From the NCBI GenBank assembly GCA_006503475.1, contig RSEH01000217.1:19363-83362 (forward strand): a stretch of 64,000 nucleotides of DNA, read 5' to 3'. Each line of letters opens with the position of its first letter. Position 1 is the stretch's first letter. Below the pieces are notes generated by a model, which was given only the letters and a program-made list of their open reading frames with translations, was not told the origin of the DNA and did not search any database. Origin of the DNA: Stentor roeselii (lineage: Eukaryota; Ciliophora; Heterotrichea; Heterotrichida; Stentoridae). This document shows, piece by piece, positions 1-64,000 of this stretch. The position numbers and the translations under genes were made by a program.

Positions 1-2403
1 ACCTGTCAACCCTCTCATCAAAATAAGAGCTACCAACGCGTAAGTCAATCCCAAGTTCCCAGACTCAGAAAATTGATAAGACAACCAAACAATACAAACA
101 ATGATCTGCGTAAAGTCAATAGAATTCCAACAAAACACCATAGAAAGAGTGTTTTTAATTAAAAGGCTGAAACTTATCACTTTGCCCAAAGAAAAGCACA
201 CAACAAAGAAAATTTCCTGAAAAATGATGAAAAGTTTCAATGAAAAAGAATCTTCCAAATTAAACCCAATCAAAGATGATGAGTAAAAAGTGAAGAAAAA
301 GATAATTGATGAATAACTTCCCATTGTATGTACAAATTCTGACTTTTTCTGTAAAAGACCGCAAAGGGCTAAAAGGGTTGACAAGGAATTGATTGTGTAA
401 AATGCTGGAGAACTAGAGGTGTAGAAATTAATTGAAAAAATAATGACTAGGAAAAATTCTATAAATAGTTTCGTGAATTTTTTTGAAGTTAGTGATATGA
501 AGATTTGAATAATGAAGGAATTTCCGGCTAGGAATTGAGTTAAAATTAATATTCCTAAATTTTTTTTGGATAGGAAAGAATAACAATATGTAAAGCGAGT
601 TGAATTGATTTTCCTATTAGATAAGCCACATTCCTCATAGTATCAGATCTGAAAAAACACAGAACTATCATGAGCCAAAGACTTCCCATTCCAATCATCA
701 AATAATAGACATATTCCCACTTAGCCCAGAAAGCAGGGAAAAAAAAGCAGATAAAAATTCCAAAAAAAATCCAATTAAAAACAATCTTCACCTTTTTCCC
801 ATTATCAGGAGCAAAGCAAACTGAAATACAAAAATAAATAACACAACTATAAGGTTGAAAATCATCCAAAAAAATCAAAGCTAAAGTCAAAACCCTTATT
901 CCCAAACAAGCATGTTTTTTATCAACATTCCCAAAATACTGAAACAAGTTCATCGAAGTAAACTGCAAAATTTCAAACAAGGCTAAAATTCCATTAACAA
1001 AAGTAAAAGCACTCAAAATAAAAATGTTAAAACGATCCACAAAGACCAACAAAACCACTAAAGGAATATTAAGCCACATCAAGGTACTTTGAAAAAATAC
1101 CAAAAGCCAATTTTCATCCCATTTGTACTGTAAATACGATTTTATTACTTTCGTTCGAAATAAAGCCAAATTTTCAGTTTCCGCCAAGGCTTGAATGACT
1201 TTCAAACTTTTCTCACTTCCTGTTAAAGACGGTAACTTGACTTGTGAATTCAAAATCTGTGATTTGATGAAATTCTCTGAATCAAGCATGTTGTCAAATG
1301 AAGTGTAGGCCTTGCTTATTACTTCACTTTCAATGCAGGAAAGCATTTTAAACTGAGGGACTTTTTCGATGTTTACTTGAAGGGACTTTTCTTGAGTGTT
1401 TATTAGTCTTTCGAGAAGGTCTATTACGAGACTTGAGGAGAAAGATATGTATTCGGGTAAATCGTTTTGGATTATTTCGAACATGTATGAATATTCTGGG
1501 TTACTTAGGTGATTTATTATTTCATTCAAAAATAATGTCGCGCATTGAATTGACTTGATGCGAAGTGCGAAAACTAGAATTGAGACCTGTTCTTGTTGAT
1601 AGTTACATAAACTATGATAATATCTATGAACAATAAGTTCAAACCCCTTTCGTTCAAAAAAGTAAGAAACCGCTTCTACCAGATCTTCACTAATCAAATG
1701 ATAAACAAGGTACTTCTGCTCAACATTATATTCTTTATAAATAATTTCATGCAGTAAGCAATGTCCAAGTTCATTTTTAATTTCTAAATCAAAAGGCACT
1801 TTCGAGCTATTCAAAAATTTTCCATAATCTTTTCCAAGTTTCCTCTCAATTTTCTCTTCCGAAAGCTTTAAAATTAATTTGCTAGTTGTTTTTTCCTCAT
1901 CCTTTCTATTTTCCTCTCCCCAAACCGCATAAATCAAAGGAGTCAATCCAAGTAAATTCTTCCTAACAACAATATCCTCCGGTCTAACCTTCGAAATATC
2001 TTCAATTCCTTCATTTTCACTGAAAACTTTCTCTTTCTCCTGATCACAAAAGTCCAGAATCTTTTGAGTCTCTCCTCGAAAAGCCAATAAATGAAACTTG
2101 TTACTTTCAAGTTCATTTTTTAAAAAGTCTTCAGCGATTTCTTTGCGTTTTTTCCATTCTGTTGTTTTTTCCCAGAAGTCTTTGAAGATAGGTTGATTTT
2201 TAAGGGTTTCTTGAAGTTTTTTTATTGGTTTTTTTTTCGATTGGGTGAAGTTGGTCGTATTGTTGAAGAAGGTTGTCGGTTTCTATGCCTAAGTTTAAGT
2301 CATCGTGTTGGATTTGGTTTAGTTTTAGGGATTTTTGTGATGATTTGAGAAGTTCGTTAGTTTCAGTGTTTTCTATCATTGGGGTCATTTCTACTTCTTG
2401 CAT
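1..2403 (-). CDS. Ankyrin-repeat multi-pass membrane protein (TRP/polycystin-like), 3' partial, two homopolymer frameshifts
   Basis: Three open segments on the minus strand form one gene: 2403 down to about 2237, about 2229 down to about 567, and about 560 through base 1. The first reads MQEVEMTPM from an ATG preceded by ATATAA. It joins the second if one A is removed from the A9 run (T-run 2229-2237). The second joins the third if one A is added to the A8 run (T-run 560-567); otherwise translation stops at TAG at 555. The N-terminal half has weak ankyrin-like units (NLLGLTPLIYAV, NELGHCLLHEI). The C-terminal half has many hydrophobic segments. The last visible stretch, with DFTQIIVCIVWLSYQF and ALVALILMRGLTG, resembles S3-S5 of TRP/polycystin-type channels. 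The pore would lie outside the window. Channel function is inferred from architecture only. The breaks may be assembly errors or a real pseudogene. Confidence 0.6.
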
Positions 2404-2609
2404 TTATATTAGAAATTAGGGATTTTTAAAGGTTTAAGAGATTTAATTGATTCGGTAAAGTTTTGATGAAAAAGTAAGATTTTTGTATTGGAACAGTGAA
2501 ATTTAGTAAAACTTAAAAAAGTTAAAATTTTTAAGTTTAGAAAAGATTTTTATTAATAGTTGAAATATTCTTATCAAAATCTTGAATTTTACAGGTAAAT
2601 TTCTTTAAA

Positions 2610-3455
2610 TTAACTGAAAATACTTCTCAATGAGCTAAAAACGTACTTGGGTGAATAATCAAATTTGTTAATCTCGTTGAAACTAGTAACTCCAGTTAAG
2701 ACTAAAGCGGTGTCAATCCCTGAACTGATTCCAAAAAGCACATCAGACTCCATGCTGTCTCCGATCATCACAGTCCTGTTGACATCGATTTCATTCTCTT
2801 CTTGTATCAGAGAAAATAAGTCAATCATCGGCTTTCCTAAGATTCTAGCTTGGACTCCAGTTGCAGTTTCCATAAACTTTATCCAGCATCCTGAAGCAGG
2901 AAAAATCAGTTTTTCAGATATCGAACATCTGTCTCTATGAAGTCCGATCAAAGAAGCACCGTTCTGAACACATGCGGAAAGGTAAAGAGATGAAAAATAA
3001 TTAAATCCTTCATCGTAGGCGACTATTGCAACTTCGATGTTCTCTTCTATTTCGAAATTTCGAAGGTCTTCAAAGGTATTTATTGAAAAATCGAAATCAG
3101 GAGGGTAAATTACTTGGTATCCTGAATCTTGTATCAGTCGACGAAGACTTCTGGGCCCTATTATTGAAACTTTTTGACAACAAGGATGATGCTTTTTTAA
3201 GTACTTTATTAGAAGATATCCTGCACTGTATAATTTTGCCTTTGGAACTTGTAGTGATTCTGCTGAGAAGCGAGCTTCTAGGTTTTCAAAAGTCATATTC
3301 GCATTATTCGTCACAAAGAAAATATCTTTATCATGTGCTTCCAAGATCTTTAAAGTCTCCACACTTCCATCAACAAAACCTTTCTGATTCCACAAAACTC
3401 CATCAAGATCAATACAAAAATGATCATAATCCCTCAAAAAGTCAATCTTATCCAT
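2610..3455 (-). CDS. HAD-IIA phosphatase, phosphoglycolate/4-nitrophenyl phosphatase-like
   Basis: A 281-residue protein of the HAD superfamily, subclass IIA. Motif I is FCIDLDGVLWN, with the nucleophile and acid Asp at residues 16 and 18. Motif II is FFVTNNA, and the C-terminal motif is MIGDSMESDVLFG, the Mg-binding acidic pair. This pattern is typical of eukaryotic PGP/PNPP enzymes, which dephosphorylate 2-phosphoglycolate and similar small metabolites in the cytosol. Length is close to the roughly 300 residues usual for the family. The gene is followed by a close paralogue at 3663-4514 on the same strand, about 207 bp away, so the pair arose by tandem duplication. Catalytic residues are intact in both. 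The exact substrate cannot be read from the sequence. Confidence 0.9.
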   Translation of the reverse strand: MDKIDFLRDYDHFCIDLDGVLWNQKGFVDGSVETLKILEAHDKDIFFVTNNANMTFENLEARFSAESLQVPKAKLYSAGYLLIKYLKKHHPCCQKVSIIGPRSLRRLIQDSGYQVIYPPDFDFSINTFEDLRNFEIEENIEVAIVAYDEGFNYFSSLYLSACVQNGASLIGLHRDRCSISEKLIFPASGCWIKFMETATGVQARILGKPMIDLFSLIQEENEIDVNRTVMIGDSMESDVLFGISSGIDTALVLTGVTSFNEINKFDYSPKYVFSSLRSIFS

Positions 3456-3662
3456 AATAATAAACTAAATCTAATAAAAACCAACCCATAAATCACCTAC
3501 TTAAAATTTCATGTATAAATCAATTACTCGAAAACAAAAACCAAATCAACTAGTCTCTCTAGACAACATTTCCAAATAAATCACTTCTTCACATCTTCAC
3601 TCCTCAAACCATTAAATCCCTTCAATCCTAAAAATTCCAAAAAAATCCTAATTTACTTACTA

Positions 3663-4514
3663 CTACCCAACAACCTTCGCCAAGTTCTCTAAAACATAAT
3701 TCGGTCTAAATTCAAACCCGTGCAGATTTTCCTCTTTAGTAACTCCAGAAAGTACCAAACAAGTATCAATCCCGGAGTTAATCCCAAACAAAACATCCGA
3801 TTCCATGCTATCCCCAATCATCAAAGTCCTTTCGGGGTCTAAATTCCTCTCTTCTCTAATAATATCAAACAAGAACCTCAAAGGTTTTCCAATAAAATTC
3901 GCTTTTTTATTCGAAGCAGTTTCAATGAACGAGATCGAGCATCCAGAAGCCGGAATCATTGAAGTTCCAAAGATAAAAAACCTGTCTTTATTCAACCCGA
4001 TGAGACTTGCTCCATTCTGAATGCAAGCCGAGCAGTAAAGAGCAGAATAATAATCAAAGTTCACATCATAAGCGACGACCACAGCGTCTACATTTGCCTC
4101 GACTTCGATTTTTGTGAGGCTTTTTAAGTCTGAAATTGGATTTTCAAGCTCTGAAGGATAGACTACCTGATACCCGGCGTCTTTCAGGTACTTTCGAAGT
4201 CCTGGCATTCCCATTACTACGATTTTTTGGCAGGATGGGTGATTTATTTGAAGGTATTTCAAAATCGCGTAACCTGTTGTGTAGAGGTTCTCTGTTGATG
4301 ATGTTATCGACATTGAAGAAAAACGCTGTTGAAGCTCTTCTCGAGTCAATGCTGCGTTGTTTGTCACGAAATAGACTTGCTTGTTTTGGGACTTTAAATA
4401 TGCCACTGCCTCGGAACTACCTTCTATTGCGTTGTGACCGTTCCACATCACACCGTCAAGGTCGATGAGAAAATTGTCGTATTTTTCTAGGAGGTTTATT
4501 TGAGAAGAGGACAT
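3663..4514 (-). CDS. HAD-IIA phosphatase, phosphoglycolate/4-nitrophenyl phosphatase-like (tandem paralogue)
   Basis: A 283-residue HAD-IIA phosphatase, paralogous along its whole length to the product of 2610-3455. Motif I is FLIDLDGVMWN (Asp18 and Asp20), motif II is YFVTNNA, and the metal-binding motif is MIGDSMESDVLFG. The ATG is directly preceded by TCTATAA, a TATA-like context seen at several genes here. Both copies keep all expected catalytic residues, so neither looks like a pseudogene. They have diverged throughout, so the duplication is not recent. The product is probably a cytosolic small-metabolite phosphatase of the phosphoglycolate phosphatase type. Confidence 0.9.
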   Translation of the reverse strand: MSSSQINLLEKYDNFLIDLDGVMWNGHNAIEGSSEAVAYLKSQNKQVYFVTNNAALTREELQQRFSSMSITSSTENLYTTGYAILKYLQINHPSCQKIVVMGMPGLRKYLKDAGYQVVYPSELENPISDLKSLTKIEVEANVDAVVVAYDVNFDYYSALYCSACIQNGASLIGLNKDRFFIFGTSMIPASGCSISFIETASNKKANFIGKPLRFLFDIIREERNLDPERTLMIGDSMESDVLFGINSGIDTCLVLSGVTKEENLHGFEFRPNYVLENLAKVVG

Positions 4515-4620
4515 TTATAGAAAATTGGTTTGATTTCAAATGATTTTTTTTTTGGATTTGAAGATGGTGAAAATTTCGAGAATTTTTAGGGTTGAGGAGA
4601 AAATATTGAAGAATTATTAG

Positions 4621-4714
4621 GAATTTAAAGAAATAAGTAGAAAAATCTTGAATAATTATCAGTTCTTTAAAGAAATAAGTAAAAAAATCTTGAATAATTA
4701 TCAGGTCTTTAAAA
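4621..4714. repeat. 42-bp tandem repeat, about two copies
   Basis: The segment beginning AAAGAAATAAGT at 4627 recurs at 4669, a period of 42 bp, with only a few mismatches; a third partial unit (TCTTTAAA) follows. It is non-coding and lies between the ATG of the minus-strand phosphatase gene (4514) and the ATG of the plus-strand TPR gene (4770). It could be a spacer minisatellite or a duplicated promoter element; nothing in it identifies a function. Confidence 0.7.
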
Positions 4715-4769
4715 AGATATTTTCTAAGAACTCTTCATTAAATCTTGAATCCAGCTATAAAGAATGTAA

Positions 4770-5714
4770 ATGATAAACTATGACGAATCAGTTATAAGCT
4801 ACAACAAACAAGCCATGAACGCCTTGAAACACGACCAAAAGTCCGCAGCTTTCAATCTTCTAAAACAAGCTCAGCATCTACTTAAAACAAAGCAAGTTCA
4901 AAATCAAAGCAAGTTAAAAAGTCTTACTTTTAACAACCTCGGATGTTTTTACAAGCGTTGTGGTGACCTTCACCAATCCTTATCTTTTTTCAACAGAGCT
5001 TTAAACGAGAACCCTGAAGATATTCTTACAAAATCAGGAGTTCTTCTAAACCTTTGCAATATTCATTCACTTCTCATTAACCACCCTAAAGCCCTGTCTT
5101 TTTCACTTCAAGCCTTGGAACTACTTCAGTCATCAAAAGAAGACAGCGAAACTTACAACTTTACCCTTTTAAAAGCATATCAAAGCATTGCTGATGAGCA
5201 AGAAAACTTAAGTCAATATGAAATCGCGAAGAATTTCTTGAAAAAAGCTTTAAATCTTGCACTTAAAAAATTTTCTCATACTGACTACCCGAAAATCATT
5301 AGGGAAAAAATTGAAGTTTTGATTGGAAAACTCAGTCTTTGTAATGAACAGAATTTTTTTAGCTCTAGAAAAAGGGTCAGGACCAGAAATCATGTTTCAC
5401 TTACACCCAGCCCTATCATTGGAATTCAAAAAGAAGAGAAAAAAAAATTTTTTCAGTTGAATTTTACGATGAGGAAAAGTGAAAAACAACCGAAATTACC
5501 TTTGCTTAAAGAACGTGCGGAAAATTTTAAAATTGTTAAAAAGTCTTTTGGGAAGTTTTTTGAAGGTAAGACGAATAGTAGAGAAAGGGTTAAGACTACT
5601 CTTCCATCATCAAGATCCAAGAAAAAAGAAAAAAATCTCAAGATTCATTCAAAAACTCCAGAAATTTTTCCAGTCCCATTCAAATCGAAGCTCTCTCTAG
5701 TAAATACAAAATAA
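4770..5714 (+). CDS. TPR protein with basic C-terminal tail
   Basis: A 314-residue protein. Residues about 1-190 form tetratricopeptide-like helical pairs (for example NNLGCFYKRCGDLHQSLSFF and the Tyr/Ala/Leu spacing of the following segments). The remainder is strongly basic and low in complexity, rich in Lys, Arg and Ser. TPR arrays usually bind partner proteins; the partner here is unknown. The TPR part resembles that of the IQ-containing protein at 8113-9108, so the two may be distant paralogues. The start is set by ATGATAAACTATG at 4770. Just upstream is TATAAAG (4757) and a minimal ATG-TAA (4764-4769), which would be a start-stop uORF if transcription begins before it. Confidence 0.75.
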   Translation: MINYDESVISYNKQAMNALKHDQKSAAFNLLKQAQHLLKTKQVQNQSKLKSLTFNNLGCFYKRCGDLHQSLSFFNRALNENPEDILTKSGVLLNLCNIHSLLINHPKALSFSLQALELLQSSKEDSETYNFTLLKAYQSIADEQENLSQYEIAKNFLKKALNLALKKFSHTDYPKIIREKIEVLIGKLSLCNEQNFFSSRKRVRTRNHVSLTPSPIIGIQKEEKKKFFQLNFTMRKSEKQPKLPLLKERAENFKIVKKSFGKFFEGKTNSRERVKTTLPSSRSKKKEKNLKIHSKTPEIFPVPFKSKLSLVNTK

Positions 5715-5780
5715 CAGCCCATTTCTTACTCCTATATCATTAATGCACCAAATCACTAATTCCAAGCCCTAACTCAATAA

Positions 5781-6593
5781 ATGTCTGAAATAGTATACCT
5801 AAGCGTAGGTGGTAAAAAGTACGTAACAAGCCGAGACACCCTATGCAAAGACCAATCAAGTATGTTATCAGCGATGTTCAGCGGTCGTCACAACCTGTCC
5901 CAAGACTCATCAGGGTGTTACTTCATCGACCGTGACGGTAAGTTATTCAAGTACATATTAAACTTCCTTCGAAACCTAGAACTAAACCTTCCATCAAACC
6001 AGCCTCATCTAGTAGCAGAGCTTCTTCTCGAAGCCGAGTATTTCCAACTACAAACTTTAGTCTCATTCCTCAAAGCCCTTCAAAGTAAAAACGAGATGCC
6101 CATCGTCACCTTCAAAGAATTCCTACTCTACGCAAATTCCTCCCGTCCAATCCAAGCACCTTTTCTAAACATGTCAGGAATCATTCTAAAATATCTCGAC
6201 TTAACCGGTGCTAATTTGCAAGGTTGTGATTTTTCAAACACATCAATATTCGAAGTCAACTTTTCATCTGCTAATTTGAGTTGTTGCGTTTTTGACTGCA
6301 GTAAAGTCCATAATTCTATCTTTATTGATGCGGTTTTAAGGAAAGCTAGTTGTGTCTCGGCGAATTTCTCTGGAAATGATATGAAAAGAGCGGTTTGTGT
6401 TGAAGCTGATTTTACTAAAGCAAAACTTGGAGGAGCCGATATGAGAAATTGTGACTTGCAATCAGCGAATTTGCAAGATGCGAATTTGTTAGTCGCGAAT
6501 ATGGAAGGGTGTAACTTGTTGATGGCGAATGTTAAAGGCGCGAACTTTGAAGGCGCGAATACGAAATCAGCGAAAGGCGTACCTTTGCATTGA
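5781..6593 (+). CDS. BTB/T1-domain pentapeptide-repeat protein, KCTD9-like
   Basis: A 270-residue protein with two recognisable parts. Residues about 4-100 are a BTB/T1 tetramerisation domain (VYLSVGGKKYVTSRDTL; RDGKLFKYILNFLRN). Residues about 145-265 are pentapeptide repeats of the A(N/D)LxX type (GANLQGCDFSNTSIF; SANLQDANLLVANMEG; GANFEGANTKSA), which fold as a right-handed beta-helix. The same order of domains is seen in animal KCTD9, a cullin-3 adaptor, so a role as substrate adaptor in ubiquitylation is plausible. That role is inferred from the family. The gene ends in TGA, which supports TGA as a stop in this genome. It lies 66 bp after the TPR gene in the same direction. Confidence 0.85.
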   Translation: MSEIVYLSVGGKKYVTSRDTLCKDQSSMLSAMFSGRHNLSQDSSGCYFIDRDGKLFKYILNFLRNLELNLPSNQPHLVAELLLEAEYFQLQTLVSFLKALQSKNEMPIVTFKEFLLYANSSRPIQAPFLNMSGIILKYLDLTGANLQGCDFSNTSIFEVNFSSANLSCCVFDCSKVHNSIFIDAVLRKASCVSANFSGNDMKRAVCVEADFTKAKLGGADMRNCDLQSANLQDANLLVANMEGCNLLMANVKGANFEGANTKSAKGVPLH

Positions 6594-7566
6594 TTGGGGT
6601 GGAAAAGTTGGAGTTGATTTTAAAGAATTATTTAAAATTGACTTTTTTTGGGTTTTATTTAAGTGATGTTTATTTTAAGGTTGGGTTTTTTTATGGGTTT
6701 TGAAGGTGAAGAGGAAATGTCTTGGAAATGGTGAGTTTTTTTTAGGTTTTATGGAAAATCACAGTGGATAGTATTTCAAGTTAATAGACCTTGAGGAGAT
6801 AAAAAAGCATTTAAAACAATTAACTTATAATTGAACCTTTAATGGAAAAAACTGAAAGTTGAGAATATTAAAAATTTAGAGAAAAACTTGAAATATCGGA
6901 ATTTGAGGACCTGGCTAGCATTTGAAGACCTTTATGATTTATTATTCTGAAAGTCTTCTAAACTCACCAAAATTCTGATTTTCTCAGCTTGGAAGAAGCC
7001 GACAATCAAGAAATTCTCTTATTTTCAAGAAACTCACAGAAATGACTGAAAAAGCAGAAAACCTGATAAGTCAGCTTAAGTAAAAACTACTAAATCCAAC
7101 ATCTACCAGGTCTAAATAACTGAGGTGTAGTGCTTACATGAACATTCAGAATCACTTCTAAGAAGATCATTTAAATTCGAGCCATGCGAATTAAACCAAT
7201 ACAGCCACTCCCCATGCAAGTCCTGCGAATCCCTTCGGCAAACTGCCATTTACTTCAGTAGATCCAACCTGCATCAATGCTGAATGTTTTAAAACTCGCA
7301 GGTGGCTCAGGTCGATTAGATATTCTAAAAAAATAAGAAAATTAGCGATTTTAAGCAGCAGAAGACAGCACTTTAAAGAAACTCATCAGTGGCAGTCGGT
7401 TTTAACTGAAATTCGTCAAAACTGAAGGAAAATCAGACAGCTTTACAAGAAAACGAAAAACAAGAACTTTAAAGATAACTTAACAGTTGTTTTAACTCAT
7501 CAGCGAAATTATTCAAATAATTCACTCATTGGAGCCTTTGAAATGAGGATTAACTAATAGATTGAT
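6594..7566. other. 973-bp intergenic region, possible decayed coding remnant at 7191-7370 (minus)
   Basis: No convincing gene is present. The part at about 7180-7310 is richer in GC than its surroundings. On the minus strand an open stretch of about 60 codons ends in TAA at 7191 and contains LPKGFAGLAWGVAVLV, preceded by hydrophobic residues. This vaguely recalls a membrane segment of the aquaporin/MIP family. It lacks a good start and any NPA motif, and stops occur on both sides. It may be a relic, part of a non-coding RNA, or chance. The rest (6594-7150, 7380-7566) is AT-rich spacer with no feature I can name. Confidence 0.25.
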
Positions 7567-8067
7567 ATGGACATCACTGTTAAAGAGTCCCAAGAAGGTA
7601 CTTTCGGGATTTTCGAAGATATCGACTTGGCTTTAAGACTAAGAAGCCACTTCAGAATATACCCAAAAGCCGTAGGTACTTTGCCTTATTCCATGCAAAA
7701 CAAAATCCTAGGACCTCCATTTATCCTAAACATCTTCCAACTGCGTTATCTAAACGACATCGGTCAAATTTCAGGAACTTTTCCATGCGCAGACGAAAAA
7801 TACATGGTTTTCAAGCATTTCACTGATAACCACTTCACACTTCTAGACGGTAGCAAGTTCGGGGTGGACTACCTGGCCTACCCAGGAGACCCTCTTTACA
7901 GCCACAGTACCAAAATGTTAAAAATAAGCCAAACCCTTTCAACTCTTTCCCTAATCCAGCTCTGCCGAATATCAAACGACACAAAAAAATCCCTCTTAAT
8001 ATGTTTCAAGTCATCCTCATCACTCACGATAAAAAACATCAAATGGACCACAACAGGATCCCGGTAA
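7567..8067 (+). CDS. TSEN34: tRNA-splicing endonuclease subunit SEN34/TSEN34
   Basis: A compact 166-residue protein matching catalytic subunit SEN34 of the tRNA-splicing endonuclease, which cuts at the 3' splice site of intron-containing pre-tRNAs. The N-terminal part has the family block with AVGTLP near residues 35-40. The C-terminal catalytic fold contains GSKFGVDYLAYPGDPLYSH. The presumed catalytic triad is Tyr105, His113 (eight residues later, as in known SEN34) and Lys140 or Lys141. It is about half the length of the human protein, mainly because the linker between the two domains is missing. The start ATG follows a TTGAT context at the end of a long spacer. The nuclear role is known for the family; assignment is by motif. 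Confidence 0.88.
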   Translation: MDITVKESQEGTFGIFEDIDLALRLRSHFRIYPKAVGTLPYSMQNKILGPPFILNIFQLRYLNDIGQISGTFPCADEKYMVFKHFTDNHFTLLDGSKFGVDYLAYPGDPLYSHSTKMLKISQTLSTLSLIQLCRISNDTKKSLLICFKSSSSLTIKNIKWTTTGSR

Positions 8068-8112
8068 TCTCCAAACAGTGAAAAATCAATTCCAAGGGTA
8101 GACTAACCTACA

Positions 8113-9108
8113 TTATTCGAAAATTTCTTTAAACTTTTTAATGCTCATCAAAGCACGAACAGGTCTCACGCCTTGTCCAACAAGAGAATTTTCAAAGTTT
8201 TTCTTAACAAGTTGAATTTTTCTCTTCTCCTTTTCATACTTTTCAATAGCGAATTGCGCTTCAACCGCTGCACGACTAAGTCGAGTTTGAATGATGACCT
8301 CAACCAGATGTCTTCTAGTCCAATGTCCTCTCCAAACCTTTTGAATGAAAACCGCAGCTCGATGTTCGATTTTTCTTAAAATTTCCACATCAATACTTTT
8401 AACTTTCACTGAAACTGAACTATTTCTACTCGTCAAGCTGCTTGACCTTCTTCTAGAAGAAGCTGAAGCCGTTGAAGACTCTTTCAGTCGTGTCAAGTTC
8501 AGTCCGAGTTTCGGTCGAGAAGCGAGAAGGTCATTTATTGAGTTTTTTATTTGAACTGTTAAAGAATGGCTTCTTCCGAGATGGCTTAAAGCGAATCGGT
8601 AGCCTTTTAAGTAACATTCTTCAGCTTGTTGATGTTCTTTTAAAAACTCGTACTCGACAGCGATGTTGTAAAAGGCAATGACGGTGCTTTCAAGGTACTC
8701 TTGTGAACAGATTGAAGCTCTTTTTAAAAGACCTAAACTCTTCAAAGCATGTCTTAAAGCTGATTCGTGTTGATTTGATGAGGATAAAACACTTGACAAG
8801 TGAAGGTGAAGAGAAATTTGGGTAAGACCTGTGCTTTGAAGGCTTAAAGCTTCTTCATAATAACGAATCGCTTCGGAAAGGTTTCCTGATAGTTTGTGAA
8901 AATGACCTAAAGTTGTCAAAGTTCGGGTTTGAAGAGAGAGTCTTTTTTCATTTGAGGAATGAAGAGACTTGCACATCAGAAGAGCTTGGGTTAGGTGGTA
9001 ATGAACGTTTTTTAAAGAGTTGCTGGAAATTAATTCTGAACAGCGCTGAAGGTGACTTTCGATGTTGGCTTCTAGGTACTTTTGGGTGAAGTCTTTGGAT
9101 AATTTCAT
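8113..9108 (-). CDS. TPR protein with IQ motif
   Basis: A 331-residue protein starting at the ATG at 9108 (MKLSKDFTQKY). An upstream in-frame ATG at 9195 would overlap the 3' end of the neighbouring membrane-protein gene by 67 bp, so the internal start is preferred. Residues about 15-200 are TPR-like helical repeats (TLGHFHKLSGNLSEAIRYY and similar). A Ser-rich linker follows, then an IQ motif (VFIQKVWRGHWTRR), expected to bind calmodulin or a related EF-hand light chain. The C-terminus is a charged helix. It resembles the TPR protein at 4770-5714. A cytoskeletal or basal-body scaffold regulated by calcium is plausible but unproven. It is 21 bp downstream of 9129-10001 on the same strand. Confidence 0.78.
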   Translation of the reverse strand: MKLSKDFTQKYLEANIESHLQRCSELISSNSLKNVHYHLTQALLMCKSLHSSNEKRLSLQTRTLTTLGHFHKLSGNLSEAIRYYEEALSLQSTGLTQISLHLHLSSVLSSSNQHESALRHALKSLGLLKRASICSQEYLESTVIAFYNIAVEYEFLKEHQQAEECYLKGYRFALSHLGRSHSLTVQIKNSINDLLASRPKLGLNLTRLKESSTASASSRRRSSSLTSRNSSVSVKVKSIDVEILRKIEHRAAVFIQKVWRGHWTRRHLVEVIIQTRLSRAAVEAQFAIEKYEKEKRKIQLVKKNFENSLVGQGVRPVRALMSIKKFKEIFE

Positions 9109-9128
9109 ATTTTCATATGTTAGGAAAA

Positions 9129-10001
9129 TTAGATTGAAGGTTCGATACCGAAATTTAATAAATCTTCTGTTGAAGTTTGAAGTAGAACTAGACAATTACC
9201 TCCTGTTATTGGAATGTTACTTGGTGATAGAGAAGCTTTGAATAAAGGAATTTTTTTGGCTTTTTCTTGTGGAAAGAGAAAATCATAGCAAAAATAAGAT
9301 TTTTTTCTTGGTCTTGATGTGTACAACAACCTTGTTTCTATTAAAAGTGCAAAAAAATCTAAAAATTCTTCTGAACTCGTAAAGCCCCATTTGAAGTAAC
9401 TGTTTAAAAACATGACTAAATGAAACATTGACTTGAAATAACATAAAAAAAAAACCAAATTTTTACAACTGTTTAAAATTTTCACTTGTTTCTTTTTTTC
9501 AATGTTTTCTGAGTCCTTGATCAGAGAACTCGCCTGGAAAAAAGAGTCAAGAATGCAGATGTAAGTCGCTTGGTAATAAAAAAACGCTAGAAAATCCCCT
9601 AATTCTCTATAAAAGTACAAAAGTGCCCCAGTTCCATAAGAAAAAAAAAATACCAAAAAGACCATCTTAAATCTCGTCATCATTTCTTCAACCTTTAAAA
9701 ATCCAAGCCCAATGCAAGAGAAGTAAAAAATTCCAAAAGAACTCACAAAATAAACAATTTCAATCAAAACTTCACAAATCTTTCCAAAAACAAACAAAAA
9801 GATGAACTTTTCACTCAAAATGCATAAAAACAGGTTTAAAGCTGGAAGGATTTTAAGAAGTAGAAAACCGTGAAGGGTGAGATGAAGGACAACTGATTGT
9901 TTTTTATTTATGATGAAAACAAGGGCTGTCCACCAAAGCGAAACAAGGACCCATAAGAAGGAAAAAAGGGTTTTTGTGAGGTGTAGGTCAATACATTCCA
10001 T
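9129..10001 (-). CDS. Multi-pass membrane protein of unknown function
   Basis: A 290-residue protein with about six or seven hydrophobic segments between residues 8 and 215, very rich in Phe and Leu, followed by a short C-terminal tail. I see no signal peptide and no motif that fixes a family. The spacing recalls seven-helix proteins such as the GOST/GPR107-like group, but no diagnostic residues support that. The ATG at 10001 is in-frame with the whole product. The gene lies between a TTLL gene (47 bp upstream) and the TPR-IQ gene, all on the minus strand. A ciliate-specific membrane protein is the safest description. Confidence 0.6.
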   Translation of the reverse strand: MECIDLHLTKTLFSFLWVLVSLWWTALVFIINKKQSVVLHLTLHGFLLLKILPALNLFLCILSEKFIFLFVFGKICEVLIEIVYFVSSFGIFYFSCIGLGFLKVEEMMTRFKMVFLVFFFSYGTGALLYFYRELGDFLAFFYYQATYICILDSFFQASSLIKDSENIEKKKQVKILNSCKNLVFFLCYFKSMFHLVMFLNSYFKWGFTSSEEFLDFFALLIETRLLYTSRPRKKSYFCYDFLFPQEKAKKIPLFKASLSPSNIPITGGNCLVLLQTSTEDLLNFGIEPSI

Positions 10002-10048
10002 TTATCATCAGATAAAGTAAAAATTGAATATTTCTAAAAAATTACTAC

Positions 10049-11788
10049 TTAACCATCTACAAACTCATGAAAAATCAACTCAAATCTATTTTCTCCGTTA
10101 AGGTCAATGAAATCTCCGAGAGGTGGAGAAAAAACAGGATCTAATGCGATTTTAAAAGCGTTTTCAAGCATCGCAGGGATTAACTTCGAGAGATACGGCG
10201 AAGAAAGTTCAAGACAAGGATTTGTATTAACTTCAATAAGCCAAGGTTTAAACGCCCTGTCAACCATGAAGTCATATCCAAAGATTTCCATACAATTCGC
10301 TCTTTTATTACAATCAATTCTACAAAAACTTGCAAGAAGAGTATCTCTGACCATTTCCTTGATTTCTGGAAGAACATCATTAAAAAAGTTAGGTTTTTTA
10401 TCAGGAAATCTTCTATCAAGGTACTTTTGAAATTCATGATAACTCATTTTATTGCCGTTTTCGTATTTTCCGTAGTCTTTTGAGTTCTTTTGAATAGCGT
10501 CGTTAGTTAAATGAACGTATAAGTTAGAACAGTCCTTCACATTAAACTCGTGACTTGCCGTGCGTAAATATCCATCAAGGTAAAAATAACCTTGCATGAC
10601 TCCATTGATGACAGTCACTAGTGAGTAACACCTAATATCAAACTTTCTTTTTGATATCAACAAAGGACTTTCAATGTACTTTTGAATAATCACTGTATGC
10701 TCACTAGATTCAATCAACTTTGAAACCTCTTCAATTGTCTTACAAACAGAAATTCCTTGTCCTCTATTTGTAAATTCACCTGGTTTTACTATCCAGATGT
10801 TTTGAAAGGCAGGGTGTTGTTCTTTGTACTTCTCGAATTCCTCGAATTTCAATAAAAAGGACTGGAATTCAATATCGGACTTTTGAGAAATATGGAAAGT
10901 TAAAGGAACTTTACTGAAAACATCGATGTTTTTAATAGTGTAGAAATCTTTCATTGTAAAAAAAAGACTTTTTTTATTGGAAATTTGGTTGTTGAATTCA
11001 AGTTTGTTATGCATTTTCAGTGACTCTGAAAAGATTTTTTCTGGTTTTAATGGACAGAAACTTTTAGAGTCTGTTATTAACTTCATGCCTGTTGGAAGGT
11101 CTTTTCCGGGAATGGAAAAAAATGGGTCTTTTTCTTGTGGCTTGTTGAGAAGACTTGGAAGACTTGCGAGATATGCTTTGTCCTTCCATTGAGTCCAGAC
11201 GAAATTCGCTTTTTCTTTGTCTTCTGTTAAGTTCCACCAGTTTCGGCTTAAAATCGTTTTTTTTACTAGTGATGAGTTGTTTCCTCGACCGATAAAAACT
11301 GAGTAGTTCACGAAATACGAAGAATTTGGCTCGATTCCGTTTGAGGAGTTTAGGATTTTTTTCCACAGCTTTGAATCTTCGAGCTTGCTACGACCGAATG
11401 GTTTGGGTTTTTGAAGAGAGAGTTGCTTTGGAGATAAGAACTTTAGCACTGAGGTTGGACTTCCTGAAGTAAAAAGTTTATGTGATAAATTTTTCCTAAA
11501 TTTCGAAGGAGAAACGTTGGGTCTAGAAGTCTTAAATACAGACACCTGCGCAGTTTTTTTATTTTTTTTCATTGAAATTTTCGCTTCAGGACTATTCACA
11601 TATCTAATCGGTGAGAATTGAAGAGATTTTTCAAAGTTCGAATCTCTCCGACTGAAAACTTTTTTCTTTGTTTTTTGAAGTTCACTACTTTCATTTGGAA
11701 GTCGAAGTTCAGGTGAAAAAAACCTGATTTTCCCTTTCAAGTTTTTTTGAGCGATTCTTTTCGTGCTAGCCAAGTAATTTTTTTCCAT
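10049..11788 (-). CDS. Tubulin-tyrosine-ligase-like (TTLL) protein
   Basis: A 579-residue protein. The N-terminal 140 residues are basic and disordered. The TTL ATP-grasp domain covers roughly residues 150-560. Visible TTL blocks are NYSVFIGRGNN and NWWNLTE at the front, WIVKPGEFTNRGQGI (nucleotide-binding loop), KFDIRCYSLVT, VHLTNDAIQK, FGYDFMVD and the metal-binding IEVNTNPCLE. Enzymes of this group add tyrosine, glutamate or glycine to tubulin tails in axonemes and cortical microtubules. The front block and the EVNTNPCLE form are common in large ciliate TTLL families, but the added amino acid cannot be decided from these motifs. A second TTLL of a different subfamily lies at 41503-43644. 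Confidence 0.88.
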   Translation of the reverse strand: MEKNYLASTKRIAQKNLKGKIRFFSPELRLPNESSELQKTKKKVFSRRDSNFEKSLQFSPIRYVNSPEAKISMKKNKKTAQVSVFKTSRPNVSPSKFRKNLSHKLFTSGSPTSVLKFLSPKQLSLQKPKPFGRSKLEDSKLWKKILNSSNGIEPNSSYFVNYSVFIGRGNNSSLVKKTILSRNWWNLTEDKEKANFVWTQWKDKAYLASLPSLLNKPQEKDPFFSIPGKDLPTGMKLITDSKSFCPLKPEKIFSESLKMHNKLEFNNQISNKKSLFFTMKDFYTIKNIDVFSKVPLTFHISQKSDIEFQSFLLKFEEFEKYKEQHPAFQNIWIVKPGEFTNRGQGISVCKTIEEVSKLIESSEHTVIIQKYIESPLLISKRKFDIRCYSLVTVINGVMQGYFYLDGYLRTASHEFNVKDCSNLYVHLTNDAIQKNSKDYGKYENGNKMSYHEFQKYLDRRFPDKKPNFFNDVLPEIKEMVRDTLLASFCRIDCNKRANCMEIFGYDFMVDRAFKPWLIEVNTNPCLELSSPYLSKLIPAMLENAFKIALDPVFSPPLGDFIDLNGENRFELIFHEFVDG

Positions 11789-11879
11789 AGTTTAAATGAT
11801 TTGCATGATTGAATTTAAAGCTTTTAAAAAAAATCATTAAAAATAGAAGAATTTTATCAGCTAAAAAACATCTTTACTG

Positions 11880-12659
11880 TTAAACCTCGATATTCCTTAA
11901 ACATACCTCAGCAATCACTATTGTTGCATCGTTATTCTTCCCTTTTAAGTTGTTACCAGTCTTCACTCCGAAGGGTTTTTCAGCTTTTTCATCCATGAAG
12001 ACAGATTGAGCCTTCTCAGTGATCATCTCAGCAACGATTTCTAAGTCAGGAATTTCATGAAGTAACATGAAAGGCTTTATGGTTTTTAGAACACTCTCCA
12101 TGGTCAAGTTGTGTGAAACTCCATCGGAAAAGAGTAAAATTACGTCCTTATCCTTCACCTCTAAAGTCTTAACTTGAGCATCACTCGGTTCTATTCCTCC
12201 AATTCCCAAATCAAAAGGAAAATCAAATTTTTCCCCAAACTCTTCACATTCCTTAACAATCTTCACATCATTTCCCTCCTTCCTAAGTAAAACAAGTCCA
12301 GAGTCTCCGACCCACCCAGTAAAAACCAAATTTTTTTCAGGGTGTATCAAAGCAAGAATACAAGTAGAACTTCCAGGAGTGTTAGTCATGGCATTAGCAG
12401 CAGACAATATATGAAGAGGGTCATAATTATTCCCTTCAGGTAAAGAATTCTGAGCTTTTACAATATTTGAAGCAAGTTCCCAAGCGTGAAGCCCTGGGTC
12501 AATGCCTTGAGTTCTCCATTTGCTTTGACCGTCACAAAGTGTTATAAGTCTTGGAGTGAGAGAATAAGCGTCTTCAGGCTTTCCACTGTGTTCTAGCTCT
12601 GGAGAGGTCCACCCTGCGGTTTTAAAAGTATTCGTAAGGGAAAAAAACCTGCGGATCAT
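11880..12659 (-). CDS. PP2C-type protein phosphatase, PTC7-like
   Basis: A 259-residue PPM-family Ser/Thr phosphatase of the PTC7/PPTC7 type. Expected metal-binding acids are present: Glu29-Asp30 (PEDAY), Asp43 (LCDGQSKW), Asp in VGDSG, Asp in LFSDGVSHN, and Asp in KNNDATIV. The GSSTCILA and WRTQGIDPG blocks follow the PTC7 pattern, in which the phosphatase acts in mitochondria. The basic, hydrophobic beginning MIRRFFSLTNTF is compatible with a mitochondrial presequence. The usual GVGGW after the second motif is GQSKW here, a small deviation. The ATG lies 19 bp from the divergent ATG of the small gene at 12679, so the two share a very short promoter region. Confidence 0.85.
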   Translation of the reverse strand: MIRRFFSLTNTFKTAGWTSPELEHSGKPEDAYSLTPRLITLCDGQSKWRTQGIDPGLHAWELASNIVKAQNSLPEGNNYDPLHILSAANAMTNTPGSSTCILALIHPEKNLVFTGWVGDSGLVLLRKEGNDVKIVKECEEFGEKFDFPFDLGIGGIEPSDAQVKTLEVKDKDVILLFSDGVSHNLTMESVLKTIKPFMLLHEIPDLEIVAEMITEKAQSVFMDEKAEKPFGVKTGNNLKGKNNDATIVIAEVCLRNIEV

Positions 12660-12678
12660 TTAAAGTATTATAATTCAC

Positions 12679-13053
12679 ATGCAAAATAATGATTTTATGT
12701 ATCAGACTGACTTTGAAAGTGGAAAAGATATTAAAAGAGTTGAACTTAGTCCGAAAAGAGTTGATATTTGCTTGAAATATGAAAAAAATCATAGTAATTC
12801 GGTTAGGGTTCCTAAGATGATCACGCATAAGAGGAAAATTTCTGATGGGGAATTTAGGAAAAAGGAGAAACACTTGCCGACTATTTTTAGAAATCCTGTT
12901 ATTCCGGTTACTTCGGTTTCTCAGAGCCATAGGCAGAATATTATAAGGAAAAGACTTCAGAAACACTGTCATTCACTTTACCAACCTACGCTTTACCCTC
13001 GTAATTTGAAATACTCGTTAATACTTGACAATTTTTATCTAAGTTCTACCTAA
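12679..13053 (+). CDS. Small basic hypothetical protein
   Basis: A 124-residue Lys/Arg-rich protein with no recognised domain. Residues about 20-60 (VELSPKRVDICLKY, RVPKMITHKRKISDGEF) look like short linear motifs in a disordered chain. I favour this strand over the antisense open frame at 12622-12972 because it has a good ATG placed divergently from the PTC7-like gene with only 19 bp between. Its stop codon (TAA at 13051-13053) overlaps by 4 bp the stop codon of the convergent transposase gene (TAG on the minus strand, 13052-13050). Confidence 0.55.
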   Translation: MQNNDFMYQTDFESGKDIKRVELSPKRVDICLKYEKNHSNSVRVPKMITHKRKISDGEFRKKEKHLPTIFRNPVIPVTSVSQSHRQNIIRKRLQKHCHSLYQPTLYPRNLKYSLILDNFYLSST

Positions 13054-14207
13054 TTAACCTCATTTTCCCCTTTTCTCTTCTGATACTCATTCAAAATTCC
13101 AGAAAGTTCATTCAAAACCGTAGCAATTTCATTTTTCTTACAATCCCTCTTAAACTGTCTCATCCAGCAAAAAGTATGCAAATAATGCTGAAAGTTGACA
13201 AACCTTCGATGTTTCTTAATCCAATACTTGGCCCAGCACCAAGAAATTTCAATATTTTGGGTATGAATTTCTCTACTTTTCGGATTAACAAAAAACCTAG
13301 AATGATCAACAGTATAATGTGGAAATCCAAGTTCAGCAAGATGATTATAAGCATTCCACTGATCAGAAATAACAGTAGTTCCCGTTTCACATATTTTCTG
13401 AATAATCGGCAATAAAACCGCAGCAGTTCTTTTGCTGACAAGTTCCATATAAACAAGTTTTCTTTCTCTTTCATAAAGTCCAAATACCCATTTATCAGTC
13501 CCCACTTGACATGGTTTATCTTTCGAGCTTCTAAAGCAGGACTCATCAATTTCGACGACTCCTCGAAAGCGAGGAAGATTTTTCACAAAATGCTCTGAAA
13601 CGATTTCTCTTAATTTTTCAGTGATTGGCTTGATTACCTTGCGTTCCACGTTGATCATGGTGAGGATGTTTGTATTGGGTTGGTTCATTGCCCATAAAAA
13701 AAGGGTTAAAACGATTTTTCCAACTGTTATGTCAGGATGGTCCCAAAGAGTTCCTTCGGTCACTGGACAACGAAATCCGCATTCACAGTAGAAAAAAAAA
13801 TGCTTTAAAAATGGTTTTAATTCACATTTTTTTCCACATTTGCAGAAGTGAACTGAACTTAAAAAACGCTTTTGGAATAAAAAACTCATTGCGAGTTCTG
13901 GGTCGTAGACTATGTTTAAAATGTTTAGAGGAAGGTTTAGGTTCTCGATGTAGGTTAGAAGACCTGAGTCACGGATGTGAAGCTTTGGAAGGATTGGCGA
14001 TTTCATGTAAAGTTTTTGCTTTATTAGAGTAAGGGATTTTAGTAACTCGCTTTTCTTGTGGTGCAGGTCCTCATTCAGTTCTTTGATGACCTTGTATTGT
14101 TGCCGTAATTTAGAGTTTTCAATAGATAAATACATAGAAGATGACAACAAGTCGACACAAGTTTCACAAGAAAGTATCCGAGATTCATGATCTTTACAAC
14201 TGTACAT
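13050..14207 (-). CDS. Merlin/IS1595 (ISXO2-like) DDE transposase with B-box-like N-terminus
   Basis: A 385-residue protein. The N-terminus has Cys4, His7, Cys14 and Cys17 in B-box-like spacing, followed by a coiled coil (about residues 25-66). A zinc ribbon with Cys122, Cys124, Cys128, Cys141, Cys143 and Cys147 precedes the ISXO2-like DDE domain. The catalytic residues appear intact: Asp221 (VVEIDESCF), Asp282 (VISDQWNAY) and Glu320 (IHTQNIEISW). I find no terminal inverted repeats or target-site duplication in the flanks. The 3' end abuts the neighbouring gene so closely that an element boundary there would lie inside that gene. The promoter block equals that of histone H4. The features fit a host-retained transposase gene, perhaps used in genome rearrangement; that role is inference. 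Confidence 0.9.
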   Translation of the reverse strand: MYSCKDHESRILSCETCVDLLSSSMYLSIENSKLRQQYKVIKELNEDLHHKKSELLKSLTLIKQKLYMKSPILPKLHIRDSGLLTYIENLNLPLNILNIVYDPELAMSFLFQKRFLSSVHFCKCGKKCELKPFLKHFFFYCECGFRCPVTEGTLWDHPDITVGKIVLTLFLWAMNQPNTNILTMINVERKVIKPITEKLREIVSEHFVKNLPRFRGVVEIDESCFRSSKDKPCQVGTDKWVFGLYERERKLVYMELVSKRTAAVLLPIIQKICETGTTVISDQWNAYNHLAELGFPHYTVDHSRFFVNPKSREIHTQNIEISWCWAKYWIKKHRRFVNFQHYLHTFCWMRQFKRDCKKNEIATVLNELSGILNEYQKRKGENEVN

Positions 14208-14219
14208 TTATAGCCCCCT
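14208..14219 (-). promoter_or_regulatory. GGGGGCTATAA box abutting the transposase ATG
   Basis: Read on the minus strand the bases are AGGGGGCTATAA directly followed by ATG. Exactly the same 12 bp precede the ATG of histone H4 (24600-24611), and a variant GGGGGGATA precedes the HMG-box ATG (16985-16993). A core promoter or initiator role is inferred from this repetition and position. Confidence 0.55.
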
Positions 14220-14352
14220 CAAAAAAACAAATATATAAAACCATTGGCTATACTAAACTTTATAAACCTAAATCCACACCTCACAATTCAATAAAAAACC
14301 TCTAAAACCCTATCCATCTCAATCCCTCTAAAATTAAATTCATTAAATATCA

Positions 14353-16800
14353 CTAAACTTCCCCCTTCCAAGCCTTAGAATAACTTTTCCCTTCAAAATT
14401 CCAGGCATTTTTCATCATCAAATCAAAATACCTATCATCATCAATACTCGCAGAGACATGTGCATAATACTCTAAAAACTCATCAAAATTAACATTTCCA
14501 TCTCTTTTTCCATTTCCAAAAATCGAATGATGCATTTCAAAAGTATCTAAAAATTCACACAACACCTCATCTTCCGTTTTCCTTCCAAGTCTAACCTCAG
14601 GGTGCATAGAGGCATTATAAACTCCTCTCAAATCATCAATCCCAACAACTCCATCTCCACTTTTATCCAATTTCTTAAAAGCCGCTAAAACCAAAGCTTT
14701 TCTATTTTCATTCAACTGTCCCCTAACCCTATGAATAAACTCTTCATAATCCACAACTCCAGTACAATCCGCATCAAAATACTGAAAAAGTCTAGAAAGT
14801 TCTTCATCATTAAAATCAATCCGAAATTCTTTAACAGCTTTTTTAAATTCTTCAAATTCTAAAGTTTTATTTTGATTATCATCCATAATTCGAAATATTC
14901 TTGCAAGTCCAATAATCCCTCGAGCACCTCGACTAAGTAATTTTTCTTTGAATTTATTAAAAAGTTCTCCAGGTTGAAGTGCAGAATTTCTGATTCTTTC
15001 AAGTTTTCCTCCTGCCCAAGAAGCGGATCCTGCAGGTGGAATATTTTGATCACGGAAGTCGACATGTTTGGGTCTTAAATGAGTTGAATAGTCGACAGGT
15101 TCATTTGAAGTCCCAAAAGGTGCATTTTCAGCAACAGAGCCTCCGAACTGACTACGATGATGGTCAACAAGCCACTGTGCCTTATGGTTCGGGTTAAACG
15201 TTGAAGATGAAAAAGCCCCTGCCCAAGGGACCTGCTGTTTTAAAGGCTCTTGCAATCTCCAGGCGCTGTTCATCATGACCTCAAAATAAGCGTCATCATC
15301 GATACTTGACGAGACATTCGCATAGTACTCAAAAAACTCTTCTTTCGTCACTTTGCGTGAACCTTCAAAGTTAGAGGCAAGGCCATGGTGCATTTCAAAA
15401 GTGTCTAAAAATTCATTTAAAACTGCTTCTTCAGTCTTACGACCTGATCGCACGTCAGGGTGCTTCGAAGCTGAGTAGACTCCTCGTAAGTCGTCAATGT
15501 CAAGGACGTTGTTATGGTCTTTGTCAAGTCTTGACCATGCTTGTTCCACAAGTTTTCTTCGGAAAGAGTTGATTGGTCCTCGAATTGCTCGAAGAAGCTC
15601 GTCGTAGTCAATGCAGTTACTTCGGTCTCGGTCGATTTCAGTGAAAATTGAACGAACTTCTAATTCGCTTAGGTCTAAACGAAAGTCTCGACAGGCTTTA
15701 AAGAATTCAGAAAGGGATAAAGTATGGGAACCGTCGTCGTCCATTATTTGAAATTGCTTTGAAAGACCTAGAATGCCACGTGCACCACGACTTGAAAGCT
15801 TATTTTTTAACTTTTCTAAAGGATTTGAAAGGTCTGCACCAATTGAAGCGATTCTTTCAGGTTTTAAGGACTTTTGGCTTTCAAGTGACTCGTAAAGTCG
15901 CCAGGTCGATGTCAGGAGTTGGTCGAAGTAAAGGTCGTTTTGAATTGTGAAGGATAGAAAGGAGTAGTAAGAAAGGAACTCTTCTAAAGGTACTTCTTTT
16001 GATGGTCTTTTCTGGTATATTGAATGGTGTAAGTCAAAAGTTTGAACGAATTCATTTAACACCTCGTCTTGAGTTCTTTTTGATAGTTTTATGTCAGGAT
16101 GACCAACAGCGCAGTAAAGCTGTTCAATGACTGAAGCGGTTACCTCGTTGCTCTCATTTCGAATCTTTTCATAAGCTTTGACCGCCAAGTCCTTTCGGCT
16201 TTGAGAAAGGTTTTCCTTGACAAGAGTTAAAAATCTTTCACTTTGAACCAGTCCAGTTCCTTCTTCATCTAAAAAGTTAAACAAGAAGTCACAGTCCGAG
16301 TCAGAAATGTTCAGTCGAAACTCTTTGAAGACCCTTCCAAAGGCAGTGGAAGAGACTTCAGGGTCTTGTATCCAAAAGGCTTTAAAGAAGTTAATAACTC
16401 CACTAAGACCTCGAAGTCTTAACTTGTCTTGAAGTAACTCGATCAAGTCATCAACTCGTTGTTGGTGAATTGGAAAAGCTGAAGGCTTCGCTTGTAACTG
16501 TCTGCTTATTCTTGAGTCTTCTCCGAAGAGAGAACTGGAGAATTCTTTGTAGTCAAGAGAACCGCTTTGGTCTTTGTCGTAAGATGTGAAAAGACCCTCG
16601 AGTTCTGAAATGTCGTCAACTACGATTCCAATTTTTTCTACTGCTCGAAGCCACTCGGAAAGAGAAACTGTTCCAGAGTTGTTCAGGTCGAAGTACTTGA
16701 AGTACCGGATTAAAAGAGTCTCTTCACTTGTATGGACTGTTGATTTTTGTGATAGTTTTTCTTTTAAGATTTTTTCAAACTGCTCTTTGAAATTCGCCAT
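14353..16800 (-). CDS. Multi-unit calcyphosin-like EF-hand protein
   Basis: An 815-residue calcium-binding protein built from repeated calcyphosin-like modules. An N-terminal EF pair (DLNNSGTVSLSEW, DKDQSGSLDYKEF) is followed by three modules, each beginning near LRGLSG or LSSRGARGILGL and ending near SIDDD-YF. The second and third contain canonical loops (DDDGSHTLSLSEF, DRDRSNCIDYDEL, DKDHNNVLDIDDL; DDNQNKTLEFEEF, DADCTGVVDYEEF, DKSGDGVVGIDDL). The first module is more degenerate, with several loops missing acidic positions. Linkers between modules carry Gly/Pro and Ser. Animal calcyphosins have one module of about 200 residues, so this is a fused tandem array. In a contractile ciliate a calcium-sensing or cytoskeletal scaffold role is plausible. 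Confidence 0.88.
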   Translation of the reverse strand: MANFKEQFEKILKEKLSQKSTVHTSEETLLIRYFKYFDLNNSGTVSLSEWLRAVEKIGIVVDDISELEGLFTSYDKDQSGSLDYKEFSSSLFGEDSRISRQLQAKPSAFPIHQQRVDDLIELLQDKLRLRGLSGVINFFKAFWIQDPEVSSTAFGRVFKEFRLNISDSDCDFLFNFLDEEGTGLVQSERFLTLVKENLSQSRKDLAVKAYEKIRNESNEVTASVIEQLYCAVGHPDIKLSKRTQDEVLNEFVQTFDLHHSIYQKRPSKEVPLEEFLSYYSFLSFTIQNDLYFDQLLTSTWRLYESLESQKSLKPERIASIGADLSNPLEKLKNKLSSRGARGILGLSKQFQIMDDDGSHTLSLSEFFKACRDFRLDLSELEVRSIFTEIDRDRSNCIDYDELLRAIRGPINSFRRKLVEQAWSRLDKDHNNVLDIDDLRGVYSASKHPDVRSGRKTEEAVLNEFLDTFEMHHGLASNFEGSRKVTKEEFFEYYANVSSSIDDDAYFEVMMNSAWRLQEPLKQQVPWAGAFSSSTFNPNHKAQWLVDHHRSQFGGSVAENAPFGTSNEPVDYSTHLRPKHVDFRDQNIPPAGSASWAGGKLERIRNSALQPGELFNKFKEKLLSRGARGIIGLARIFRIMDDNQNKTLEFEEFKKAVKEFRIDFNDEELSRLFQYFDADCTGVVDYEEFIHRVRGQLNENRKALVLAAFKKLDKSGDGVVGIDDLRGVYNASMHPEVRLGRKTEDEVLCEFLDTFEMHHSIFGNGKRDGNVNFDEFLEYYAHVSASIDDDRYFDLMMKNAWNFEGKSYSKAWKGEV

Positions 16801-16984
16801 TATTACCGCTTTTTCTTCGAAATGAGAAAAAAGGGTTTTTTGAGATTTTTAAGAAGAGGATTTTTTTAAGAAGGGATTTTTGGAAATGTTGGGAAATTTG
16901 AAGGATTTTTGAAGAAAGTTGATTTATTTCGAAAAAAAGTTGATTTTTTTGAGATGTGAGTTGATAGTGTTTAATTATTTAATT

Positions 16985-16993
16985 GGGGGGATA
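16985..16993 (+). promoter_or_regulatory. GGGGGGATA box abutting the HMG-box gene ATG
   Basis: Six Gs and ATA lie immediately before the ATG at 16994. This is a variant of the GGGGGCTATAA block found in front of the transposase and histone H4 genes, and it supports choosing the ATG at 16994. Confidence 0.4.
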
Positions 16994-17431
16994 ATGAGTA
17001 AAAGATCACTTGTGAGAAGGCCTTGCTCAGCCTATCGCACTTATATCAACAGTAGGAAGCAAGAACTGGTTCATAGAACTGGACTTCCTTTGAAGGACAT
17101 CATCGAGCTTATCACTGAAGAGTGGAGTCTCATGACTGATGAACAGAAGTCCCCCTTTGTTGATGCCTTCGAGCAGGAAAAGGCTTATTACGACACCATC
17201 AAGGAAGATATTGAAGAAATCGATGTGGATAGCTTCATGGAAACCATCAAAGAAGCTAGGAAACAAAAGACTGTCAAGGATGAATTCAAAGAAGATGATG
17301 TTTTGTCCATTGTTAATCATCGCAACAAGTGGAAAAAAACTTGGACTAAGCAAAAAAAGGAAAAAGTCAGGATTCAGAAGGTGTTTAATGAGCTTCAGGC
17401 AAAAAAGATTAAAAGACTGAAGTTAAATTAA
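16994..17431 (+). CDS. HMG-box protein
   Basis: A 145-residue protein with one HMG box at residues about 8-75 (RRPCSAYRTYINSRKQEL, then EEWSLMTDEQKSPFVDAFE with YYDTI). The order of Pro, Tyr, Trp and Lys positions follows the family, which bends DNA in chromatin. The C-terminal half is an acidic segment and then a strongly basic helix (KWKKTWTKQKKEK), probably nuclear. The start is the ATG at 16994, chosen because of the preceding GGGGGGATA block and because the frame upstream has no ATG. The gene lies between the EF-hand gene (divergent, about 190 bp away) and the telomere-like repeat region. Confidence 0.85.
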   Translation: MSKRSLVRRPCSAYRTYINSRKQELVHRTGLPLKDIIELITEEWSLMTDEQKSPFVDAFEQEKAYYDTIKEDIEEIDVDSFMETIKEARKQKTVKDEFKEDDVLSIVNHRNKWKKTWTKQKKEKVRIQKVFNELQAKKIKRLKLN

Positions 17432-17569
17432 TATTTTTTATAGCTTTTGCAACATGAGAGAGATTATTTAAAACAGATGAAAAGTGGTCGTTACTCAAAT
17501 TTTTCTTAAAGAAAGTCATTATTTCCTAGAAATCACTGAAAGTATTAAGAAAAGAGTCCAAGTTATCAA

Positions 17570-18195
17570 ATCTTGATATTTTATGAAGAATGAGTTAACA
17601 TCATCTTTTGATCTAACACCCAGTTGATTATTCCATCTTTTGATTAAACAGCCAGTTATTCATCTCATCTTAAGATTTAACACCCAATAAACCATCTCTT
17701 CTTGAGACGTAACACCCTAACACCCTAGCATCTTTTCATCTTACACCCAGTTTATTATTCCATCTTTTGATTAAACAGCCAATTATTCATCTCATCTTAA
17801 GATTTAACACCCAATAAACCATCTCTTCTTGAGACGTAACACCCTAACACCCTAGCATCTTTTCATCTTACACCCAGTTTATTATTCCATCTTTTGATTA
17901 AACAGCCAGTTATTCATCTCATCTTAAGATTTAACACCCAATAAACCATCTCTTCTTGAGACGTAACACCCTAACACCCTAGCATCTTTTCATCTAACAC
18001 CCAATTATCATTTCCTCTTTGTTCTAGCACCCAGTTAATGAATCTTTACTAACACCCAGTTAATTTTCTTTCATCTAACACCCAGACAATCATTTCTCAT
18101 CTACACCCAGACAATCATCTCTTCTTTCATCTAACACCCTGTTAATCATCTTATCTTTTGATCTAACACCCTTACACCCAGTTAATCATGGTGTA
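17570..18195. repeat. Degenerate telomere-like (TAACACCC) array with three 127-bp units
   Basis: The stretch is dominated by variants of TAACACCC. Three near-identical units start at 17630, 17757 and 17884, each beginning ATTCCATCTTTTGATTAAAC, a period of 127 bp. Each unit carries AACACCCTAACACCCTAG (17711, 17838, 17965), which contains CCCTAACA, recalled as the heterotrich telomere repeat. Downstream, to about 18190, irregular units of 25-35 bp repeat TAACACCCAG with TTAATCAT. No coding potential is evident. The array occupies the gap between the HMG-box gene and the repeat-rich protein gene, whose ATG is at 18209. The strand bias is C-rich on the plus strand. Confidence 0.85.
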
Positions 18196-18208
18196 AAATA
18201 ATCGTTAA

Positions 18209-21200
18209 ATGGGAGGCTGCACAGTTAAATCAACTCATACTCATACTCATCTGGAAGCTGAGGTGAAGGTGACTATTCCAACATGTCACTACTTCTGCAG
18301 GAAAAAGAAAAACCTCTTTCATATCTCGACTGACAAGGTTGAGAAATACAGCTTTAAAGGGAAACTCAAGTGTCACTCCGACTCTGGAACAGGACTCACG
18401 AAAGACGGAGGAATCCTCCTGGCTGGAGGAACCGACTCTTCGGGATCACTGACGACGAGAGTTTTTGTCATCACCCCTGAAAAGTTCTCTGGACACGAAT
18501 TGACCCCGATACCCAAACCTGTCAAGGAAGGCCATTTGTTTGAGTACAACGGCTACTATTACTTTATTGGAGGAACTTGTGAGGCTGAGTCTGTCGATGC
18601 TCTTAGTGGTGTTGAAGGCTCGCCAGTCTTCCGTTACAGCAAGAAAGAGAAAGGATGGGAAGTTTTCAGCCACAATAAAAATCCGAAGGCTGGTATAGAA
18701 AAAGCATTGAACCGTAACATCACAGACAAAGAAGAACACGAAGAAATCCTATTAGACTCATCCCGGTTTTCCCTAAAAGACCTAATCTCTCCAGGAGTCT
18801 TTTACTTCAACGACAAAGCCTACCTAGTAGGAGGTCAAATCTTAGTAGAAAACCAATTCAAGCCAACAAACAAGATCCACTCAATCAACTTAAAAAGCGA
18901 ATCATTCGAATTCACAGAAGAGTCTTTAGAGCTTCCAGTGAAACTAATCAATCCAGTCTGCACATCAGGAAGTTCACACGCGATAGTCACAGGAGGTTTA
19001 CTAGAGAATCACGGGCACAACACTGAAATCTTTGTAATAAACTTCAACTCAGGTACCGTTAAAAAGTTTGAATCAAAGTTAGACTCTGAACTAAAAGAGA
19101 ACTATCCTCCTACTTACACTGAAAAAGAAGTGATTTTCTTTGGATTCCCAAAACTTTGGGTAAAACCTAAAGATCAAGATAAAGCTTTTAGTTTTACTTT
19201 TAAGAAAAAAGAACAGGGGACTAAAGGAGCTGGGTATAAGACTCAAGATGTTAAAGTTGAAAAACATGGTTCTGGAAAAGCACCTGTTAAGGTTAATATT
19301 GATTTGAGTTTAAGGAATAGTTCTGAGAAACCGAAGAGGAAAGGACATGGAAAGCATAAAAAATCGAAGAGTTCTAGTTCTAGCTCTGGAAAGGGCGTTA
19401 AGGGGAAGATCACACTTCCGGTTGTCAATGCTGAGGCTAAGGTTAAAACGCATTCTAAGAAAAAGAAGTCTTCTTCATCTGGATATGATATTAAAACTAA
19501 AAATATCACTGCGAATGTGGATGGAGGTGTTAATGTTAAAATCAAAAAAGGTTCGTCTAGCTCGTCAAGTTCTGGAAAAGGGAAGGGGAAAGGGAAGGGG
19601 AAAGTCAAGGTCGAAGGCCCAAAAATAAAAATTGGAGGCAAAGGTTCGTCTTCATCCAGTTCATCAAAAAATAAAGTCAAAGGCAAGGCAAACATAAAAG
19701 TCCCAGGTGCTAAAGTCGATCTTCCGAATTTGGACGTTAAAGTAAAAGGCTCAGGCAAAAAGTCCCGTAGCTCAAGTTCATCAAAAAAAGTCAAAGGCAA
19801 GGCAAACATCAAAGTTGAAGTTCCGAAGGTAAAAGTTGAAGTTCCCACGGCCACTCTTGATGCAAAAGTGAAAATAGGGGGAAAAAAATCGAGTTCTTCT
19901 TCAAGTTCGTCTTCAGGAAAGAAAAAGATGAAGGCGAAGGTTGATCTACCAAAAGCAAATATAAATGTCGGAATAGGAAAAGGAAAAGGAAAGAAATCTT
20001 CAAGTAGCTCTTCTAAAAATGCCAAGGCTAAAGTTGTCCCACCCAAAATTGGAGCGAAATTTGAGCCTCCTAAAGCTGAAGTTAAATTAAACATTGGAGG
20101 GAAAAAGAAGTCGAAATCATCTTCGAGTAGTTCTTCTGGAAAAGCCAAAGTAAAGATGAATGCTCCTAAGATTCAGGCTAATATTGGACCTCCTAAGGGA
20201 AAAATTGATGCGAAAATAAACCTTCCGGCAAAGAAAAAGTCAGGCTCGTCGTCTTCAAGTAGCTCATCTGGAAAAGGTAAAGTGAAGTTTGGTGTACCTA
20301 AAATAGAAGCAAAAATCGATACTGCTAAACCAAAGGCTGAAGTAAAAATAGAACCTGTTAATGAGAAAGCTCGTGTTAACTTCACAATAAAAAATAAAAA
20401 GAAATCTGGCTCATCATCAAGCAGTTCTTCTTCAAACAAAGGTAAAATTAAAGTACCTAATGCAAAGATTACTGCGAATATTGAACCTCAGAAAATTCCA
20501 GCGAAATTTGAACCTCCAAAAGTCAATGCAAAAATAAAGGTTGGTGGAAAAGGTTCAAGTTCGAGCAGTAGTTCATCGTCAGGGAAGAAGAATCTCAAGA
20601 TTTCAGGTCCTAAGGTTGATGTCAAATTGGATGCTCCTAAGGCTAAGATAGAAACTCCCAAACTAGATGCAAAGTTAAAGATTGGAGGCAAGAAAAAATC
20701 TAGCTCATCTTCAAGCAGTAGTTCATCTAAAAAAGCTAAAATGGCTCCTCCAAAAATAACAGCAAAAATTGAACAACCTAAAGCTCAAGTAAAAGTAGAA
20801 CCTCCGAAAATCGAAGCGAAGGTAAACATTGGAGGAGCTAAGAAAAAATCGAGCTCGTCTTCAAGCAGTAGCTCTTCTAAGAAAGGGAAAATCGCTCCTC
20901 CTAAAATTCAAGCAAAAGTTGAGCCACCAAAGGGAAAAATCGAAGTTCCAAAAGCTGATTTGAAATTAAATATCGGAGGAGGCAAGAAAAAATCAAGCTC
21001 GTCTTCAAGCAGCTCATCTAGCAAAGGTAAAGCAAAAATTGCTCCGCCTAAATTAGGTGTTAAAGTTGAGCCACCTAAAGGAAAAATCGAAACTCCTTCA
21101 GCTAAAGCAGATATCAAATTAAATATAGGAGGAGGAAAGAAAAAATCAAGTTCATCATCTTCTTCCTCAAACAAGGGAAAACCTGGAGCTAAGGGAGGAA

Positions 21201-24200
21201 TCAACATCAACGTTGGAGGAAAAGCTGGAATTAATGTAAAAGGCCCTGGTAAACCTGGAGTTGATGCAAATATTGGTGGAAAGGCTGGAATCGACATAAA
21301 AACTGGAGGAAAAGTAGGACTCGACATTAAAGGTGGAGCCAAAGGTAAAAAAAGCAGTTCATCGTCCTCATCTTCATCTTCAAGTGGGAAAAAAAAGGCT
21401 GGGTTAAATATTAAAGTCGGAGGAAATGCCGGAGGCAAAGCAGGACTTGATGTGAAAGCTGGAGGCAAACCAGCAGTTGATGTTAATATCGGCGGAAAGG
21501 CAGGAGTTGATGTAAAAGGTCCAGGAAAAGCTGGACTCGATGTGAAAGCTGGAGGAAAAGTAGGACTCGACATTAAAGGTGGAGCCAAAGGCAAAAAAAG
21601 TAGCTCATCATCGTCATCTTCATCATCGAGCGGTAAAAAAAAGGCTGGGTTAAATATTAAAGTCGGAGGAACTGGAGGAGGCAAAGCAGGACTTGATGTG
21701 AAAGCTGGAGGCAAACCAGCAGTCGATGTAAATATCGGTGGAAAAGCAGGTGTTGATGTAAAAGGTCCAGGAAAAGTAGGACTCGACATAAAAGGTGGAG
21801 TGAAAGGCAAAAAAAGCAGTTCATCATCTTCATCTTCTAGTGGGAAAAAAAAGGCTGGGTTGAATATTAAAGTCGGAGGAACTGGAGGAGGGAAAGCAGG
21901 ACTTGATGTGAAAGCTGGAGGCAAACCAGCAGTTGACGTTAATATCGGCGGAAAAGCAGGTGTTGATGTAAAAGGTCCAGGAAAAGTAGGACTCGACATA
22001 AAAGGTGGAGCCAAAGTCAAAAAAAGTAGTTCATCGTCCTCATCATCATCATCTAGCGGCAAAAAAAAGCTTGGCTTAAACGTTAAAGTCGGAGGAAATG
22101 CCGGAGGCAAAGCAGGACTTGATGTGAAAGCTGGAGGTAAACCAGGAGTCGACGTAAATATCGGTGGAAAGGCAGGAGTTGATCTTAAAGGCCCAGGAAA
22201 GCCAGGAGTCGATGTGAAAGCTGGAGGAAAAGTAGGACTCGACATAAAAGGTGGAGCAAAAGGCAAAAAAAGTAGTTCATCATCGTCATCTTCATCATCA
22301 AGCGGTAAAAAAAAGGCTGGATTGAATATTAAAGTCGGAGGAACTGGAGGAGGCAAAGCAGGACTTGATGTGAAAGCTGGAGGCAAACCAGCAGTCGATG
22401 TAAATATCGGTGGAAAGGCAGGAGTCGATGTAAAAGCTGGAGGAAAAGTAGGACTAGACGTGAAAGGTGGAGCCAAAGGTAAAAAAAGCAGTTCTTCGTC
22501 TTCATCATCTAGCGGCAAAAAAAAGGCTGGCTTAAACGTTAAAGTTGGAGCAGGAGGCGCTGGAAAAGCAGGACTTGACGTGAAAGCTGGAGGTAAACCA
22601 GCAGTAGATGTTAATCTCGGTGGAAAGGCAGGAGTTGATGTAAAAGGTGCAGGAAAAGCTGGACTCGATGTTAAAGCTGGAGGAAAAGTAGGACTCGACA
22701 TAAAAGGTGGAGCGAAAGGCAAAAAAAGTAGTTCATCGTCCTCATCTTCATCATCAAGCGGCAAAAAAAAGGCTGGGTTAAATATTAAAGTTGGAGGAAA
22801 TGCCGGAGGCAAAGCAGGACTTGATGTGAAAGCTGGAGGCAAACCAGCAGTCGATGTAAATATCGGTGGAAAGGGAGGAGTTGATGTTAAAGGCCCAGGA
22901 AAGCCAGGAGTCGATGTGAAAGCTGGAGGAAAAGTAGGACTCGACATTAAAGGTGGAGCGAAAGGCAAAAAAAGCAGTTCTTCATCATCTTCATCTTCAT
23001 CATCAAGCGGTAAAAAAAAGGCTGCCTTAAACGTTAAAGTCGGAGGAACTGGTGGAGGCAAAGCAGGACTTGATGTAAAAGCTGGAGGCAAAGCAGGACT
23101 TGACGTGAAAGCTGGAGGAAAACCAGCAGTCGACGTCAATCTCGGTGGAAAGGCAGGAGTCGATGCAAAAGCTTCAGGAAAAGCTGGACTCGACGTCAAA
23201 GCTGGAGGAAAAGTAGGACTCGACATTAAAGGTGGAGCAAAAGGCAAAAAAAGCAGTTCATCTTCCTCATCTTCATCTTCATCATCAAGCGGTAAAAAAA
23301 AGGCTGCCTTAAACATTAAAGTTGGAGCAGGAGGCAAAGCAGGACTTGATGTAAAAGCTGGAGGCAAAGCAGGACTTGATGTAAAAGCTGGAGGCAAACC
23401 AGCAGTCGATGTTAATCTCGGTGGAAAGGCAGGAGTCGATGTAAAAGCCTCAGGAAAAGCTGGACTCGATGTGAAAGCTGGAGGAAAAGTAGGACTTGAT
23501 ATAAAAGGTGGAGCCAAAGGTAAAAAAGGTAGTTCATCATCATCATCTTCATCATCTAGCGGCAAAAGAAAAGCTGGGTTGAACGTTAAAGTCGGAGGAG
23601 CCGGCGGAGGGAAAGCAGGAGTTGATGTAAAAGCTGGAGGCAAAGCAGGAGTTGATGTAAAAGCTGGAGGCAAAGCAGGAGTCGACTTAAATCTTGGTGG
23701 AAAAGCAGGAGTCGATGCAAAAGCCTCAGGAAAAGCTGGACTCGATGTGAAAGCTGGAGGAAAAGCTGGCCTTGATGTGAAAGCTGGAGGAAATGCTGGA
23801 CTCAACGTGAAAGGTGGAGCGAAAGGTAAAAAAGGAAGTTCATCATCATCTTCTTCTTCATCATCTTCATCATCATCAAGCAGTAAACGAAAAGCTGCAT
23901 TGAATGTAAAAGCTGGTGGAAATGCAAAAATCGATGCAAAGGCTGGAATAGATGTAAAAGCTGGAGGAAAGGCAGGAGTAGATGTAAAAGGTGCAGGAAA
24001 GGCAGGAGTAGATCTAAAAGGTGCAGGAAAAGCCGGAGTTGACTTGAAAGGTTCAGGAAAGGCCGGAGTTGAGGTCAAAGGTGGTGGAGTAGATATCAAA
24101 GCAGGACTTAATGTAAAATCTGGAGACGCCAAAGGAAAAGCTTCAGCAAAGGCGAAAGGCAAGAAAGGATCAAGTTCAAGTTCAAGTTCTAGTTCAAGTT

Positions 24201-24214
24201 CAAGTTCAAGTTAA
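18209..24214 (+). CDS. Giant Kelch-headed Ser/Lys/Gly repeat protein with myristoylation-type N-terminus
   Basis: A 2001-residue protein. It begins MGGCTVKS, matching an N-myristoylation site at Gly2 with Cys4 available for palmitoylation. Residues about 30-340 resemble Kelch-type beta-propeller blades (GGILLAGGTDSSG, YYYFIGGTCE, KAYLVGGQIL, HAIVTGGLLEN). From about 370 onward the chain is low complexity. First come units of poly-Ser plus Lys/Pro-rich segments (KVEPPKIEAKVNIGG). From about residue 990 there are about twelve units of 70-100 residues, with Ser runs of 8-16, GKKKAGLNIKVGG and repeated GGKAGVDVKAGGK. Alternating hydrophobic and polar residues (VDVK, LDIK) recall AHNAK repeats. 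The tail is extremely basic, with hundreds of Ser as possible phosphosites. A membrane-anchored cortical or matrix scaffold is my guess; I know no homologue. Confidence 0.85.
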   Translation: MGGCTVKSTHTHTHLEAEVKVTIPTCHYFCRKKKNLFHISTDKVEKYSFKGKLKCHSDSGTGLTKDGGILLAGGTDSSGSLTTRVFVITPEKFSGHELTPIPKPVKEGHLFEYNGYYYFIGGTCEAESVDALSGVEGSPVFRYSKKEKGWEVFSHNKNPKAGIEKALNRNITDKEEHEEILLDSSRFSLKDLISPGVFYFNDKAYLVGGQILVENQFKPTNKIHSINLKSESFEFTEESLELPVKLINPVCTSGSSHAIVTGGLLENHGHNTEIFVINFNSGTVKKFESKLDSELKENYPPTYTEKEVIFFGFPKLWVKPKDQDKAFSFTFKKKEQGTKGAGYKTQDVKVEKHGSGKAPVKVNIDLSLRNSSEKPKRKGHGKHKKSKSSSSSSGKGVKGKITLPVVNAEAKVKTHSKKKKSSSSGYDIKTKNITANVDGGVNVKIKKGSSSSSSSGKGKGKGKGKVKVEGPKIKIGGKGSSSSSSSKNKVKGKANIKVPGAKVDLPNLDVKVKGSGKKSRSSSSSKKVKGKANIKVEVPKVKVEVPTATLDAKVKIGGKKSSSSSSSSSGKKKMKAKVDLPKANINVGIGKGKGKKSSSSSSKNAKAKVVPPKIGAKFEPPKAEVKLNIGGKKKSKSSSSSSSGKAKVKMNAPKIQANIGPPKGKIDAKINLPAKKKSGSSSSSSSSGKGKVKFGVPKIEAKIDTAKPKAEVKIEPVNEKARVNFTIKNKKKSGSSSSSSSSNKGKIKVPNAKITANIEPQKIPAKFEPPKVNAKIKVGGKGSSSSSSSSSGKKNLKISGPKVDVKLDAPKAKIETPKLDAKLKIGGKKKSSSSSSSSSSKKAKMAPPKITAKIEQPKAQVKVEPPKIEAKVNIGGAKKKSSSSSSSSSSKKGKIAPPKIQAKVEPPKGKIEVPKADLKLNIGGGKKKSSSSSSSSSSKGKAKIAPPKLGVKVEPPKGKIETPSAKADIKLNIGGGKKKSSSSSSSSNKGKPGAKGGININVGGKAGINVKGPGKPGVDANIGGKAGIDIKTGGKVGLDIKGGAKGKKSSSSSSSSSSSGKKKAGLNIKVGGNAGGKAGLDVKAGGKPAVDVNIGGKAGVDVKGPGKAGLDVKAGGKVGLDIKGGAKGKKSSSSSSSSSSSGKKKAGLNIKVGGTGGGKAGLDVKAGGKPAVDVNIGGKAGVDVKGPGKVGLDIKGGVKGKKSSSSSSSSSGKKKAGLNIKVGGTGGGKAGLDVKAGGKPAVDVNIGGKAGVDVKGPGKVGLDIKGGAKVKKSSSSSSSSSSSGKKKLGLNVKVGGNAGGKAGLDVKAGGKPGVDVNIGGKAGVDLKGPGKPGVDVKAGGKVGLDIKGGAKGKKSSSSSSSSSSSGKKKAGLNIKVGGTGGGKAGLDVKAGGKPAVDVNIGGKAGVDVKAGGKVGLDVKGGAKGKKSSSSSSSSSGKKKAGLNVKVGAGGAGKAGLDVKAGGKPAVDVNLGGKAGVDVKGAGKAGLDVKAGGKVGLDIKGGAKGKKSSSSSSSSSSSGKKKAGLNIKVGGNAGGKAGLDVKAGGKPAVDVNIGGKGGVDVKGPGKPGVDVKAGGKVGLDIKGGAKGKKSSSSSSSSSSSSGKKKAALNVKVGGTGGGKAGLDVKAGGKAGLDVKAGGKPAVDVNLGGKAGVDAKASGKAGLDVKAGGKVGLDIKGGAKGKKSSSSSSSSSSSSSGKKKAALNIKVGAGGKAGLDVKAGGKAGLDVKAGGKPAVDVNLGGKAGVDVKASGKAGLDVKAGGKVGLDIKGGAKGKKGSSSSSSSSSSGKRKAGLNVKVGGAGGGKAGVDVKAGGKAGVDVKAGGKAGVDLNLGGKAGVDAKASGKAGLDVKAGGKAGLDVKAGGNAGLNVKGGAKGKKGSSSSSSSSSSSSSSSSKRKAALNVKAGGNAKIDAKAGIDVKAGGKAGVDVKGAGKAGVDLKGAGKAGVDLKGSGKAGVEVKGGGVDIKAGLNVKSGDAKGKASAKAKGKKGSSSSSSSSSSSSSS
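21340..24214 (+). repeat. Coding tandem repeats (about 210-300 bp units) in the Ser/Lys/Gly protein
   Basis: About twelve units are delimited by serine-coding runs near 21355, 21600, 21820, 22030, 22270, 22490, 22730, 22975, 23255, 23535, 23840 and 24170. Between runs the DNA repeats GGAGGAAAAGTAGGACTCGA and related blocks almost unchanged. Unit length varies because of gain or loss of the 12-14 residue KAGVDVKAGG blocks and of serine codons, indicating expansion by slippage and unequal exchange. The last serine run uses AGT/TCA-type codons in a perfect hexamer repeat (AGTTCA). Confidence 0.85.
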
Positions 24215-24263
24215 ACTAATTTAGTGATAAAAAAACTCTATTTTAATTTCTATTAAAAATTAA

Positions 24264-24599
24264 TTACCCCCCAAATCCATAAAGGGTTCTTCCCTGTCGC
24301 TTCAAGGCATAAACCACATCCAGGGCAGTGACAGTCTTTCTCCGGGCATGTTCAGTATAAGTAACAGAGTCCCTAACAACATTCTCTAAAAAGGCTTTAA
24401 GCACATTTCTAGTCTCATCATAGATAAGACCACTAAGCCTTTTAACCCCTCCTCTTCTGGCAAGTCTCCTGATGGCAGGCTTGGTGATTCCTTGAATGTT
24501 CTCCCTTGCAACATGCCTTCTCTTTTTCGCACCGACTTTTCCAAGGCCCTTGCCTTTGCCCTTGCCGATTTTGGCTTTTCCTTTTCCATCCGCTTTCAT
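24264..24599 (-). CDS. H4: Histone H4 with divergent, extended N-terminal tail
   Basis: A 111-residue core histone H4, compared with 102-103 residues in most eukaryotes. The fold region is highly conserved ([51 protein letters not shown]). The tail differs: it starts [20 protein letters not shown] and the segment before the fold reads [12 protein letters not shown] instead of GAKRHRKVLRDN. The extra residues add lysines available for acetylation. Other substitutions lie in the first and second helices. It functions in the nucleosome with H3, H2A and H2B. The ATG is immediately preceded by AGGGGGCTATAA. No other histone gene is in the window. Whether it is the main H4 or a variant cannot be told here. 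Confidence 0.97.
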
Positions 24600-24611
24600 T
24601 TATAGCCCCCT
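24600..24611 (-). promoter_or_regulatory. GGGGGCTATAA box abutting the histone H4 ATG
   Basis: On the minus strand the 12 bp AGGGGGCTATAA lie directly before the ATG, identical to the block before the transposase gene at 14208-14219. If it is the core promoter, the 5' untranslated region would be nearly absent; it could also act in the leader. Position and identity are seen; function is inferred. Confidence 0.55.
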
Positions 24612-24630
24612 AAAATAACTAAATTAACAA

Positions 24631-25167
24631 CTATTCCTCATCTTTCATATTCTGATCTTCTAAAATCGCAGAAGCTTGAACTTTGCTCACGAATCGTCCT
24701 TTGACTCTGATTCGCTGATCAGCAACTTTTTTTCGGCACATGTAAGAAATTTTTTTCTTGAAGTTTCTTCTTTTACGCTTTTCTAAAAACTTTTGAACTT
24801 TCTGACGACGCTCTTCTTGGCTCAATGTACCGATTTTCGCTCTTGAATATACGAAGGTTGGTTTTGATGGGGGTGAAGCTGTTTGTGCCTCACCCTCCCC
24901 TGCGGGCATGACGCAATCAAAGGGAAGCGTCATCCATTGTTTCATCTCTTCCGGCATGCTTTGAAGGGCTTGATCAAAGTACTGCATAAAACTTGAAGGG
25001 TCAAAGGACTCAAATTCTGGCATCATTGGAAACCCTGAAAAGTCTTTTCCCAGCATGTCTGAACCGAAATTGTCAAGACCTGGAAGCATGAAACCTGGAA
25101 AGTCATTTGGAATGAAGTTTGACTCCGAAGTGTCGAAGTGCTCTTGAAGAAAGTTCGGGTTAAACAT
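24631..25167 (-). CDS. CCT-motif protein
   Basis: A 178-residue protein. The first 100 residues are acidic and Phe/Met/Pro-rich, resembling a disordered activation-like region. Residues about 119-162 match the CCT motif known from plant CONSTANS, CO-like and TOC1 proteins: RRQKVQKFLEKRKRR, KKISYMCRKKVADQR and VKGRFVSK. In plants the motif carries a nuclear signal and contacts NF-Y subunits or DNA. CCT proteins also occur in ciliates and other protists, where their function is little known. The start ATG is preceded by GAAAATAA. It lies 31 bp upstream of histone H4 on the same strand. A transcriptional regulator is the likely role. Confidence 0.85.
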   Translation of the reverse strand: MFNPNFLQEHFDTSESNFIPNDFPGFMLPGLDNFGSDMLGKDFSGFPMMPEFESFDPSSFMQYFDQALQSMPEEMKQWMTLPFDCVMPAGEGEAQTASPPSKPTFVYSRAKIGTLSQEERRQKVQKFLEKRKRRNFKKKISYMCRKKVADQRIRVKGRFVSKVQASAILEDQNMKDEE

Positions 25168-25575
25168 TTATTTTCGGATTGAATTTAACTTTTCTTCCAT
25201 GAGACTTGCGATGATCACTCAGTCAGGAAGTCAGGATGATTTTTTTTGTGATTTGGAGTTAGTTGGTTTGGGTTTTAGCTGAATTTTCATTCTTGTTTAG
25301 AGATATGCAGTTTTCAACAGTAGTTAAACCACTTGATAATAGTTGAAGTGAATTAGAGATTATTCGGGGTGTGAATTTATTAATATAAATTTAACCCAAG
25401 GATTTGAGATTCAGTCTTTTCGAAAGAATAAAAGTTGATTTCTAAACAATAAAAGGGTAACTATCTTTATGAGTGAATTTAAACGTTATTCTACTTTAAA
25501 TAACATATTTTCTTAGAAACCTTATCTTTGAATCTCAATTTAAACAACCCTAACTTATAACAATCCATATAACTT
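25168..25575. other. 408-bp AT-rich intergenic spacer
   Basis: No open frame, tRNA or repeat of note is seen. It separates the start of the CCT-motif gene from the end of the coiled-coil/Kelch gene, both on the minus strand, so it probably holds the promoter of the former and the 3' region of the latter. Confidence 0.5.
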
Positions 25576-27360
25576 TTAACTGTTCATTTCCAAGGGAATT
25601 TCCATCACTTTTTCTCTTTCGCTATCTAAAAAAAACAGTTTTCCCTGAATCACCACAGAACTTGCTGGGTTATTCGAAATAAAACTCACTTCTAAATTTT
25701 CGACTTTCGTCAAAGAAGTACTTGTTTCAGGGTTAAAATGCCAGATCCCTAGTCTCCTTTTATCATTTTCCCCAATAAATTTCCCTCCAACAATGAAAAT
25801 CTCTTCTTTGTAGCTAGTTACTCCGAATTTTAAAATTTTTTCTGGAAGTCTGGGTTGAATGATAGTCCATTTATCGCCATCGAATACTTCAATCAAGTCA
25901 TTTACTTCTAAGGGCAGTCCTCCAAACACAAAAGTCTTTCCCTGAAAAACCAAACATTCAGGTGAAGATCTCGGTTTATTCAGTGAAGGTCCCGCTTTCC
26001 ATTCATTTTCATTTAAAATTTCAACTGTATCAGTCGAAAACGATTCACTTGCCAAAACTCCCCCGACCAAAGCAGGACAATTGTTGATAAAAGTGAAGCC
26101 TGCAAACTTTCGACAAACAGGCAACGAAGGTAATGATTGTTTTTGCTTTGTGAAAATATCAAATTTTTTTACATCTGATGAATATCCTGGATTAATCAGA
26201 ACTGTTGACCAGTCCACTGCAAGAATAGAAAGACCAGGGACCCAGTCTGGAATTACGAGTTTTATCGTATTTTGCATGTTTTTTGAGTAAAATGTTGACT
26301 TTTCTGTGGAGTTTAGTAGGAAGAAAATGTTTTTTCCGTTATTTTCAAGAGATTTTGATGATTTTATTAGGCTTTGTTGATTCTTTTTTAGGATTTCACT
26401 TGAAATTAGAGAATCTTGGTTTGATGAAGTTGAAAAAATCGATGATTTTTCCATGTTTTTGGTCATAGATGAGGATTTTTGTGATGTTTTAGAGTTTTTT
26501 GTTAATTTTGATATCAGGTCTTCCTTTTCTTTGTTTAAAATTTCGAGTTCATTTTGAGTTTCTTCTTCAATTTGTTTTATCTTTTTTTGAGCTGATTCTA
26601 AAGCTTGCTGCTTTTTATTCTCAAAGAAATTTTCGATTTCTTCAATAAAAAAACAAGAAAAATGAAATTTTTCATCATTTTCTAAAGTTTCTGAATAATT
26701 TTCCAAAAAACTACTTTTCGAGAATTCAAAATCGTTTTGAAATCCAAGATTTTTTTGTTTTTTTCCTGTTTTTAACTCAAAATCTTCATTTTGATTGTTA
26801 CTTTTTATTTCTTGATTCGAATGATTTTCTGGTTCTGGGTTGAATTCAGCAGCTGAAACTTTAAGTTCCAATGATTTTTCCTGAAAAGAAGAAAAATTTT
26901 GTTTTCTGGGAATGAAATGGTCTATCTGTGTATCGCCTCCAAAATATATATCTTTCGAAATATCAAAAGAAGTTTTCATCTGATTTTCCTCAGTTTTAAT
27001 CTGAAATTCTTGAGAGTTTTGCTCTTCATAGGTCGGGAAAAAGGGGGCATAATTATAATAAGATGAATAACAAGGCACAGGATAAGAGATTGTCTGATCA
27101 TTATAAACCCTTCCTGAAAATTCCCCAACATTTTCAAAGTTTTCTTCATTATCTAAACACTCTTCAGGATAATACTCCTGAGAAAAGGTCTGTCTATCAA
27201 AAATCTCTTGAAAATCTTCTTTTTTCTTCAAATTGTTGAAACATTGACCACCCCAAACCTTGTTAAACTTCATTCGAGTCCTTGAAAAATCCGTCAAGAT
27301 ATTAAAATCCGGAGTATCAAAATCGTATCTAACAGGATAATTAGAACTTTTTGACTCCAT
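25576..27360 (-). CDS. Coiled-coil Kelch-repeat protein
   Basis: A 594-residue protein with three parts. Residues 1-235 are disordered and rich in Asn, Gln, Glu and Phe. Residues about 235-300 form a coiled coil (KKQQALESAQKKIKQIEEE). Residues about 365-590 form Kelch-like blades (FAGFTFINNCPALVGGVL, GKTFVFGGLP, EEIFIVGGKF). The partial propeller may complete with another chain. It has the same domain order as the next gene upstream (27393-29054), which lies head-to-tail 32 bp away, so the two are diverged tandem paralogues. Kelch domains usually bind proteins; a cytoskeletal or signalling scaffold is possible. Confidence 0.75.
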   Translation of the reverse strand: MESKSSNYPVRYDFDTPDFNILTDFSRTRMKFNKVWGGQCFNNLKKKEDFQEIFDRQTFSQEYYPEECLDNEENFENVGEFSGRVYNDQTISYPVPCYSSYYNYAPFFPTYEEQNSQEFQIKTEENQMKTSFDISKDIYFGGDTQIDHFIPRKQNFSSFQEKSLELKVSAAEFNPEPENHSNQEIKSNNQNEDFELKTGKKQKNLGFQNDFEFSKSSFLENYSETLENDEKFHFSCFFIEEIENFFENKKQQALESAQKKIKQIEEETQNELEILNKEKEDLISKLTKNSKTSQKSSSMTKNMEKSSIFSTSSNQDSLISSEILKKNQQSLIKSSKSLENNGKNIFFLLNSTEKSTFYSKNMQNTIKLVIPDWVPGLSILAVDWSTVLINPGYSSDVKKFDIFTKQKQSLPSLPVCRKFAGFTFINNCPALVGGVLASESFSTDTVEILNENEWKAGPSLNKPRSSPECLVFQGKTFVFGGLPLEVNDLIEVFDGDKWTIIQPRLPEKILKFGVTSYKEEIFIVGGKFIGENDKRRLGIWHFNPETSTSLTKVENLEVSFISNNPASSVVIQGKLFFLDSEREKVMEIPLEMNS

Positions 27361-27392
27361 TTCCCAGTATTTATATCTATTCTAATCTAAAA

Positions 27393-29054
27393 TCAAAGGT
27401 TAGGCAAATTCTGTCTGCTGATGTGTCCAGTTTCATAGTCAATCAAATACAAAGTTCCTTCTTTCCAAACCGCATTCATGCAATCTCCAGCCAAGAAATT
27501 AAATGAAATAAACCCGTTGTACTTAAGAGTATTCCTCACAGGGTCAACGGCGATGATCGTATTAACCTTTTGTTTATTTTCATTATTAATCCCTCCCAAA
27601 ACAATAATCGTATCTGCTGCAGGAATAATTGCAAACTGCGACAAAGACACAGGAAGGTTAATACTTAAAGCAGTCCAAGTCGATCCATCGAATTTTTCGA
27701 TAATTTTATTAACATTAGGTGGATTCCCTCCGAATATAAAAGTTTTTCCTTTAAAAACTGTAGACAACCCGTGAGACCTTGGGTTTACAAGCATTGAAAA
27801 CTTTTTAGAGGTGTTAAGACCGTCGATTAGATCAACTTCTCGACTTAAGCTGTTGGAATTCGGGTCTAGTCCTCCCATGACTGCTGGGAAGTTGTTTATG
27901 TAGCCGAAGGTGCAAAATCTTCGATTTGAATTCAGTCTTGATATTATTTTTAAATCTCGAGATATGAGGTGCATTGAGGAAACTTCTTGAGTTACGGAGT
28001 TGTAGATTAATACTTGGTCTGGAGCATGGAATAACCGAGATGAACCATTTGGTAATACTGGAAGTTCGATTTTTTGGGAAGTGGAAAGATCGAGGGAGAT
28101 ATATGTACTGTTTTTGAATGAGTTTATTAGAACTTTACTGTCGTTGGGGATTGTCGTGTTTGGTTTTAAGGGAGGTTTTTCTTTTGATGGGGTTGATGAA
28201 AAACGGTCGGATTCGACTGAGGCATCTTCTTGGATATCTACAGGCTGTGATTTCATCGATTCAGTCTCAAAATTTTCATCCAAACCTTCAGCCATCATAA
28301 TCTGTTCAATTACAAATTTTTCAGTTTTATTCAACTCTTCCAAATCCCTTCTATATTCCTCATCAATAGCTTTTTTTTTCTCTTCACTTTTTTTCATCAA
28401 TTCTCGTCTAAGCCTATTAAAATATTGACTAACAGGTTCAGAATTGATCTTCACAATATTTTTATTCCCCCCTTTATTACTTTTCTTCCCCTTTTGCTTA
28501 GCAGGCACAATATGTGTAGAATTATTTCCAGTTTTCGCTTTTTTACTTTCAACAACAGGAAGTACAGGGTGTTTCTCCGGGTTTAAACCAGAGTCATACC
28601 CTCGACTAGGCACTTTTATCATTGTTTGATTAATATTTTTTGTCTCATTCTCTTGAGGTGCTGAATTCGTGAAAGTCGCTTGTCGAGGTTCGGGTTGTCT
28701 TAAGATCTGAGCAGGTTGATTATTCGGAACTATTTGATTAGAATTGTTTGTAAGTCCTGGGTTCATCTGTTGTGAAGGTGTTCGTTGTTTGTAAGGTTCA
28801 GGGTTAGGTGTTATTTGAATCACATTACTTGGATTTGGCCTTATGTCATTATTTGCTGTGTTCATCGTGTAAGGTCTTGTTGGCAAGTTGTTAATAGGAG
28901 GAGGGTAGTTCTGATTGAAATTCTGAGGAATACGATTGTTAGGGTTCATTGGAATACCTTGCATTAACCCGATGTTTAAAGGATCGCTTTGGTTCGAGTT
29001 AACACCTGAACCTTGCTGGTAGTATCGACTGCTTGGGGGCAGGTTCCAGTCCAT
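27393..29054 (-). CDS. Asn/Pro-rich coiled-coil Kelch-repeat protein (paralogue)
   Basis: A 553-residue protein. The first 150 residues are dominated by Asn, Pro and Gln (GLMQGIPMNPNNRIPQNF). A basic stretch (KQKGKKSNKGGNK) and a coiled coil (RRELMKKSEEKKKAIDEE) cover about 185-265. The C-terminal 250 residues are Kelch-like (FCTFGYINNFPAVMGGLD, GKTFIFGGNPP, DTIIVLGGINN). The arrangement equals that of the neighbouring gene at 25576-27360. The Asn/Gln-rich start is prion-like in composition and could favour condensate formation; this is inference. The ATG is preceded by ATAATTAAT. Confidence 0.75.
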   Translation of the reverse strand: MDWNLPPSSRYYQQGSGVNSNQSDPLNIGLMQGIPMNPNNRIPQNFNQNYPPPINNLPTRPYTMNTANNDIRPNPSNVIQITPNPEPYKQRTPSQQMNPGLTNNSNQIVPNNQPAQILRQPEPRQATFTNSAPQENETKNINQTMIKVPSRGYDSGLNPEKHPVLPVVESKKAKTGNNSTHIVPAKQKGKKSNKGGNKNIVKINSEPVSQYFNRLRRELMKKSEEKKKAIDEEYRRDLEELNKTEKFVIEQIMMAEGLDENFETESMKSQPVDIQEDASVESDRFSSTPSKEKPPLKPNTTIPNDSKVLINSFKNSTYISLDLSTSQKIELPVLPNGSSRLFHAPDQVLIYNSVTQEVSSMHLISRDLKIISRLNSNRRFCTFGYINNFPAVMGGLDPNSNSLSREVDLIDGLNTSKKFSMLVNPRSHGLSTVFKGKTFIFGGNPPNVNKIIEKFDGSTWTALSINLPVSLSQFAIIPAADTIIVLGGINNENKQKVNTIIAVDPVRNTLKYNGFISFNFLAGDCMNAVWKEGTLYLIDYETGHISRQNLPNL

Positions 29055-29171
29055 ATTAATTATCTAATCGCCTTCTAGTCCCCTGCCTTCAAATGAATAC
29101 GTCTTTCTCTTGTCTAAAATAATCAAAAGTTCTTCTAACTTCGCGAAAGTCTCTTCTTGTCTGTTTAATTT

Positions 29172-31178
29172 TTACTCTTTTTTCAAAAGCATTACTTCTT
29201 CGAAAAAATCTGAAACTTCTGAGATTTTTTCTTTTATTTCATGAACGTTTTGCTCGATTTTTAATGCGAGAGATGAATAATCGTCGTCTTCGAATAGGAC
29301 TTCTTCGTTTGATGATTTTGGAAGAGGGGTTTCGTCGATTTTATGCTCGAAAATTTCTTTTATGGGAAGGTTTAACTCGAAAAGGTTGACTTTTGTGATT
29401 TTTTGAAGTTCTTCTAATCGTTTTTTCGCGTTTTTTAAGTTTCTATTGCGTTCTTTTAGGTAGTGATACCTTTTTGAAGCGACTTCTTCGACTTCTTCTT
29501 TGATTTCTTGGAACCTTTCAATTACTGATAGGAAATCTTGACCGTCGACTTTGAACATTTGGGAGTTTTCTTCGGTTTCTAGAGATGATTTTCGGTCAGA
29601 TTTGAATAGAAGTTCGATTTCACCGAAATAGGAACCTTTGACGTAAGAAAAAAGGACGATGTCGTATTTGTTTTTGACTAAAACTCGCCCGCTGAGTAAG
29701 AAAAATACGTCCCTCGGAGGAGATCCATAAGAATAAAGTTCATTCCCCATATGAATCACAACATGTTGCAACAAAGGCATAAGTTCTGAAATAAAAGCCG
29801 GTGGTTTAACTTTAAAAAACGTGATATCCCTAAGCAAGTCTCTATAAATATGATTATAAACCTTGATATAAAGTTTAGACGGCAGTTCTTTCAGAAAGTT
29901 ATTCATATCAGACCAAACAAATACATTATTCCGATAATTGAACCTAACACAAGCCTTAACCTGCTTCAACAAAGCAGGGTCAAGTTTAACATTTTGTGCA
30001 AATTCCGTCAAATACTCTTCTTTTCTCTTAATAAAATTCTCCTTCGAGTTCATATTATAAAAAATCACTGAAAGGTTGCTAATCGTGTAAGAATAAAAAG
30101 AAACTCCAAAAATAAGCCAAACAAGGCACAAAACTCTTTCATTTGTCAGAACCGGTGTAATATCTCCATATCCAATAGTATCAAGCACAGTAAGTCCCCA
30201 ATAAAGTGAAAAAAGATACAAGTCACTTTTTTCCTTATCTTGTAATTTATTCCTCACCACCCAGGACTTCGGAGAAAAACCATCAAACCTGTCGATCATG
30301 TACCAAGCGCAACTTGTAAGGTGCAATAAACAAAAAGTAAAAGCAACGAATTTTATCCCTCTAGACAAAGTAGTACTGATGTTTAATCTTTCAGTTGTTT
30401 CATTATACCATTTTATAAACTTCGCTGTTTTCGCTACTTTCACTAGACGAAAAATTCTGACAAGTCTTGCCATTCTAGGAAGTTTCGCCATTTTGATGAA
30501 CTTACTCTCGTCTGATACTGTGCCAGAGCTAAAAAGAGAGATTAAAGAAAAAGGGAAACAAGCAAGAATGTCGATTAACATCCAGCCAGTCGCGTATTTT
30601 TTTATGATTTTCGCTCGGTTTACTACCAGGTCGTATTTTTCATAATAAGCGATGAAGAAATTCAAGAAAAAGTCAATAATGAAGATAATGTCTAGAATCA
30701 TCTCGATTATCAGCCAGTCTTCAGTCAAGTCTTCATAAAATGCGAGAAGATACGGCATGAAAGTCGCTGTATAAACCACGCCAACCAGGACTACAATAGT
30801 CCAGATTACCACAAAAGTTGAATCAGGAAGAAGGATTCCGAAAGGTGCTTGACTTCCAGCTTTTAAATGCTTTGTTGTTGGAGATTCTTCTATTTCATTA
30901 CCTGATATCTTGTTTGATGTGAAACGAGTCGTCAGGCCTTGTCTTAAATGAAGAAGCTTCAAAGCGTCTGACCTGTCTTCAATGTTTCGACGTTGGTCTT
31001 CTTTTTGAATGAGTCGCTGAATGTTTTCTCGAATGTTTTCTTCTTCATCAGATGATCCACCTGCTGGAACACTTCGAGAAGTCATGTCTAAATCACTTTC
31101 ATCTTCTCTTGAACGATTTGATAATAATGATCGACGACTGTTTAGTTCTTTTCCTGTTGGGTAAACTTTTCTTGACAT
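29172..31178 (-). CDS. Voltage-gated potassium channel with C-terminal cyclic-nucleotide-binding-like domain
   Basis: A 668-residue EAG/CNG-type channel. S1 begins near residue 122, and S2 and S3 follow (LIIEMILDIIFIIDFFLNFF). S4 is KLPRMARLVRIFRLVKVAK (about 232-250), with Arg/Lys roughly every third residue. The pore carries the potassium filter TIGYGD at 334-339. A C-linker and a CNBD fold follow (about 440-560; GSPPRDVFFLLSGRV, SYFGEIELL). The phosphate-binding cassette reads FGEIELLFKSDRKSSLE, differing from the usual Arg-Thr/Ala ending, so cyclic nucleotide binding is uncertain, as in EAG-type channels. A coiled coil ends the protein. It probably sits in plasma or ciliary membrane and shapes membrane potential. 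Confidence 0.92.
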   Translation of the reverse strand: MSRKVYPTGKELNSRRSLLSNRSREDESDLDMTSRSVPAGGSSDEEENIRENIQRLIQKEDQRRNIEDRSDALKLLHLRQGLTTRFTSNKISGNEIEESPTTKHLKAGSQAPFGILLPDSTFVVIWTIVVLVGVVYTATFMPYLLAFYEDLTEDWLIIEMILDIIFIIDFFLNFFIAYYEKYDLVVNRAKIIKKYATGWMLIDILACFPFSLISLFSSGTVSDESKFIKMAKLPRMARLVRIFRLVKVAKTAKFIKWYNETTERLNISTTLSRGIKFVAFTFCLLHLTSCAWYMIDRFDGFSPKSWVVRNKLQDKEKSDLYLFSLYWGLTVLDTIGYGDITPVLTNERVLCLVWLIFGVSFYSYTISNLSVIFYNMNSKENFIKRKEEYLTEFAQNVKLDPALLKQVKACVRFNYRNNVFVWSDMNNFLKELPSKLYIKVYNHIYRDLLRDITFFKVKPPAFISELMPLLQHVVIHMGNELYSYGSPPRDVFFLLSGRVLVKNKYDIVLFSYVKGSYFGEIELLFKSDRKSSLETEENSQMFKVDGQDFLSVIERFQEIKEEVEEVASKRYHYLKERNRNLKNAKKRLEELQKITKVNLFELNLPIKEIFEHKIDETPLPKSSNEEVLFEDDDYSSLALKIEQNVHEIKEKISEVSDFFEEVMLLKKE

Positions 31179-31198
31179 TTAATAAAATTTAAAGAATT

Positions 31199-33820
31199 TT
31201 AGGTTATTTGTGGAGATTTTAAGGATAAGGAGTAAAATGTTGAATCGTTTAACTTGTTTGCCGACTCTTGGAAGAGATTTTGAAGAAATTCTGAGGTTCT
31301 TGAGAGTTTTAAGTGGATTTGTATTAGGTGAGTTAGAATGTCTGCTGAGAGGTGAGATGGGGTTATTTTTGACTCGAGTTTGAAGAGGGTTAAGTCGAGT
31401 TCTGAGGAGGGGGATAGCTTGGACTTTATCAGAAGAGCGGAGAGGGTGACTGAGAGATCTTGTGAAGTTTTTGGTGATTTTTCGATTGGGTAAGCTCGGG
31501 TGTTTTCAATAATTTCATCTACAAGGAGATTAATTATTCTTTTGAACAAATTTTGATTTTTCATAATAGGACATGTAATACCTTCAACAATTTGAACTAA
31601 CAACTTCTGATTTTTTGAATTTAATGTTAAAAAGTTCTCTAATTTCGAAAAGAAAGCCTCATTTTCTTCATAATCATGAGAAAAAATCAACCATAAGTTG
31701 ATTTTTTTCATTAAATCCCTGAACTCAAGGTTAGGTTGTAAATCAAAATACTCAGAAACATTAAGTGTTTTGGGAATTTCATCTAAAAACATGGAAACTG
31801 CAAGTAAAATTTCATTATTATTCACTTTTTTGTTTTCTATAACATATTTAAGCTTCCTTGCTTGAGAATTATTGATCAACCCATACTGACAAAGAAAAAC
31901 TATCAGGTTTATAAATTCCTCAGTATTTATATCTTTTTCACAAAAGTTATAATTGCAATTCAATAAAGTTTCTTTTAGATCAAAACTTAAACCTTTTAGA
32001 AATATTTGTTCGAGTAAGCTATTCTTACTTACCATGAGGCATTTATAAGTAATAGTTTTATTATATTTCATGATTAAATTTTTAGCAATATCGAAGACTC
32101 TGAAAGAAGGCTCTGATATTTTAATCCCAAGACAATGAGAGATGCATGTTAAATTATAATAAGGCAGAAAACTAAGAATAAACATCATAGGCTCTAAATA
32201 ATTCTGATCATGAACCTTCGTAATCGTATGAATAAACTCATCTAAAGAAATTCTTAATTTTTTGTGGCCTAATAAGGAAGACCATTTATCTCCTAAGTTT
32301 TTATCAAAAGTATAATAATACATAACTTGATTCAAAAAGAATTCGTTTACTATTTTACCTTCAGCGACAAAATATTTTAATAAATCAATTATATGACTCA
32401 TAATTTTCACCCAAATCTTAGTATTTACCAGCAGTTCTTTAAACTCAAAAAGTATTGTTTTAAAATCACGATATGTTTCGAAATTGAAGACTCGATCCTT
32501 AATCTGTTGTTCTAAATTATTGAAAAATTCTTCTGCATAATTAGAAGTTTCAGGTAGATTTGAACTACAAATCAGTAAATATAACTTAATATAAGTAGTA
32601 AGTGAAAAGTTTTTAAATGAAGTATAATTTTTTAAATTATCTGCCGCATAATTCTCCATATGTTTATCTATAGGTGATAGAATTATTGATATTTGGAATT
32701 TTTCTAAAAGTTTTTCAGGTTCTTTTTTGAAATTATCGAGTAGAAATGGTTTCAAATTCCATAAAATTTTTTTATTCAGATCTTTCAGTATATTTAAACT
32801 CAGGAAAAAATCAGTGTTTAAGATTTTTTTTGTTTCATTTAAATATAAAAATTTTTCTGTTGTTTTCCAAAGGGTTTCATAGCTTGGGCTGAAATCAGGA
32901 TATTTTAAGCGAAACTTATAGGTAACTAAAATAAATTTATTTATATTTTCAACCCAAAAATAAGAATCATTGTCAATTTTATCCAATAAAAAATTAGAAA
33001 ACTCTATAAATATCTGAGGATCCATATTCGGGTTTTCAGCATAAACTTTTAAAATATCTAAAATTTTAAACCCGCTAAAAAACTGAATGTTTTTCAAGGC
33101 GATTCTCTTTAAATTTTCCATAAACTCTTCATCTACATGAAAACAAGCGTTTGATTGACTGCACAATAAAAAAGCTGTAGGAATAATTCTTTCCTGTTCA
33201 ATAGACTGAGTACCTTTTTCAGAGATTTTCTTCAAAATAAGTTCCCCAAAAAATCTTCCTCTAAAATAAGGAAAACTTAAAATCCCTTTCAAAATATCAA
33301 AATAAGCCTTAGATGTTAAAATCTTCTCAGAATCAATGAGATTTGTTAATTTTTTCATGAATTCTTTATTGAGTCTTTTATTCATAGCTGCTATTTGAAA
33401 AGCTTTGATAAAATTTTCAGGGTCATTTAAAGGGTCAACATTATCCGAGATTTGATCAATCCAGGTATATTGTCTAGAAACATTTAAAATTTTTACTCGA
33501 TTTTTCGTCGAAACTTTACAAATAATATTCAAGAGATTCAATTGAGCGGTGATAGGCAAAGTTTCATATTTCAAATTAATCTCCTTTAAAATTGATGTAA
33601 TTTCATTTGTTTCTAAATGTTGAGATTGAGAAGAATCTTCAAGGCTATCTAAGGTAGAAAGAAACAAAATAATTTGATCAGAGGTCAATTTGGTTGTTAA
33701 ATAAACATTTGCTAGTTTTCTAATGTCTCTACTCGTGTTCAAGATCGTTTCAATATCGGTATTGAACCTTCTGAATCTGATGGTTTTCATCATGGTAGAG
33801 GTTCTGGCGAGCAAAAACAT
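31199..33820 (-). CDS. Large helical-repeat protein, possibly mitochondrial
   Basis: An 873-residue protein using the ATG at 33820 (MFLLARTSTMMKTIRFRRF). It is almost entirely helical, Leu/Ile/Lys/Asn-rich, with repeated helix-turn-helix spacing but no motif I can name. The beginning is basic and hydrophobic, compatible with a mitochondrial presequence. Similar architecture occurs in FASTK/RAP-type and PPR-like organellar RNA factors, but I do not see a RAP domain at the C-terminus. The coding sequence is more AT-rich than its neighbours. The ATG lies only 8 bp from the divergent ATG at 33829. Confidence 0.65.
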   Translation of the reverse strand: MFLLARTSTMMKTIRFRRFNTDIETILNTSRDIRKLANVYLTTKLTSDQIILFLSTLDSLEDSSQSQHLETNEITSILKEINLKYETLPITAQLNLLNIICKVSTKNRVKILNVSRQYTWIDQISDNVDPLNDPENFIKAFQIAAMNKRLNKEFMKKLTNLIDSEKILTSKAYFDILKGILSFPYFRGRFFGELILKKISEKGTQSIEQERIIPTAFLLCSQSNACFHVDEEFMENLKRIALKNIQFFSGFKILDILKVYAENPNMDPQIFIEFSNFLLDKIDNDSYFWVENINKFILVTYKFRLKYPDFSPSYETLWKTTEKFLYLNETKKILNTDFFLSLNILKDLNKKILWNLKPFLLDNFKKEPEKLLEKFQISIILSPIDKHMENYAADNLKNYTSFKNFSLTTYIKLYLLICSSNLPETSNYAEEFFNNLEQQIKDRVFNFETYRDFKTILFEFKELLVNTKIWVKIMSHIIDLLKYFVAEGKIVNEFFLNQVMYYYTFDKNLGDKWSSLLGHKKLRISLDEFIHTITKVHDQNYLEPMMFILSFLPYYNLTCISHCLGIKISEPSFRVFDIAKNLIMKYNKTITYKCLMVSKNSLLEQIFLKGLSFDLKETLLNCNYNFCEKDINTEEFINLIVFLCQYGLINNSQARKLKYVIENKKVNNNEILLAVSMFLDEIPKTLNVSEYFDLQPNLEFRDLMKKINLWLIFSHDYEENEAFFSKLENFLTLNSKNQKLLVQIVEGITCPIMKNQNLFKRIINLLVDEIIENTRAYPIEKSPKTSQDLSVTLSALLIKSKLSPSSELDLTLFKLESKITPSHLSADILTHLIQIHLKLSRTSEFLQNLFQESANKLNDSTFYSLSLKSPQIT

Positions 33821-33828
33821 TATAAACA
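33821..33828. promoter_or_regulatory. 8-bp bidirectional start region
   Basis: Only TATAAACA separates the minus-strand ATG (33820-33818) from the plus-strand ATG (33829-33831). Any promoter elements must lie within the two coding regions or in these bases. A TATA-like core is present on the plus strand. Confidence 0.45.
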
Positions 33829-34623
33829 ATGATTTATAAAGACCCTAAAAATTTCTTAAAAAAACACTTCGCTCAATTCGACCTGGAAAAAAATGAAGAC
33901 AGACTGAGACTAAGAAGGACACTCAAGGAAAATCTGTATAAATCTTCAGGATATGAAAGAATTGAAAAGGAATACATTTTGCATTACTTGAAAAAAACTT
34001 ATGGAAGCCCAATCAACCCCATTTCTTTCAGTATCTCAAATTCACAGTCACCGAAAAAGCATCTTTTTAAAGATTTTTATTTGGATAGCTTGTCAACGTC
34101 GAGAGAAACTCAGGGAATTGAAAGTAACTCAGCTGAAAAAGGGAGAAATGGGAAAAGTTTCTTGAAAAATTCTTTTGTTAGGCTGAAAAAAGAACCGGAC
34201 CAGGTTTCTCCTTTGAGCAAACGTTTTTTAAGGGAAAAAATTGAAATTTTACCATCTGGGAAAAAAAGTACCTCACCTGGAGAGGAAAGAATAGAAAATG
34301 ATGGAAATTCACAAATTTTGGGGTATAGGAAAAAATTTATTAAAGGTAGGGAACAGAAGGGAAAATTTTCCCTACCTAATAAAATCGAGAGTTTTACTCC
34401 AAGAATAGAAAGATACTCGAAAAAACATCTTCTTAAGGCTCACTCGAAAGATAATGTTTCGAAGTACCCTAGTCCAGCCAGCAGAAACAAGTCTTCCCGA
34501 CACGACATCCCATCTACCTTAAAAATCGACGAGTCAAAAAGAATCTCCGTATTAATCCGTGCAGTAAACAGCGAAAAGTCCAAAAAATTCCAAGATTTTA
34601 AACTTTTTAAGTTATTTCCATAG
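33829..34623 (+). CDS. Basic hypothetical protein
   Basis: A 264-residue Lys/Ser-rich protein. Residues 1-65 look folded or helical (KKHFAQFDLEKNEDRLRLRR); the rest is disordered with many Lys, Ser and Pro. I recognise no domain. The ATG at 33829 directly follows TATAAACA and lies 8 bp from the divergent helical-repeat gene. The 3' end is 27 bp from the convergent RACK1 gene. It may be a ciliate-specific cytoskeletal or nuclear protein; no function is claimed. Confidence 0.6.
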   Translation: MIYKDPKNFLKKHFAQFDLEKNEDRLRLRRTLKENLYKSSGYERIEKEYILHYLKKTYGSPINPISFSISNSQSPKKHLFKDFYLDSLSTSRETQGIESNSAEKGRNGKSFLKNSFVRLKKEPDQVSPLSKRFLREKIEILPSGKKSTSPGEERIENDGNSQILGYRKKFIKGREQKGKFSLPNKIESFTPRIERYSKKHLLKAHSKDNVSKYPSPASRNKSSRHDIPSTLKIDESKRISVLIRAVNSEKSKKFQDFKLFKLFP

Positions 34624-34650
34624 TCCCTTCCTCCATCAAAACTTATCTAA

Positions 34651-35652
34651 CTAGTTCTGTTTAACTGCATAAGCCCTAACAACTCCATCAGTGAACCCTC
34701 CATACAAAATATCTCCATTGCTGCTCCAAGCAAGAGACAAGGCAGCAGGTGACTTGACTTTAGTCTTTCCATCTTTCGCAAAAACTTCAGGACTGAAGTC
34801 ATTGATGAGTGCTTTCGAGTCCAAGTCCCAGACCTTGATCCCTGCATCAGTAGCAGCTGCGAGCCAGTACCTTGTCGGTGAAAAAGCCAAAGCATTGATA
34901 GAGCTCTGAGTATCAAGTTGATAAAGCAAGCTACTTTCCTTAATCTGCCAAATTAAAGCCATCGAGTCTTTCCCTCCACTAGCACAGAAGTTCCCATCAG
35001 GCGAGACATTCAAACTATTGACACATCCAGTATGTCCTTGAAGGTTCGCCTTATGTTTAAACGTCTGCTGGTCCCAAAGTTTCACAGTATTATCCCAACC
35101 TGCAGAAACAATAAGCGGGTCCTTCGCGTTTGGAGTGAACCTGACACAAGTCACCCAATCACTGTGAGAGTTCTGAGGCTCAAAGTCGTATTTGCACTCA
35201 GCCAGGGTGTTCCAAAGCTTTATCGTCTTGTCTCGTGACCCGCTTATGATTTGACGGTTATCTGGAGACATCGTCACACTCAACACGTCTTTTGTGTGGC
35301 CCACGAAACGGTAGGTTGTACGACCTGCTCGCAAGTCCCATAGACGCATTGTTTTGTCCCAGGAACTGGTTAGTGCGAAGTTGTTGTCTGAGGAAAGAGT
35401 CACGTCTGATATGAAGTGAGAGTGACCGGTTAAACGTCGGAAGGTCTTCCCTTCTACTGAGGATATCTGACCTTGGTCCACTGATGTTGACGTCTTCCAG
35501 ATGAGAAGTGAGCGGTCACGAGAGACTGATACTAACAGGTCGGGGTGGTCTTGGCTTCCAGCCGATAATGCTGTCACCCAACCTCCGTGACCTCGAAGTT
35601 CTCCGACTGGCTGCAGACATTCATCTGAACTCATTTTTGGGATTATTACCAT
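34651..35652 (-). CDS. RACK1: RACK1, ribosome-associated WD40 scaffold
   Basis: A 333-residue seven-bladed WD40 protein matching RACK1. Visible features are GHGGWVTALS, SVSRDRSLLIWK, LTGHSHFISDV, ALTSSWDKTMRLWDL, GHTKDVLSV, SGSRDKTIKLWNT, the SDWVTCVRF block and GHTGCVNSL with GGKDSMALIW. RACK1 sits on the 40S subunit near the mRNA exit and links translation to kinases and other partners. The frame has an ATG at 35652 and a second at 35634; the second would give a start (MSSDECLQPVGELRGHGGW) closer to the usual length, and I cannot decide between them. It is the most conserved protein in the window apart from histone H4. Confidence 0.96.
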   Translation of the reverse strand: MVIIPKMSSDECLQPVGELRGHGGWVTALSAGSQDHPDLLVSVSRDRSLLIWKTSTSVDQGQISSVEGKTFRRLTGHSHFISDVTLSSDNNFALTSSWDKTMRLWDLRAGRTTYRFVGHTKDVLSVTMSPDNRQIISGSRDKTIKLWNTLAECKYDFEPQNSHSDWVTCVRFTPNAKDPLIVSAGWDNTVKLWDQQTFKHKANLQGHTGCVNSLNVSPDGNFCASGGKDSMALIWQIKESSLLYQLDTQSSINALAFSPTRYWLAAATDAGIKVWDLDSKALINDFSPEVFAKDGKTKVKSPAALSLAWSSNGDILYGGFTDGVVRAYAVKQN

Positions 35653-36013
35653 TTTGATGGCTGGGTTGTAAGCTTGTCTTGGGATTCAGAGATCGGCCAG
35701 ATATTCAGAGATCGGGCTTTTTAAGAGGGATGGTTTAGGGGTTTGGAATTTTAAGATTTTTTGGAATGGAGGAGTTGGAGGGAAATTTTAGGGATTTGGG
35801 ATTTGGTGGTTTTTTGGAGTTTGAGCAGGTTTGGGGTTGAATGTTTTTGCAGGTTTGGGTGAGGAATATCCTAGAGACCTAGTCAATCATATTCATTGAC
35901 TTTTGTATAAATTATTGAAAGTAAATGCTTTAGATTTCAATAGCTTTTACCTGGATATTAAAGAAATCACTCATCGTAGTTTCCAATCATCTAATTCGAA
36001 TTCCCTTATAAAA
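35653..36013. other. 361-bp intergenic region between RACK1 and the SAPS gene
   Basis: Divergent promoter region. It contains a short direct repeat, ATTCAGAGATCGG near 35686 and again near 35702, and a G-rich stretch at 35720-35840. TTATAAAA lies just before the downstream ATG at 36014. Nothing else is identified. Confidence 0.45.
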
Positions 36014-37549
36014 ATGAAGTTTTCAAGTCTAGCAGGTCAATATCGTCTCTCAAAACAATCCGAACAGTACAATTATTTCCTTTCACTATCTCCAAGCCTA
36101 TCATCAATTTTAAGTCACTCAGGAACTCTTCAAGAGATCCAAAACTCAAATCCTAATCTTGAATCAGCGTAACTCAAAAATAGGATCACATCAGATTATC
36201 TGTCATGCTTGCTTTCCCTGATACTCCAGTCGCCAGATGATTACGCAAGTCCAGAGGAGGCTTTTAAGTTTCCATTCATCGCCTCCCAGTTCTTTTCCAG
36301 TAAGTTTTCAAAACTATCAGAAAAACTCCTCCAAGACCAAAAAAATTTCTCTTTTCTTTTAAATTTCTTAGAAACCCCAGAACCTTTACCTGTTCTATCC
36401 GGTTACTTCAGCAAGACTTGCGAAGTTTTATTAGAAAATTTCCCAGAAACTTTCCTCATCCAATTTATAAAAAGCAAAGGGCACTTAAAACTCATTCATC
36501 ATCTAAAAAACTCATCACTTTCTGACTTTCTCTCCAAGATTTTATTAAAAATTTCCAGATTTTCAGAGTTGGAAGAACATTTCCAAGAAACTTTGAATGA
36601 AATTTCATTAAAACTTGAAGAAGCTGATGAAGTCTGTTGTTTTAATATTATTGGAATATTAAAAAAACTTGGAAATTTTAATAACTTTGAAATTTCTGGG
36701 TTTTGGGTGGGACTGATGAGGAAAAATCTTGCCTTTGAAAAGATTTGTGTGGCTTTTAAGAGGTTTTTGATGGGAAAAAACGATTTTTTCAAGAGGGTTT
36801 TGGAAGGGATTAGAAGTGGAAAAAAGATTTTGAGACCTGCTTGTTTGAGGATATTTTTGGATGTTTTGATGATTTTGGAGAAGGAAGAAGAAATGGAATG
36901 GGTTTTGAATGGGTTTTGTAAAGAGTTTCAGTCTTTTGTGCAGGTGGTGAAAGATTTCAGCATGGGGCAGGAAGTGTTAACGACTTTAGAGATTTTTAAA
37001 TGTGTTTTAAACACTAATAAAGAAGAAATTGCGCTGAAAATCGCTGAAGCTGGGGTATTTGAATGGATTTTAATGAGTTTGGAAAAATTTCCATTTTGCA
37101 CATTTTTACACAATTTATTTTCAAGTATTTTTTCAAGTGTTTTCAATTCAAACATGCAGAAAGTGAAAGATTTCACGTTTAAAGACCTAAATATCCTGGA
37201 TTTCATTATAAAAAACACTGAAAACCCTCTCATCCGATGGAAAAAGTGTGAAACACGAAAAGGTTTCGTTCCGCACTTGTTTTTCCTAGCGAACCTTCTA
37301 GAGTCTCTAAAAAAAACTGACTTTTTCCTTCATCAGACGTTGAAATCTAACCAAAACTGGAAAAAATTTACTAGATCGACTCTTCAAACTCAAAATTGCA
37401 TCGAAAGCAGGTCCTTAGGCGGAAATTTCTTTGATAATTTCTTCGAAAAAAGCGATGATGAAGACCCTTCGGCGATTCTATCAAGTCAGGAGTTCAACGA
37501 TGTGGAGTTTTGGCGAGTTCCGTTATCAGGTCAATTAGAAGAAATATAA
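36014..37549 (+). CDS. SAPS-family PP6 regulatory subunit (PPP6R-like), two exons
   Basis: Two exons, 36014-36168 and 36184-37549, joined across a 15-nt intron, encode 506 residues. The junction completes an Ala codon (GC|G) and runs through SAITSDYLSCLLSLILQS without a stop. The SAPS domain is recognised by FKFPFIASQFFSS, PLPVLSGYFSKTCEVLLE and FIKSKGHLKLIHHLKNSS, matching the family's order of helices. SAPS proteins bind the PP6 phosphatase catalytic subunit and direct it to substrates. The protein is shorter than the animal homologues, which have long tails. The ATG at 36014 follows CCTTATAAAA. The C-terminus has acidic stretches (KSDDEDPSAIL). Confidence 0.82.
36169..36183 (+). other. 15-nt spliceosomal intron
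   Basis: The bases GTAACTCAAAAATAG begin with GT and end with AG. They contain an in-frame TAA, and their removal joins two SAPS-domain coding segments in frame. Length and TAG end fit the 15-16 nt introns known from Stentor. Confidence 0.85.
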
Positions 37550-37551
37550 AT

Positions 37552-37604
37552 AGTTATCATTAAATATTATCATTAAGAGTTACCATTAAATATTATCATT
37601 AAAG
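37552..37604. repeat. 26-bp direct repeat, two copies
   Basis: AGTTATCATTAAATATTATC followed by ATTAAG occurs at about 37553 and again, with one change, at about 37579. It lies directly after the SAPS gene stop and overlaps the stop codon of the small zinc protein on the other strand (37599-37601). Confidence 0.6.
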
Positions 37605-37934
37605 AGAACTGAAGTCCCCCAGTTCAAAGTCAGTAGTTTCGCTATAATTAGCTTCCTTCAGTTCTTTTCTCTTCTCTCCAGTCCCAGAGTATCCCAGTAC
37701 CCGAAACCGCATAATCGCTCCCTCAACTTGAATCAAACATCTCGGAAACAAGCTGACATCAAACATATAAAACTCACAAGAATCATAACCTTGAGGAAAG
37801 GCACACTTGAGTCAGTTATGTTTTTAATTAAAAGTTACCTTTCGATTACAACAGAAAAAGACTAGTTTTGTGTGATTCACTTGAAAAGGCAGAATTTTTC
37901 CAAAGCAAACTGGGCACTCTAATTTTTTTTTCAT
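37599..37934 (-). CDS. Small Cys-rich (zinc-ribbon-like) protein with apparent 33-nt intron
   Basis: A gene easily missed because both exons are short. From ATG at 37934 it reads MKKKLECPVCFGKI up to FFCCNRK, then meets GTAAC. After CTCAAG it continues in the same frame as CAFPQGYDSCEF and ends at TAA (37599), about 100 residues in all. The 33 nt between (about 37806-37838) start with GT, end with AG, and contain TAA and TGA in frame. The CPVC pair and the later Cys-Cys-x3-Cys look like a zinc ribbon. I do not recognise the family. The ATG lies 27 bp from the divergent ATG at 37962. The long intron is unusual if 15 nt is normal. Confidence 0.55.
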
Positions 37935-37961
37935 TATTTGTACTTCACCTTGATTATATTA

Positions 37962-38450
37962 ATGAATAAGAACCGAGGCTCCTCTCCAAGAAAGTTCAGC
38001 AATTTTCGCTTTAGACTTCCAGTCAAAATCACTTCAAAAGTCTCTTTAAACAACTTGGTTCTCGCCCCTGTTTCTGCCCCTCGAAGCAATTTCATGATAG
38101 AATCTTTTTGTTTGTCGAAAAAACATTCAAAGACTGGTATTAAGTCAACAAAAAAGCAATTTTTAAGTAGTTCTTTGAATTTCAAGGGAATTTTAGAAGA
38201 TTCTAGCAAAAATAATGACTTGTTTTATGATAATGATACTTTTTTGATTTCTAGTCTTGTTTCTCAGCCGAAAGTTTCTTATTTTTCTGGAAGTTCTTCG
38301 AGGAATCGAAAGGTTTTTAATGGAAGAACAGGTGAAGAAGGGGAAAAGAATAGAAAAAATATTAAAAAGCTTTCGATTGGATGTGATCCGTATTCATCTA
38401 TTCAAGAAGTGAAAGAAATAGTTACTCCATTAATAATTCGTTCTAAATAA
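37962..38450 (+). CDS. Small basic hypothetical protein
   Basis: A 162-residue protein rich in Ser, Lys and Arg. I use ATG at 37962 (MNKNRGSSPRKF), preceded by TTATATTA. No domain is recognised; most of it looks disordered with many Ser/Thr possible phosphosites. It is divergent from the small zinc protein gene (27 bp between ATGs) and convergent with BRX1 (7 bp between stops). Reality of the gene is supported by the tight, consistent spacing rather than by homology. Confidence 0.5.
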   Translation: MNKNRGSSPRKFSNFRFRLPVKITSKVSLNNLVLAPVSAPRSNFMIESFCLSKKHSKTGIKSTKKQFLSSSLNFKGILEDSSKNNDLFYDNDTFLISSLVSQPKVSYFSGSSSRNRKVFNGRTGEEGEKNRKNIKKLSIGCDPYSSIQEVKEIVTPLIIRSK

Positions 38451-38457
38451 TCAACTA

Positions 38458-39204
38458 TTAATCTCCATACAAATCGTATATATTGACTTCGTCGGGGTTT
38501 CCATTTGATTTTAACACTTTTCGCTTTTTTCTTGATTTGCTGTAGTCTTCTCTTTCTATCTCAGCTCTTCTTGGCGGTACAAAATTCCCATTTTTATAAA
38601 GAGTCTCTCCACTGACAAGTCCATCTAAAACCTTAACAATAGTCAAAACAAACCTAGGTCCAATCTCAACAAGACTCGGTTCTTTCTTGGCCGTGAGTTT
38701 AACTTCAAAGTTTCTAAAAAAGACCTGTCCAAAACTATGAGAAAAAGAAAAAACATGATCAAAAAACGGCATAGCCTTGGGATGCGCTTCAGGAATAGCA
38801 AAAGTTTGAGCAAGCATCTGTTGAATGACTTCCAAATGTTTACTTCCTTTAAAACTCGCATCAAAAGACAAAAGCGGTCGACTTCCTCGAAGACAATTCC
38901 CTGAAAGTCTCATTTCTTCTCCTGAATGAAGATTTTGAATGAGAAATTTGATTGAAGGGCCGTTGGGGAAATGCGCGATCCAAAGATAAGCGATTCTTCT
39001 TCGACCTTCAAGATAAATCACGTTGTTGCATGAATGGACTTCTGCAAGGTCATGGATTGCTTGGTAATGATCTTTTCGGTCGATTTTTCCTTCTTTTTTC
39101 GTGTGGGGAAGAAGCCGAATCAGGTCCTTTAGTACTTGCTTGTGGTGGGTGTTGACTCCACGAGAGCAGAGGACTAGAGTTCTGTTCGGTTTTAATTCAG
39201 CCAT
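38458..39204 (-). CDS. BRX1: BRX1, ribosome biogenesis Brix-domain protein
   Basis: A 248-residue Brix-domain protein of the BRX1 type. Hallmarks are RTLVLCSRGVNTHHKQVLKD near the start, the LLPHTKKEGKID block, IYLEGRRRIAYLW, GPSIKFLIQNLH and RGSRPLLSFD. The GPRFVLTIVKVLDG segment and the basic tail (SRKKRKVLKS) are also typical. BRX1 acts in the nucleolus in early assembly of the 60S ribosomal subunit. Length agrees with other protist members. The ATG is preceded by AATATCT; the gene lies 18 bp downstream of the coiled-coil gene on the same strand. Confidence 0.93.
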   Translation of the reverse strand: MAELKPNRTLVLCSRGVNTHHKQVLKDLIRLLPHTKKEGKIDRKDHYQAIHDLAEVHSCNNVIYLEGRRRIAYLWIAHFPNGPSIKFLIQNLHSGEEMRLSGNCLRGSRPLLSFDASFKGSKHLEVIQQMLAQTFAIPEAHPKAMPFFDHVFSFSHSFGQVFFRNFEVKLTAKKEPSLVEIGPRFVLTIVKVLDGLVSGETLYKNGNFVPPRRAEIEREDYSKSRKKRKVLKSNGNPDEVNIYDLYGD

Positions 39205-39222
39205 AGATATTAATGAAAACAG

Positions 39223-41502
39223 TTAAGTAGAGGCTCTGAATGGCTTTAAGAGCTCTAGTCTTACTTGTTTAAGTAAATGGTCTTTTTGGGCAAGTCGATC
39301 CTCAAGTTCCTTCAAATGTTCCATATGCTCCTTACTCAAAACCGCCTTAAGATAAACAATCATATCAACAAGTTCTTTCAAGCTTTCACTGAAATTTGCT
39401 TCTAAATTCGAGACCTGTTGAAGCAAAGCATTAAGAAATTCAAAATCAGGGCGAGACCTCGACAAAGACGACTTCAAAGAAGTCTCAAGGTAAAAGATTC
39501 TATCTTCCTTAATGCGAAGTTCTCTTTCTAACTGCGAGACCTGGAGCCTGATTTCATTTAACCCTTCACAGTCACGAATATAATGCTCATGAAGCTGCTT
39601 TTTATTAATAAAACTAGCTTCAAGTTTACCCGACCAGCTTTTTAAACTCGTTGCAATTTTTGAAGCTAAAACAGAAGAATTTTCACTTAAAAACTTTTTA
39701 CAAATCAATAACTCTTCAAATATTCCTCGATGAGCAAGTTTAACTGACTGAAAAAACTCGTTTTTCATTTGTTTCAAAGAAATTTTTACCATTTCTTTAA
39801 CTTGCCCTGTTTTTTTCCTTTCCAGTTGCAAGGTTTGAAGAGTATTTTCAAGTTCAACACGAGTTTTTATCTTTTCCTCTTGAACCTTGCGATTTTCAGT
39901 TAAAAGCTCTTCGACACGTTCTTCAGCTTTTAATAAATCTTGCTGAACATTTGAAAGTTTTTCATTACAAGAGGCGTCCAGGGTGTTATTTTTTTTTTTA
40001 AAGTCTTCAAACTGCTGGTCAAAAAAAGTTTTATTTAAATGAAGCTGCTGTTGGACTTCGAAGTACTCAGCTTTAAGTATTTTGTATTTTTCATTCAAGA
40101 CCTCAAAGTCACTGGAAGATTTATTTTCATATAATTTCTGAACTTCACATTCAAGAGCTAAAACATCTGACTTATGTTGAGAAACTTCTTCATTATAAAT
40201 CTTTTTAAATTCTTCTTGCTTTTTTTGAAACTCTTCTTCTAACTGCAGGTATTTTTCAGAGAGTTTCTGGTATGAAGACTGAAGAAGAGAGTTTTGCTCT
40301 GTCAGGTCTGAGAGTGTTAAAGTTAAAGAAGAGACTTTTTCATTACTTGACCCGAGTTTTTTAATGATTTCTTCGAGTTTTCCTTTATATTCCACTTCGA
40401 TTTGGTCGAGTTGAGAAAGAATGTCTTCTGCGGTTTTTGATACTTTTTCAGAGGACTCTTGTTGAAGTTGCTGAATTTTTGACTCGTATTGAGCCACCAG
40501 CTCTGTTTTGGACTGAGTGAGTGATTTGATGGTTTGACTTGAAGATGACTTTGCATGGGTAAGTGCGTCTTGCTGTTGTTTTAAAGAGTTTTGACTGAAG
40601 GTCAACTCGCTTTTTAAAGAATTCGTCAAAGCCTGGATTTCTTTTATAAAAAAATCTTTTTCATCAATTATTTCAAGCTTTTCTTTCAGGTTTTGATTAA
40701 GATTTTTTAAAGTTTCTTCTTGTTTTTTTCGGATTTCTTCAGTTTTTTCTAGTTTTTCTTGGATTTCTAGAAATTTTTCTTTGTATTTTCGAGTTTTTTC
40801 TTTAGTTTTAGAGAAGTTTATATTTGGAGTTTCCCTGATCTTCAAGCGGTTTCTTTCCATTTGGACACTTTCAAGTTCTGCACAAAGTCCCTGGTTCCTA
40901 ACTTCAAGTTCTCTTACTTTCCCCGCAAGTAAATTTTTATCCTTTTTCACTTTTTCCAGTTCCAACCTATTCTTATTTAAACTTTCCTGCAAACCCTGTG
41001 AATTTCTACAAAACGTTTCAAGTTCCACATCCATCTTCTTAATTTTTTCTCTTTTTTCCTCATCACAATTTTCCATCTCTTTAAAATTTTCTCTTAAAGA
41101 AAAATTCACTTTTTTAAGTTCTTTATTTTCCTGTTCACAAAGTCTTAAAAGTTCTTTAACCCTTGCAAGTTCAACAGAAGTATCACAAGACCCAGAATAA
41201 TTCCTTTTATGTGAGCTTCGAGGAGGTGTGCGGTAATTTTCTTTCTGCAGAATAGCTTTCAAATTCTGATTTTCTATTTCAAGTACTTGAATTTTACTGA
41301 GACTTTCAACTATTTGACTATCATTTACTTTACAAGGTCTTTGAATGTAGTCATTTCTTTCAGTGACACTATACCGGTCACTTGGTAGTTCTTTTGCAAT
41401 ACCTTGCATTGAGTTTTTTAAATGTTGGATACGTTTCTGGTAATTTTCACGAGCTTCTTTCAAGATCTGCTGAAGTTCTGAGTCTGGCTGAAGTTCGTTC
41501 AT
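39223..41502 (-). CDS. Long coiled-coil protein
   Basis: A 759-residue protein that is heptad-patterned from about residue 65 to 740 (for example ELARVKELLRLCEQENKELK and LENTLQTLQLERKKTGQVKE). Short breaks near residues 90-105 contain Ser and Arg. No globular domain is visible. Such proteins are typical of basal-body, centrosomal and Golgi tether scaffolds, and the neighbourhood does not decide between them. The minus-strand ATG at 41502-41500 touches the plus-strand ATG of the TTLL gene at 41503, so the two genes form a zero-spacing divergent pair. Confidence 0.75.
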   Translation of the reverse strand: MNELQPDSELQQILKEARENYQKRIQHLKNSMQGIAKELPSDRYSVTERNDYIQRPCKVNDSQIVESLSKIQVLEIENQNLKAILQKENYRTPPRSSHKRNYSGSCDTSVELARVKELLRLCEQENKELKKVNFSLRENFKEMENCDEEKREKIKKMDVELETFCRNSQGLQESLNKNRLELEKVKKDKNLLAGKVRELEVRNQGLCAELESVQMERNRLKIRETPNINFSKTKEKTRKYKEKFLEIQEKLEKTEEIRKKQEETLKNLNQNLKEKLEIIDEKDFFIKEIQALTNSLKSELTFSQNSLKQQQDALTHAKSSSSQTIKSLTQSKTELVAQYESKIQQLQQESSEKVSKTAEDILSQLDQIEVEYKGKLEEIIKKLGSSNEKVSSLTLTLSDLTEQNSLLQSSYQKLSEKYLQLEEEFQKKQEEFKKIYNEEVSQHKSDVLALECEVQKLYENKSSSDFEVLNEKYKILKAEYFEVQQQLHLNKTFFDQQFEDFKKKNNTLDASCNEKLSNVQQDLLKAEERVEELLTENRKVQEEKIKTRVELENTLQTLQLERKKTGQVKEMVKISLKQMKNEFFQSVKLAHRGIFEELLICKKFLSENSSVLASKIATSLKSWSGKLEASFINKKQLHEHYIRDCEGLNEIRLQVSQLERELRIKEDRIFYLETSLKSSLSRSRPDFEFLNALLQQVSNLEANFSESLKELVDMIVYLKAVLSKEHMEHLKELEDRLAQKDHLLKQVRLELLKPFRAST

Positions 41503-43644
41503 ATGAAAAATATGAATACTCCTAACTTGACTATTCGGAAGTACTCCCCTTTCGTTAAAAACACCTCGCCAAGGCCAGTAAATGAAATCGGGCTTCCTGG
41601 AGGACTCGCTTCAGAAAAGCAAAGCAGTCAATTCGAGGAACTTTTATGGAAACTTGGAGAACCTGAAGACCTTCGACCGCCGATCGTTGAACTTGAAGGA
41701 ATAACTGAAAATCAGATGATAAAAGAAGGTATTCCTATCAGTACTTATTTGAAAGGCTTTCCGAATACTTGTCAACTTTCTTATAAAACTTTTAAAACTG
41801 AAGCGAGACTTGTCAGGTCGATACTTGAAAATTCAGGGTTTTTTTATACTGATTCTCATAATTGGAATGTTTTGTGGTCGGGTGTTGCGCCTCCGGATTA
41901 TTTGTATGAAAGTCTTAACCCGTTTCAGAAAATTAATCATTTTCCGGCGAGTAATGAACTTACCAGGAAGGACAGAATGTGTATCAATTTGAAGATGATG
42001 AGTGAAAAACATGGAAAAAAACACTTTGATTTTGTTCCTGATACTTTTGTACTTCCTGAAGAGTTTTCGCAGTTTTATTCGGATTTTTCTGGGAGTAAGA
42101 ATAGGTGGATTGTGAAACCTTCTTGCTCGTCCCAGGGAAGAGGGATTTTTTTGTTGGATAATATTCAAGATGTGCCTTTGGATGAGGCTTGTATTATTTC
42201 TAGGTATATTAAGGATCCGTATCTTTTGAATGGACTTAAATTTGATTTGAGGATTTATGTGTTGGTTACAAGTTTCCAACCATTAAGAATTTACGTCTAC
42301 AAAGAAGGACTAGCCCGATTTGCAAGTGAAAAATACGTAAACGACTTAACCGAAAACAAATTCATCCACTTAACAAACTACAGCGTGAACAAGAAAAACC
42401 AAAAGTTCATCCAAAACACCGACGCAAACTGTGATGGAGTCGGTCACAAATGGAGTTTAAAAGCTTTAATGAAAGTTTTAACAGACAAAGGAGAAGACAT
42501 TGAATCCCTATGGTTAAAAATTTACGACATCATCATAAAAAGCATCATAAGCATCGAAGGGCCCGTCTTAGAAGGAATGAAAAGATTAGGTCTTGGAAAC
42601 AACTGCTTTGACTTGTTCGGCTTCGACATTTTAATAGACTCTTCATTGAAACCTTGGCTTTTAGAAGTAAATCTCAGTCCTTCCTTAGCCACTGACTCGC
42701 CTCTTGACTTCTACATCAAGTCAAGTTTAATCACAGACTCACTCAACCTCGTCGGAATTTTCATGAAGCAGTCTCGCAAGTCACATGTGAAAAACCTGGG
42801 AAAAATCATGCAAAAAATGAAAAATTCTCCATATATGCCTGCAAAAATAGCGAAAAATCAGTTTTCTAAGCAAAAAACTGTTGAATTACTTAGGGAGTCT
42901 GTTGAAGAACTGAATAGAAAACAGAACTTTTTATGTATTTTTCCTTGCAAACATGGAGAAAAATATGATCAATTCTCAGAAATTTCTAGAAATTTGAATC
43001 GGACACTTCGGGCTTTTTTGTTTGATAAAAACTTTGAAATATCTCAATTGACGGCGAAAACGAAAAAAGTGCCGACGAAGAAGATTTTTCAAAATAGCTT
43101 TGAACTTCAACTTAATGCGAAAGCGGTCGCTAAGGCAACTTTGAATGGAGATGACTTGTTGCAAGAGTATCTGAATAGGTGCTTGAAGTGGCTGAAGCAG
43201 ACGAATGACTCGAATTATCCTGAAAATTTGAAAAGTAGGATGGAAAGGTTTTTTAATCATTATTCTTGGAAAACTCTTGATACTACTGAGAAGTCCCTCT
43301 CAAAAAAATTAATGAACCGTATCCAAGAAATGACTTTCCGAAAAAGTGAGCGACCAAGTAAATCCCTTCCTCGAAAATTAACACCCAACCAATTTTCATC
43401 TTCATCTCTAGTCGATTACTCAGACGAGGAAATTTCCAATCTTCTCACAAACAGCAACAAAGAATTATCCTACGACTTGATTTCAATCCTAACCGAAGGC
43501 GAAGGTCTTTTATCAATGGTGAGTCGATACGCGAAGTTAAAAGACATAAAAAGAACGAAAAGTCCATTTCTCGAGAAAGAAAAGCGAATCCACAGCTTTC
43601 CACAACGTCCAAAGACTTCAAACAGACTGAAATATGTAAATTAA
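41503..43644 (+). CDS. Tubulin polyglutamylase, TTLL4/5-like
   Basis: A 713-residue TTLL protein. The TTL domain spans roughly residues 110-420. Family blocks are NHFPASNELTRKDRMCIN, WIVKPSCSSQGRGIF, YIKDPYLLNGLKFDLRIYV, KFIHLTNYSVNK, FGFDILIDSSLKPWLLEVN and LSPSLATDSPLD. The last form, with SPLD and KSSLITDSLNLVG, is characteristic of the TTLL4/TTLL5 polyglutamylase group, which add glutamate side chains to tubulin and other proteins. The C-terminal 300 residues are basic and less conserved. ATG is at 41503; a second in-frame ATG at 41512 is possible. The stop overlaps by 4 bp that of the convergent amidohydrolase-like gene. Confidence 0.9.
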   Translation: MKNMNTPNLTIRKYSPFVKNTSPRPVNEIGLPGGLASEKQSSQFEELLWKLGEPEDLRPPIVELEGITENQMIKEGIPISTYLKGFPNTCQLSYKTFKTEARLVRSILENSGFFYTDSHNWNVLWSGVAPPDYLYESLNPFQKINHFPASNELTRKDRMCINLKMMSEKHGKKHFDFVPDTFVLPEEFSQFYSDFSGSKNRWIVKPSCSSQGRGIFLLDNIQDVPLDEACIISRYIKDPYLLNGLKFDLRIYVLVTSFQPLRIYVYKEGLARFASEKYVNDLTENKFIHLTNYSVNKKNQKFIQNTDANCDGVGHKWSLKALMKVLTDKGEDIESLWLKIYDIIIKSIISIEGPVLEGMKRLGLGNNCFDLFGFDILIDSSLKPWLLEVNLSPSLATDSPLDFYIKSSLITDSLNLVGIFMKQSRKSHVKNLGKIMQKMKNSPYMPAKIAKNQFSKQKTVELLRESVEELNRKQNFLCIFPCKHGEKYDQFSEISRNLNRTLRAFLFDKNFEISQLTAKTKKVPTKKIFQNSFELQLNAKAVAKATLNGDDLLQEYLNRCLKWLKQTNDSNYPENLKSRMERFFNHYSWKTLDTTEKSLSKKLMNRIQEMTFRKSERPSKSLPRKLTPNQFSSSSLVDYSDEEISNLLTNSNKELSYDLISILTEGEGLLSMVSRYAKLKDIKRTKSPFLEKEKRIHSFPQRPKTSNRLKYVN

Positions 43645-45596
43645 TTCTTACCTCTCTCTCTTCTTCCCGCTTTCAAAAACTCGCCATTGTCAAAAGCAAG
43701 GTTTCCCCTTAAGTAGACCTTGTGAATGACTCCAAAAAGTTCCTTTCCATCAAAAATCGACATTTCCTTGTAATACTCAGGTCCTTTCGCTACAGTCCTG
43801 CAATAAGGCGTCCAAACTACGAGGTCTGCAAATTTTCCTTTGCTGATACTTCCTCGTTTGCTTAAACCTAAAATTTTCGCAGGACTTACTGAAAACCATT
43901 TGCTTAGTCTTACAAGGTAATGCTCTAGTTGCTCGCTTTTACTTATTGGAATGTTTATTGTACTCCAAACTGATTGTAAAGTAAATCCGAGACTGCAAAG
44001 ACCGCCTAAAGCGTTTTGGAAACTTTGGGTTTCTAGTGCTTTGTGGCTTTTTGTTATGAAGGAGTGTTGGGAACTTATTGAGGTTATTCCTCGCATTTTT
44101 AGAAGGTCTAGAAGGAGGTTGAAGTTTGAACTGTTTCGGATTGGAGGAGAGGATTTGAATCTTGTGTCGTGAGATCCAATGTTAGAGTTATTGAAAAACA
44201 AATGAGGTGCTGGTATTTCACATGAAATTTGCTTAAAAGTTTCAGACCTCTGCCGAATTTTATTAATAGCAGAAGCCGAAGAAATTCCCTGAAAATGAAT
44301 CTTAGCAGAATTCGGAATTTTCGACAAGATATATTCAACCCCTTCAGTTTCCCATGACTCAGGACAATTAGCCAAATAAAACGTGTAATCAGTTTTCACC
44401 GAAGGTTTAGGTCCCGCATTAATTGCAAGCATAGGTGGTCTCCGTCGATTATTCTCATTCTTTTTTTCATCACTTTTCAAAGAAAACTGAGTATTTCCAG
44501 AGAACTGATAAGTATTTTTTTCCGCCATGCAAATAACTTCAATATTTTTCGAGTTTTCAGCAACTCTTTCATTTAAATCATGAAAAATATCTTTAGATGA
44601 TTTTTTTTTGTGACTTTTAAGTGACTTAGAGCTGCTATCTGATTTAAGTCCTTCATTTCTAATCCCTTCAGATTTGTGAGGATCTGATTTGAGCCTTTCA
44701 AGAGAAAGTTTATCTAATTTGTGAGTTTCTTTCATGATTTCTTCTGACTTTCCCTGTTGGTAGCAACTGAGACTATCTTGCCTTTTCGTGATAAAAGAAG
44801 AAATATCAGAAAGTCTTTTAAGTTCCTCTTCATCAATAACTTTCTCATGCAGTGTTTTTAAACAATCGATATCACTATCACGAAGCGACACGAAGTCCCT
44901 GGAGGCGTTTTCCTCATTTAAACTTTCATCAGCGTCGCTATTTCCACTAGCATCACTTTCATTTCCCTGTGCAAAGGCTGCTGCGTAGCATGATAAAGTA
45001 TTGACTTCTCGTTCTTTATGCTCCTCACTTTTCTCAAGTCTTAAAGGAGAAGCCATGTATAGCATCCGCGGGTCTGGCAAGTTAGGGTCAAGAAATAAGG
45101 CAACTTTAGAATCACTTGCTAATTCGACAGCCTTACGAACATTCGTCAAGGCCTCGATTCCGTGTCCGGGTTGAAAAATGTAAGCTTTTAAGGCAAGGGC
45201 GTTGCAGGGTAATGGCGATTCTAAGTTCGAGTCGTTTAGGAGATGGATCGAAGCCAGGTCACAGTAAAGGTCCTCAGGTGATTCCGAACAATTATGAAAT
45301 CCAGACTCTTCCAATAAAAAAGTCGTTCCACCTGAAACCGCTGCTTTTGTCATCGACTCATAAGAGTCCCACTCACGACGTACATTCAAATCGATGAGTC
45401 CTGGAGAAATGTAAAAATCGGTATAATCGATGATCTTCCATTGAGAAAACTTGGTCTGGACCTGCTCTGCTGGAAACGAAGGCTCCAATTGTATGATATC
45501 CTGGATGGTCTCTCCTTGGATCAGGATAATTCCATATATCGGTCTTGAAAGTTCACTTAAAATTATGTGCCGGCTAAGAATTCCTTTTTTTTCCAT
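43641..45596 (-). CDS. Amidohydrolase-fold pseudoenzyme, allantoinase/dihydropyrimidinase-like, with Ser/Lys-rich insert
   Basis: A 651-residue protein. Front block SPGLIDLNVRREWDSYESMT and tail block SPAKILGLSKRGSISKGKF with DLVVWTPYCRTV match allantoinase and dihydropyrimidinase. The metal ligands are missing: the His-x-His after the conserved Asp69 is Asn71-Val-Arg73; the later His positions read MAEKN and QGISS; and the Asp in the SDHS block is Gln (SQHSF). Only a candidate for the carboxylated Lys (ALALKAYIF) remains. Residues about 200-340 are a Ser/Lys/Asp-rich insertion. It is therefore probably not an active amidohydrolase; a structural role like that of CRMP proteins, relatives that bind tubulin, is conceivable. 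Its ATG is 26 bp from the divergent gene at 45623. Confidence 0.78.
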   Translation of the reverse strand: MEKKGILSRHIILSELSRPIYGIILIQGETIQDIIQLEPSFPAEQVQTKFSQWKIIDYTDFYISPGLIDLNVRREWDSYESMTKAAVSGGTTFLLEESGFHNCSESPEDLYCDLASIHLLNDSNLESPLPCNALALKAYIFQPGHGIEALTNVRKAVELASDSKVALFLDPNLPDPRMLYMASPLRLEKSEEHKEREVNTLSCYAAAFAQGNESDASGNSDADESLNEENASRDFVSLRDSDIDCLKTLHEKVIDEEELKRLSDISSFITKRQDSLSCYQQGKSEEIMKETHKLDKLSLERLKSDPHKSEGIRNEGLKSDSSSKSLKSHKKKSSKDIFHDLNERVAENSKNIEVICMAEKNTYQFSGNTQFSLKSDEKKNENNRRRPPMLAINAGPKPSVKTDYTFYLANCPESWETEGVEYILSKIPNSAKIHFQGISSASAINKIRQRSETFKQISCEIPAPHLFFNNSNIGSHDTRFKSSPPIRNSSNFNLLLDLLKMRGITSISSQHSFITKSHKALETQSFQNALGGLCSLGFTLQSVWSTINIPISKSEQLEHYLVRLSKWFSVSPAKILGLSKRGSISKGKFADLVVWTPYCRTVAKGPEYYKEMSIFDGKELFGVIHKVYLRGNLAFDNGEFLKAGRRERGKN

Positions 45597-45622
45597 TATT
45601 GGTAAAGATGATTTGATATTTA

Positions 45623-47698
45623 ATGGAAATCATTCAGGATACTGTCCTTATGAAGGACCCAAGCTTGATTTCTTTTAGTAACTTTCAAGTTGATACTAAT
45701 CCTTATGCAGTTGGAATCATTTTAGCACTTCCACTTCAGGCGACTAGTTTAGAGATGATGAAAAGTTTGATTTCGATTAGTTGTACTGAGAGTCTTCCGG
45801 AGTTGATTCGGGTTGGAAGTCTTTGTAAGTTCTTTCGACACTTTTCAGATATTCAGAGGTATGTCGATGTGATTAAGAACCAGAAGAATATCTTCGGGCT
45901 ACTTTCTGAAGCATGCCAGTTGATGAATGATGTGATTGATCTTAGCCAAACTACTGAAATTAGGAATTTTTTGCTTAAGTCTTTTAAACAAGCTATTGAA
46001 AGACTTACTTATGAGTTTAGGACAAAGCTGGAAGTACTGAACTTAGTGATCTGTGTCATGAAATATAAGATTTTCAGTGATTTTCCTTCGAAAATCTATA
46101 AAATTCCTTTAAAAGTCATTGAAAACGCTTTAAATTTCGAGTCATTACCTTTCCAATCATTAATTTCTACAGTTGAGGACATCTGGCGCATAATGAAAAC
46201 TTCGAAAACTCCTGACTTCGACCCTGTGAAAAATATTTCCTTTTTTCTGACGTGTCAGTTATTTAAAAAAACTGAGAGTTTTTCAATGACCCAGACAAGT
46301 TCTTTGTTGCTTGGATATTCAGGACAGCTTTCAAAGTCTCAAGAGTTTAAAGTCCTTTTGATGTACAAACAACTCTGCTCTCGCATTGGTTGTGACGTTG
46401 ATTCAAGTATTTGTGTTAAACTAGGAGATGTCTCTAAAAATGTTGAAGAATCTTCTGCTTGGGATCTCGTAGATGAGCCTCCTGTTTACATGGAAGTCCA
46501 AATACAAGAAACACTTGCAGAAACTACTGAAAAAGCTATCAACTTTCTCAAAAACATTCATAGTAGAGAATACCTTAAACATGATGTGGTTGAAAAAGAA
46601 GTTCTAGGAATTTCTAAGAACTTTCGAAAGGAACAGGCAGAGATTGTTAAAAATATTTTGGAATTGATGGAAAAAGATAAAATTGATAAAATGAGGTTTT
46701 GGAAAACTTTTGCTAGTGCTGCGAGGAAGAATAGATTTTTTAGTTTTGATGAAATAAAAAGAATTTCTGATATGATCTCTAAGATTGAGAAGAGAAAGCC
46801 TGAAGAAATTTCTACATTTCAAAATATTCAGGTAAAAAATGTTAAAAGTAGAGAAAGTTTGAATCAAGAAATTAGAAAAGAGGTTGATGATAACTCACCT
46901 GATAAGAAAACTTTTGAAATTATTGAAAAGGAATTGACTCAGTTGGAAAGTGAGATTAAGTCAGAGTTTCCTTTGAGTGAAGTTGTTTGTATTGGATCAC
47001 TTGAATATCGACTTTATCTTAAGGATAGTCCTGTTGATTTGTTGGTTCAGTCTAATGAATGCTTGGAAGAATCTGAAAACTTTGAAAGTCGTTTAGAAGC
47101 TTTTTTGAGAACTTTAGGGGATATTAAAAGACCTGGAAATTACTTTCAGTTAGTAAGGAGTGCTACTGTGAATATTTATTGTGGGTCTAGACTTCCGCGA
47201 GTTACTTGTATGTTAATGACTCGTTATGTATCTCAAAGCCAGACAATTAACACTTTTTTGACATACATTAAAATCTGGGGAAAAACCTTACCATTAACTC
47301 AGCCAGTTGGAGGTTATTTTTGGACAATATTAGGAATTTACTACCTTTGTAACACGACACCAGCAGTAATAAAAAACCTAACACCAGACGTCCTGCATCA
47401 AACTGAACCTTTAGAAGGTTTTGACGTTTGGATGGACCCTGAGGATTATCCTTGTCTTAAAATCGACTTGGCTGATTTATTCATTGGATTTATTTCATTT
47501 TTGAATGGGAACCAAAGAGTTATTTTTAACACGGAAACAGGAGATACTGAAAAAAGTGATGAATTTTTTTGGGCTGTTACTGATTTTTTTACTAAAAGAG
47601 TTTTAGGTGTTGTTGTCAGAGATTCATTGAATTTGAAGGATTTTTTGAATGAAGTATTTGAAAGTGTCAAAGGAATAGAAAAATTAACTAAAATTTGA
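45623..47698 (+). CDS. Degenerate Cid1/poly(A)-polymerase-like nucleotidyltransferase
   Basis: A 691-residue protein. The N-terminal 400 residues are helical and unassigned. Near residues 455-475 is EVVCIGSLEYRLYLKDSPVD, resembling the GS-x(10)-D-x-D motif of the nucleotidyltransferase fold, but the first catalytic Asp is replaced (SPVD instead of SDID). The following part (TFLTYIKIWGKTLPLTQP, GGYFWTILGIYYLCN) matches the central domain of terminal uridylyl/poly(A) transferases. With at least one metal ligand lost, catalysis is doubtful; RNA binding or a scaffold function is possible. The ATG is preceded by ATATTTA. Confidence 0.65.
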   Translation: MEIIQDTVLMKDPSLISFSNFQVDTNPYAVGIILALPLQATSLEMMKSLISISCTESLPELIRVGSLCKFFRHFSDIQRYVDVIKNQKNIFGLLSEACQLMNDVIDLSQTTEIRNFLLKSFKQAIERLTYEFRTKLEVLNLVICVMKYKIFSDFPSKIYKIPLKVIENALNFESLPFQSLISTVEDIWRIMKTSKTPDFDPVKNISFFLTCQLFKKTESFSMTQTSSLLLGYSGQLSKSQEFKVLLMYKQLCSRIGCDVDSSICVKLGDVSKNVEESSAWDLVDEPPVYMEVQIQETLAETTEKAINFLKNIHSREYLKHDVVEKEVLGISKNFRKEQAEIVKNILELMEKDKIDKMRFWKTFASAARKNRFFSFDEIKRISDMISKIEKRKPEEISTFQNIQVKNVKSRESLNQEIRKEVDDNSPDKKTFEIIEKELTQLESEIKSEFPLSEVVCIGSLEYRLYLKDSPVDLLVQSNECLEESENFESRLEAFLRTLGDIKRPGNYFQLVRSATVNIYCGSRLPRVTCMLMTRYVSQSQTINTFLTYIKIWGKTLPLTQPVGGYFWTILGIYYLCNTTPAVIKNLTPDVLHQTEPLEGFDVWMDPEDYPCLKIDLADLFIGFISFLNGNQRVIFNTETGDTEKSDEFFWAVTDFFTKRVLGVVVRDSLNLKDFLNEVFESVKGIEKLTKI

Positions 47699-47793
47699 TT
47701 GTTAGGTGTTAATTAAAATATACCAATTTCGTATTTTGAATAAAAAAAAATCATTTTTATCCAAAAATCACCACAAAATAATCAATAAAATAT

Positions 47794-49975
47794 TTACTTA
47801 CTCTTAAAAAATTTTCTAATCTTTTCCAAAACTTCCTTAGTAGTCTTTCCACAAATTTTATTCCTTTTCATCCAATCAGGTCGACAATGAATCTTCTGAT
47901 CATGTCTAGAGTCAACCAACAAAACAACAGCAAAATCATTTACATGTCTAATAGCTCTTCCAATAGACTGGTTAATAGCAACATCACAAGAGTTCTCATA
48001 AAATCGGTACCCAGAGTACCACGAGGACTTATCATAATAAGCTTTCTTCGCAATGACCTCAGGATCCCTGACAGACAAATAAGGCAGACCAACAACAACG
48101 ACACATCTTCCAAGTTTATCAGAAAAATTTATTCCTTCACTTAAAGATCCTCGAATAACTGCAAATAACAAAGCTCCAAAATTTTCTGCACTTTCTGAAA
48201 ATAGTTTAAGAATATTTTTCTCATGATTATCAAAAAATACTTCTTTTATGCCGTTTAAATTTTCGAGAAAATTTAAGCAAAATGGAATTTGAAGGGTTTT
48301 TAGGAATGAGTAAGATGGTAGGAAGACGATTATTCCGTTTGGAATGAGGAAGCAGAGATTGGAAAGAAAATCGCAGAGGTCGAGAATTGTTGAAGTTGCT
48401 TCGTGGGTGTTTTGGGTAAATTTTAATGGAGTGCCTTTTATTGAATCTTTTATTGTTGCTAGGAGAAGGTTTTCAGAAGGGACTATGTGATCGCAGGAAA
48501 AGCGGATAAGTTTTTTTTTAGATATTGTGTGAAAGAGTCGAGTGAATTCTTCGTATGGCTGAAGAGTTCCTCCTGCTAAAACAACACAATTCGCTTCATC
48601 AAGTATCATTTGAAACTTCTCATAAGGGTTCAATAAAACTAGCCTAATATAGCTCGATCCATCAATGCAGTTCTTCCCAATTAAAAAGTTTCCCTCAGGC
48701 TCTGAAAGACAGACAAGAAACTGCTGAAAACTTCTAAGCGCGATAAGGTTTTGCTTATTCTCTTCTTGAGACCTACCTTTGGTATAATGCATTTTAATCG
48801 GCATCTGATACTCCTCATAATCCTCCCACAATTCCATAAACCTAATTCTATCAAGTTCATATTTCTGAAGAACATAATCTTTACTCTCACAAAGCACCTC
48901 AATATTTTTATTTAAATCAATAAACTTTCTCAAACCATTCAATATTTTAATGCTTTGATCGACATTGAGCAACTTATTAATCTTGAGTTTATTAATATAA
49001 GTCGCTCTGTAGTCCACCACACAGTTTAAACAGTTAATTATTTTTTTTTTAGTCAAAGTTTGTGAATGTTGGTCTGTTAAAGCATTGATGATATTATGAG
49101 CTTCATCAATTATCACGTAACAGTTAGTTAAACTTAAACCGATAGCTCTTCGACTATGCTTGCTCAAGACAGAAGAATAAGGAGCGATGATTATATCAGC
49201 TTCTTTTATTGCTTTTCTTGAAGCATAATAAGGACAGAAATTTCGAATGGTTCCTTTTGTTGCCAGGTCGTCAATATCACAGATTTCTTTGAGTATCTCT
49301 TGTTTACCGTCATCTCGAGCGTCGAAATAAGGACAACGAGTTTTTTTTTCTTCATGTCTGAAATCATTTTTGGTATTCTTATCATCTGCATCTTTAGAAA
49401 CGTCATCTGAACCTTGAATGGAAATTTTTTGGATTTTTGAATGTTTTTGATTAAAAATGACTGAATTTTTTTTATTTGAAACTTTTTTAGCTGGCAAGAT
49501 GGTTTCTGGAAGTTCGTTATCAGAACTTGATTTTTCATTTGATGAATTTTTACCTATCAGGACTTTGCAGTTAAAATCAATTAGTTGGCGTGTGTTTTTA
49601 ACTTTTGGGTTCACGCAAAGCTGAGATCTTGATGCAAGTCGGGTTAGACTGAAAATGTTCTGCTGGCCCTAGATTGTTTTTTTTAACTCATTGGTGCTGA
49701 TCTAGTTGTGAATGAGTTCTTGAGATGTATAATATTCTAGGCTTTAGCTCAGGGTTTTGATTTTGTGAGTTCATTTCAGAGGACTTCCTTGGTTCTAATT
49801 TAGCTTGATTTTTTATTGGAGAAGTAGGGTCAAGTCCTAAAGTATTAATATGATCTGATAAGAAAGATAGAGATGCACAGATTATACTTAAGTTTTTACC
49901 AGTACCTGTTGGACTTTCAAATAAACCCCCTTCGCAGGTTTCAAGACAATTGTACAAATTTTTCATGAAATCCAA
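47794..49975 (-). pseudogene. Decayed DDX11/CHL1-like helicase copy
   Basis: A paralogue of the intact helicase at 51681-53846, lying 5' to 3' on the same strand. The N-terminal about 15 residues are missing (frame starts near [10 protein letters not shown], with TAA just upstream). Walker A reads GTGKN instead of GTGKT. After THSQLDQ a 2-base deletion shifts the frame into TGA (about 49690), and in the restored frame a TAG replaces the Trp codon of the TVWGQRN block. From there to 47794 about 600 codons stay open and retain FCPYYASR, VIIDEAHNIINA and the C-terminal helicase motifs (GSLSEGINFSDKLGR, SIGRAIRH). The long open remainder suggests recent decay or a shorter transcript still made. 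I describe the lesions only. Confidence 0.85.
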
Positions 49976-50087
49976 GACATTTAAAAACTGTTAAATAATC
50001 AAGATAATCAACTCTCCTAAAAACCCTAAAATTTTCCATAAAATTTTAAAAACTCCCTTTAATCCCTAAAACTTTAAAACTAACCTC

Positions 50088-51293
50088 TTACTTTTTCTTC
50101 TTATTCTTGTTTTTATTAATAGCCAGCCTAACAACTTCATCATCATCAACCGGTCCCCAAACTTCATTTCCATCTTTCAAACGAATTCTATAAGGATTCC
50201 CCTCATCCCACAACTTAATAATATTTCCAACAACCCACCTTGCCCTTTTTGCACTTCCAACATTAGCTTCAACCCTACTTCCAACTTGAAACCTAAGAGT
50301 TTGAGCAATACAAGAATAAAATCCATTTCTAAGCATATCAACTTTAAGATGCCTTCCAATGAACACAAACTTACTGACCCTTTCTTCACTAGCCTTCCAT
50401 TTTTGAGTGAAATTTCCAGTAAAAAGCATATGAATGCCTTGAAAGACGTATTTTTGGTCCATTCCTGCGACATTAATGACTCCTTTGTACCTCAGAAGGT
50501 CATTGCCTTCAGTTTCAAGGATATTTGAAATCCAATACTGAAGTTGTCCGATGTTTATTGGCTCCGTGATTTGAAAAGCTGTGGAAGTCACTGTCTGGTC
50601 GTGAAGGTGTTGCTGGTCTTGAAGGAATTCAGGCTCTTGAGCTAGGACTCGGTTTAAGTTAAAGCCTTGGATTCCTAAAAGTCGTCTCGGGTCGACTATT
50701 GAGTTTTGACATTCGATTATCTCGGCTGAAGGGTTTATTGATCGAAGTCTTAAACGAACTTGGGATAACTCTTCTTGTGTTACTAAATCGGTTTTGTTTA
50801 GAAGAAGCTTGTCTGCGAAGGCTACTTGCTCAACACTCTCGTTTTCTACACCTTCTGGCTTTACTTGGTCTAAGTGCTGGGTTATGTGTTTTGCGTCGAT
50901 CACGGTGATTATAGCGTCAAGAGTTGTCATCTTTTCAATGCTTTCATCTACAAAAAATGTCTGAGCAACAGGAGCAGGATCAGCCAATCCAGTAGTTTCA
51001 ATGATGATCCCATCAAACTTTCTCTTCTCAGTGATAAGCAATCTTTTAAGTACAGTGATCAAATCAGACCGAACAGTGCAACAAATACATCCATTCATCA
51101 TTTCAATGATTTCTTCATTTGAGTCAAATTTCGCTTGGTTGATCAAAGAGTCATCAACTCCAACTTCTCCGAATTCATTTTCAATGACTGCGAATTTCAT
51201 GCCGTGGTTCGTTCCCAGGATGTGATTTAAAAGCGTCGTCTTTCCTGACCCAAGGAACCCGGTAAGGATCGTCACAGGGATTTTTGCAGGCAT
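50088..51293 (-). CDS. CobW/ZNG1-type GTPase metallochaperone with C-terminal extension
   Basis: A 401-residue COG0523 protein. Walker A is GFLGSGKTT (residues 12-20). The metal-binding CxCC is Cys69, Cys71 and Cys72 (NGCICCTVR). ETTGLADPAP, the NKTD specificity motif and the CobW_C block follow. Eukaryotic members (ZNG1/CBWD) transfer zinc to target enzymes using GTP. After about residue 340 there is an extra segment with GSRVEANVGSAKRARWVVG, then WDEGNPYRIRL and VWGPVDDDEVVR, ending in a poly-Lys tail. That module also occurs in some algal and protist proteins, but its function is unknown to me. The ATG is preceded by CATTATAA. The gene sits between the two DDX11-like copies. Confidence 0.93.
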   Translation of the reverse strand: MPAKIPVTILTGFLGSGKTTLLNHILGTNHGMKFAVIENEFGEVGVDDSLINQAKFDSNEEIIEMMNGCICCTVRSDLITVLKRLLITEKRKFDGIIIETTGLADPAPVAQTFFVDESIEKMTTLDAIITVIDAKHITQHLDQVKPEGVENESVEQVAFADKLLLNKTDLVTQEELSQVRLRLRSINPSAEIIECQNSIVDPRRLLGIQGFNLNRVLAQEPEFLQDQQHLHDQTVTSTAFQITEPINIGQLQYWISNILETEGNDLLRYKGVINVAGMDQKYVFQGIHMLFTGNFTQKWKASEERVSKFVFIGRHLKVDMLRNGFYSCIAQTLRFQVGSRVEANVGSAKRARWVVGNIIKLWDEGNPYRIRLKDGNEVWGPVDDDEVVRLAINKNKNKKKK

Positions 51294-51680
51294 TTATAAT
51301 GGCCATAGTTTTAGATGACGTAGGAATATTCAATATGGCTTTCAAGAAGGCTGGCAAGAGGGACAAATATGGAAGGAAAGTTGAGTCAGGGTTTGGATTT
51401 TTATGGAAAATTAGATTTAGATGAGTTTTAGTGAGTTTCAACGTTTTTTACTTTGAAGTCTGTGGAAATTGTTCTTAATTAAATTTCCTGGTTTTCAGTA
51501 AATTGAAGGAATGGAGTTTCTAGTTATCACTTTTCAATTAGGTGGTAATAAACTCTTGATACGACCATTATAAACAGTATTCTCCTATAAAACATATTCC
51601 ATTGAATATATTATAAAACCCAAATCAATACTCTCCATACTAAATCTCCTCATTACTTAACCCTCATTAAACCTGAAAAT
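51294..51680. other. 387-bp intergenic region with short plus-strand ORF
   Basis: Only TTATA lies between the CobW ATG (51293) and a plus-strand ATG at 51299. From there about 41 codons are open (MAIVLDDVGIFNMAFKKAGK onward), ending in TGA near 51422. This could be a tiny gene sharing the promoter or chance. The rest, 51430-51680, is AT-rich with nothing identified. Confidence 0.3.
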
Positions 51681-53846
51681 TCAAGTATTAATCTTACTTC
51701 TAAAAAATTGTCTAACCCTCAAAAAAACATCTTCAACTTTCCTAAGTTCAACAGCAGACCTAATCATCCAGCCAGGCCGACAACTGATCCTTCGGCCATG
51801 TCTGGAGTCAACTAAAACAATAGCAGCGAAGTCCCTCGCATGTCGAATAGCCCTTCCAATAGACTGGTTAATGGCGACATCACAAGAGTTCTCATAATAT
51901 TGTTTTCCTGAGTACCAGTCAGTCTTATCATAGTAAATTTTCTTTACAATCACTTCTGGGTCAACTGAATTTAAATAAGGCATTCCAACGATCACTACAC
52001 ATCTTCCTAGTCTATCGGAAAAGTTGATTCCTTCGCTGAGGGACCCTCGAATCACTGCGAATAAAATAGCTCCTCTTGTTTCTGCGAAGGAAGAATATTC
52101 TTTTAAGATGTTTTCGTCTCGGTTGTCGAAAAAGACTTCTTTTCTTTGCATCATTTGGGGAATGTGGGTTTCTAATAGGATTTCTTGGATTTTTGTTAGG
52201 AAGGAGTAGGAAGGAAGAAAGACTACTATTCCGTGAGGGACTATTTGGCATAACTTACATAGGATGTCGCCTAGGTTGGTGAATAAGGAATGGTCTTCTC
52301 GGTTACCGTATGTGAACTTTAGCTCTTCACCTTTCTCTGAGGTGCTTATTGTTGTTAGGATTAGGTTTTCTGATGGAACGACGTGTTCACATGAAAAATT
52401 AACAAACTGCGACCTTTCTAAACTCCTGAAAAGTTGATTAAATTCCTGATGTGGAGTCAAAGTTCCGCCTGCAAGGACAATACAAGAAGCCTCCTGCAAG
52501 AGAATGCTAAACTTATTATAAGGATTCAAAAGCATGAATTTTAAAGTAAAGTTTCCCTGAGTATCTTTACTAACCAAGAACTCTCCATCAGTTTCATCAA
52601 GACACAAGACAAACTCATGAAAATTCTTTAAAGCAGTCAAATCATTTCTTGCTTCAGAATCACTTTTAAAGCCGACATTAAACATTTTAATTGGCAAAGC
52701 TTGTTCTTCATAATAATCCCAGATATCAAAAAAATTTAAAGTCTGAAAATTGTAATGTTCAATGAAAGTCTTTCGTTCTTCATAATAAAAGTCTCTTGTT
52801 TTGTTACGATCTATGAAATTTTTTAAACTTCTTAGGATTCTTAGACTTAGGTCAACAAACATTATTTTCCTGGGAAGCATTTTTTCTATATAAGTGCGAC
52901 GGTAGACCTCGACGCAGTTTAAACTTGAAATTATTTGTCTTTCTGTTATTGTTCCTGAGTGACATTCAGTGATAGCATTAATAATATTATGAGATTCATC
53001 AATAACAACATAACAATCCTTCAAATCCAATCCAATATTTTTCCTATTCCTCTGATTCAACACAGAAGAATAAGGAGCAAGTAAAATATCAGCATTTTTC
53101 ATGGCATTCCTAGATCCATAATAAGGACAAGCCATACTTTCTTGCCCCAGTCCAACCAAATCCTCAATATCACAAATTTTCGTTAAAATAAGTTGACTAG
53201 CAAATTCACTTGCACTAAAATACTTACAACTATCCTTCCCCATCTGAATCTTTTTCTTAATTTTCACAAAATTCAACAAATTTCCCTGTTTTAACTTTCC
53301 ACCCTTTCCATCATTTTCCTTTTTCTCCTCAAACATATCAACTTCATCATCTTGAGCAAATTTCGAATTAAGCAATTTGCAATTATAGTCAATAAGAGAC
53401 TTATCCTTATTAACCTCATGATTCACACAAATTTGTGAGCGAGAGGCAAGTCTAACAAGTCTTACAAGATTTCTTTGTCCCCAGACAGTTCTTTTTAATT
53501 CTTTTGTGAACTGGTCCAATTGAGAGTGAGTCCTTGTCAAGTAAACAATTCTTGGGTTTAGTTCTGGTGAAATGTTTTTTCTTAGTGAGTGAAAAGGGAC
53601 TTTTTGTGTTGATTGGATTTTTTTTGCATGAAGAGGACTTTTGCTTGATGGCGGGGGTTCGGATAAGGAACGTAAATGGTCGGATAGGAAGGTTAGTGAT
53701 CCGCATATTATGCTTAGAGTTTTACCTGTTCCTGTTGGACTCTCGAATAAACCGCCTTTACATGTTGATAGGCAGTTGTAAAGGTTGTTCATGAAATCTA
53801 CTTGGATTGAGTAGGGTGGGAATGGGAATTGAAAATCTCGGATCAT
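51681..53846 (-). CDS. DDX11/CHL1-family iron-sulphur DNA helicase
   Basis: A 721-residue superfamily 2 (XPD-like) helicase. It starts FQFPFPPYSIQVDFMNNLY, the signature beginning of DDX11/CHL1, followed by Walker A SPTGTGKT (Lys42). The iron-sulphur domain has conserved Cys (SQICVN, DYNC, CKYF, MACPYYGSR). Walker B reads DESH instead of DEAH (VVIDESHNII). Later motifs include GSLSEGINFSDRLGR and QSIGRAIRH. The family opens 5'-tailed DNA and works in sister-chromatid cohesion and replication-fork repair. It is shorter than human DDX11, about 970 residues. The Ala-to-Ser change in Walker B is unusual but may be tolerated. A decayed tandem copy lies at 47794-49975. Confidence 0.88.
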   Translation of the reverse strand: MIRDFQFPFPPYSIQVDFMNNLYNCLSTCKGGLFESPTGTGKTLSIICGSLTFLSDHLRSLSEPPPSSKSPLHAKKIQSTQKVPFHSLRKNISPELNPRIVYLTRTHSQLDQFTKELKRTVWGQRNLVRLVRLASRSQICVNHEVNKDKSLIDYNCKLLNSKFAQDDEVDMFEEKKENDGKGGKLKQGNLLNFVKIKKKIQMGKDSCKYFSASEFASQLILTKICDIEDLVGLGQESMACPYYGSRNAMKNADILLAPYSSVLNQRNRKNIGLDLKDCYVVIDESHNIINAITECHSGTITERQIISSLNCVEVYRRTYIEKMLPRKIMFVDLSLRILRSLKNFIDRNKTRDFYYEERKTFIEHYNFQTLNFFDIWDYYEEQALPIKMFNVGFKSDSEARNDLTALKNFHEFVLCLDETDGEFLVSKDTQGNFTLKFMLLNPYNKFSILLQEASCIVLAGGTLTPHQEFNQLFRSLERSQFVNFSCEHVVPSENLILTTISTSEKGEELKFTYGNREDHSLFTNLGDILCKLCQIVPHGIVVFLPSYSFLTKIQEILLETHIPQMMQRKEVFFDNRDENILKEYSSFAETRGAILFAVIRGSLSEGINFSDRLGRCVVIVGMPYLNSVDPEVIVKKIYYDKTDWYSGKQYYENSCDVAINQSIGRAIRHARDFAAIVLVDSRHGRRISCRPGWMIRSAVELRKVEDVFLRVRQFFRSKINT

Positions 53847-53945
53847 TGTAATTTTTTTATTAGGATTTGGAAGTTGGATAAATTTTGAATGGATTAGGTG
53901 GAAGGATTATTTAAAAAGACTCAACCTTCTCTCCTTCTCTATTCT

Positions 53946-56552
53946 CTAATTTTTTCTAATATAAAATAACAAATACGCACTTGAATTCACTATCTGTGTC
54001 TGACTAATGCTCGAAATAACAGAATCATTGAAATCAAACCAAGCATCATCACTCTTAACACTCGCAGTGTAATGTCCAAAAGAATACGACCCGAAATGGT
54101 TACAAGTCGCAAAAAGTTCATATCTAAAGCCACATCCAAAATCATCCAACTCAAGATTCTCAACAGGAAACTGAACCAAGGTGTTAATTTTCGCCAAAGA
54201 GCTTTTAAACTTAAGCAGCTGAAAAATAAGGACTTTAGGAAACTGTTTAATAGAAAAATATTTAATCATCTGAGTTTTTTTATCACAAGTTTCACAAAAA
54301 CACTTATTTTCTTCATCTAAGTGCTCAGCATGAGTCATAATTTTAAGAGCTGAGTAAATATTATAATCCAAGGGAATCCCCACATTAATCGCATCAAGAT
54401 CTAAAAATTTTTTAGGAATTTCAGCATTTTTTTCATTAACCAAAACGAAAGCTTTCAAGATTTTAGAGTACTTTGAAAAAGGTTCTTCAATATAAACGAT
54501 ATCTTCTTTATTGTAGTCAAACTTTATGCTAGTCCATCGATCCAAGTTTCCAAATTTCAAATAAAAAACTTCTTGAATCTTTTCATTTAACTTATTTAAA
54601 AGTTGAAGATTTACTTCGAAATCAAAGAAAATTACCCTGTCAAACATGATTTTTCCCATTATTCCATTGAAAGAACAGACAATGTAGTCCTCACAAGGTG
54701 CTTGGTAAGCAACTAAAATTTTTCCAACATAATCCCCGATATCAGTATTTTTGACTTCTCCTCGAAAATGAAGAAAATCATAAAAACAAAGTAAAATTTT
54801 ACAAGCAAGTTCATTTTCCAGTAGTTCTTTAAGATCTTTTGTATTCCAGCTGAAAAAGCAGTTAATAACTCTTCTTCCAACATCCTTCCCTGGGTCAATA
54901 AAAACCACATAAAGCGTGATCTGAACTTTTTCTAAATTCGCGACTTGCAAAGGAAGAGTTAAAAACTTTTCTTCTTTAAAAGACATTTTTCCACATTCAA
55001 AACATTTCAAACAAGTTTCACTTATTCCATAAAAATTCCTTCCAATAACACTAGTCTCACCAGACATAAGTTCATCATTAATCGAATCCAACAAATGTAT
55101 TAAAAATTCATGAGAATCATGTTGAGAGACTCCAGAAAACATTGAAAATTTCTTACAAAATTCTTTTTTAAACTCAGAAGGAAAAACCACTCCTCGATTA
55201 ATTCCCCAGAGTTGAAATAAAAGTTTTCCAAAAGCTAAAGTAACAATAGAATTTCCTTGACTTTCATGTAGAAACATTTTATTTAAGAAGTAGTTTTTAA
55301 GGACATCAGTATGAGCCAAGCATTGAAGAACAGAGTTCATATAACAAGTATTTCCCAAGTTTCCCAGTCCTGTTTTTCCATTTCTTTCAATCATTTCACA
55401 GCAGTCGCCGATATGAATAAAAACATGTTGATCAAGGCAGGTCTTGCTGCAGTATTGAATAGTTTTACATTTAGGGCAAGTCACTAAAAGTTCTGACATT
55501 ATCAGGCAGTTCGGACAGGAAGACTCTAATTGACTGAAGACTGTCCAACTTCCATCAGCTTTTTGAAATTCAAATAAAAAAAGACTCTCAGAAGATGTAA
55601 AACTTGTCACTGCCTCTGCTGATGGAATGAAAAGTTTCTCACTTGGCTGGACGATTAAAGCATTTTTATCTGCTTTCCAGATACGGAAAACGTCGAAATT
55701 GTAAGAAATATGATCGAATGATGATTCTAGAAGTGACTTACAAGCTGAGACTACTTCTTGAATTGACTCTTTTTCGCTGTATTTAAATTCAAAAGGCTTT
55801 AAAAAACTGCTGGAGACTTGAGGAATGAAAAGAACTGATAAAGTCGGAAGGCAAATCTCATATTCTTTAAAATCGCTGTGAAATATACAGAATCTTTTTA
55901 TGTCCTGGTCTGAGCCGTACTTTTCTTTGATTATTTTAAAGGAAGTGCTGGAAAACAAGCTAAAATCTTCATTTTCGAAAAGGTTTTGCTTTAAGTCGAC
56001 TGATGCGTAGTCTCTTGGGTCTGAAGATGATTTTTCAATGAGGTGAAAATTACAGACTGGACCTGGGTGCTCGCCTTGGCCAAAAAGAAAATTTTTCCAT
56101 TTAAAGACCCATTCTTGACAAACAATAAAAACCACTTCACTTGTTTCTTTGTTTTTTATTTCAATCATTTGGTACTCTTCATTGTTTTTCAGGATTTTTT
56201 CTAATCTTTCCAGGTTTTTCAAGCTGTAGTCTTGAAAATCTAAATTTTTTGAATTTTTGATGGATTTCCAGTATTCAAAAGCAATGAGGTACTCCCCGAG
56301 GCCTTCATAGGACTTAGCAAGGATGACTTGAACCTTATCTTGAAAGAGGTCTGAGTCTTTTAAAGCATTTAAAGAGGCTGAAATAGCATTTGAGTAGTCT
56401 TTAAGACAAAGATAACAATAAGCGATTCCATAAAGCGAAACCGGTACCCGAGTGATAGCAAGACTTTGATTAAATCGTTGAATGGCTTGGGGATAATTCT
56501 TGTCTTTAATCAGGTCAGCAGCTTGTTTTGCAAGACTAAGAGCGGCGAGCAT
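53946..56552 (-). CDS. Ubiquitin-specific protease with TPR, DUSP and MYND domains
   Basis: An 868-residue deubiquitinase. Residues 1-125 are TPR-like (QAIQRFNQSLAITRVPVSLY). Residues about 145-235 resemble a DUSP domain (QEWVFKWKNFLFGQG, EHPGPVCNF). A MYND-type zinc finger lies at about 346-386 (CPNC, CPKCKTIQYCSKTC, HIGDC). The catalytic USP domain starts with the Cys box GLGNLGNTCYMNSVLQCL (Cys403) and ends with the His box FGHYTASVKSDDAWFDFND. SQHDSHEFL is the second conserved block. The USP core includes two CxxC pairs for zinc (CLKCFECG; CFCETC). The N-terminal TPR-DUSP-MYND arrangement with USP is not the one I know from animals. Substrates are unknown. Confidence 0.9.
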   Translation of the reverse strand: MLAALSLAKQAADLIKDKNYPQAIQRFNQSLAITRVPVSLYGIAYCYLCLKDYSNAISASLNALKDSDLFQDKVQVILAKSYEGLGEYLIAFEYWKSIKNSKNLDFQDYSLKNLERLEKILKNNEEYQMIEIKNKETSEVVFIVCQEWVFKWKNFLFGQGEHPGPVCNFHLIEKSSSDPRDYASVDLKQNLFENEDFSLFSSTSFKIIKEKYGSDQDIKRFCIFHSDFKEYEICLPTLSVLFIPQVSSSFLKPFEFKYSEKESIQEVVSACKSLLESSFDHISYNFDVFRIWKADKNALIVQPSEKLFIPSAEAVTSFTSSESLFLFEFQKADGSWTVFSQLESSCPNCLIMSELLVTCPKCKTIQYCSKTCLDQHVFIHIGDCCEMIERNGKTGLGNLGNTCYMNSVLQCLAHTDVLKNYFLNKMFLHESQGNSIVTLAFGKLLFQLWGINRGVVFPSEFKKEFCKKFSMFSGVSQHDSHEFLIHLLDSINDELMSGETSVIGRNFYGISETCLKCFECGKMSFKEEKFLTLPLQVANLEKVQITLYVVFIDPGKDVGRRVINCFFSWNTKDLKELLENELACKILLCFYDFLHFRGEVKNTDIGDYVGKILVAYQAPCEDYIVCSFNGIMGKIMFDRVIFFDFEVNLQLLNKLNEKIQEVFYLKFGNLDRWTSIKFDYNKEDIVYIEEPFSKYSKILKAFVLVNEKNAEIPKKFLDLDAINVGIPLDYNIYSALKIMTHAEHLDEENKCFCETCDKKTQMIKYFSIKQFPKVLIFQLLKFKSSLAKINTLVQFPVENLELDDFGCGFRYELFATCNHFGSYSFGHYTASVKSDDAWFDFNDSVISSISQTQIVNSSAYLLFYIRKN

Positions 56553-56573
56553 TACTAAAATAATTACTTTAAA

Positions 56574-58070
56574 CTAATGCTTAACTATCGGTCTTGTTTT
56601 CTCGATGACTTCTTTTAACAGAGGTTTATTCAAGGCTCTTTCAATGTAGTCCATTTTATGCACTTCGCTGTTTTTCTTGTCAATGATTTGGTCCTTCAGT
56701 TCATTTGCGTACATTTTATAAATCGCATCTCGTTTATCTTTTTCTTCTTTAGTGACCTTGTCAAATTCTTCACAGTCTTTTTTCCAGATCATGGCTTGTT
56801 TTGTCTGTAAGTCTTTTTCTTTTCTTTTCCTTGCTTCTTTTTCGTCCATTTGAATTTTTAAGATTTTTCTCATTTCTGCCTTTTGAATCTTGTCTCTTTC
56901 TCTGAGGCGGTTTTGTTCATCTTGGTCGTAATCAATAGTTCTTTGATAATAGTCCATAAGTCTTCGGTCTTCATCTAAGTTGGCATCTCTCTGTTGTTTC
57001 AAAACAGTTTCGCCCATAGAATTCATATAACTTTGAATCCTTTCTTCTCTTTTTTTTATTTCATTAACTCGATCTTCTTCGATTTTATCTAAAATCCTTT
57101 CATGAGCTCTTTGCATTTCAATGTCTTCGATTCTTTCAAAGGCTTCTTTTTCTTTTTGTTTTGCTTTGTTTTTCATGTTTTCTTCAAGCATTTGACGTCT
57201 TTGCATCATTTCTTCGTATTTTTTTCGTTTGTAGGACTCGATTTCTTCTCGGTGCTCTTGTTGAAGACGGTTGACCATTGCCATGTCGGTTTGAAGTTCT
57301 TCTTTTGCTTGATATCTTTTCATGCGTTTTAAGTCTTTTAACTGACGATCTCGAAGCATTTTTTCGTGCATTATTTTTTCTCTTTGAAGTTTTAGTCTTG
57401 CTTCTTCTTTCATGTCGTATTGTTTTAAGTTGTAGTCTTGGGTCTCGATGTACTGTTGAAGTTCTATTTTTTCCATTTGTTGTTTTCGCTTTTTTTCTTC
57501 GATTTGTCGGTCTAGTTCCATCTTTAATGCCTCTTTTTGCTGACGGAGACGCTCTTGTCTTCGAGCTTCTTCTTCTCGGTATAGGGCTTGCTTGTATTCC
57601 ATGATGACCGCCCATTCATCTTTATCTGAAGGTAAAATCTCTGAAGACACATGCGACTTAACATCAAACTGACTAGCATTCTCCTGGACTTTAGAAGTTT
57701 CAGATAATTTCGAAGCACCAGACATATAAGAAACCGACTTTTCAGATTTCGGAGGTTTGACCGAAGCCACTTGACTGGCGCCTGTCTTGACAGAAATTCC
57801 TGACATATAAGAAGAATGTCCAATACTAGTTCCAGCATTGATTCTTTCATCTAATTTTTTAAGATTTTCTTCAGTCAAAGGAAGTCCAGCCAATGCGCTT
57901 TCAACTTCTTGTTCAATAAACGAGGGTCTTCTACGGTTACCGTATTTCGCAAGGAACTTAGTCACAAGTTTTCCTTTCAGTTCTTCTCGATGTTTGAGTT
58001 TCATGAGTTTTTCACGTCTTTGGTCAGACATTCCTGATGAGACTGACTTTTTCGAGCCCGCAACAGACAT
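56574..58070 (-). CDS. Trichohyalin/plectin-homology (TPH)-like coiled-coil protein, probably ciliary
   Basis: A 498-residue protein. The first 150 residues are Ser-rich and partly ordered (YGNRRRPSFIEQEVESAL). Residues about 155-480 form a nearly continuous charged helix rich in Glu, Lys, Arg, Met and Gln (REEEARRQERLRQQKEALK; EAFERIEDIEMQRAHERIL). This style matches TPH-domain proteins such as CFAP45, CFAP53, MNS1 and trichoplein, which are filamentous microtubule inner proteins or keratin/centriole binders. The exact orthologue is not determined. The ATG is preceded by TTATAATTTA. It lies 21 bp upstream of the USP gene on the same strand. Confidence 0.75.
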   Translation of the reverse strand: MSVAGSKKSVSSGMSDQRREKLMKLKHREELKGKLVTKFLAKYGNRRRPSFIEQEVESALAGLPLTEENLKKLDERINAGTSIGHSSYMSGISVKTGASQVASVKPPKSEKSVSYMSGASKLSETSKVQENASQFDVKSHVSSEILPSDKDEWAVIMEYKQALYREEEARRQERLRQQKEALKMELDRQIEEKKRKQQMEKIELQQYIETQDYNLKQYDMKEEARLKLQREKIMHEKMLRDRQLKDLKRMKRYQAKEELQTDMAMVNRLQQEHREEIESYKRKKYEEMMQRRQMLEENMKNKAKQKEKEAFERIEDIEMQRAHERILDKIEEDRVNEIKKREERIQSYMNSMGETVLKQQRDANLDEDRRLMDYYQRTIDYDQDEQNRLRERDKIQKAEMRKILKIQMDEKEARKRKEKDLQTKQAMIWKKDCEEFDKVTKEEKDKRDAIYKMYANELKDQIIDKKNSEVHKMDYIERALNKPLLKEVIEKTRPIVKH

Positions 58071-58222
58071 TAAATTATAAGAAAGTCGGTGGATTAGATT
58101 ATTTTAAATGATTTGAAAGGACAAAGTGAAAACATGAAGCGCTTTTGACAAGATGATTATTTTTGTGAAGATTTTTTAATAATTAAGACCTGATGAAAGT
58201 TATTCAAAAGACATTAAATTTT

Positions 58223-58777
58223 TTACATCATATCATTCGACTTATTTCTTTGATTTCTAGATAATGGGCGCTTTCCGGTTAATTTTTTTAATGGGATGTT
58301 TTCTTTCAGGTTAGAAAGGGCTGAAGGGACTCGTTTTAACTTTGGCTTTAAAGGTTTAGACCCGGGTCTTCCTGTTGATGATTTTTTTGAAGGCTTTTCA
58401 AGAAGTTGACTTGATTTTTTAACCTCTTTGCCGGCTTGGGTTGAAGCGTTGCGGTAAAGTTCTTTTAATAGTTTTGACCGAATTTCTTTGTTTTTTTCTG
58501 AACGGTCAACGACTTCTGAGGTGATTTTGGTTTGGATGTTTTGAATCACGTTGTTGAATTCGGACATTGACGGGTTTTGAAAAGGCGCTTCGCTGATTTG
58601 AGTTGTTTTTGTGCTTGTTTCGGTTTTTTCTGTGGTTTCATCGTTTAGGTGAAGGTCTAGGTCTTCAAATCTGTTGATTGAATAAGATCTTTTGTGTCTA
58701 CGACTTGCGATGTAGTTCATTTTAAAAGTTTTAAATATGAGATTCGATTTGATCTTTGAAGGTTTAGAGTTTGGCAT
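58223..58777 (-). CDS. Small Lys/Ser-rich hypothetical protein
   Basis: A 184-residue, basic, probably disordered protein (SSTGRPGSKPLKPKLKRVPS, ending LSRNQRNKSNDMM). No domain is recognised. ATG at 58777 gives the longest form; ATG at 58720 (MNYIASRRHKRSYS, preceded by CTTTTAAA) is an alternative and may be the real start. It is divergent from the helicase-like gene at 58987. Confidence 0.5.
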   Translation of the reverse strand: MPNSKPSKIKSNLIFKTFKMNYIASRRHKRSYSINRFEDLDLHLNDETTEKTETSTKTTQISEAPFQNPSMSEFNNVIQNIQTKITSEVVDRSEKNKEIRSKLLKELYRNASTQAGKEVKKSSQLLEKPSKKSSTGRPGSKPLKPKLKRVPSALSNLKENIPLKKLTGKRPLSRNQRNKSNDMM

Positions 58778-58986
58778 TTTGAATTAGGAGTGAGGATGGG
58801 GAAAGTTTTAGAGAAGTTGGGGAGTTTATTAGTGTTTTTTTATTTGGAAATGGGAAAGTTAGTTTAATTGGAGATGATTAATATGTTGTAATTATTGTTT
58901 ATGTTAGGAGGATTTATATAGAGATTGATGAATTAGTGCTAGGAAAGGTAATACTCCAAAAAAATCCTAAACCATAAATTAACTAA

Positions 58987-60135
58987 ATGGATTCAGACCA
59001 TCTTTCTATAGAAAAGAACTTCGACTACGGTCAAATAAATTCATACGACGACCTTCCCCTGAAGCCATCTGTAAAATCCTGCATAAAAGAAGAAAAAATT
59101 GAAATTCCTCTAATACACTCTCACATCCTTCCAGCAATCTTGAACATAAATGACATTTTACTGTCATCCCCAGCAGCAACAGGAAAAAGTTCATTAATTT
59201 CAATAGCCCTACACCAAGTAATAAGCGAAAGAAATCAAAACCTTCAAATCTTAATCGTCGAACAACTCGAGCATCTTGTTCGAGAAACTTACGACAACCT
59301 TCATCATTTTTCAATGAATTCAAATATAAACTACTTCTTAGGCGACAAATCAAGTACTTTAAAAGCTGACTTTAGACCTTTCGCTCATTGTCAAGTTGCA
59401 ATAGTTTCATGTAGAAAGTGCTTTTTACTTCTAAGTCACTCGAGAAGGTCTTATTCGACTGTAAAGTTCGTGATTTTAGATGCACTTGATCCTAGTTATG
59501 AGAAAAGTTTAAATGTTTTAAACCTCTTGAAAGAAAAAATTCCTCATGCGACTTATTGGGTCACGACAAGGATCAGAGAAGAAGAACATGAAAAATTAAA
59601 CTTTTTTAAGAATTATTTGAAGAATCCTTGTGTCTTGCTTGTTAAGAAAAATCATTTTGATGTTAGGAACTTGAGTCATTCTTTCACTGTTGTTCAGAAC
59701 TTTGAGGAAAAAATTTTTTACTTGAAAAAAATATTGAGTATGAATAAAGAATGTCAAAAAGTTGTGTTTTTTGGAAAAAATACGAATTTTAAGAGGATTT
59801 TAAATGATATAGAGAGTTTCTCACCTGTTTTACTTCATGAGGAACAACAACAGGGAATTATTTTAAGGAATTTTTATAAGAAAATGTTTAAGGTTTTAGT
59901 TGTTGATGGAAAACAGTTTTTTTCGAGAAAGATTAAAAGTTCTGGATATTTGTATGTTGTGATTTTTGATGTTCCTGAATTAGATGTTTATGAAACTTTA
60001 TCAAGAAGGGGAGGATGTAAAACTGATGATCGAGTTTACACTTTTGTTCAGGGTAATGATGAGGCTGAACGTATTGAAGAAATTTCCAGAAAGTATAGGA
60101 TACGAATTTCAAGATGGCCCAATGATAACGATTGA
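58987..60135 (+). CDS. Degenerate eIF4A/FAL1-like DEAD-box protein
   Basis: A 382-residue protein with the length and layout of eIF4A (about 400 residues). The Q-motif region (LKPSVKSCIKEEKIEIPLIH) lacks the Gln. Walker A is SPAATGKSS (61-69), still plausible for ATP. The DEAD box reads LDALD (Asp165, Asp168), so the Glu of the catalytic pair is missing. The SAT motif reads VTT. The C-terminal HRxGRxGR motif is changed to SRRGGCKTDDR. ATP hydrolysis and RNA unwinding are therefore unlikely. It may be a regulatory RNA-binding relic or a partner of a true eIF4A. The frame is fully open, so selection probably maintains it. Confidence 0.78.
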   Translation: MDSDHLSIEKNFDYGQINSYDDLPLKPSVKSCIKEEKIEIPLIHSHILPAILNINDILLSSPAATGKSSLISIALHQVISERNQNLQILIVEQLEHLVRETYDNLHHFSMNSNINYFLGDKSSTLKADFRPFAHCQVAIVSCRKCFLLLSHSRRSYSTVKFVILDALDPSYEKSLNVLNLLKEKIPHATYWVTTRIREEEHEKLNFFKNYLKNPCVLLVKKNHFDVRNLSHSFTVVQNFEEKIFYLKKILSMNKECQKVVFFGKNTNFKRILNDIESFSPVLLHEEQQQGIILRNFYKKMFKVLVVDGKQFFSRKIKSSGYLYVVIFDVPELDVYETLSRRGGCKTDDRVYTFVQGNDEAERIEEISRKYRIRISRWPNDND

Positions 60136-60532
60136 AAAGTTGGATTAGAATAATTTAATAGATTAGTTGTGCAGAGAATATTAAATTTCAAGGGTATTTC
60201 TGAATGATAATAATTTAGACTGAAATTAGTTTATTAATATCATAGAGTAGAAATACTTAAACTAATAATTACTTTAGACTATCTTTATTTAATTTATCCA
60301 AAAATAGAAATTTTATCATCAGATTAAGGCAGACCATTCAATTTTCAAGCATTATTTTAGGCAGGGAAATGAAGGTTTTAGATTATTGATTTATATTGCG
60401 GACGATTTGAAGGAATTCTAACATTTTAATTGTATAGTTCCGTATAGTTGATTCCATGCGTGTTTAAAAATATCCTATCATAAAAAATAGATTCATAAAA
60501 ATAATCTAGCCAGCACTAACTAATTAACTAAT
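60136..60532. other. 397-bp AT-rich convergent spacer
   Basis: Lies between the 3' ends of the DEAD-box-like gene and the receptor gene. No repeat, RNA or ORF of interest was seen. Confidence 0.5.
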
Positions 60533-63154
60533 TCATTTATCTTGAATATTAGGTTGAAATCCAACTAAACTAATTTCACTATTCCCACTATCTCCATAAT
60601 CACCTTCTCTATACTTAGACTCAGGTTTAACAAGATCTCGATCTAGACTAAATTGAAACTTAATCAAATCAGGAATCAAATTCGGTTCATCACTAATAAA
60701 AACCTCATTAGAATTATCAGATGATTTCAATCCTAACACACAAAAAAAACACAGTCCACCAAGTAAGGCCAACGTCGAAAACTTTCGATTAGAAACCATT
60801 TCAAAAGTTGTACTAATAAAAATTCCCCAAAATCCCATCAAGAGTAAAGTAATCTGATATTTGAATATTTTTTCATAATTAAATGATTTGATTCTTAATG
60901 TTATCAAAGCTAGGCACAAAATGACTCCACAGATCAAATAGCCACTCATCACTTTGCTGTAAGGCTCTAGGTTGATTTTAAGTAAGACAAGTAAAAGTTG
61001 TGAAATGCTTAGGATTGATAAATACTTTGCACTTGTTTTAAGTCTTAGACCAACTTGGATGGTTTGCCAAAAAGGTCTGATAAAAGTAGAAATAATCAGG
61101 AAGATTGTTAGGGAGATGGTTGATATTGAAACGTATATTAGGTGCTTTCCCTTGTAACAGTATTCTGAGCAGTCTTTTGATAAAAATGAGTCAGTTATGT
61201 TGTTTGTTAATCCTTCTTCACATCGATAAATATTCATGGACATTAAAATCAGTGGCATGAAGCCAATATGCCCTATTAATGGTAAAACGTTTTCGATTGC
61301 TAATTCGAAGTACTTTACAAATTTTTTGCAATTTTTCATAATAAAAATAGTGAAAATAACACTAAAAGCATATATCAATTTTAGAACTATAAGCCATATA
61401 GAGAAAATCCAAAATTGATTGTTTTCGAATTTGTAAAAAGTAGCCATATCCAAACCTGCAAAATAGTTATAATCTCTTGAAATAATACTAATCACGCCGC
61501 TTTGAACATCCAGTGCAATTATCTGGAAAAACTCACATATAAAGAAAAATTGATAAATAACGTCTTGGTAACTAGGAAGTGTTTTAGTCATTAATTGTGG
61601 AATAGTATTATTAAAATTCTTCTGAGAGAAATAGGCAGCTATTGATGTGACTATGAAGAGTATTATAGAAATTATATGAAGTATAAGTAAACCATATTTC
61701 GATCTTTGTTTGTATTTTGAATAAACACATTTACTTGCTATTCTGTAGTTAGTTGGAGTAGAGCCATCATCTGTGGCCCAGACAGGATCGTTGATTTGTT
61801 CAGCAGCTAAAACAGAAAACTTGCTTAAATCTAGAAATTGAATATATTCAACTTTATTCGAGGTTGTATTCATAAAAAACTGATAATAAGTAGCCGATTT
61901 AGTAACTCTTGAGTTTTCATTATTCCTGAAATAAACATCTCCAGTGCATCCTGTAAATCTTTGGCTCCTCATAGCCTCCATAATTAAATAGGGATTTTCA
62001 TAGTCTTCTCCTTTTTTCATCAGATATTTGAGAGAATTGCTAATTGTTAAAAATGTATCGAAGGTTATACACATACTGACTATAGGAGAAAATTTTTTTT
62101 TTAGTTCTTTTTGAATGATTTTTCCAAAATCTGATTTATATTCTCGAGAGGACACACATAAGCTACTATATAAAATTTCCAAATGTTTTTTAAAATATTT
62201 TTCATTAACGTTATCTTCAGAGGCAAAATAACTCTTGAAGGATGAAATGATGATAAGATCTCCTTTTCTTAATCCAACATCATAAAATCCTTCAAGTACT
62301 TCCAAATAGGATGTGATCAACATAAAAACCACTCTGCATTTCGTGTCTCTAATATATTCAAAAAAATACTTATACTTGGAGAAGTCACTCCTTGTATAAT
62401 TATCTGGAAAAAATCTATATTCTTCAGAGTTTATAATTTTCATACCTATATCTTCAAACATTTTGCTATAGAGGCGATACATCTCTCTATCCAAAGCACC
62501 ATCACCTGTAATTAGTATCATATCATTCCAATTAAAGATTTTAAACATGATTAGTGAATTTTGAATGAATAGATAACCATCTCCAGTTAATTTTAAAAAC
62601 TCTGGGAATAGAGTTTTGTTGTTCATGAAACCTGAACCAGATGAAGGAGATATTTGTGGAAGAAAGACATTCATTTTTTTAAAACTCTGAGCGTTAGCCA
62701 AACTTGATTCACTCCAGAATCCAGTTATATAAACAAGGCCAAGGTTTATTGTATGTTTTGATAAACACGACATACACCAAGGTAAATCATAGTAAAGATT
62801 TCCGCAGTCTGTAGGAATAAACACAAATTCAAAATCTTCAAAGTCTTTATCTAAGTTGACTAATTCAGCAGCATAAAAAGCTCCATTAAAGGTATATGAT
62901 GTTTTTGTATAAATCATACCATTAGGTTCAGCTGTTCCATTGGCAATCATTATACTCAACTTTTTCTTAGCATTTAGAGTTTTTATGTTTGTATTATTCC
63001 CTGTGAACAACAATGGTTTGCTTATTTTTATTGATTCGTTGATAGTCCCAACTATTTCTTTATATCCATTTTTAACATTTACTATTGCGAAATCTTTCAG
63101 ACAGAGGTTCTCATAACAAATTTCATTGAAATCGTAAAAAGTAAAAGTTTTCAA
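60533..63154 (-). CDS. PBP1 (ANF-receptor-like) ligand-binding multi-TM receptor, 5' end unresolved
   Basis: An open frame of 873 codons. Residues about 65-435 form a periplasmic-binding-protein type I fold. It contains KKLSIMIANG at the start of the fold, LITGDGALDREMYR, and FTGCTGDVYFRNNENSR, the characteristic end block seen in class C GPCRs and natriuretic-peptide receptors. From about 490 to 805 there are eight to ten membrane segments (GLLILHIISIILFIVTSIAA and others), not the canonical seven-helix order. The C-terminus is short and acidic. No ATG lies at the upstream edge of the frame (63154 is TTG). The frame runs on to about 63217 without ATG, and the first internal ATG lies inside the fold. 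A nearby ATG at 63233 (MLFLIIIK) is one base out of frame. This is probably a chemosensory receptor. Confidence 0.75.
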   Translation of the reverse strand: MKTFTFYDFNEICYENLCLKDFAIVNVKNGYKEIVGTINESIKISKPLLFTGNNTNIKTLNAKKKLSIMIANGTAEPNGMIYTKTSYTFNGAFYAAELVNLDKDFEDFEFVFIPTDCGNLYYDLPWCMSCLSKHTINLGLVYITGFWSESSLANAQSFKKMNVFLPQISPSSGSGFMNNKTLFPEFLKLTGDGYLFIQNSLIMFKIFNWNDMILITGDGALDREMYRLYSKMFEDIGMKIINSEEYRFFPDNYTRSDFSKYKYFFEYIRDTKCRVVFMLITSYLEVLEGFYDVGLRKGDLIIISSFKSYFASEDNVNEKYFKKHLEILYSSLCVSSREYKSDFGKIIQKELKKKFSPIVSMCITFDTFLTISNSLKYLMKKGEDYENPYLIMEAMRSQRFTGCTGDVYFRNNENSRVTKSATYYQFFMNTTSNKVEYIQFLDLSKFSVLAAEQINDPVWATDDGSTPTNYRIASKCVYSKYKQRSKYGLLILHIISIILFIVTSIAAYFSQKNFNNTIPQLMTKTLPSYQDVIYQFFFICEFFQIIALDVQSGVISIISRDYNYFAGLDMATFYKFENNQFWIFSIWLIVLKLIYAFSVIFTIFIMKNCKKFVKYFELAIENVLPLIGHIGFMPLILMSMNIYRCEEGLTNNITDSFLSKDCSEYCYKGKHLIYVSISTISLTIFLIISTFIRPFWQTIQVGLRLKTSAKYLSILSISQLLLVLLKINLEPYSKVMSGYLICGVILCLALITLRIKSFNYEKIFKYQITLLLMGFWGIFISTTFEMVSNRKFSTLALLGGLCFFCVLGLKSSDNSNEVFISDEPNLIPDLIKFQFSLDRDLVKPESKYREGDYGDSGNSEISLVGFQPNIQDK

Positions 63155-64000
63155 CTTACTGATAACAAGATTTATTACTTCAGTATAAAATTGATTAGAA
63201 TTTTTTATCCTTAATAATGATTAGGAATAACATTGATATGAAATTTTTATAAATTTTCAATAATTAATTTAATTTTAAAATTACTCTATAAATTCCAATC
63301 AATATTGTTGAATATAAATTATGATTAGGATACTTACCAAGGATTATTTAAAGAAAAAATCATTTTTGTCCATCATATATTAGTATATTAGTCTGATATT
63401 AAATATTTTATCCATTGAAATAATAACAAAAACAGATAATTTTATAATGCACATATTATCACAATAATCTCCAACATAAAAGCTGATTACATACTCAAAG
63501 GATTAGTGAATAATTTATTTTAGTATTGAATAGAAATAAAATTTACAAATATTGAAATTGATTTCGTATAATAATATTAAATATAATTACTCAAATAATA
63601 AGCATGTTAAACCAATTAAATTAATATGGATAATTTGATTAACTTATATATTTAATTTTTTTCAGATTCAAAATTATTTCTCTTTTTCATAAAAATAAGC
63701 TCTATGATAAAAGAAGTGCATCTTTTATATAAATTAAAAAAGATATCAAAATATTTATATTGAAAATAACTTTCTGTGTATATAAATGCATATCAAATAT
63801 ATTTCCAATTTAAATAAATAAACTTATCTTAAGTTATTAATGACTATAGGTGTAAAGCAATTTTTTAATAATTATAATTTTGTTGAAATTAAGTTTCTTT
63901 TTTAATAGATTAAATTTTATAATATTAGCTTATACTATATGGTATATATATTAATCTCAATCTTCTGGTCTTATCAGAAAAATTATATGAAATCAAATTG
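63155..64000. other. Very AT-rich, apparently non-coding edge region
   Basis: About 850 bp with clearly higher AT content than the rest of the window and no long ORF. A GTAAGT splice-like site on the minus strand at about 63332-63337 and an ATG at 63233 could belong to the 5' part of the receptor gene. No telomere repeat is visible. It could be spacer, an unremoved internal eliminated-like sequence, or lie near a contig end. Confidence 0.4.

Follow-up and report, generated by a model that had tools for sequence, protein, structure and literature searches.

The 2001-residue protein encoded in the window (the whole stretch of 64,000 nucleotides of Stentor roeselii DNA that was analysed) combines a predicted acylation-type start, a Kelch-type propeller head and a tail of approximately 1630 residues of Lys/Gly/Ser repeats. 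Judged by homology of the predicted heads, its gene is no one-off but belongs to a family of about 30, in which it and five others have giant tails. In five of the six giants the run serines were matched by net positive charge at a ratio of approximately one to one, concentrated next to the Ser runs. The protein is tentatively interpreted as a lipid-anchored Kelch adaptor at the inner membrane face with a phosphorylation-titratable, iterated MARCKS-like polyelectrolyte tail, a reading that was given a probability of roughly 40%.

Coding frame, N terminus and Kelch head

The complete coding frame (18209..24214, forward strand) was intact from ATG to TAA in the standard code, and an intron-free reading suffices. 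Across the 33 ATG frames of at least 200 aa within the window, the stop was TAA in 17, TAG in 8 and TGA in 8. Stentor introns are described as tiny, 15-16 nt (PMC9505925). No intron of this length was found at the two frame breaks inspected, in L045, where the break resembled a one-base shift within an A run, and in C36, where the head was terminated by TAG. A long antisense frame (20908-24162, reverse strand) is probably a by-product of codon usage in the repeats. The neighbours of the gene on either side are an HMG-box gene and a putative histone H4 gene, the latter matching histone-fold models (Pfam; CENP-T_C 3.1e-08). CCCTAACA repeats were present at contig ends and, together with the standard code, are as expected of a Stentor-like heterotrich ciliate.

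The protein starts with MGGCTVK (18209..18229, forward strand), an N-myristoylation/palmitoylation-type start. The myristoylation consensus comprises Gly2, a nearby Cys and Ser/Thr at position 6; Gly2 and Cys4 of the protein are consensus-like, but V6 replaces Ser/Thr. The lipid-anchor signal of the preliminary description was present as a predicted motif. Of the 28 family starts that could be read clearly, 27 have Gly2, versus 1 of 51 non-family frames. Cys4 was present in 16 of the 28 family starts and Ser/Thr at position 6 in 19. The open frames of two giant relatives, C172 and C349, start with MVEA and have no Gly2. A hydrophobic signal stretch was absent from the N terminus of the 2001-aa protein, as judged by eye. 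Because of this absence and the myristoylation-type family start, a matrix (extracellular) role, offered earlier as an option, looks unlikely.

The Kelch-type propeller head (approximately aa 22-335; 18272..19213, forward strand) was placed by Pfam scans and a family profile, and probably has six blades, counted by eye from the spacing of GG motifs. When the whole protein was searched against Pfam at E up to 1, the sole match was Kelch_6 at 0.028, BTB, BACK and PDZ models being unmatched. The matches of the head alone to Kelch models (best 3.2e-08) fell short of Pfam's cut-offs. The Kelch assignment made from the sequence was supported by relatives, 5 of the 10 scanned passing a Pfam Kelch cut-off, and by a profile of 25 family heads, which matched solved Kelch propellers (PDB; 2woz 4.3e-17). 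Relatives C391 (E up to 0.01) and C1 (E up to 1) matched no Kelch model in Pfam. An AlphaFold2 model of the head, from its single sequence only, had a pLDDT of 33. The charge-hydropathy line placed the head on the folded side and the tail on the disordered side. By profile the propeller head is held in common with Kelch-repeat proteins (KBTBD10, KLHDC2 and others), from which the 2001-aa protein differs in having no BTB/BACK match, an acylation-type start and a giant charged tail.

Layout and charge of the tail

A basic linker (aa 336-387; 19214..19369, forward strand) precedes the tail. The early tail (aa 388-987; 19370..21169, forward strand) carries S-runs 1-15, of 4-10 Ser and spaced 28-55 aa, and from approximately aa 600 is mainly of the PPK / VKVEPPK / IGGKKK / Ser run type. 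The late tail (aa 988-2001; 21170..24211, forward strand) carries S-runs 16-27, of 9-16 Ser and spaced 69-111 aa. Its units consist of 10-aa sub-repeats (GGKAGLDVKA type), in most cases followed by GGAKGKK, a Ser run and GKKK, and the C terminus is S14 right at the stop. The 27 runs of at least 4 Ser lie 28-111 aa apart, with a median spacing of 53 residues compared with 31 in C316, 37 in C106 and 41 in C297. Run length increases toward the C terminus (Spearman 0.88, p 1.5e-9), which bears out the earlier account of a basic poly-Ser tail with growing runs. The runs are encoded by both TCN and AGY codons and are therefore not plain microsatellites. The early tail matched no solved structure, and a search of NCBIfam gave no match.

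The likeness to AHNAK repeats noted in the preliminary description held for short motifs only, AHNAK repeats carrying PKVDVK-like motifs. AHNAK and AHNAK2 are likewise giant, with a folded N terminus followed by a long repeat region, but are described as having a PDZ domain and repeats of approximately 128 or 165 aa (PMC10682155), whereas the 2001-aa protein has a Kelch head, an MG start and poly-Ser runs at its own, variable spacing.

Taken over aa 371-2001, the tail contains K 21.4%, G 19.6%, S 16.5%, A 9.7%, V 9.0% and I 4.4%, with D+E at 5.8% and acidic residues absent from the Ser runs. This composition bears on a reading in which the tail self-assembles into a cortical sheet as an epiplast/alveolin-type membrane-skeleton polymer. 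Ciliates are described as building such sheets (PMC6212826), and epiplastins (alveolins, articulins, epiplasmins) are likewise ciliate cortical proteins with low-complexity regions containing V, I, K and P; the tail units alternate V/I with charged residues and contain Pro. The epiplastin medial domain, however, is given as V 25%, I 9%, G 0.4%, A 1% and S 1% (PMC6212826). It is thus nearly devoid of the G, A and S that make up 46% of the tail, and a polymer of this kind is considered quite improbable.

A nuclear or nucleolar phospho-scaffold in the style of Nopp140/treacle, in which the Lys clusters would act as localisation signals, was also considered. An alternating Ser-run/basic layout is typical of Nopp140, and in Nopp140/treacle, phosvitin and silaffins alike Lys alternates with runs of Ser or regions rich in it, which the tail has in common with them by description rather than by sequence comparison. 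These proteins are nuclear or secreted and are not known to have a Kelch head. The neighbouring HMG-box and putative histone H4 genes favour a nuclear role by adjacency only. The Ser clusters of Nopp140 contain acidic residues, in contrast to the runs described here, and the MG start is conserved across the family, so that this reading was given little weight.

The tail has a net charge of +259 and 252 Ser within runs, and Lys clusters flank the runs on both sides. When the two outermost runs of every tail were omitted, net charge divided by run length per unit was 1.08 in the 2001-aa gene and 1.01, 1.04, 0.96 and 1.04 in four other giants; the rule was broken in giant C349 (0.24). Whole-tail ratios of the pieces C209 and C269 were 0.74 and 0.69. 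Charge per residue was 0.54-0.69 within 5 aa of a run versus 0.07-0.13 in unit cores (five giants). The correlation between run length and segment charge was 0.82 in the 2001-aa gene and -0.10 in C106, the former value being partly positional because run length and position rise together in the 2001-aa gene.

Family, unit divergence and origin of the tails

Family membership was defined by a homologous head at E<=0.001. The head search of the genome returned 41 matches at 31 places, 30 of which were taken as genes; 6 of the 30, the 2001-aa gene included, have giant S-run tails. Contig ends cut inside the tails of C297, C316, C349, C172, C209 and C496. C297 and C209 are probably one gene because they share a 50-base exact end overlap, which lies in repeat sequence; C316 and C496, with an end overlap of only 27 bases, may be one gene or two.

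A first head tree was built from 27 of the 30 heads (C36, C106c and C5 omitted) and a second from 22 heads, with C139, C1, C495, C502b and C48 also omitted and the first residues trimmed. Both placed the 2001-aa gene apart from the other five giants and rejected a single giant clade. There was no clade of the other five in the second tree, where they were mixed with C6, C318, C19 and C53 in one group. By parsimony, two gains of the giant tail or a transfer would account for this pattern; a single old origin followed by many losses would also be compatible with the trees.

As the copies inside one tail depend on each other, tails were compared by a single representative apiece, with ends trimmed and each of the 36 pairs set against 2000 shuffles. 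The early tail of the 2001-aa gene with C269 (0/2000), C172 with C269 (0/2000) and C106 with C172 (1/2000) stood out, as did the late tail of C316 against its own early tail (5/2000). The early tail unit of the 2001-aa protein was most like the unit of a protein whose head is of another, Cys-rich kind. Weaker pairs, unsafe after 36 comparisons, were C297 with C316 early (17/2000), 2001-aa early with C172 (20/2000), C106 with C269 (30/2000) and 2001-aa late with C269 (50/2000). The early and late tails of the 2001-aa gene did not match each other (1189/2000).

Behind the tails of C106, C209 and C496, and behind the shorter linkers of C19 and C53, lies a conserved C-terminal domain, of which C6/C318 has a remote form (hhalign probability 85.5); the domain had no Pfam match and no PDB match below E 0.8. 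In C106 a single frame joins the Kelch head to this domain through a tail-type spacer, and C297 with C209 probably has the same order, an arrangement consistent with a tether or spacer function in these proteins. The 2001-aa protein has no such domain and ends in poly-Ser, and is therefore not two-ended like C106.

Four 71-aa late segments of the 2001-aa gene had a mean DNA identity of 90.5% with 0.22 synonymous differences per site and 0 identical pairs. Four 61-aa segments of this gene, none identical as DNA, had 0.37 synonymous differences per site. The late units had been described as nearly identical and recently expanded; on these values the expansion can be called recent only in a relative sense. 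Tail units differ mainly at synonymous sites, with pN/pS of 0.19-0.58 in equal-length inter-run segments (seven sets, four genes). An assembly artefact, raised earlier as a possible origin of the repeats, was rejected for the 2001-aa gene, both flanks of which lie within one contig. The mostly synonymous differences and the lack of identical units among those compared argue against both an artefact and a very recent burst.

Repeat drift would make the tail a product of slippage and unequal crossing-over, almost functionless in itself and tolerated in a protein whose Kelch head is useful. Units differ between giants, the late units of the 2001-aa gene match no other tail convincingly beyond composition (C269 being the best), and run lengths rise along the chain in all four giants tested. 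Drift nevertheless appears quite unlikely, as pN/pS is below 0.6 in all seven segment sets and the Lys-Ser-Lys block plan and charge ratio are common to tails on two separate head lineages.

Proposed function

In the preferred reading, that of a lipid-anchored adaptor, myristoylation and palmitoylation would attach the head to the cytoplasmic side of the plasma membrane or alveolar cortex, where the Kelch propeller would bind a partner. The tail would be a disordered polyelectrolyte with a contour length of approximately 0.6 micrometre, at 0.36 nm per residue. Unphosphorylated, it would lie on acidic lipids or acidic cytoskeletal surfaces, and phosphorylation of the Ser runs would neutralise and release it, much as if a MARCKS effector domain were iterated 27 times. 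If half of the run Ser carried a 2- phosphate, the tail charge would go from +259 to approximately zero, and further phosphorylation would make it negative.

The same tail could instead link the membrane to microtubules or acidic filaments, its basic repeats binding the acidic tails of tubulin in cortical microtubules as in tau-type MAPs and Ser phosphorylation releasing them. The units are iterated, basic and Pro/Val-containing, and heterotrich ciliates have large cortical microtubule ribbons; no tubulin-binding repeat model was matched by the whole protein (Pfam, E up to 1), and such a linker is thought unlikely.

Toxoplasma ISP proteins carry an acylation motif and are not known to have a Kelch head or a giant tail. 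They are described as acylated and cortical in an alveolate (PMC2936552), a likeness to the 2001-aa protein by description rather than by sequence comparison. MARCKS, whose mode of action is the model for the preferred reading, is described as a 35-kDa protein with N-terminal myristoylation, an MH2 domain and one effector domain (residues 152-176 in human), its Lys-rich stretch with phosphorylated Ser acting as an electrostatic membrane switch (PMC5964646). A predicted myristoylation-type start, Lys/Ser-rich stretches and a proposed membrane switch are the points of likeness, again as compared by description, whereas the 2001-aa protein has 27 Ser-run blocks and a Kelch head. The supposition that no protein with the MGGC-Kelch-repeat plan had been described agreed with the titles and abstract openings of open-licence papers, in which none was found; at the same level the Stentor kelch literature held no such family. 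A cortical, phosphorylation-controlled role for the 2001-aa protein is plausible.

A broader and more doubtful proposal is that the Lys-block/Ser-run unit, with about one net positive charge per Ser, may be a shuffled evolvable module. It would have been joined separately to anchored Kelch heads and once to the Cys-rich head, and expanded gene by gene into tethers of approximately 1000-3000 residues, titrated by phosphorylation, that set ciliate cortex or membrane mechanics. On this view, tails of one style would have been made within a single genome on separate head lineages. If true, the family would amount to a natural collection of disordered chains with patterned charge, which share an anchored type of head and differ in unit length at a nearly constant charge-to-serine ratio. 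It would offer a system in which to ask whether charge pattern, and not sequence, is what selection acts on, and by what means the cortex of a large single cell is anchored and tuned.

Coding frame and surroundings of C135

The C135 gene was read in the standard code from a frame of 2001 codons (18209-24214, +) that opens with ATG and closes with TAA. On the opposite strand, the downstream frame 24264-24599 matched Pfam histone-fold models (CENP-T_C, 3.1e-08) and was read as a putative histone H4. Because this frame ends 49 bases from the stop codon, there is no room there for a further C135 coding piece. A minisatellite upstream (17601-18180; 127-bp period × 3.2, 32-bp sub-unit) contains telomere-like CCCTAACA/AACACCC motifs and ends ∼30 bases 5′ of the start codon; no second locus was found for it by a genome search that skips simple repeats. 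An antisense frame of 1084 codons (20908-24162, -) mirrors the C135 repeat and was read as a codon-usage shadow.

Two adjacent genes near C135 (25576-27360, - and 27393-29054, -) have low-complexity N-termini and C-terminal Kelch regions, the Kelch match of the latter lying below Pfam cut-offs only. The window also holds an ISXO2-like DDE transposase domain (13050-14207, -; PF12762, 3.8e-15), carried in a genome that looks somatic, and two HAD-family hydrolase genes side by side (2610-3455, - and 3663-4514, -). A pair of DEAD_2/Helicase_C_2 helicase genes (47794-49614, - and 51681-53846, -) shares 47% identity over 606 columns, the open frame of the first beginning at ∼residue 141 of the second.

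Kelch head and the MG-Kelch family

Residues 1-7 of C135 are MGGCTVK and the Kelch-like region spans residues ∼22-335. Kelch models matched the C135 head alone at scores below Pfam cut-offs, and AlphaFold2 run on this head without relatives gave no usable model. At least one Pfam Kelch cut-off was passed by 5 of 10 scanned relatives, and a profile from 25 family heads retrieved 38 distinct PDB sequences (E ≤ 0.01), with Kelch propellers ranking first (2woz, 4.3e-17); both results bear out the Kelch head claimed in the preliminary description. Some distant members (C391 and C1) gave no match to the Pfam Kelch models.

The C135 head was searched against the same genome (E ≤ 0.001), giving 41 matches in 31 places, 30 of which were counted as genes. 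C476 was dropped (106 head positions matched, internal stop) and C36 was retained, though apparently truncated. Family starts (n = 28), each set at the first Met in its open frame, carried Gly2 in 27/28, Cys4 in 16/28 and Ser/Thr6 in 19/28; the remaining two genes, C172 and C349, start MVEA. Gly2 occurred in 1 of 51 control frames (Fisher p 7.6e-19), these being all non-family ATG frames of ≥200 aa, chance frames among them, in the window and in loci L033-L063. The acylation-type start is therefore a family feature, in keeping with the myristoyl/palmitoyl type first assigned to MGGC.

Regions after the head vary between members. FAD-binding and cholesterol-oxidase domains follow in C502a and C106b, Lys-rich stretches without runs of ≥4 Ser in C150a/b, and giant tails with such runs in six genes (C135, C106, C297, C316, C349 and C172). 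A conserved SSDVSDTEND-like domain of ∼115-120 residues, with no Pfam match, lies behind the tail in C106, C209 (probably the end of C297) and C496, and behind shorter, Ser-rich linkers in C19 and C53. Five weaker matches were found (C36, C7, C167, C481 and C453; E 5.7e-9 to 0.005), with a remote form in C6/C318. Only C106 shows head, giant tail and C-terminal domain in one frame; C135 is without the domain.

In L037 and L039, an MG-start Kelch head is joined to cholesterol-oxidase domains (FAD_binding_4 and Chol_subst-bind; Pfam matches); L045 has an MG-start Kelch head, its fusion of this type being judged from the likeness of its end only. The products of these loci could possibly be sterol oxidases that are bound to a membrane and carry a Kelch adaptor. 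Within the L045 Kelch head (∼1000-1040 of the reverse strand), the frame appears to shift by one base at an A run, which may reflect sequencing error, a pseudogene or frameshifting.

Charge balance, constraint and origin of the tail

In the C135 tail, 252 Ser lie in 27 runs of 4-16 residues; Lys makes up 21.4% and the net charge is +259. Spacing is 28-55 residues for runs 1-15 (aa 388-987) and 69-111 residues for runs 16-27 (aa 988-2001), the late units being made of 30-base sub-repeats. Most runs have Lys clusters on both flanks. Run length rises along the chain in all four giants tested (Spearman C135 0.88, C106 0.45, C297 0.39, C316 0.70), so that the growth of poly-Ser runs towards the C-terminus described for C135 holds.

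Charge per run was calculated for units of one run plus half of each neighbouring segment, with the first and last run excluded. Mean net charge per run serine was 1.08 for C135, 1.01 for C106, 1.04 for C297, 0.96 for C316 and 1.04 for C172, with C349 the exception (0.24); a near one-to-one balance is thus common to five of the six giants. Whole-tail values were 1.03, 0.95, 1.01, 0.89, 0.96 and 0.27 in the same order, and 0.74 and 0.69 for the pieces C209 and C269.

pN/pS was obtained from equal-length inter-run segments picked without regard to sequence, and was 0.24 (71 aa, four segments) and 0.38 (61 aa, four segments) in C135, 0.29 and 0.19 in C106, 0.58 and 0.44 in C297, and 0.40 in C316. 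No identical pair was present among such segments of these four genes. The units appear to be held at the protein level and not to be fresh copies; the expansion previously read as recent from near-identical late units is so only in a relative sense.

In a maximum-likelihood tree of 27 heads, C135 grouped with C150a/b (99/93), whose open frames contain no Ser run, apart from the other five giants. Forcing the six giants into one clade was rejected (AU p 1.8e-64), and again in a tree of 22 rows with long branches removed (p 6e-7; C135 with C150a/b 97/95). By parsimony, the giant tail would have been gained at least twice or transferred between genes; a single old gain followed by many losses is a possible alternative. 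C269 (L062:2160-3077, -) combines a short tail of the IGGKK-Ser-run plan, as in C135, with a different, Cys-rich head that was absent from the family head search and matched no Pfam family. The C135 early unit was nearest to that of C269, and C269 also matched the C172 tail (0/2000 shuffles as good in each case), a hint that a tail module was shuffled; the direct C135-C172 match (20/2000) is not safe given 36 comparisons.

Comparison with known systems and proposed working

No described protein with the C135 plan was found among the open-licence papers retrieved, and to that extent the initial statement that none is known stands. The suggested resemblance to AHNAK is confined to short motifs: AHNAK has a PDZ head and 128-aa units (PMC10682155), and C135 showed neither. 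The tail also differs from epiplastins in composition.

C135 combines an MG start, a Kelch head, charge-matched Lys-Ser blocks and protein-level constraint. Dual acylation would fix the protein to an inner membrane face, the Kelch head may serve as the docking part, and the tail, predicted to be disordered from charge-hydropathy, would act as a phosphorylation-titrated polyelectrolyte. A precedent is MARCKS, a Lys-rich, Ser-phosphorylated, myristoyl-anchored switch (PMC5964646); C135 may work like MARCKS, a likeness of working and not of family membership.
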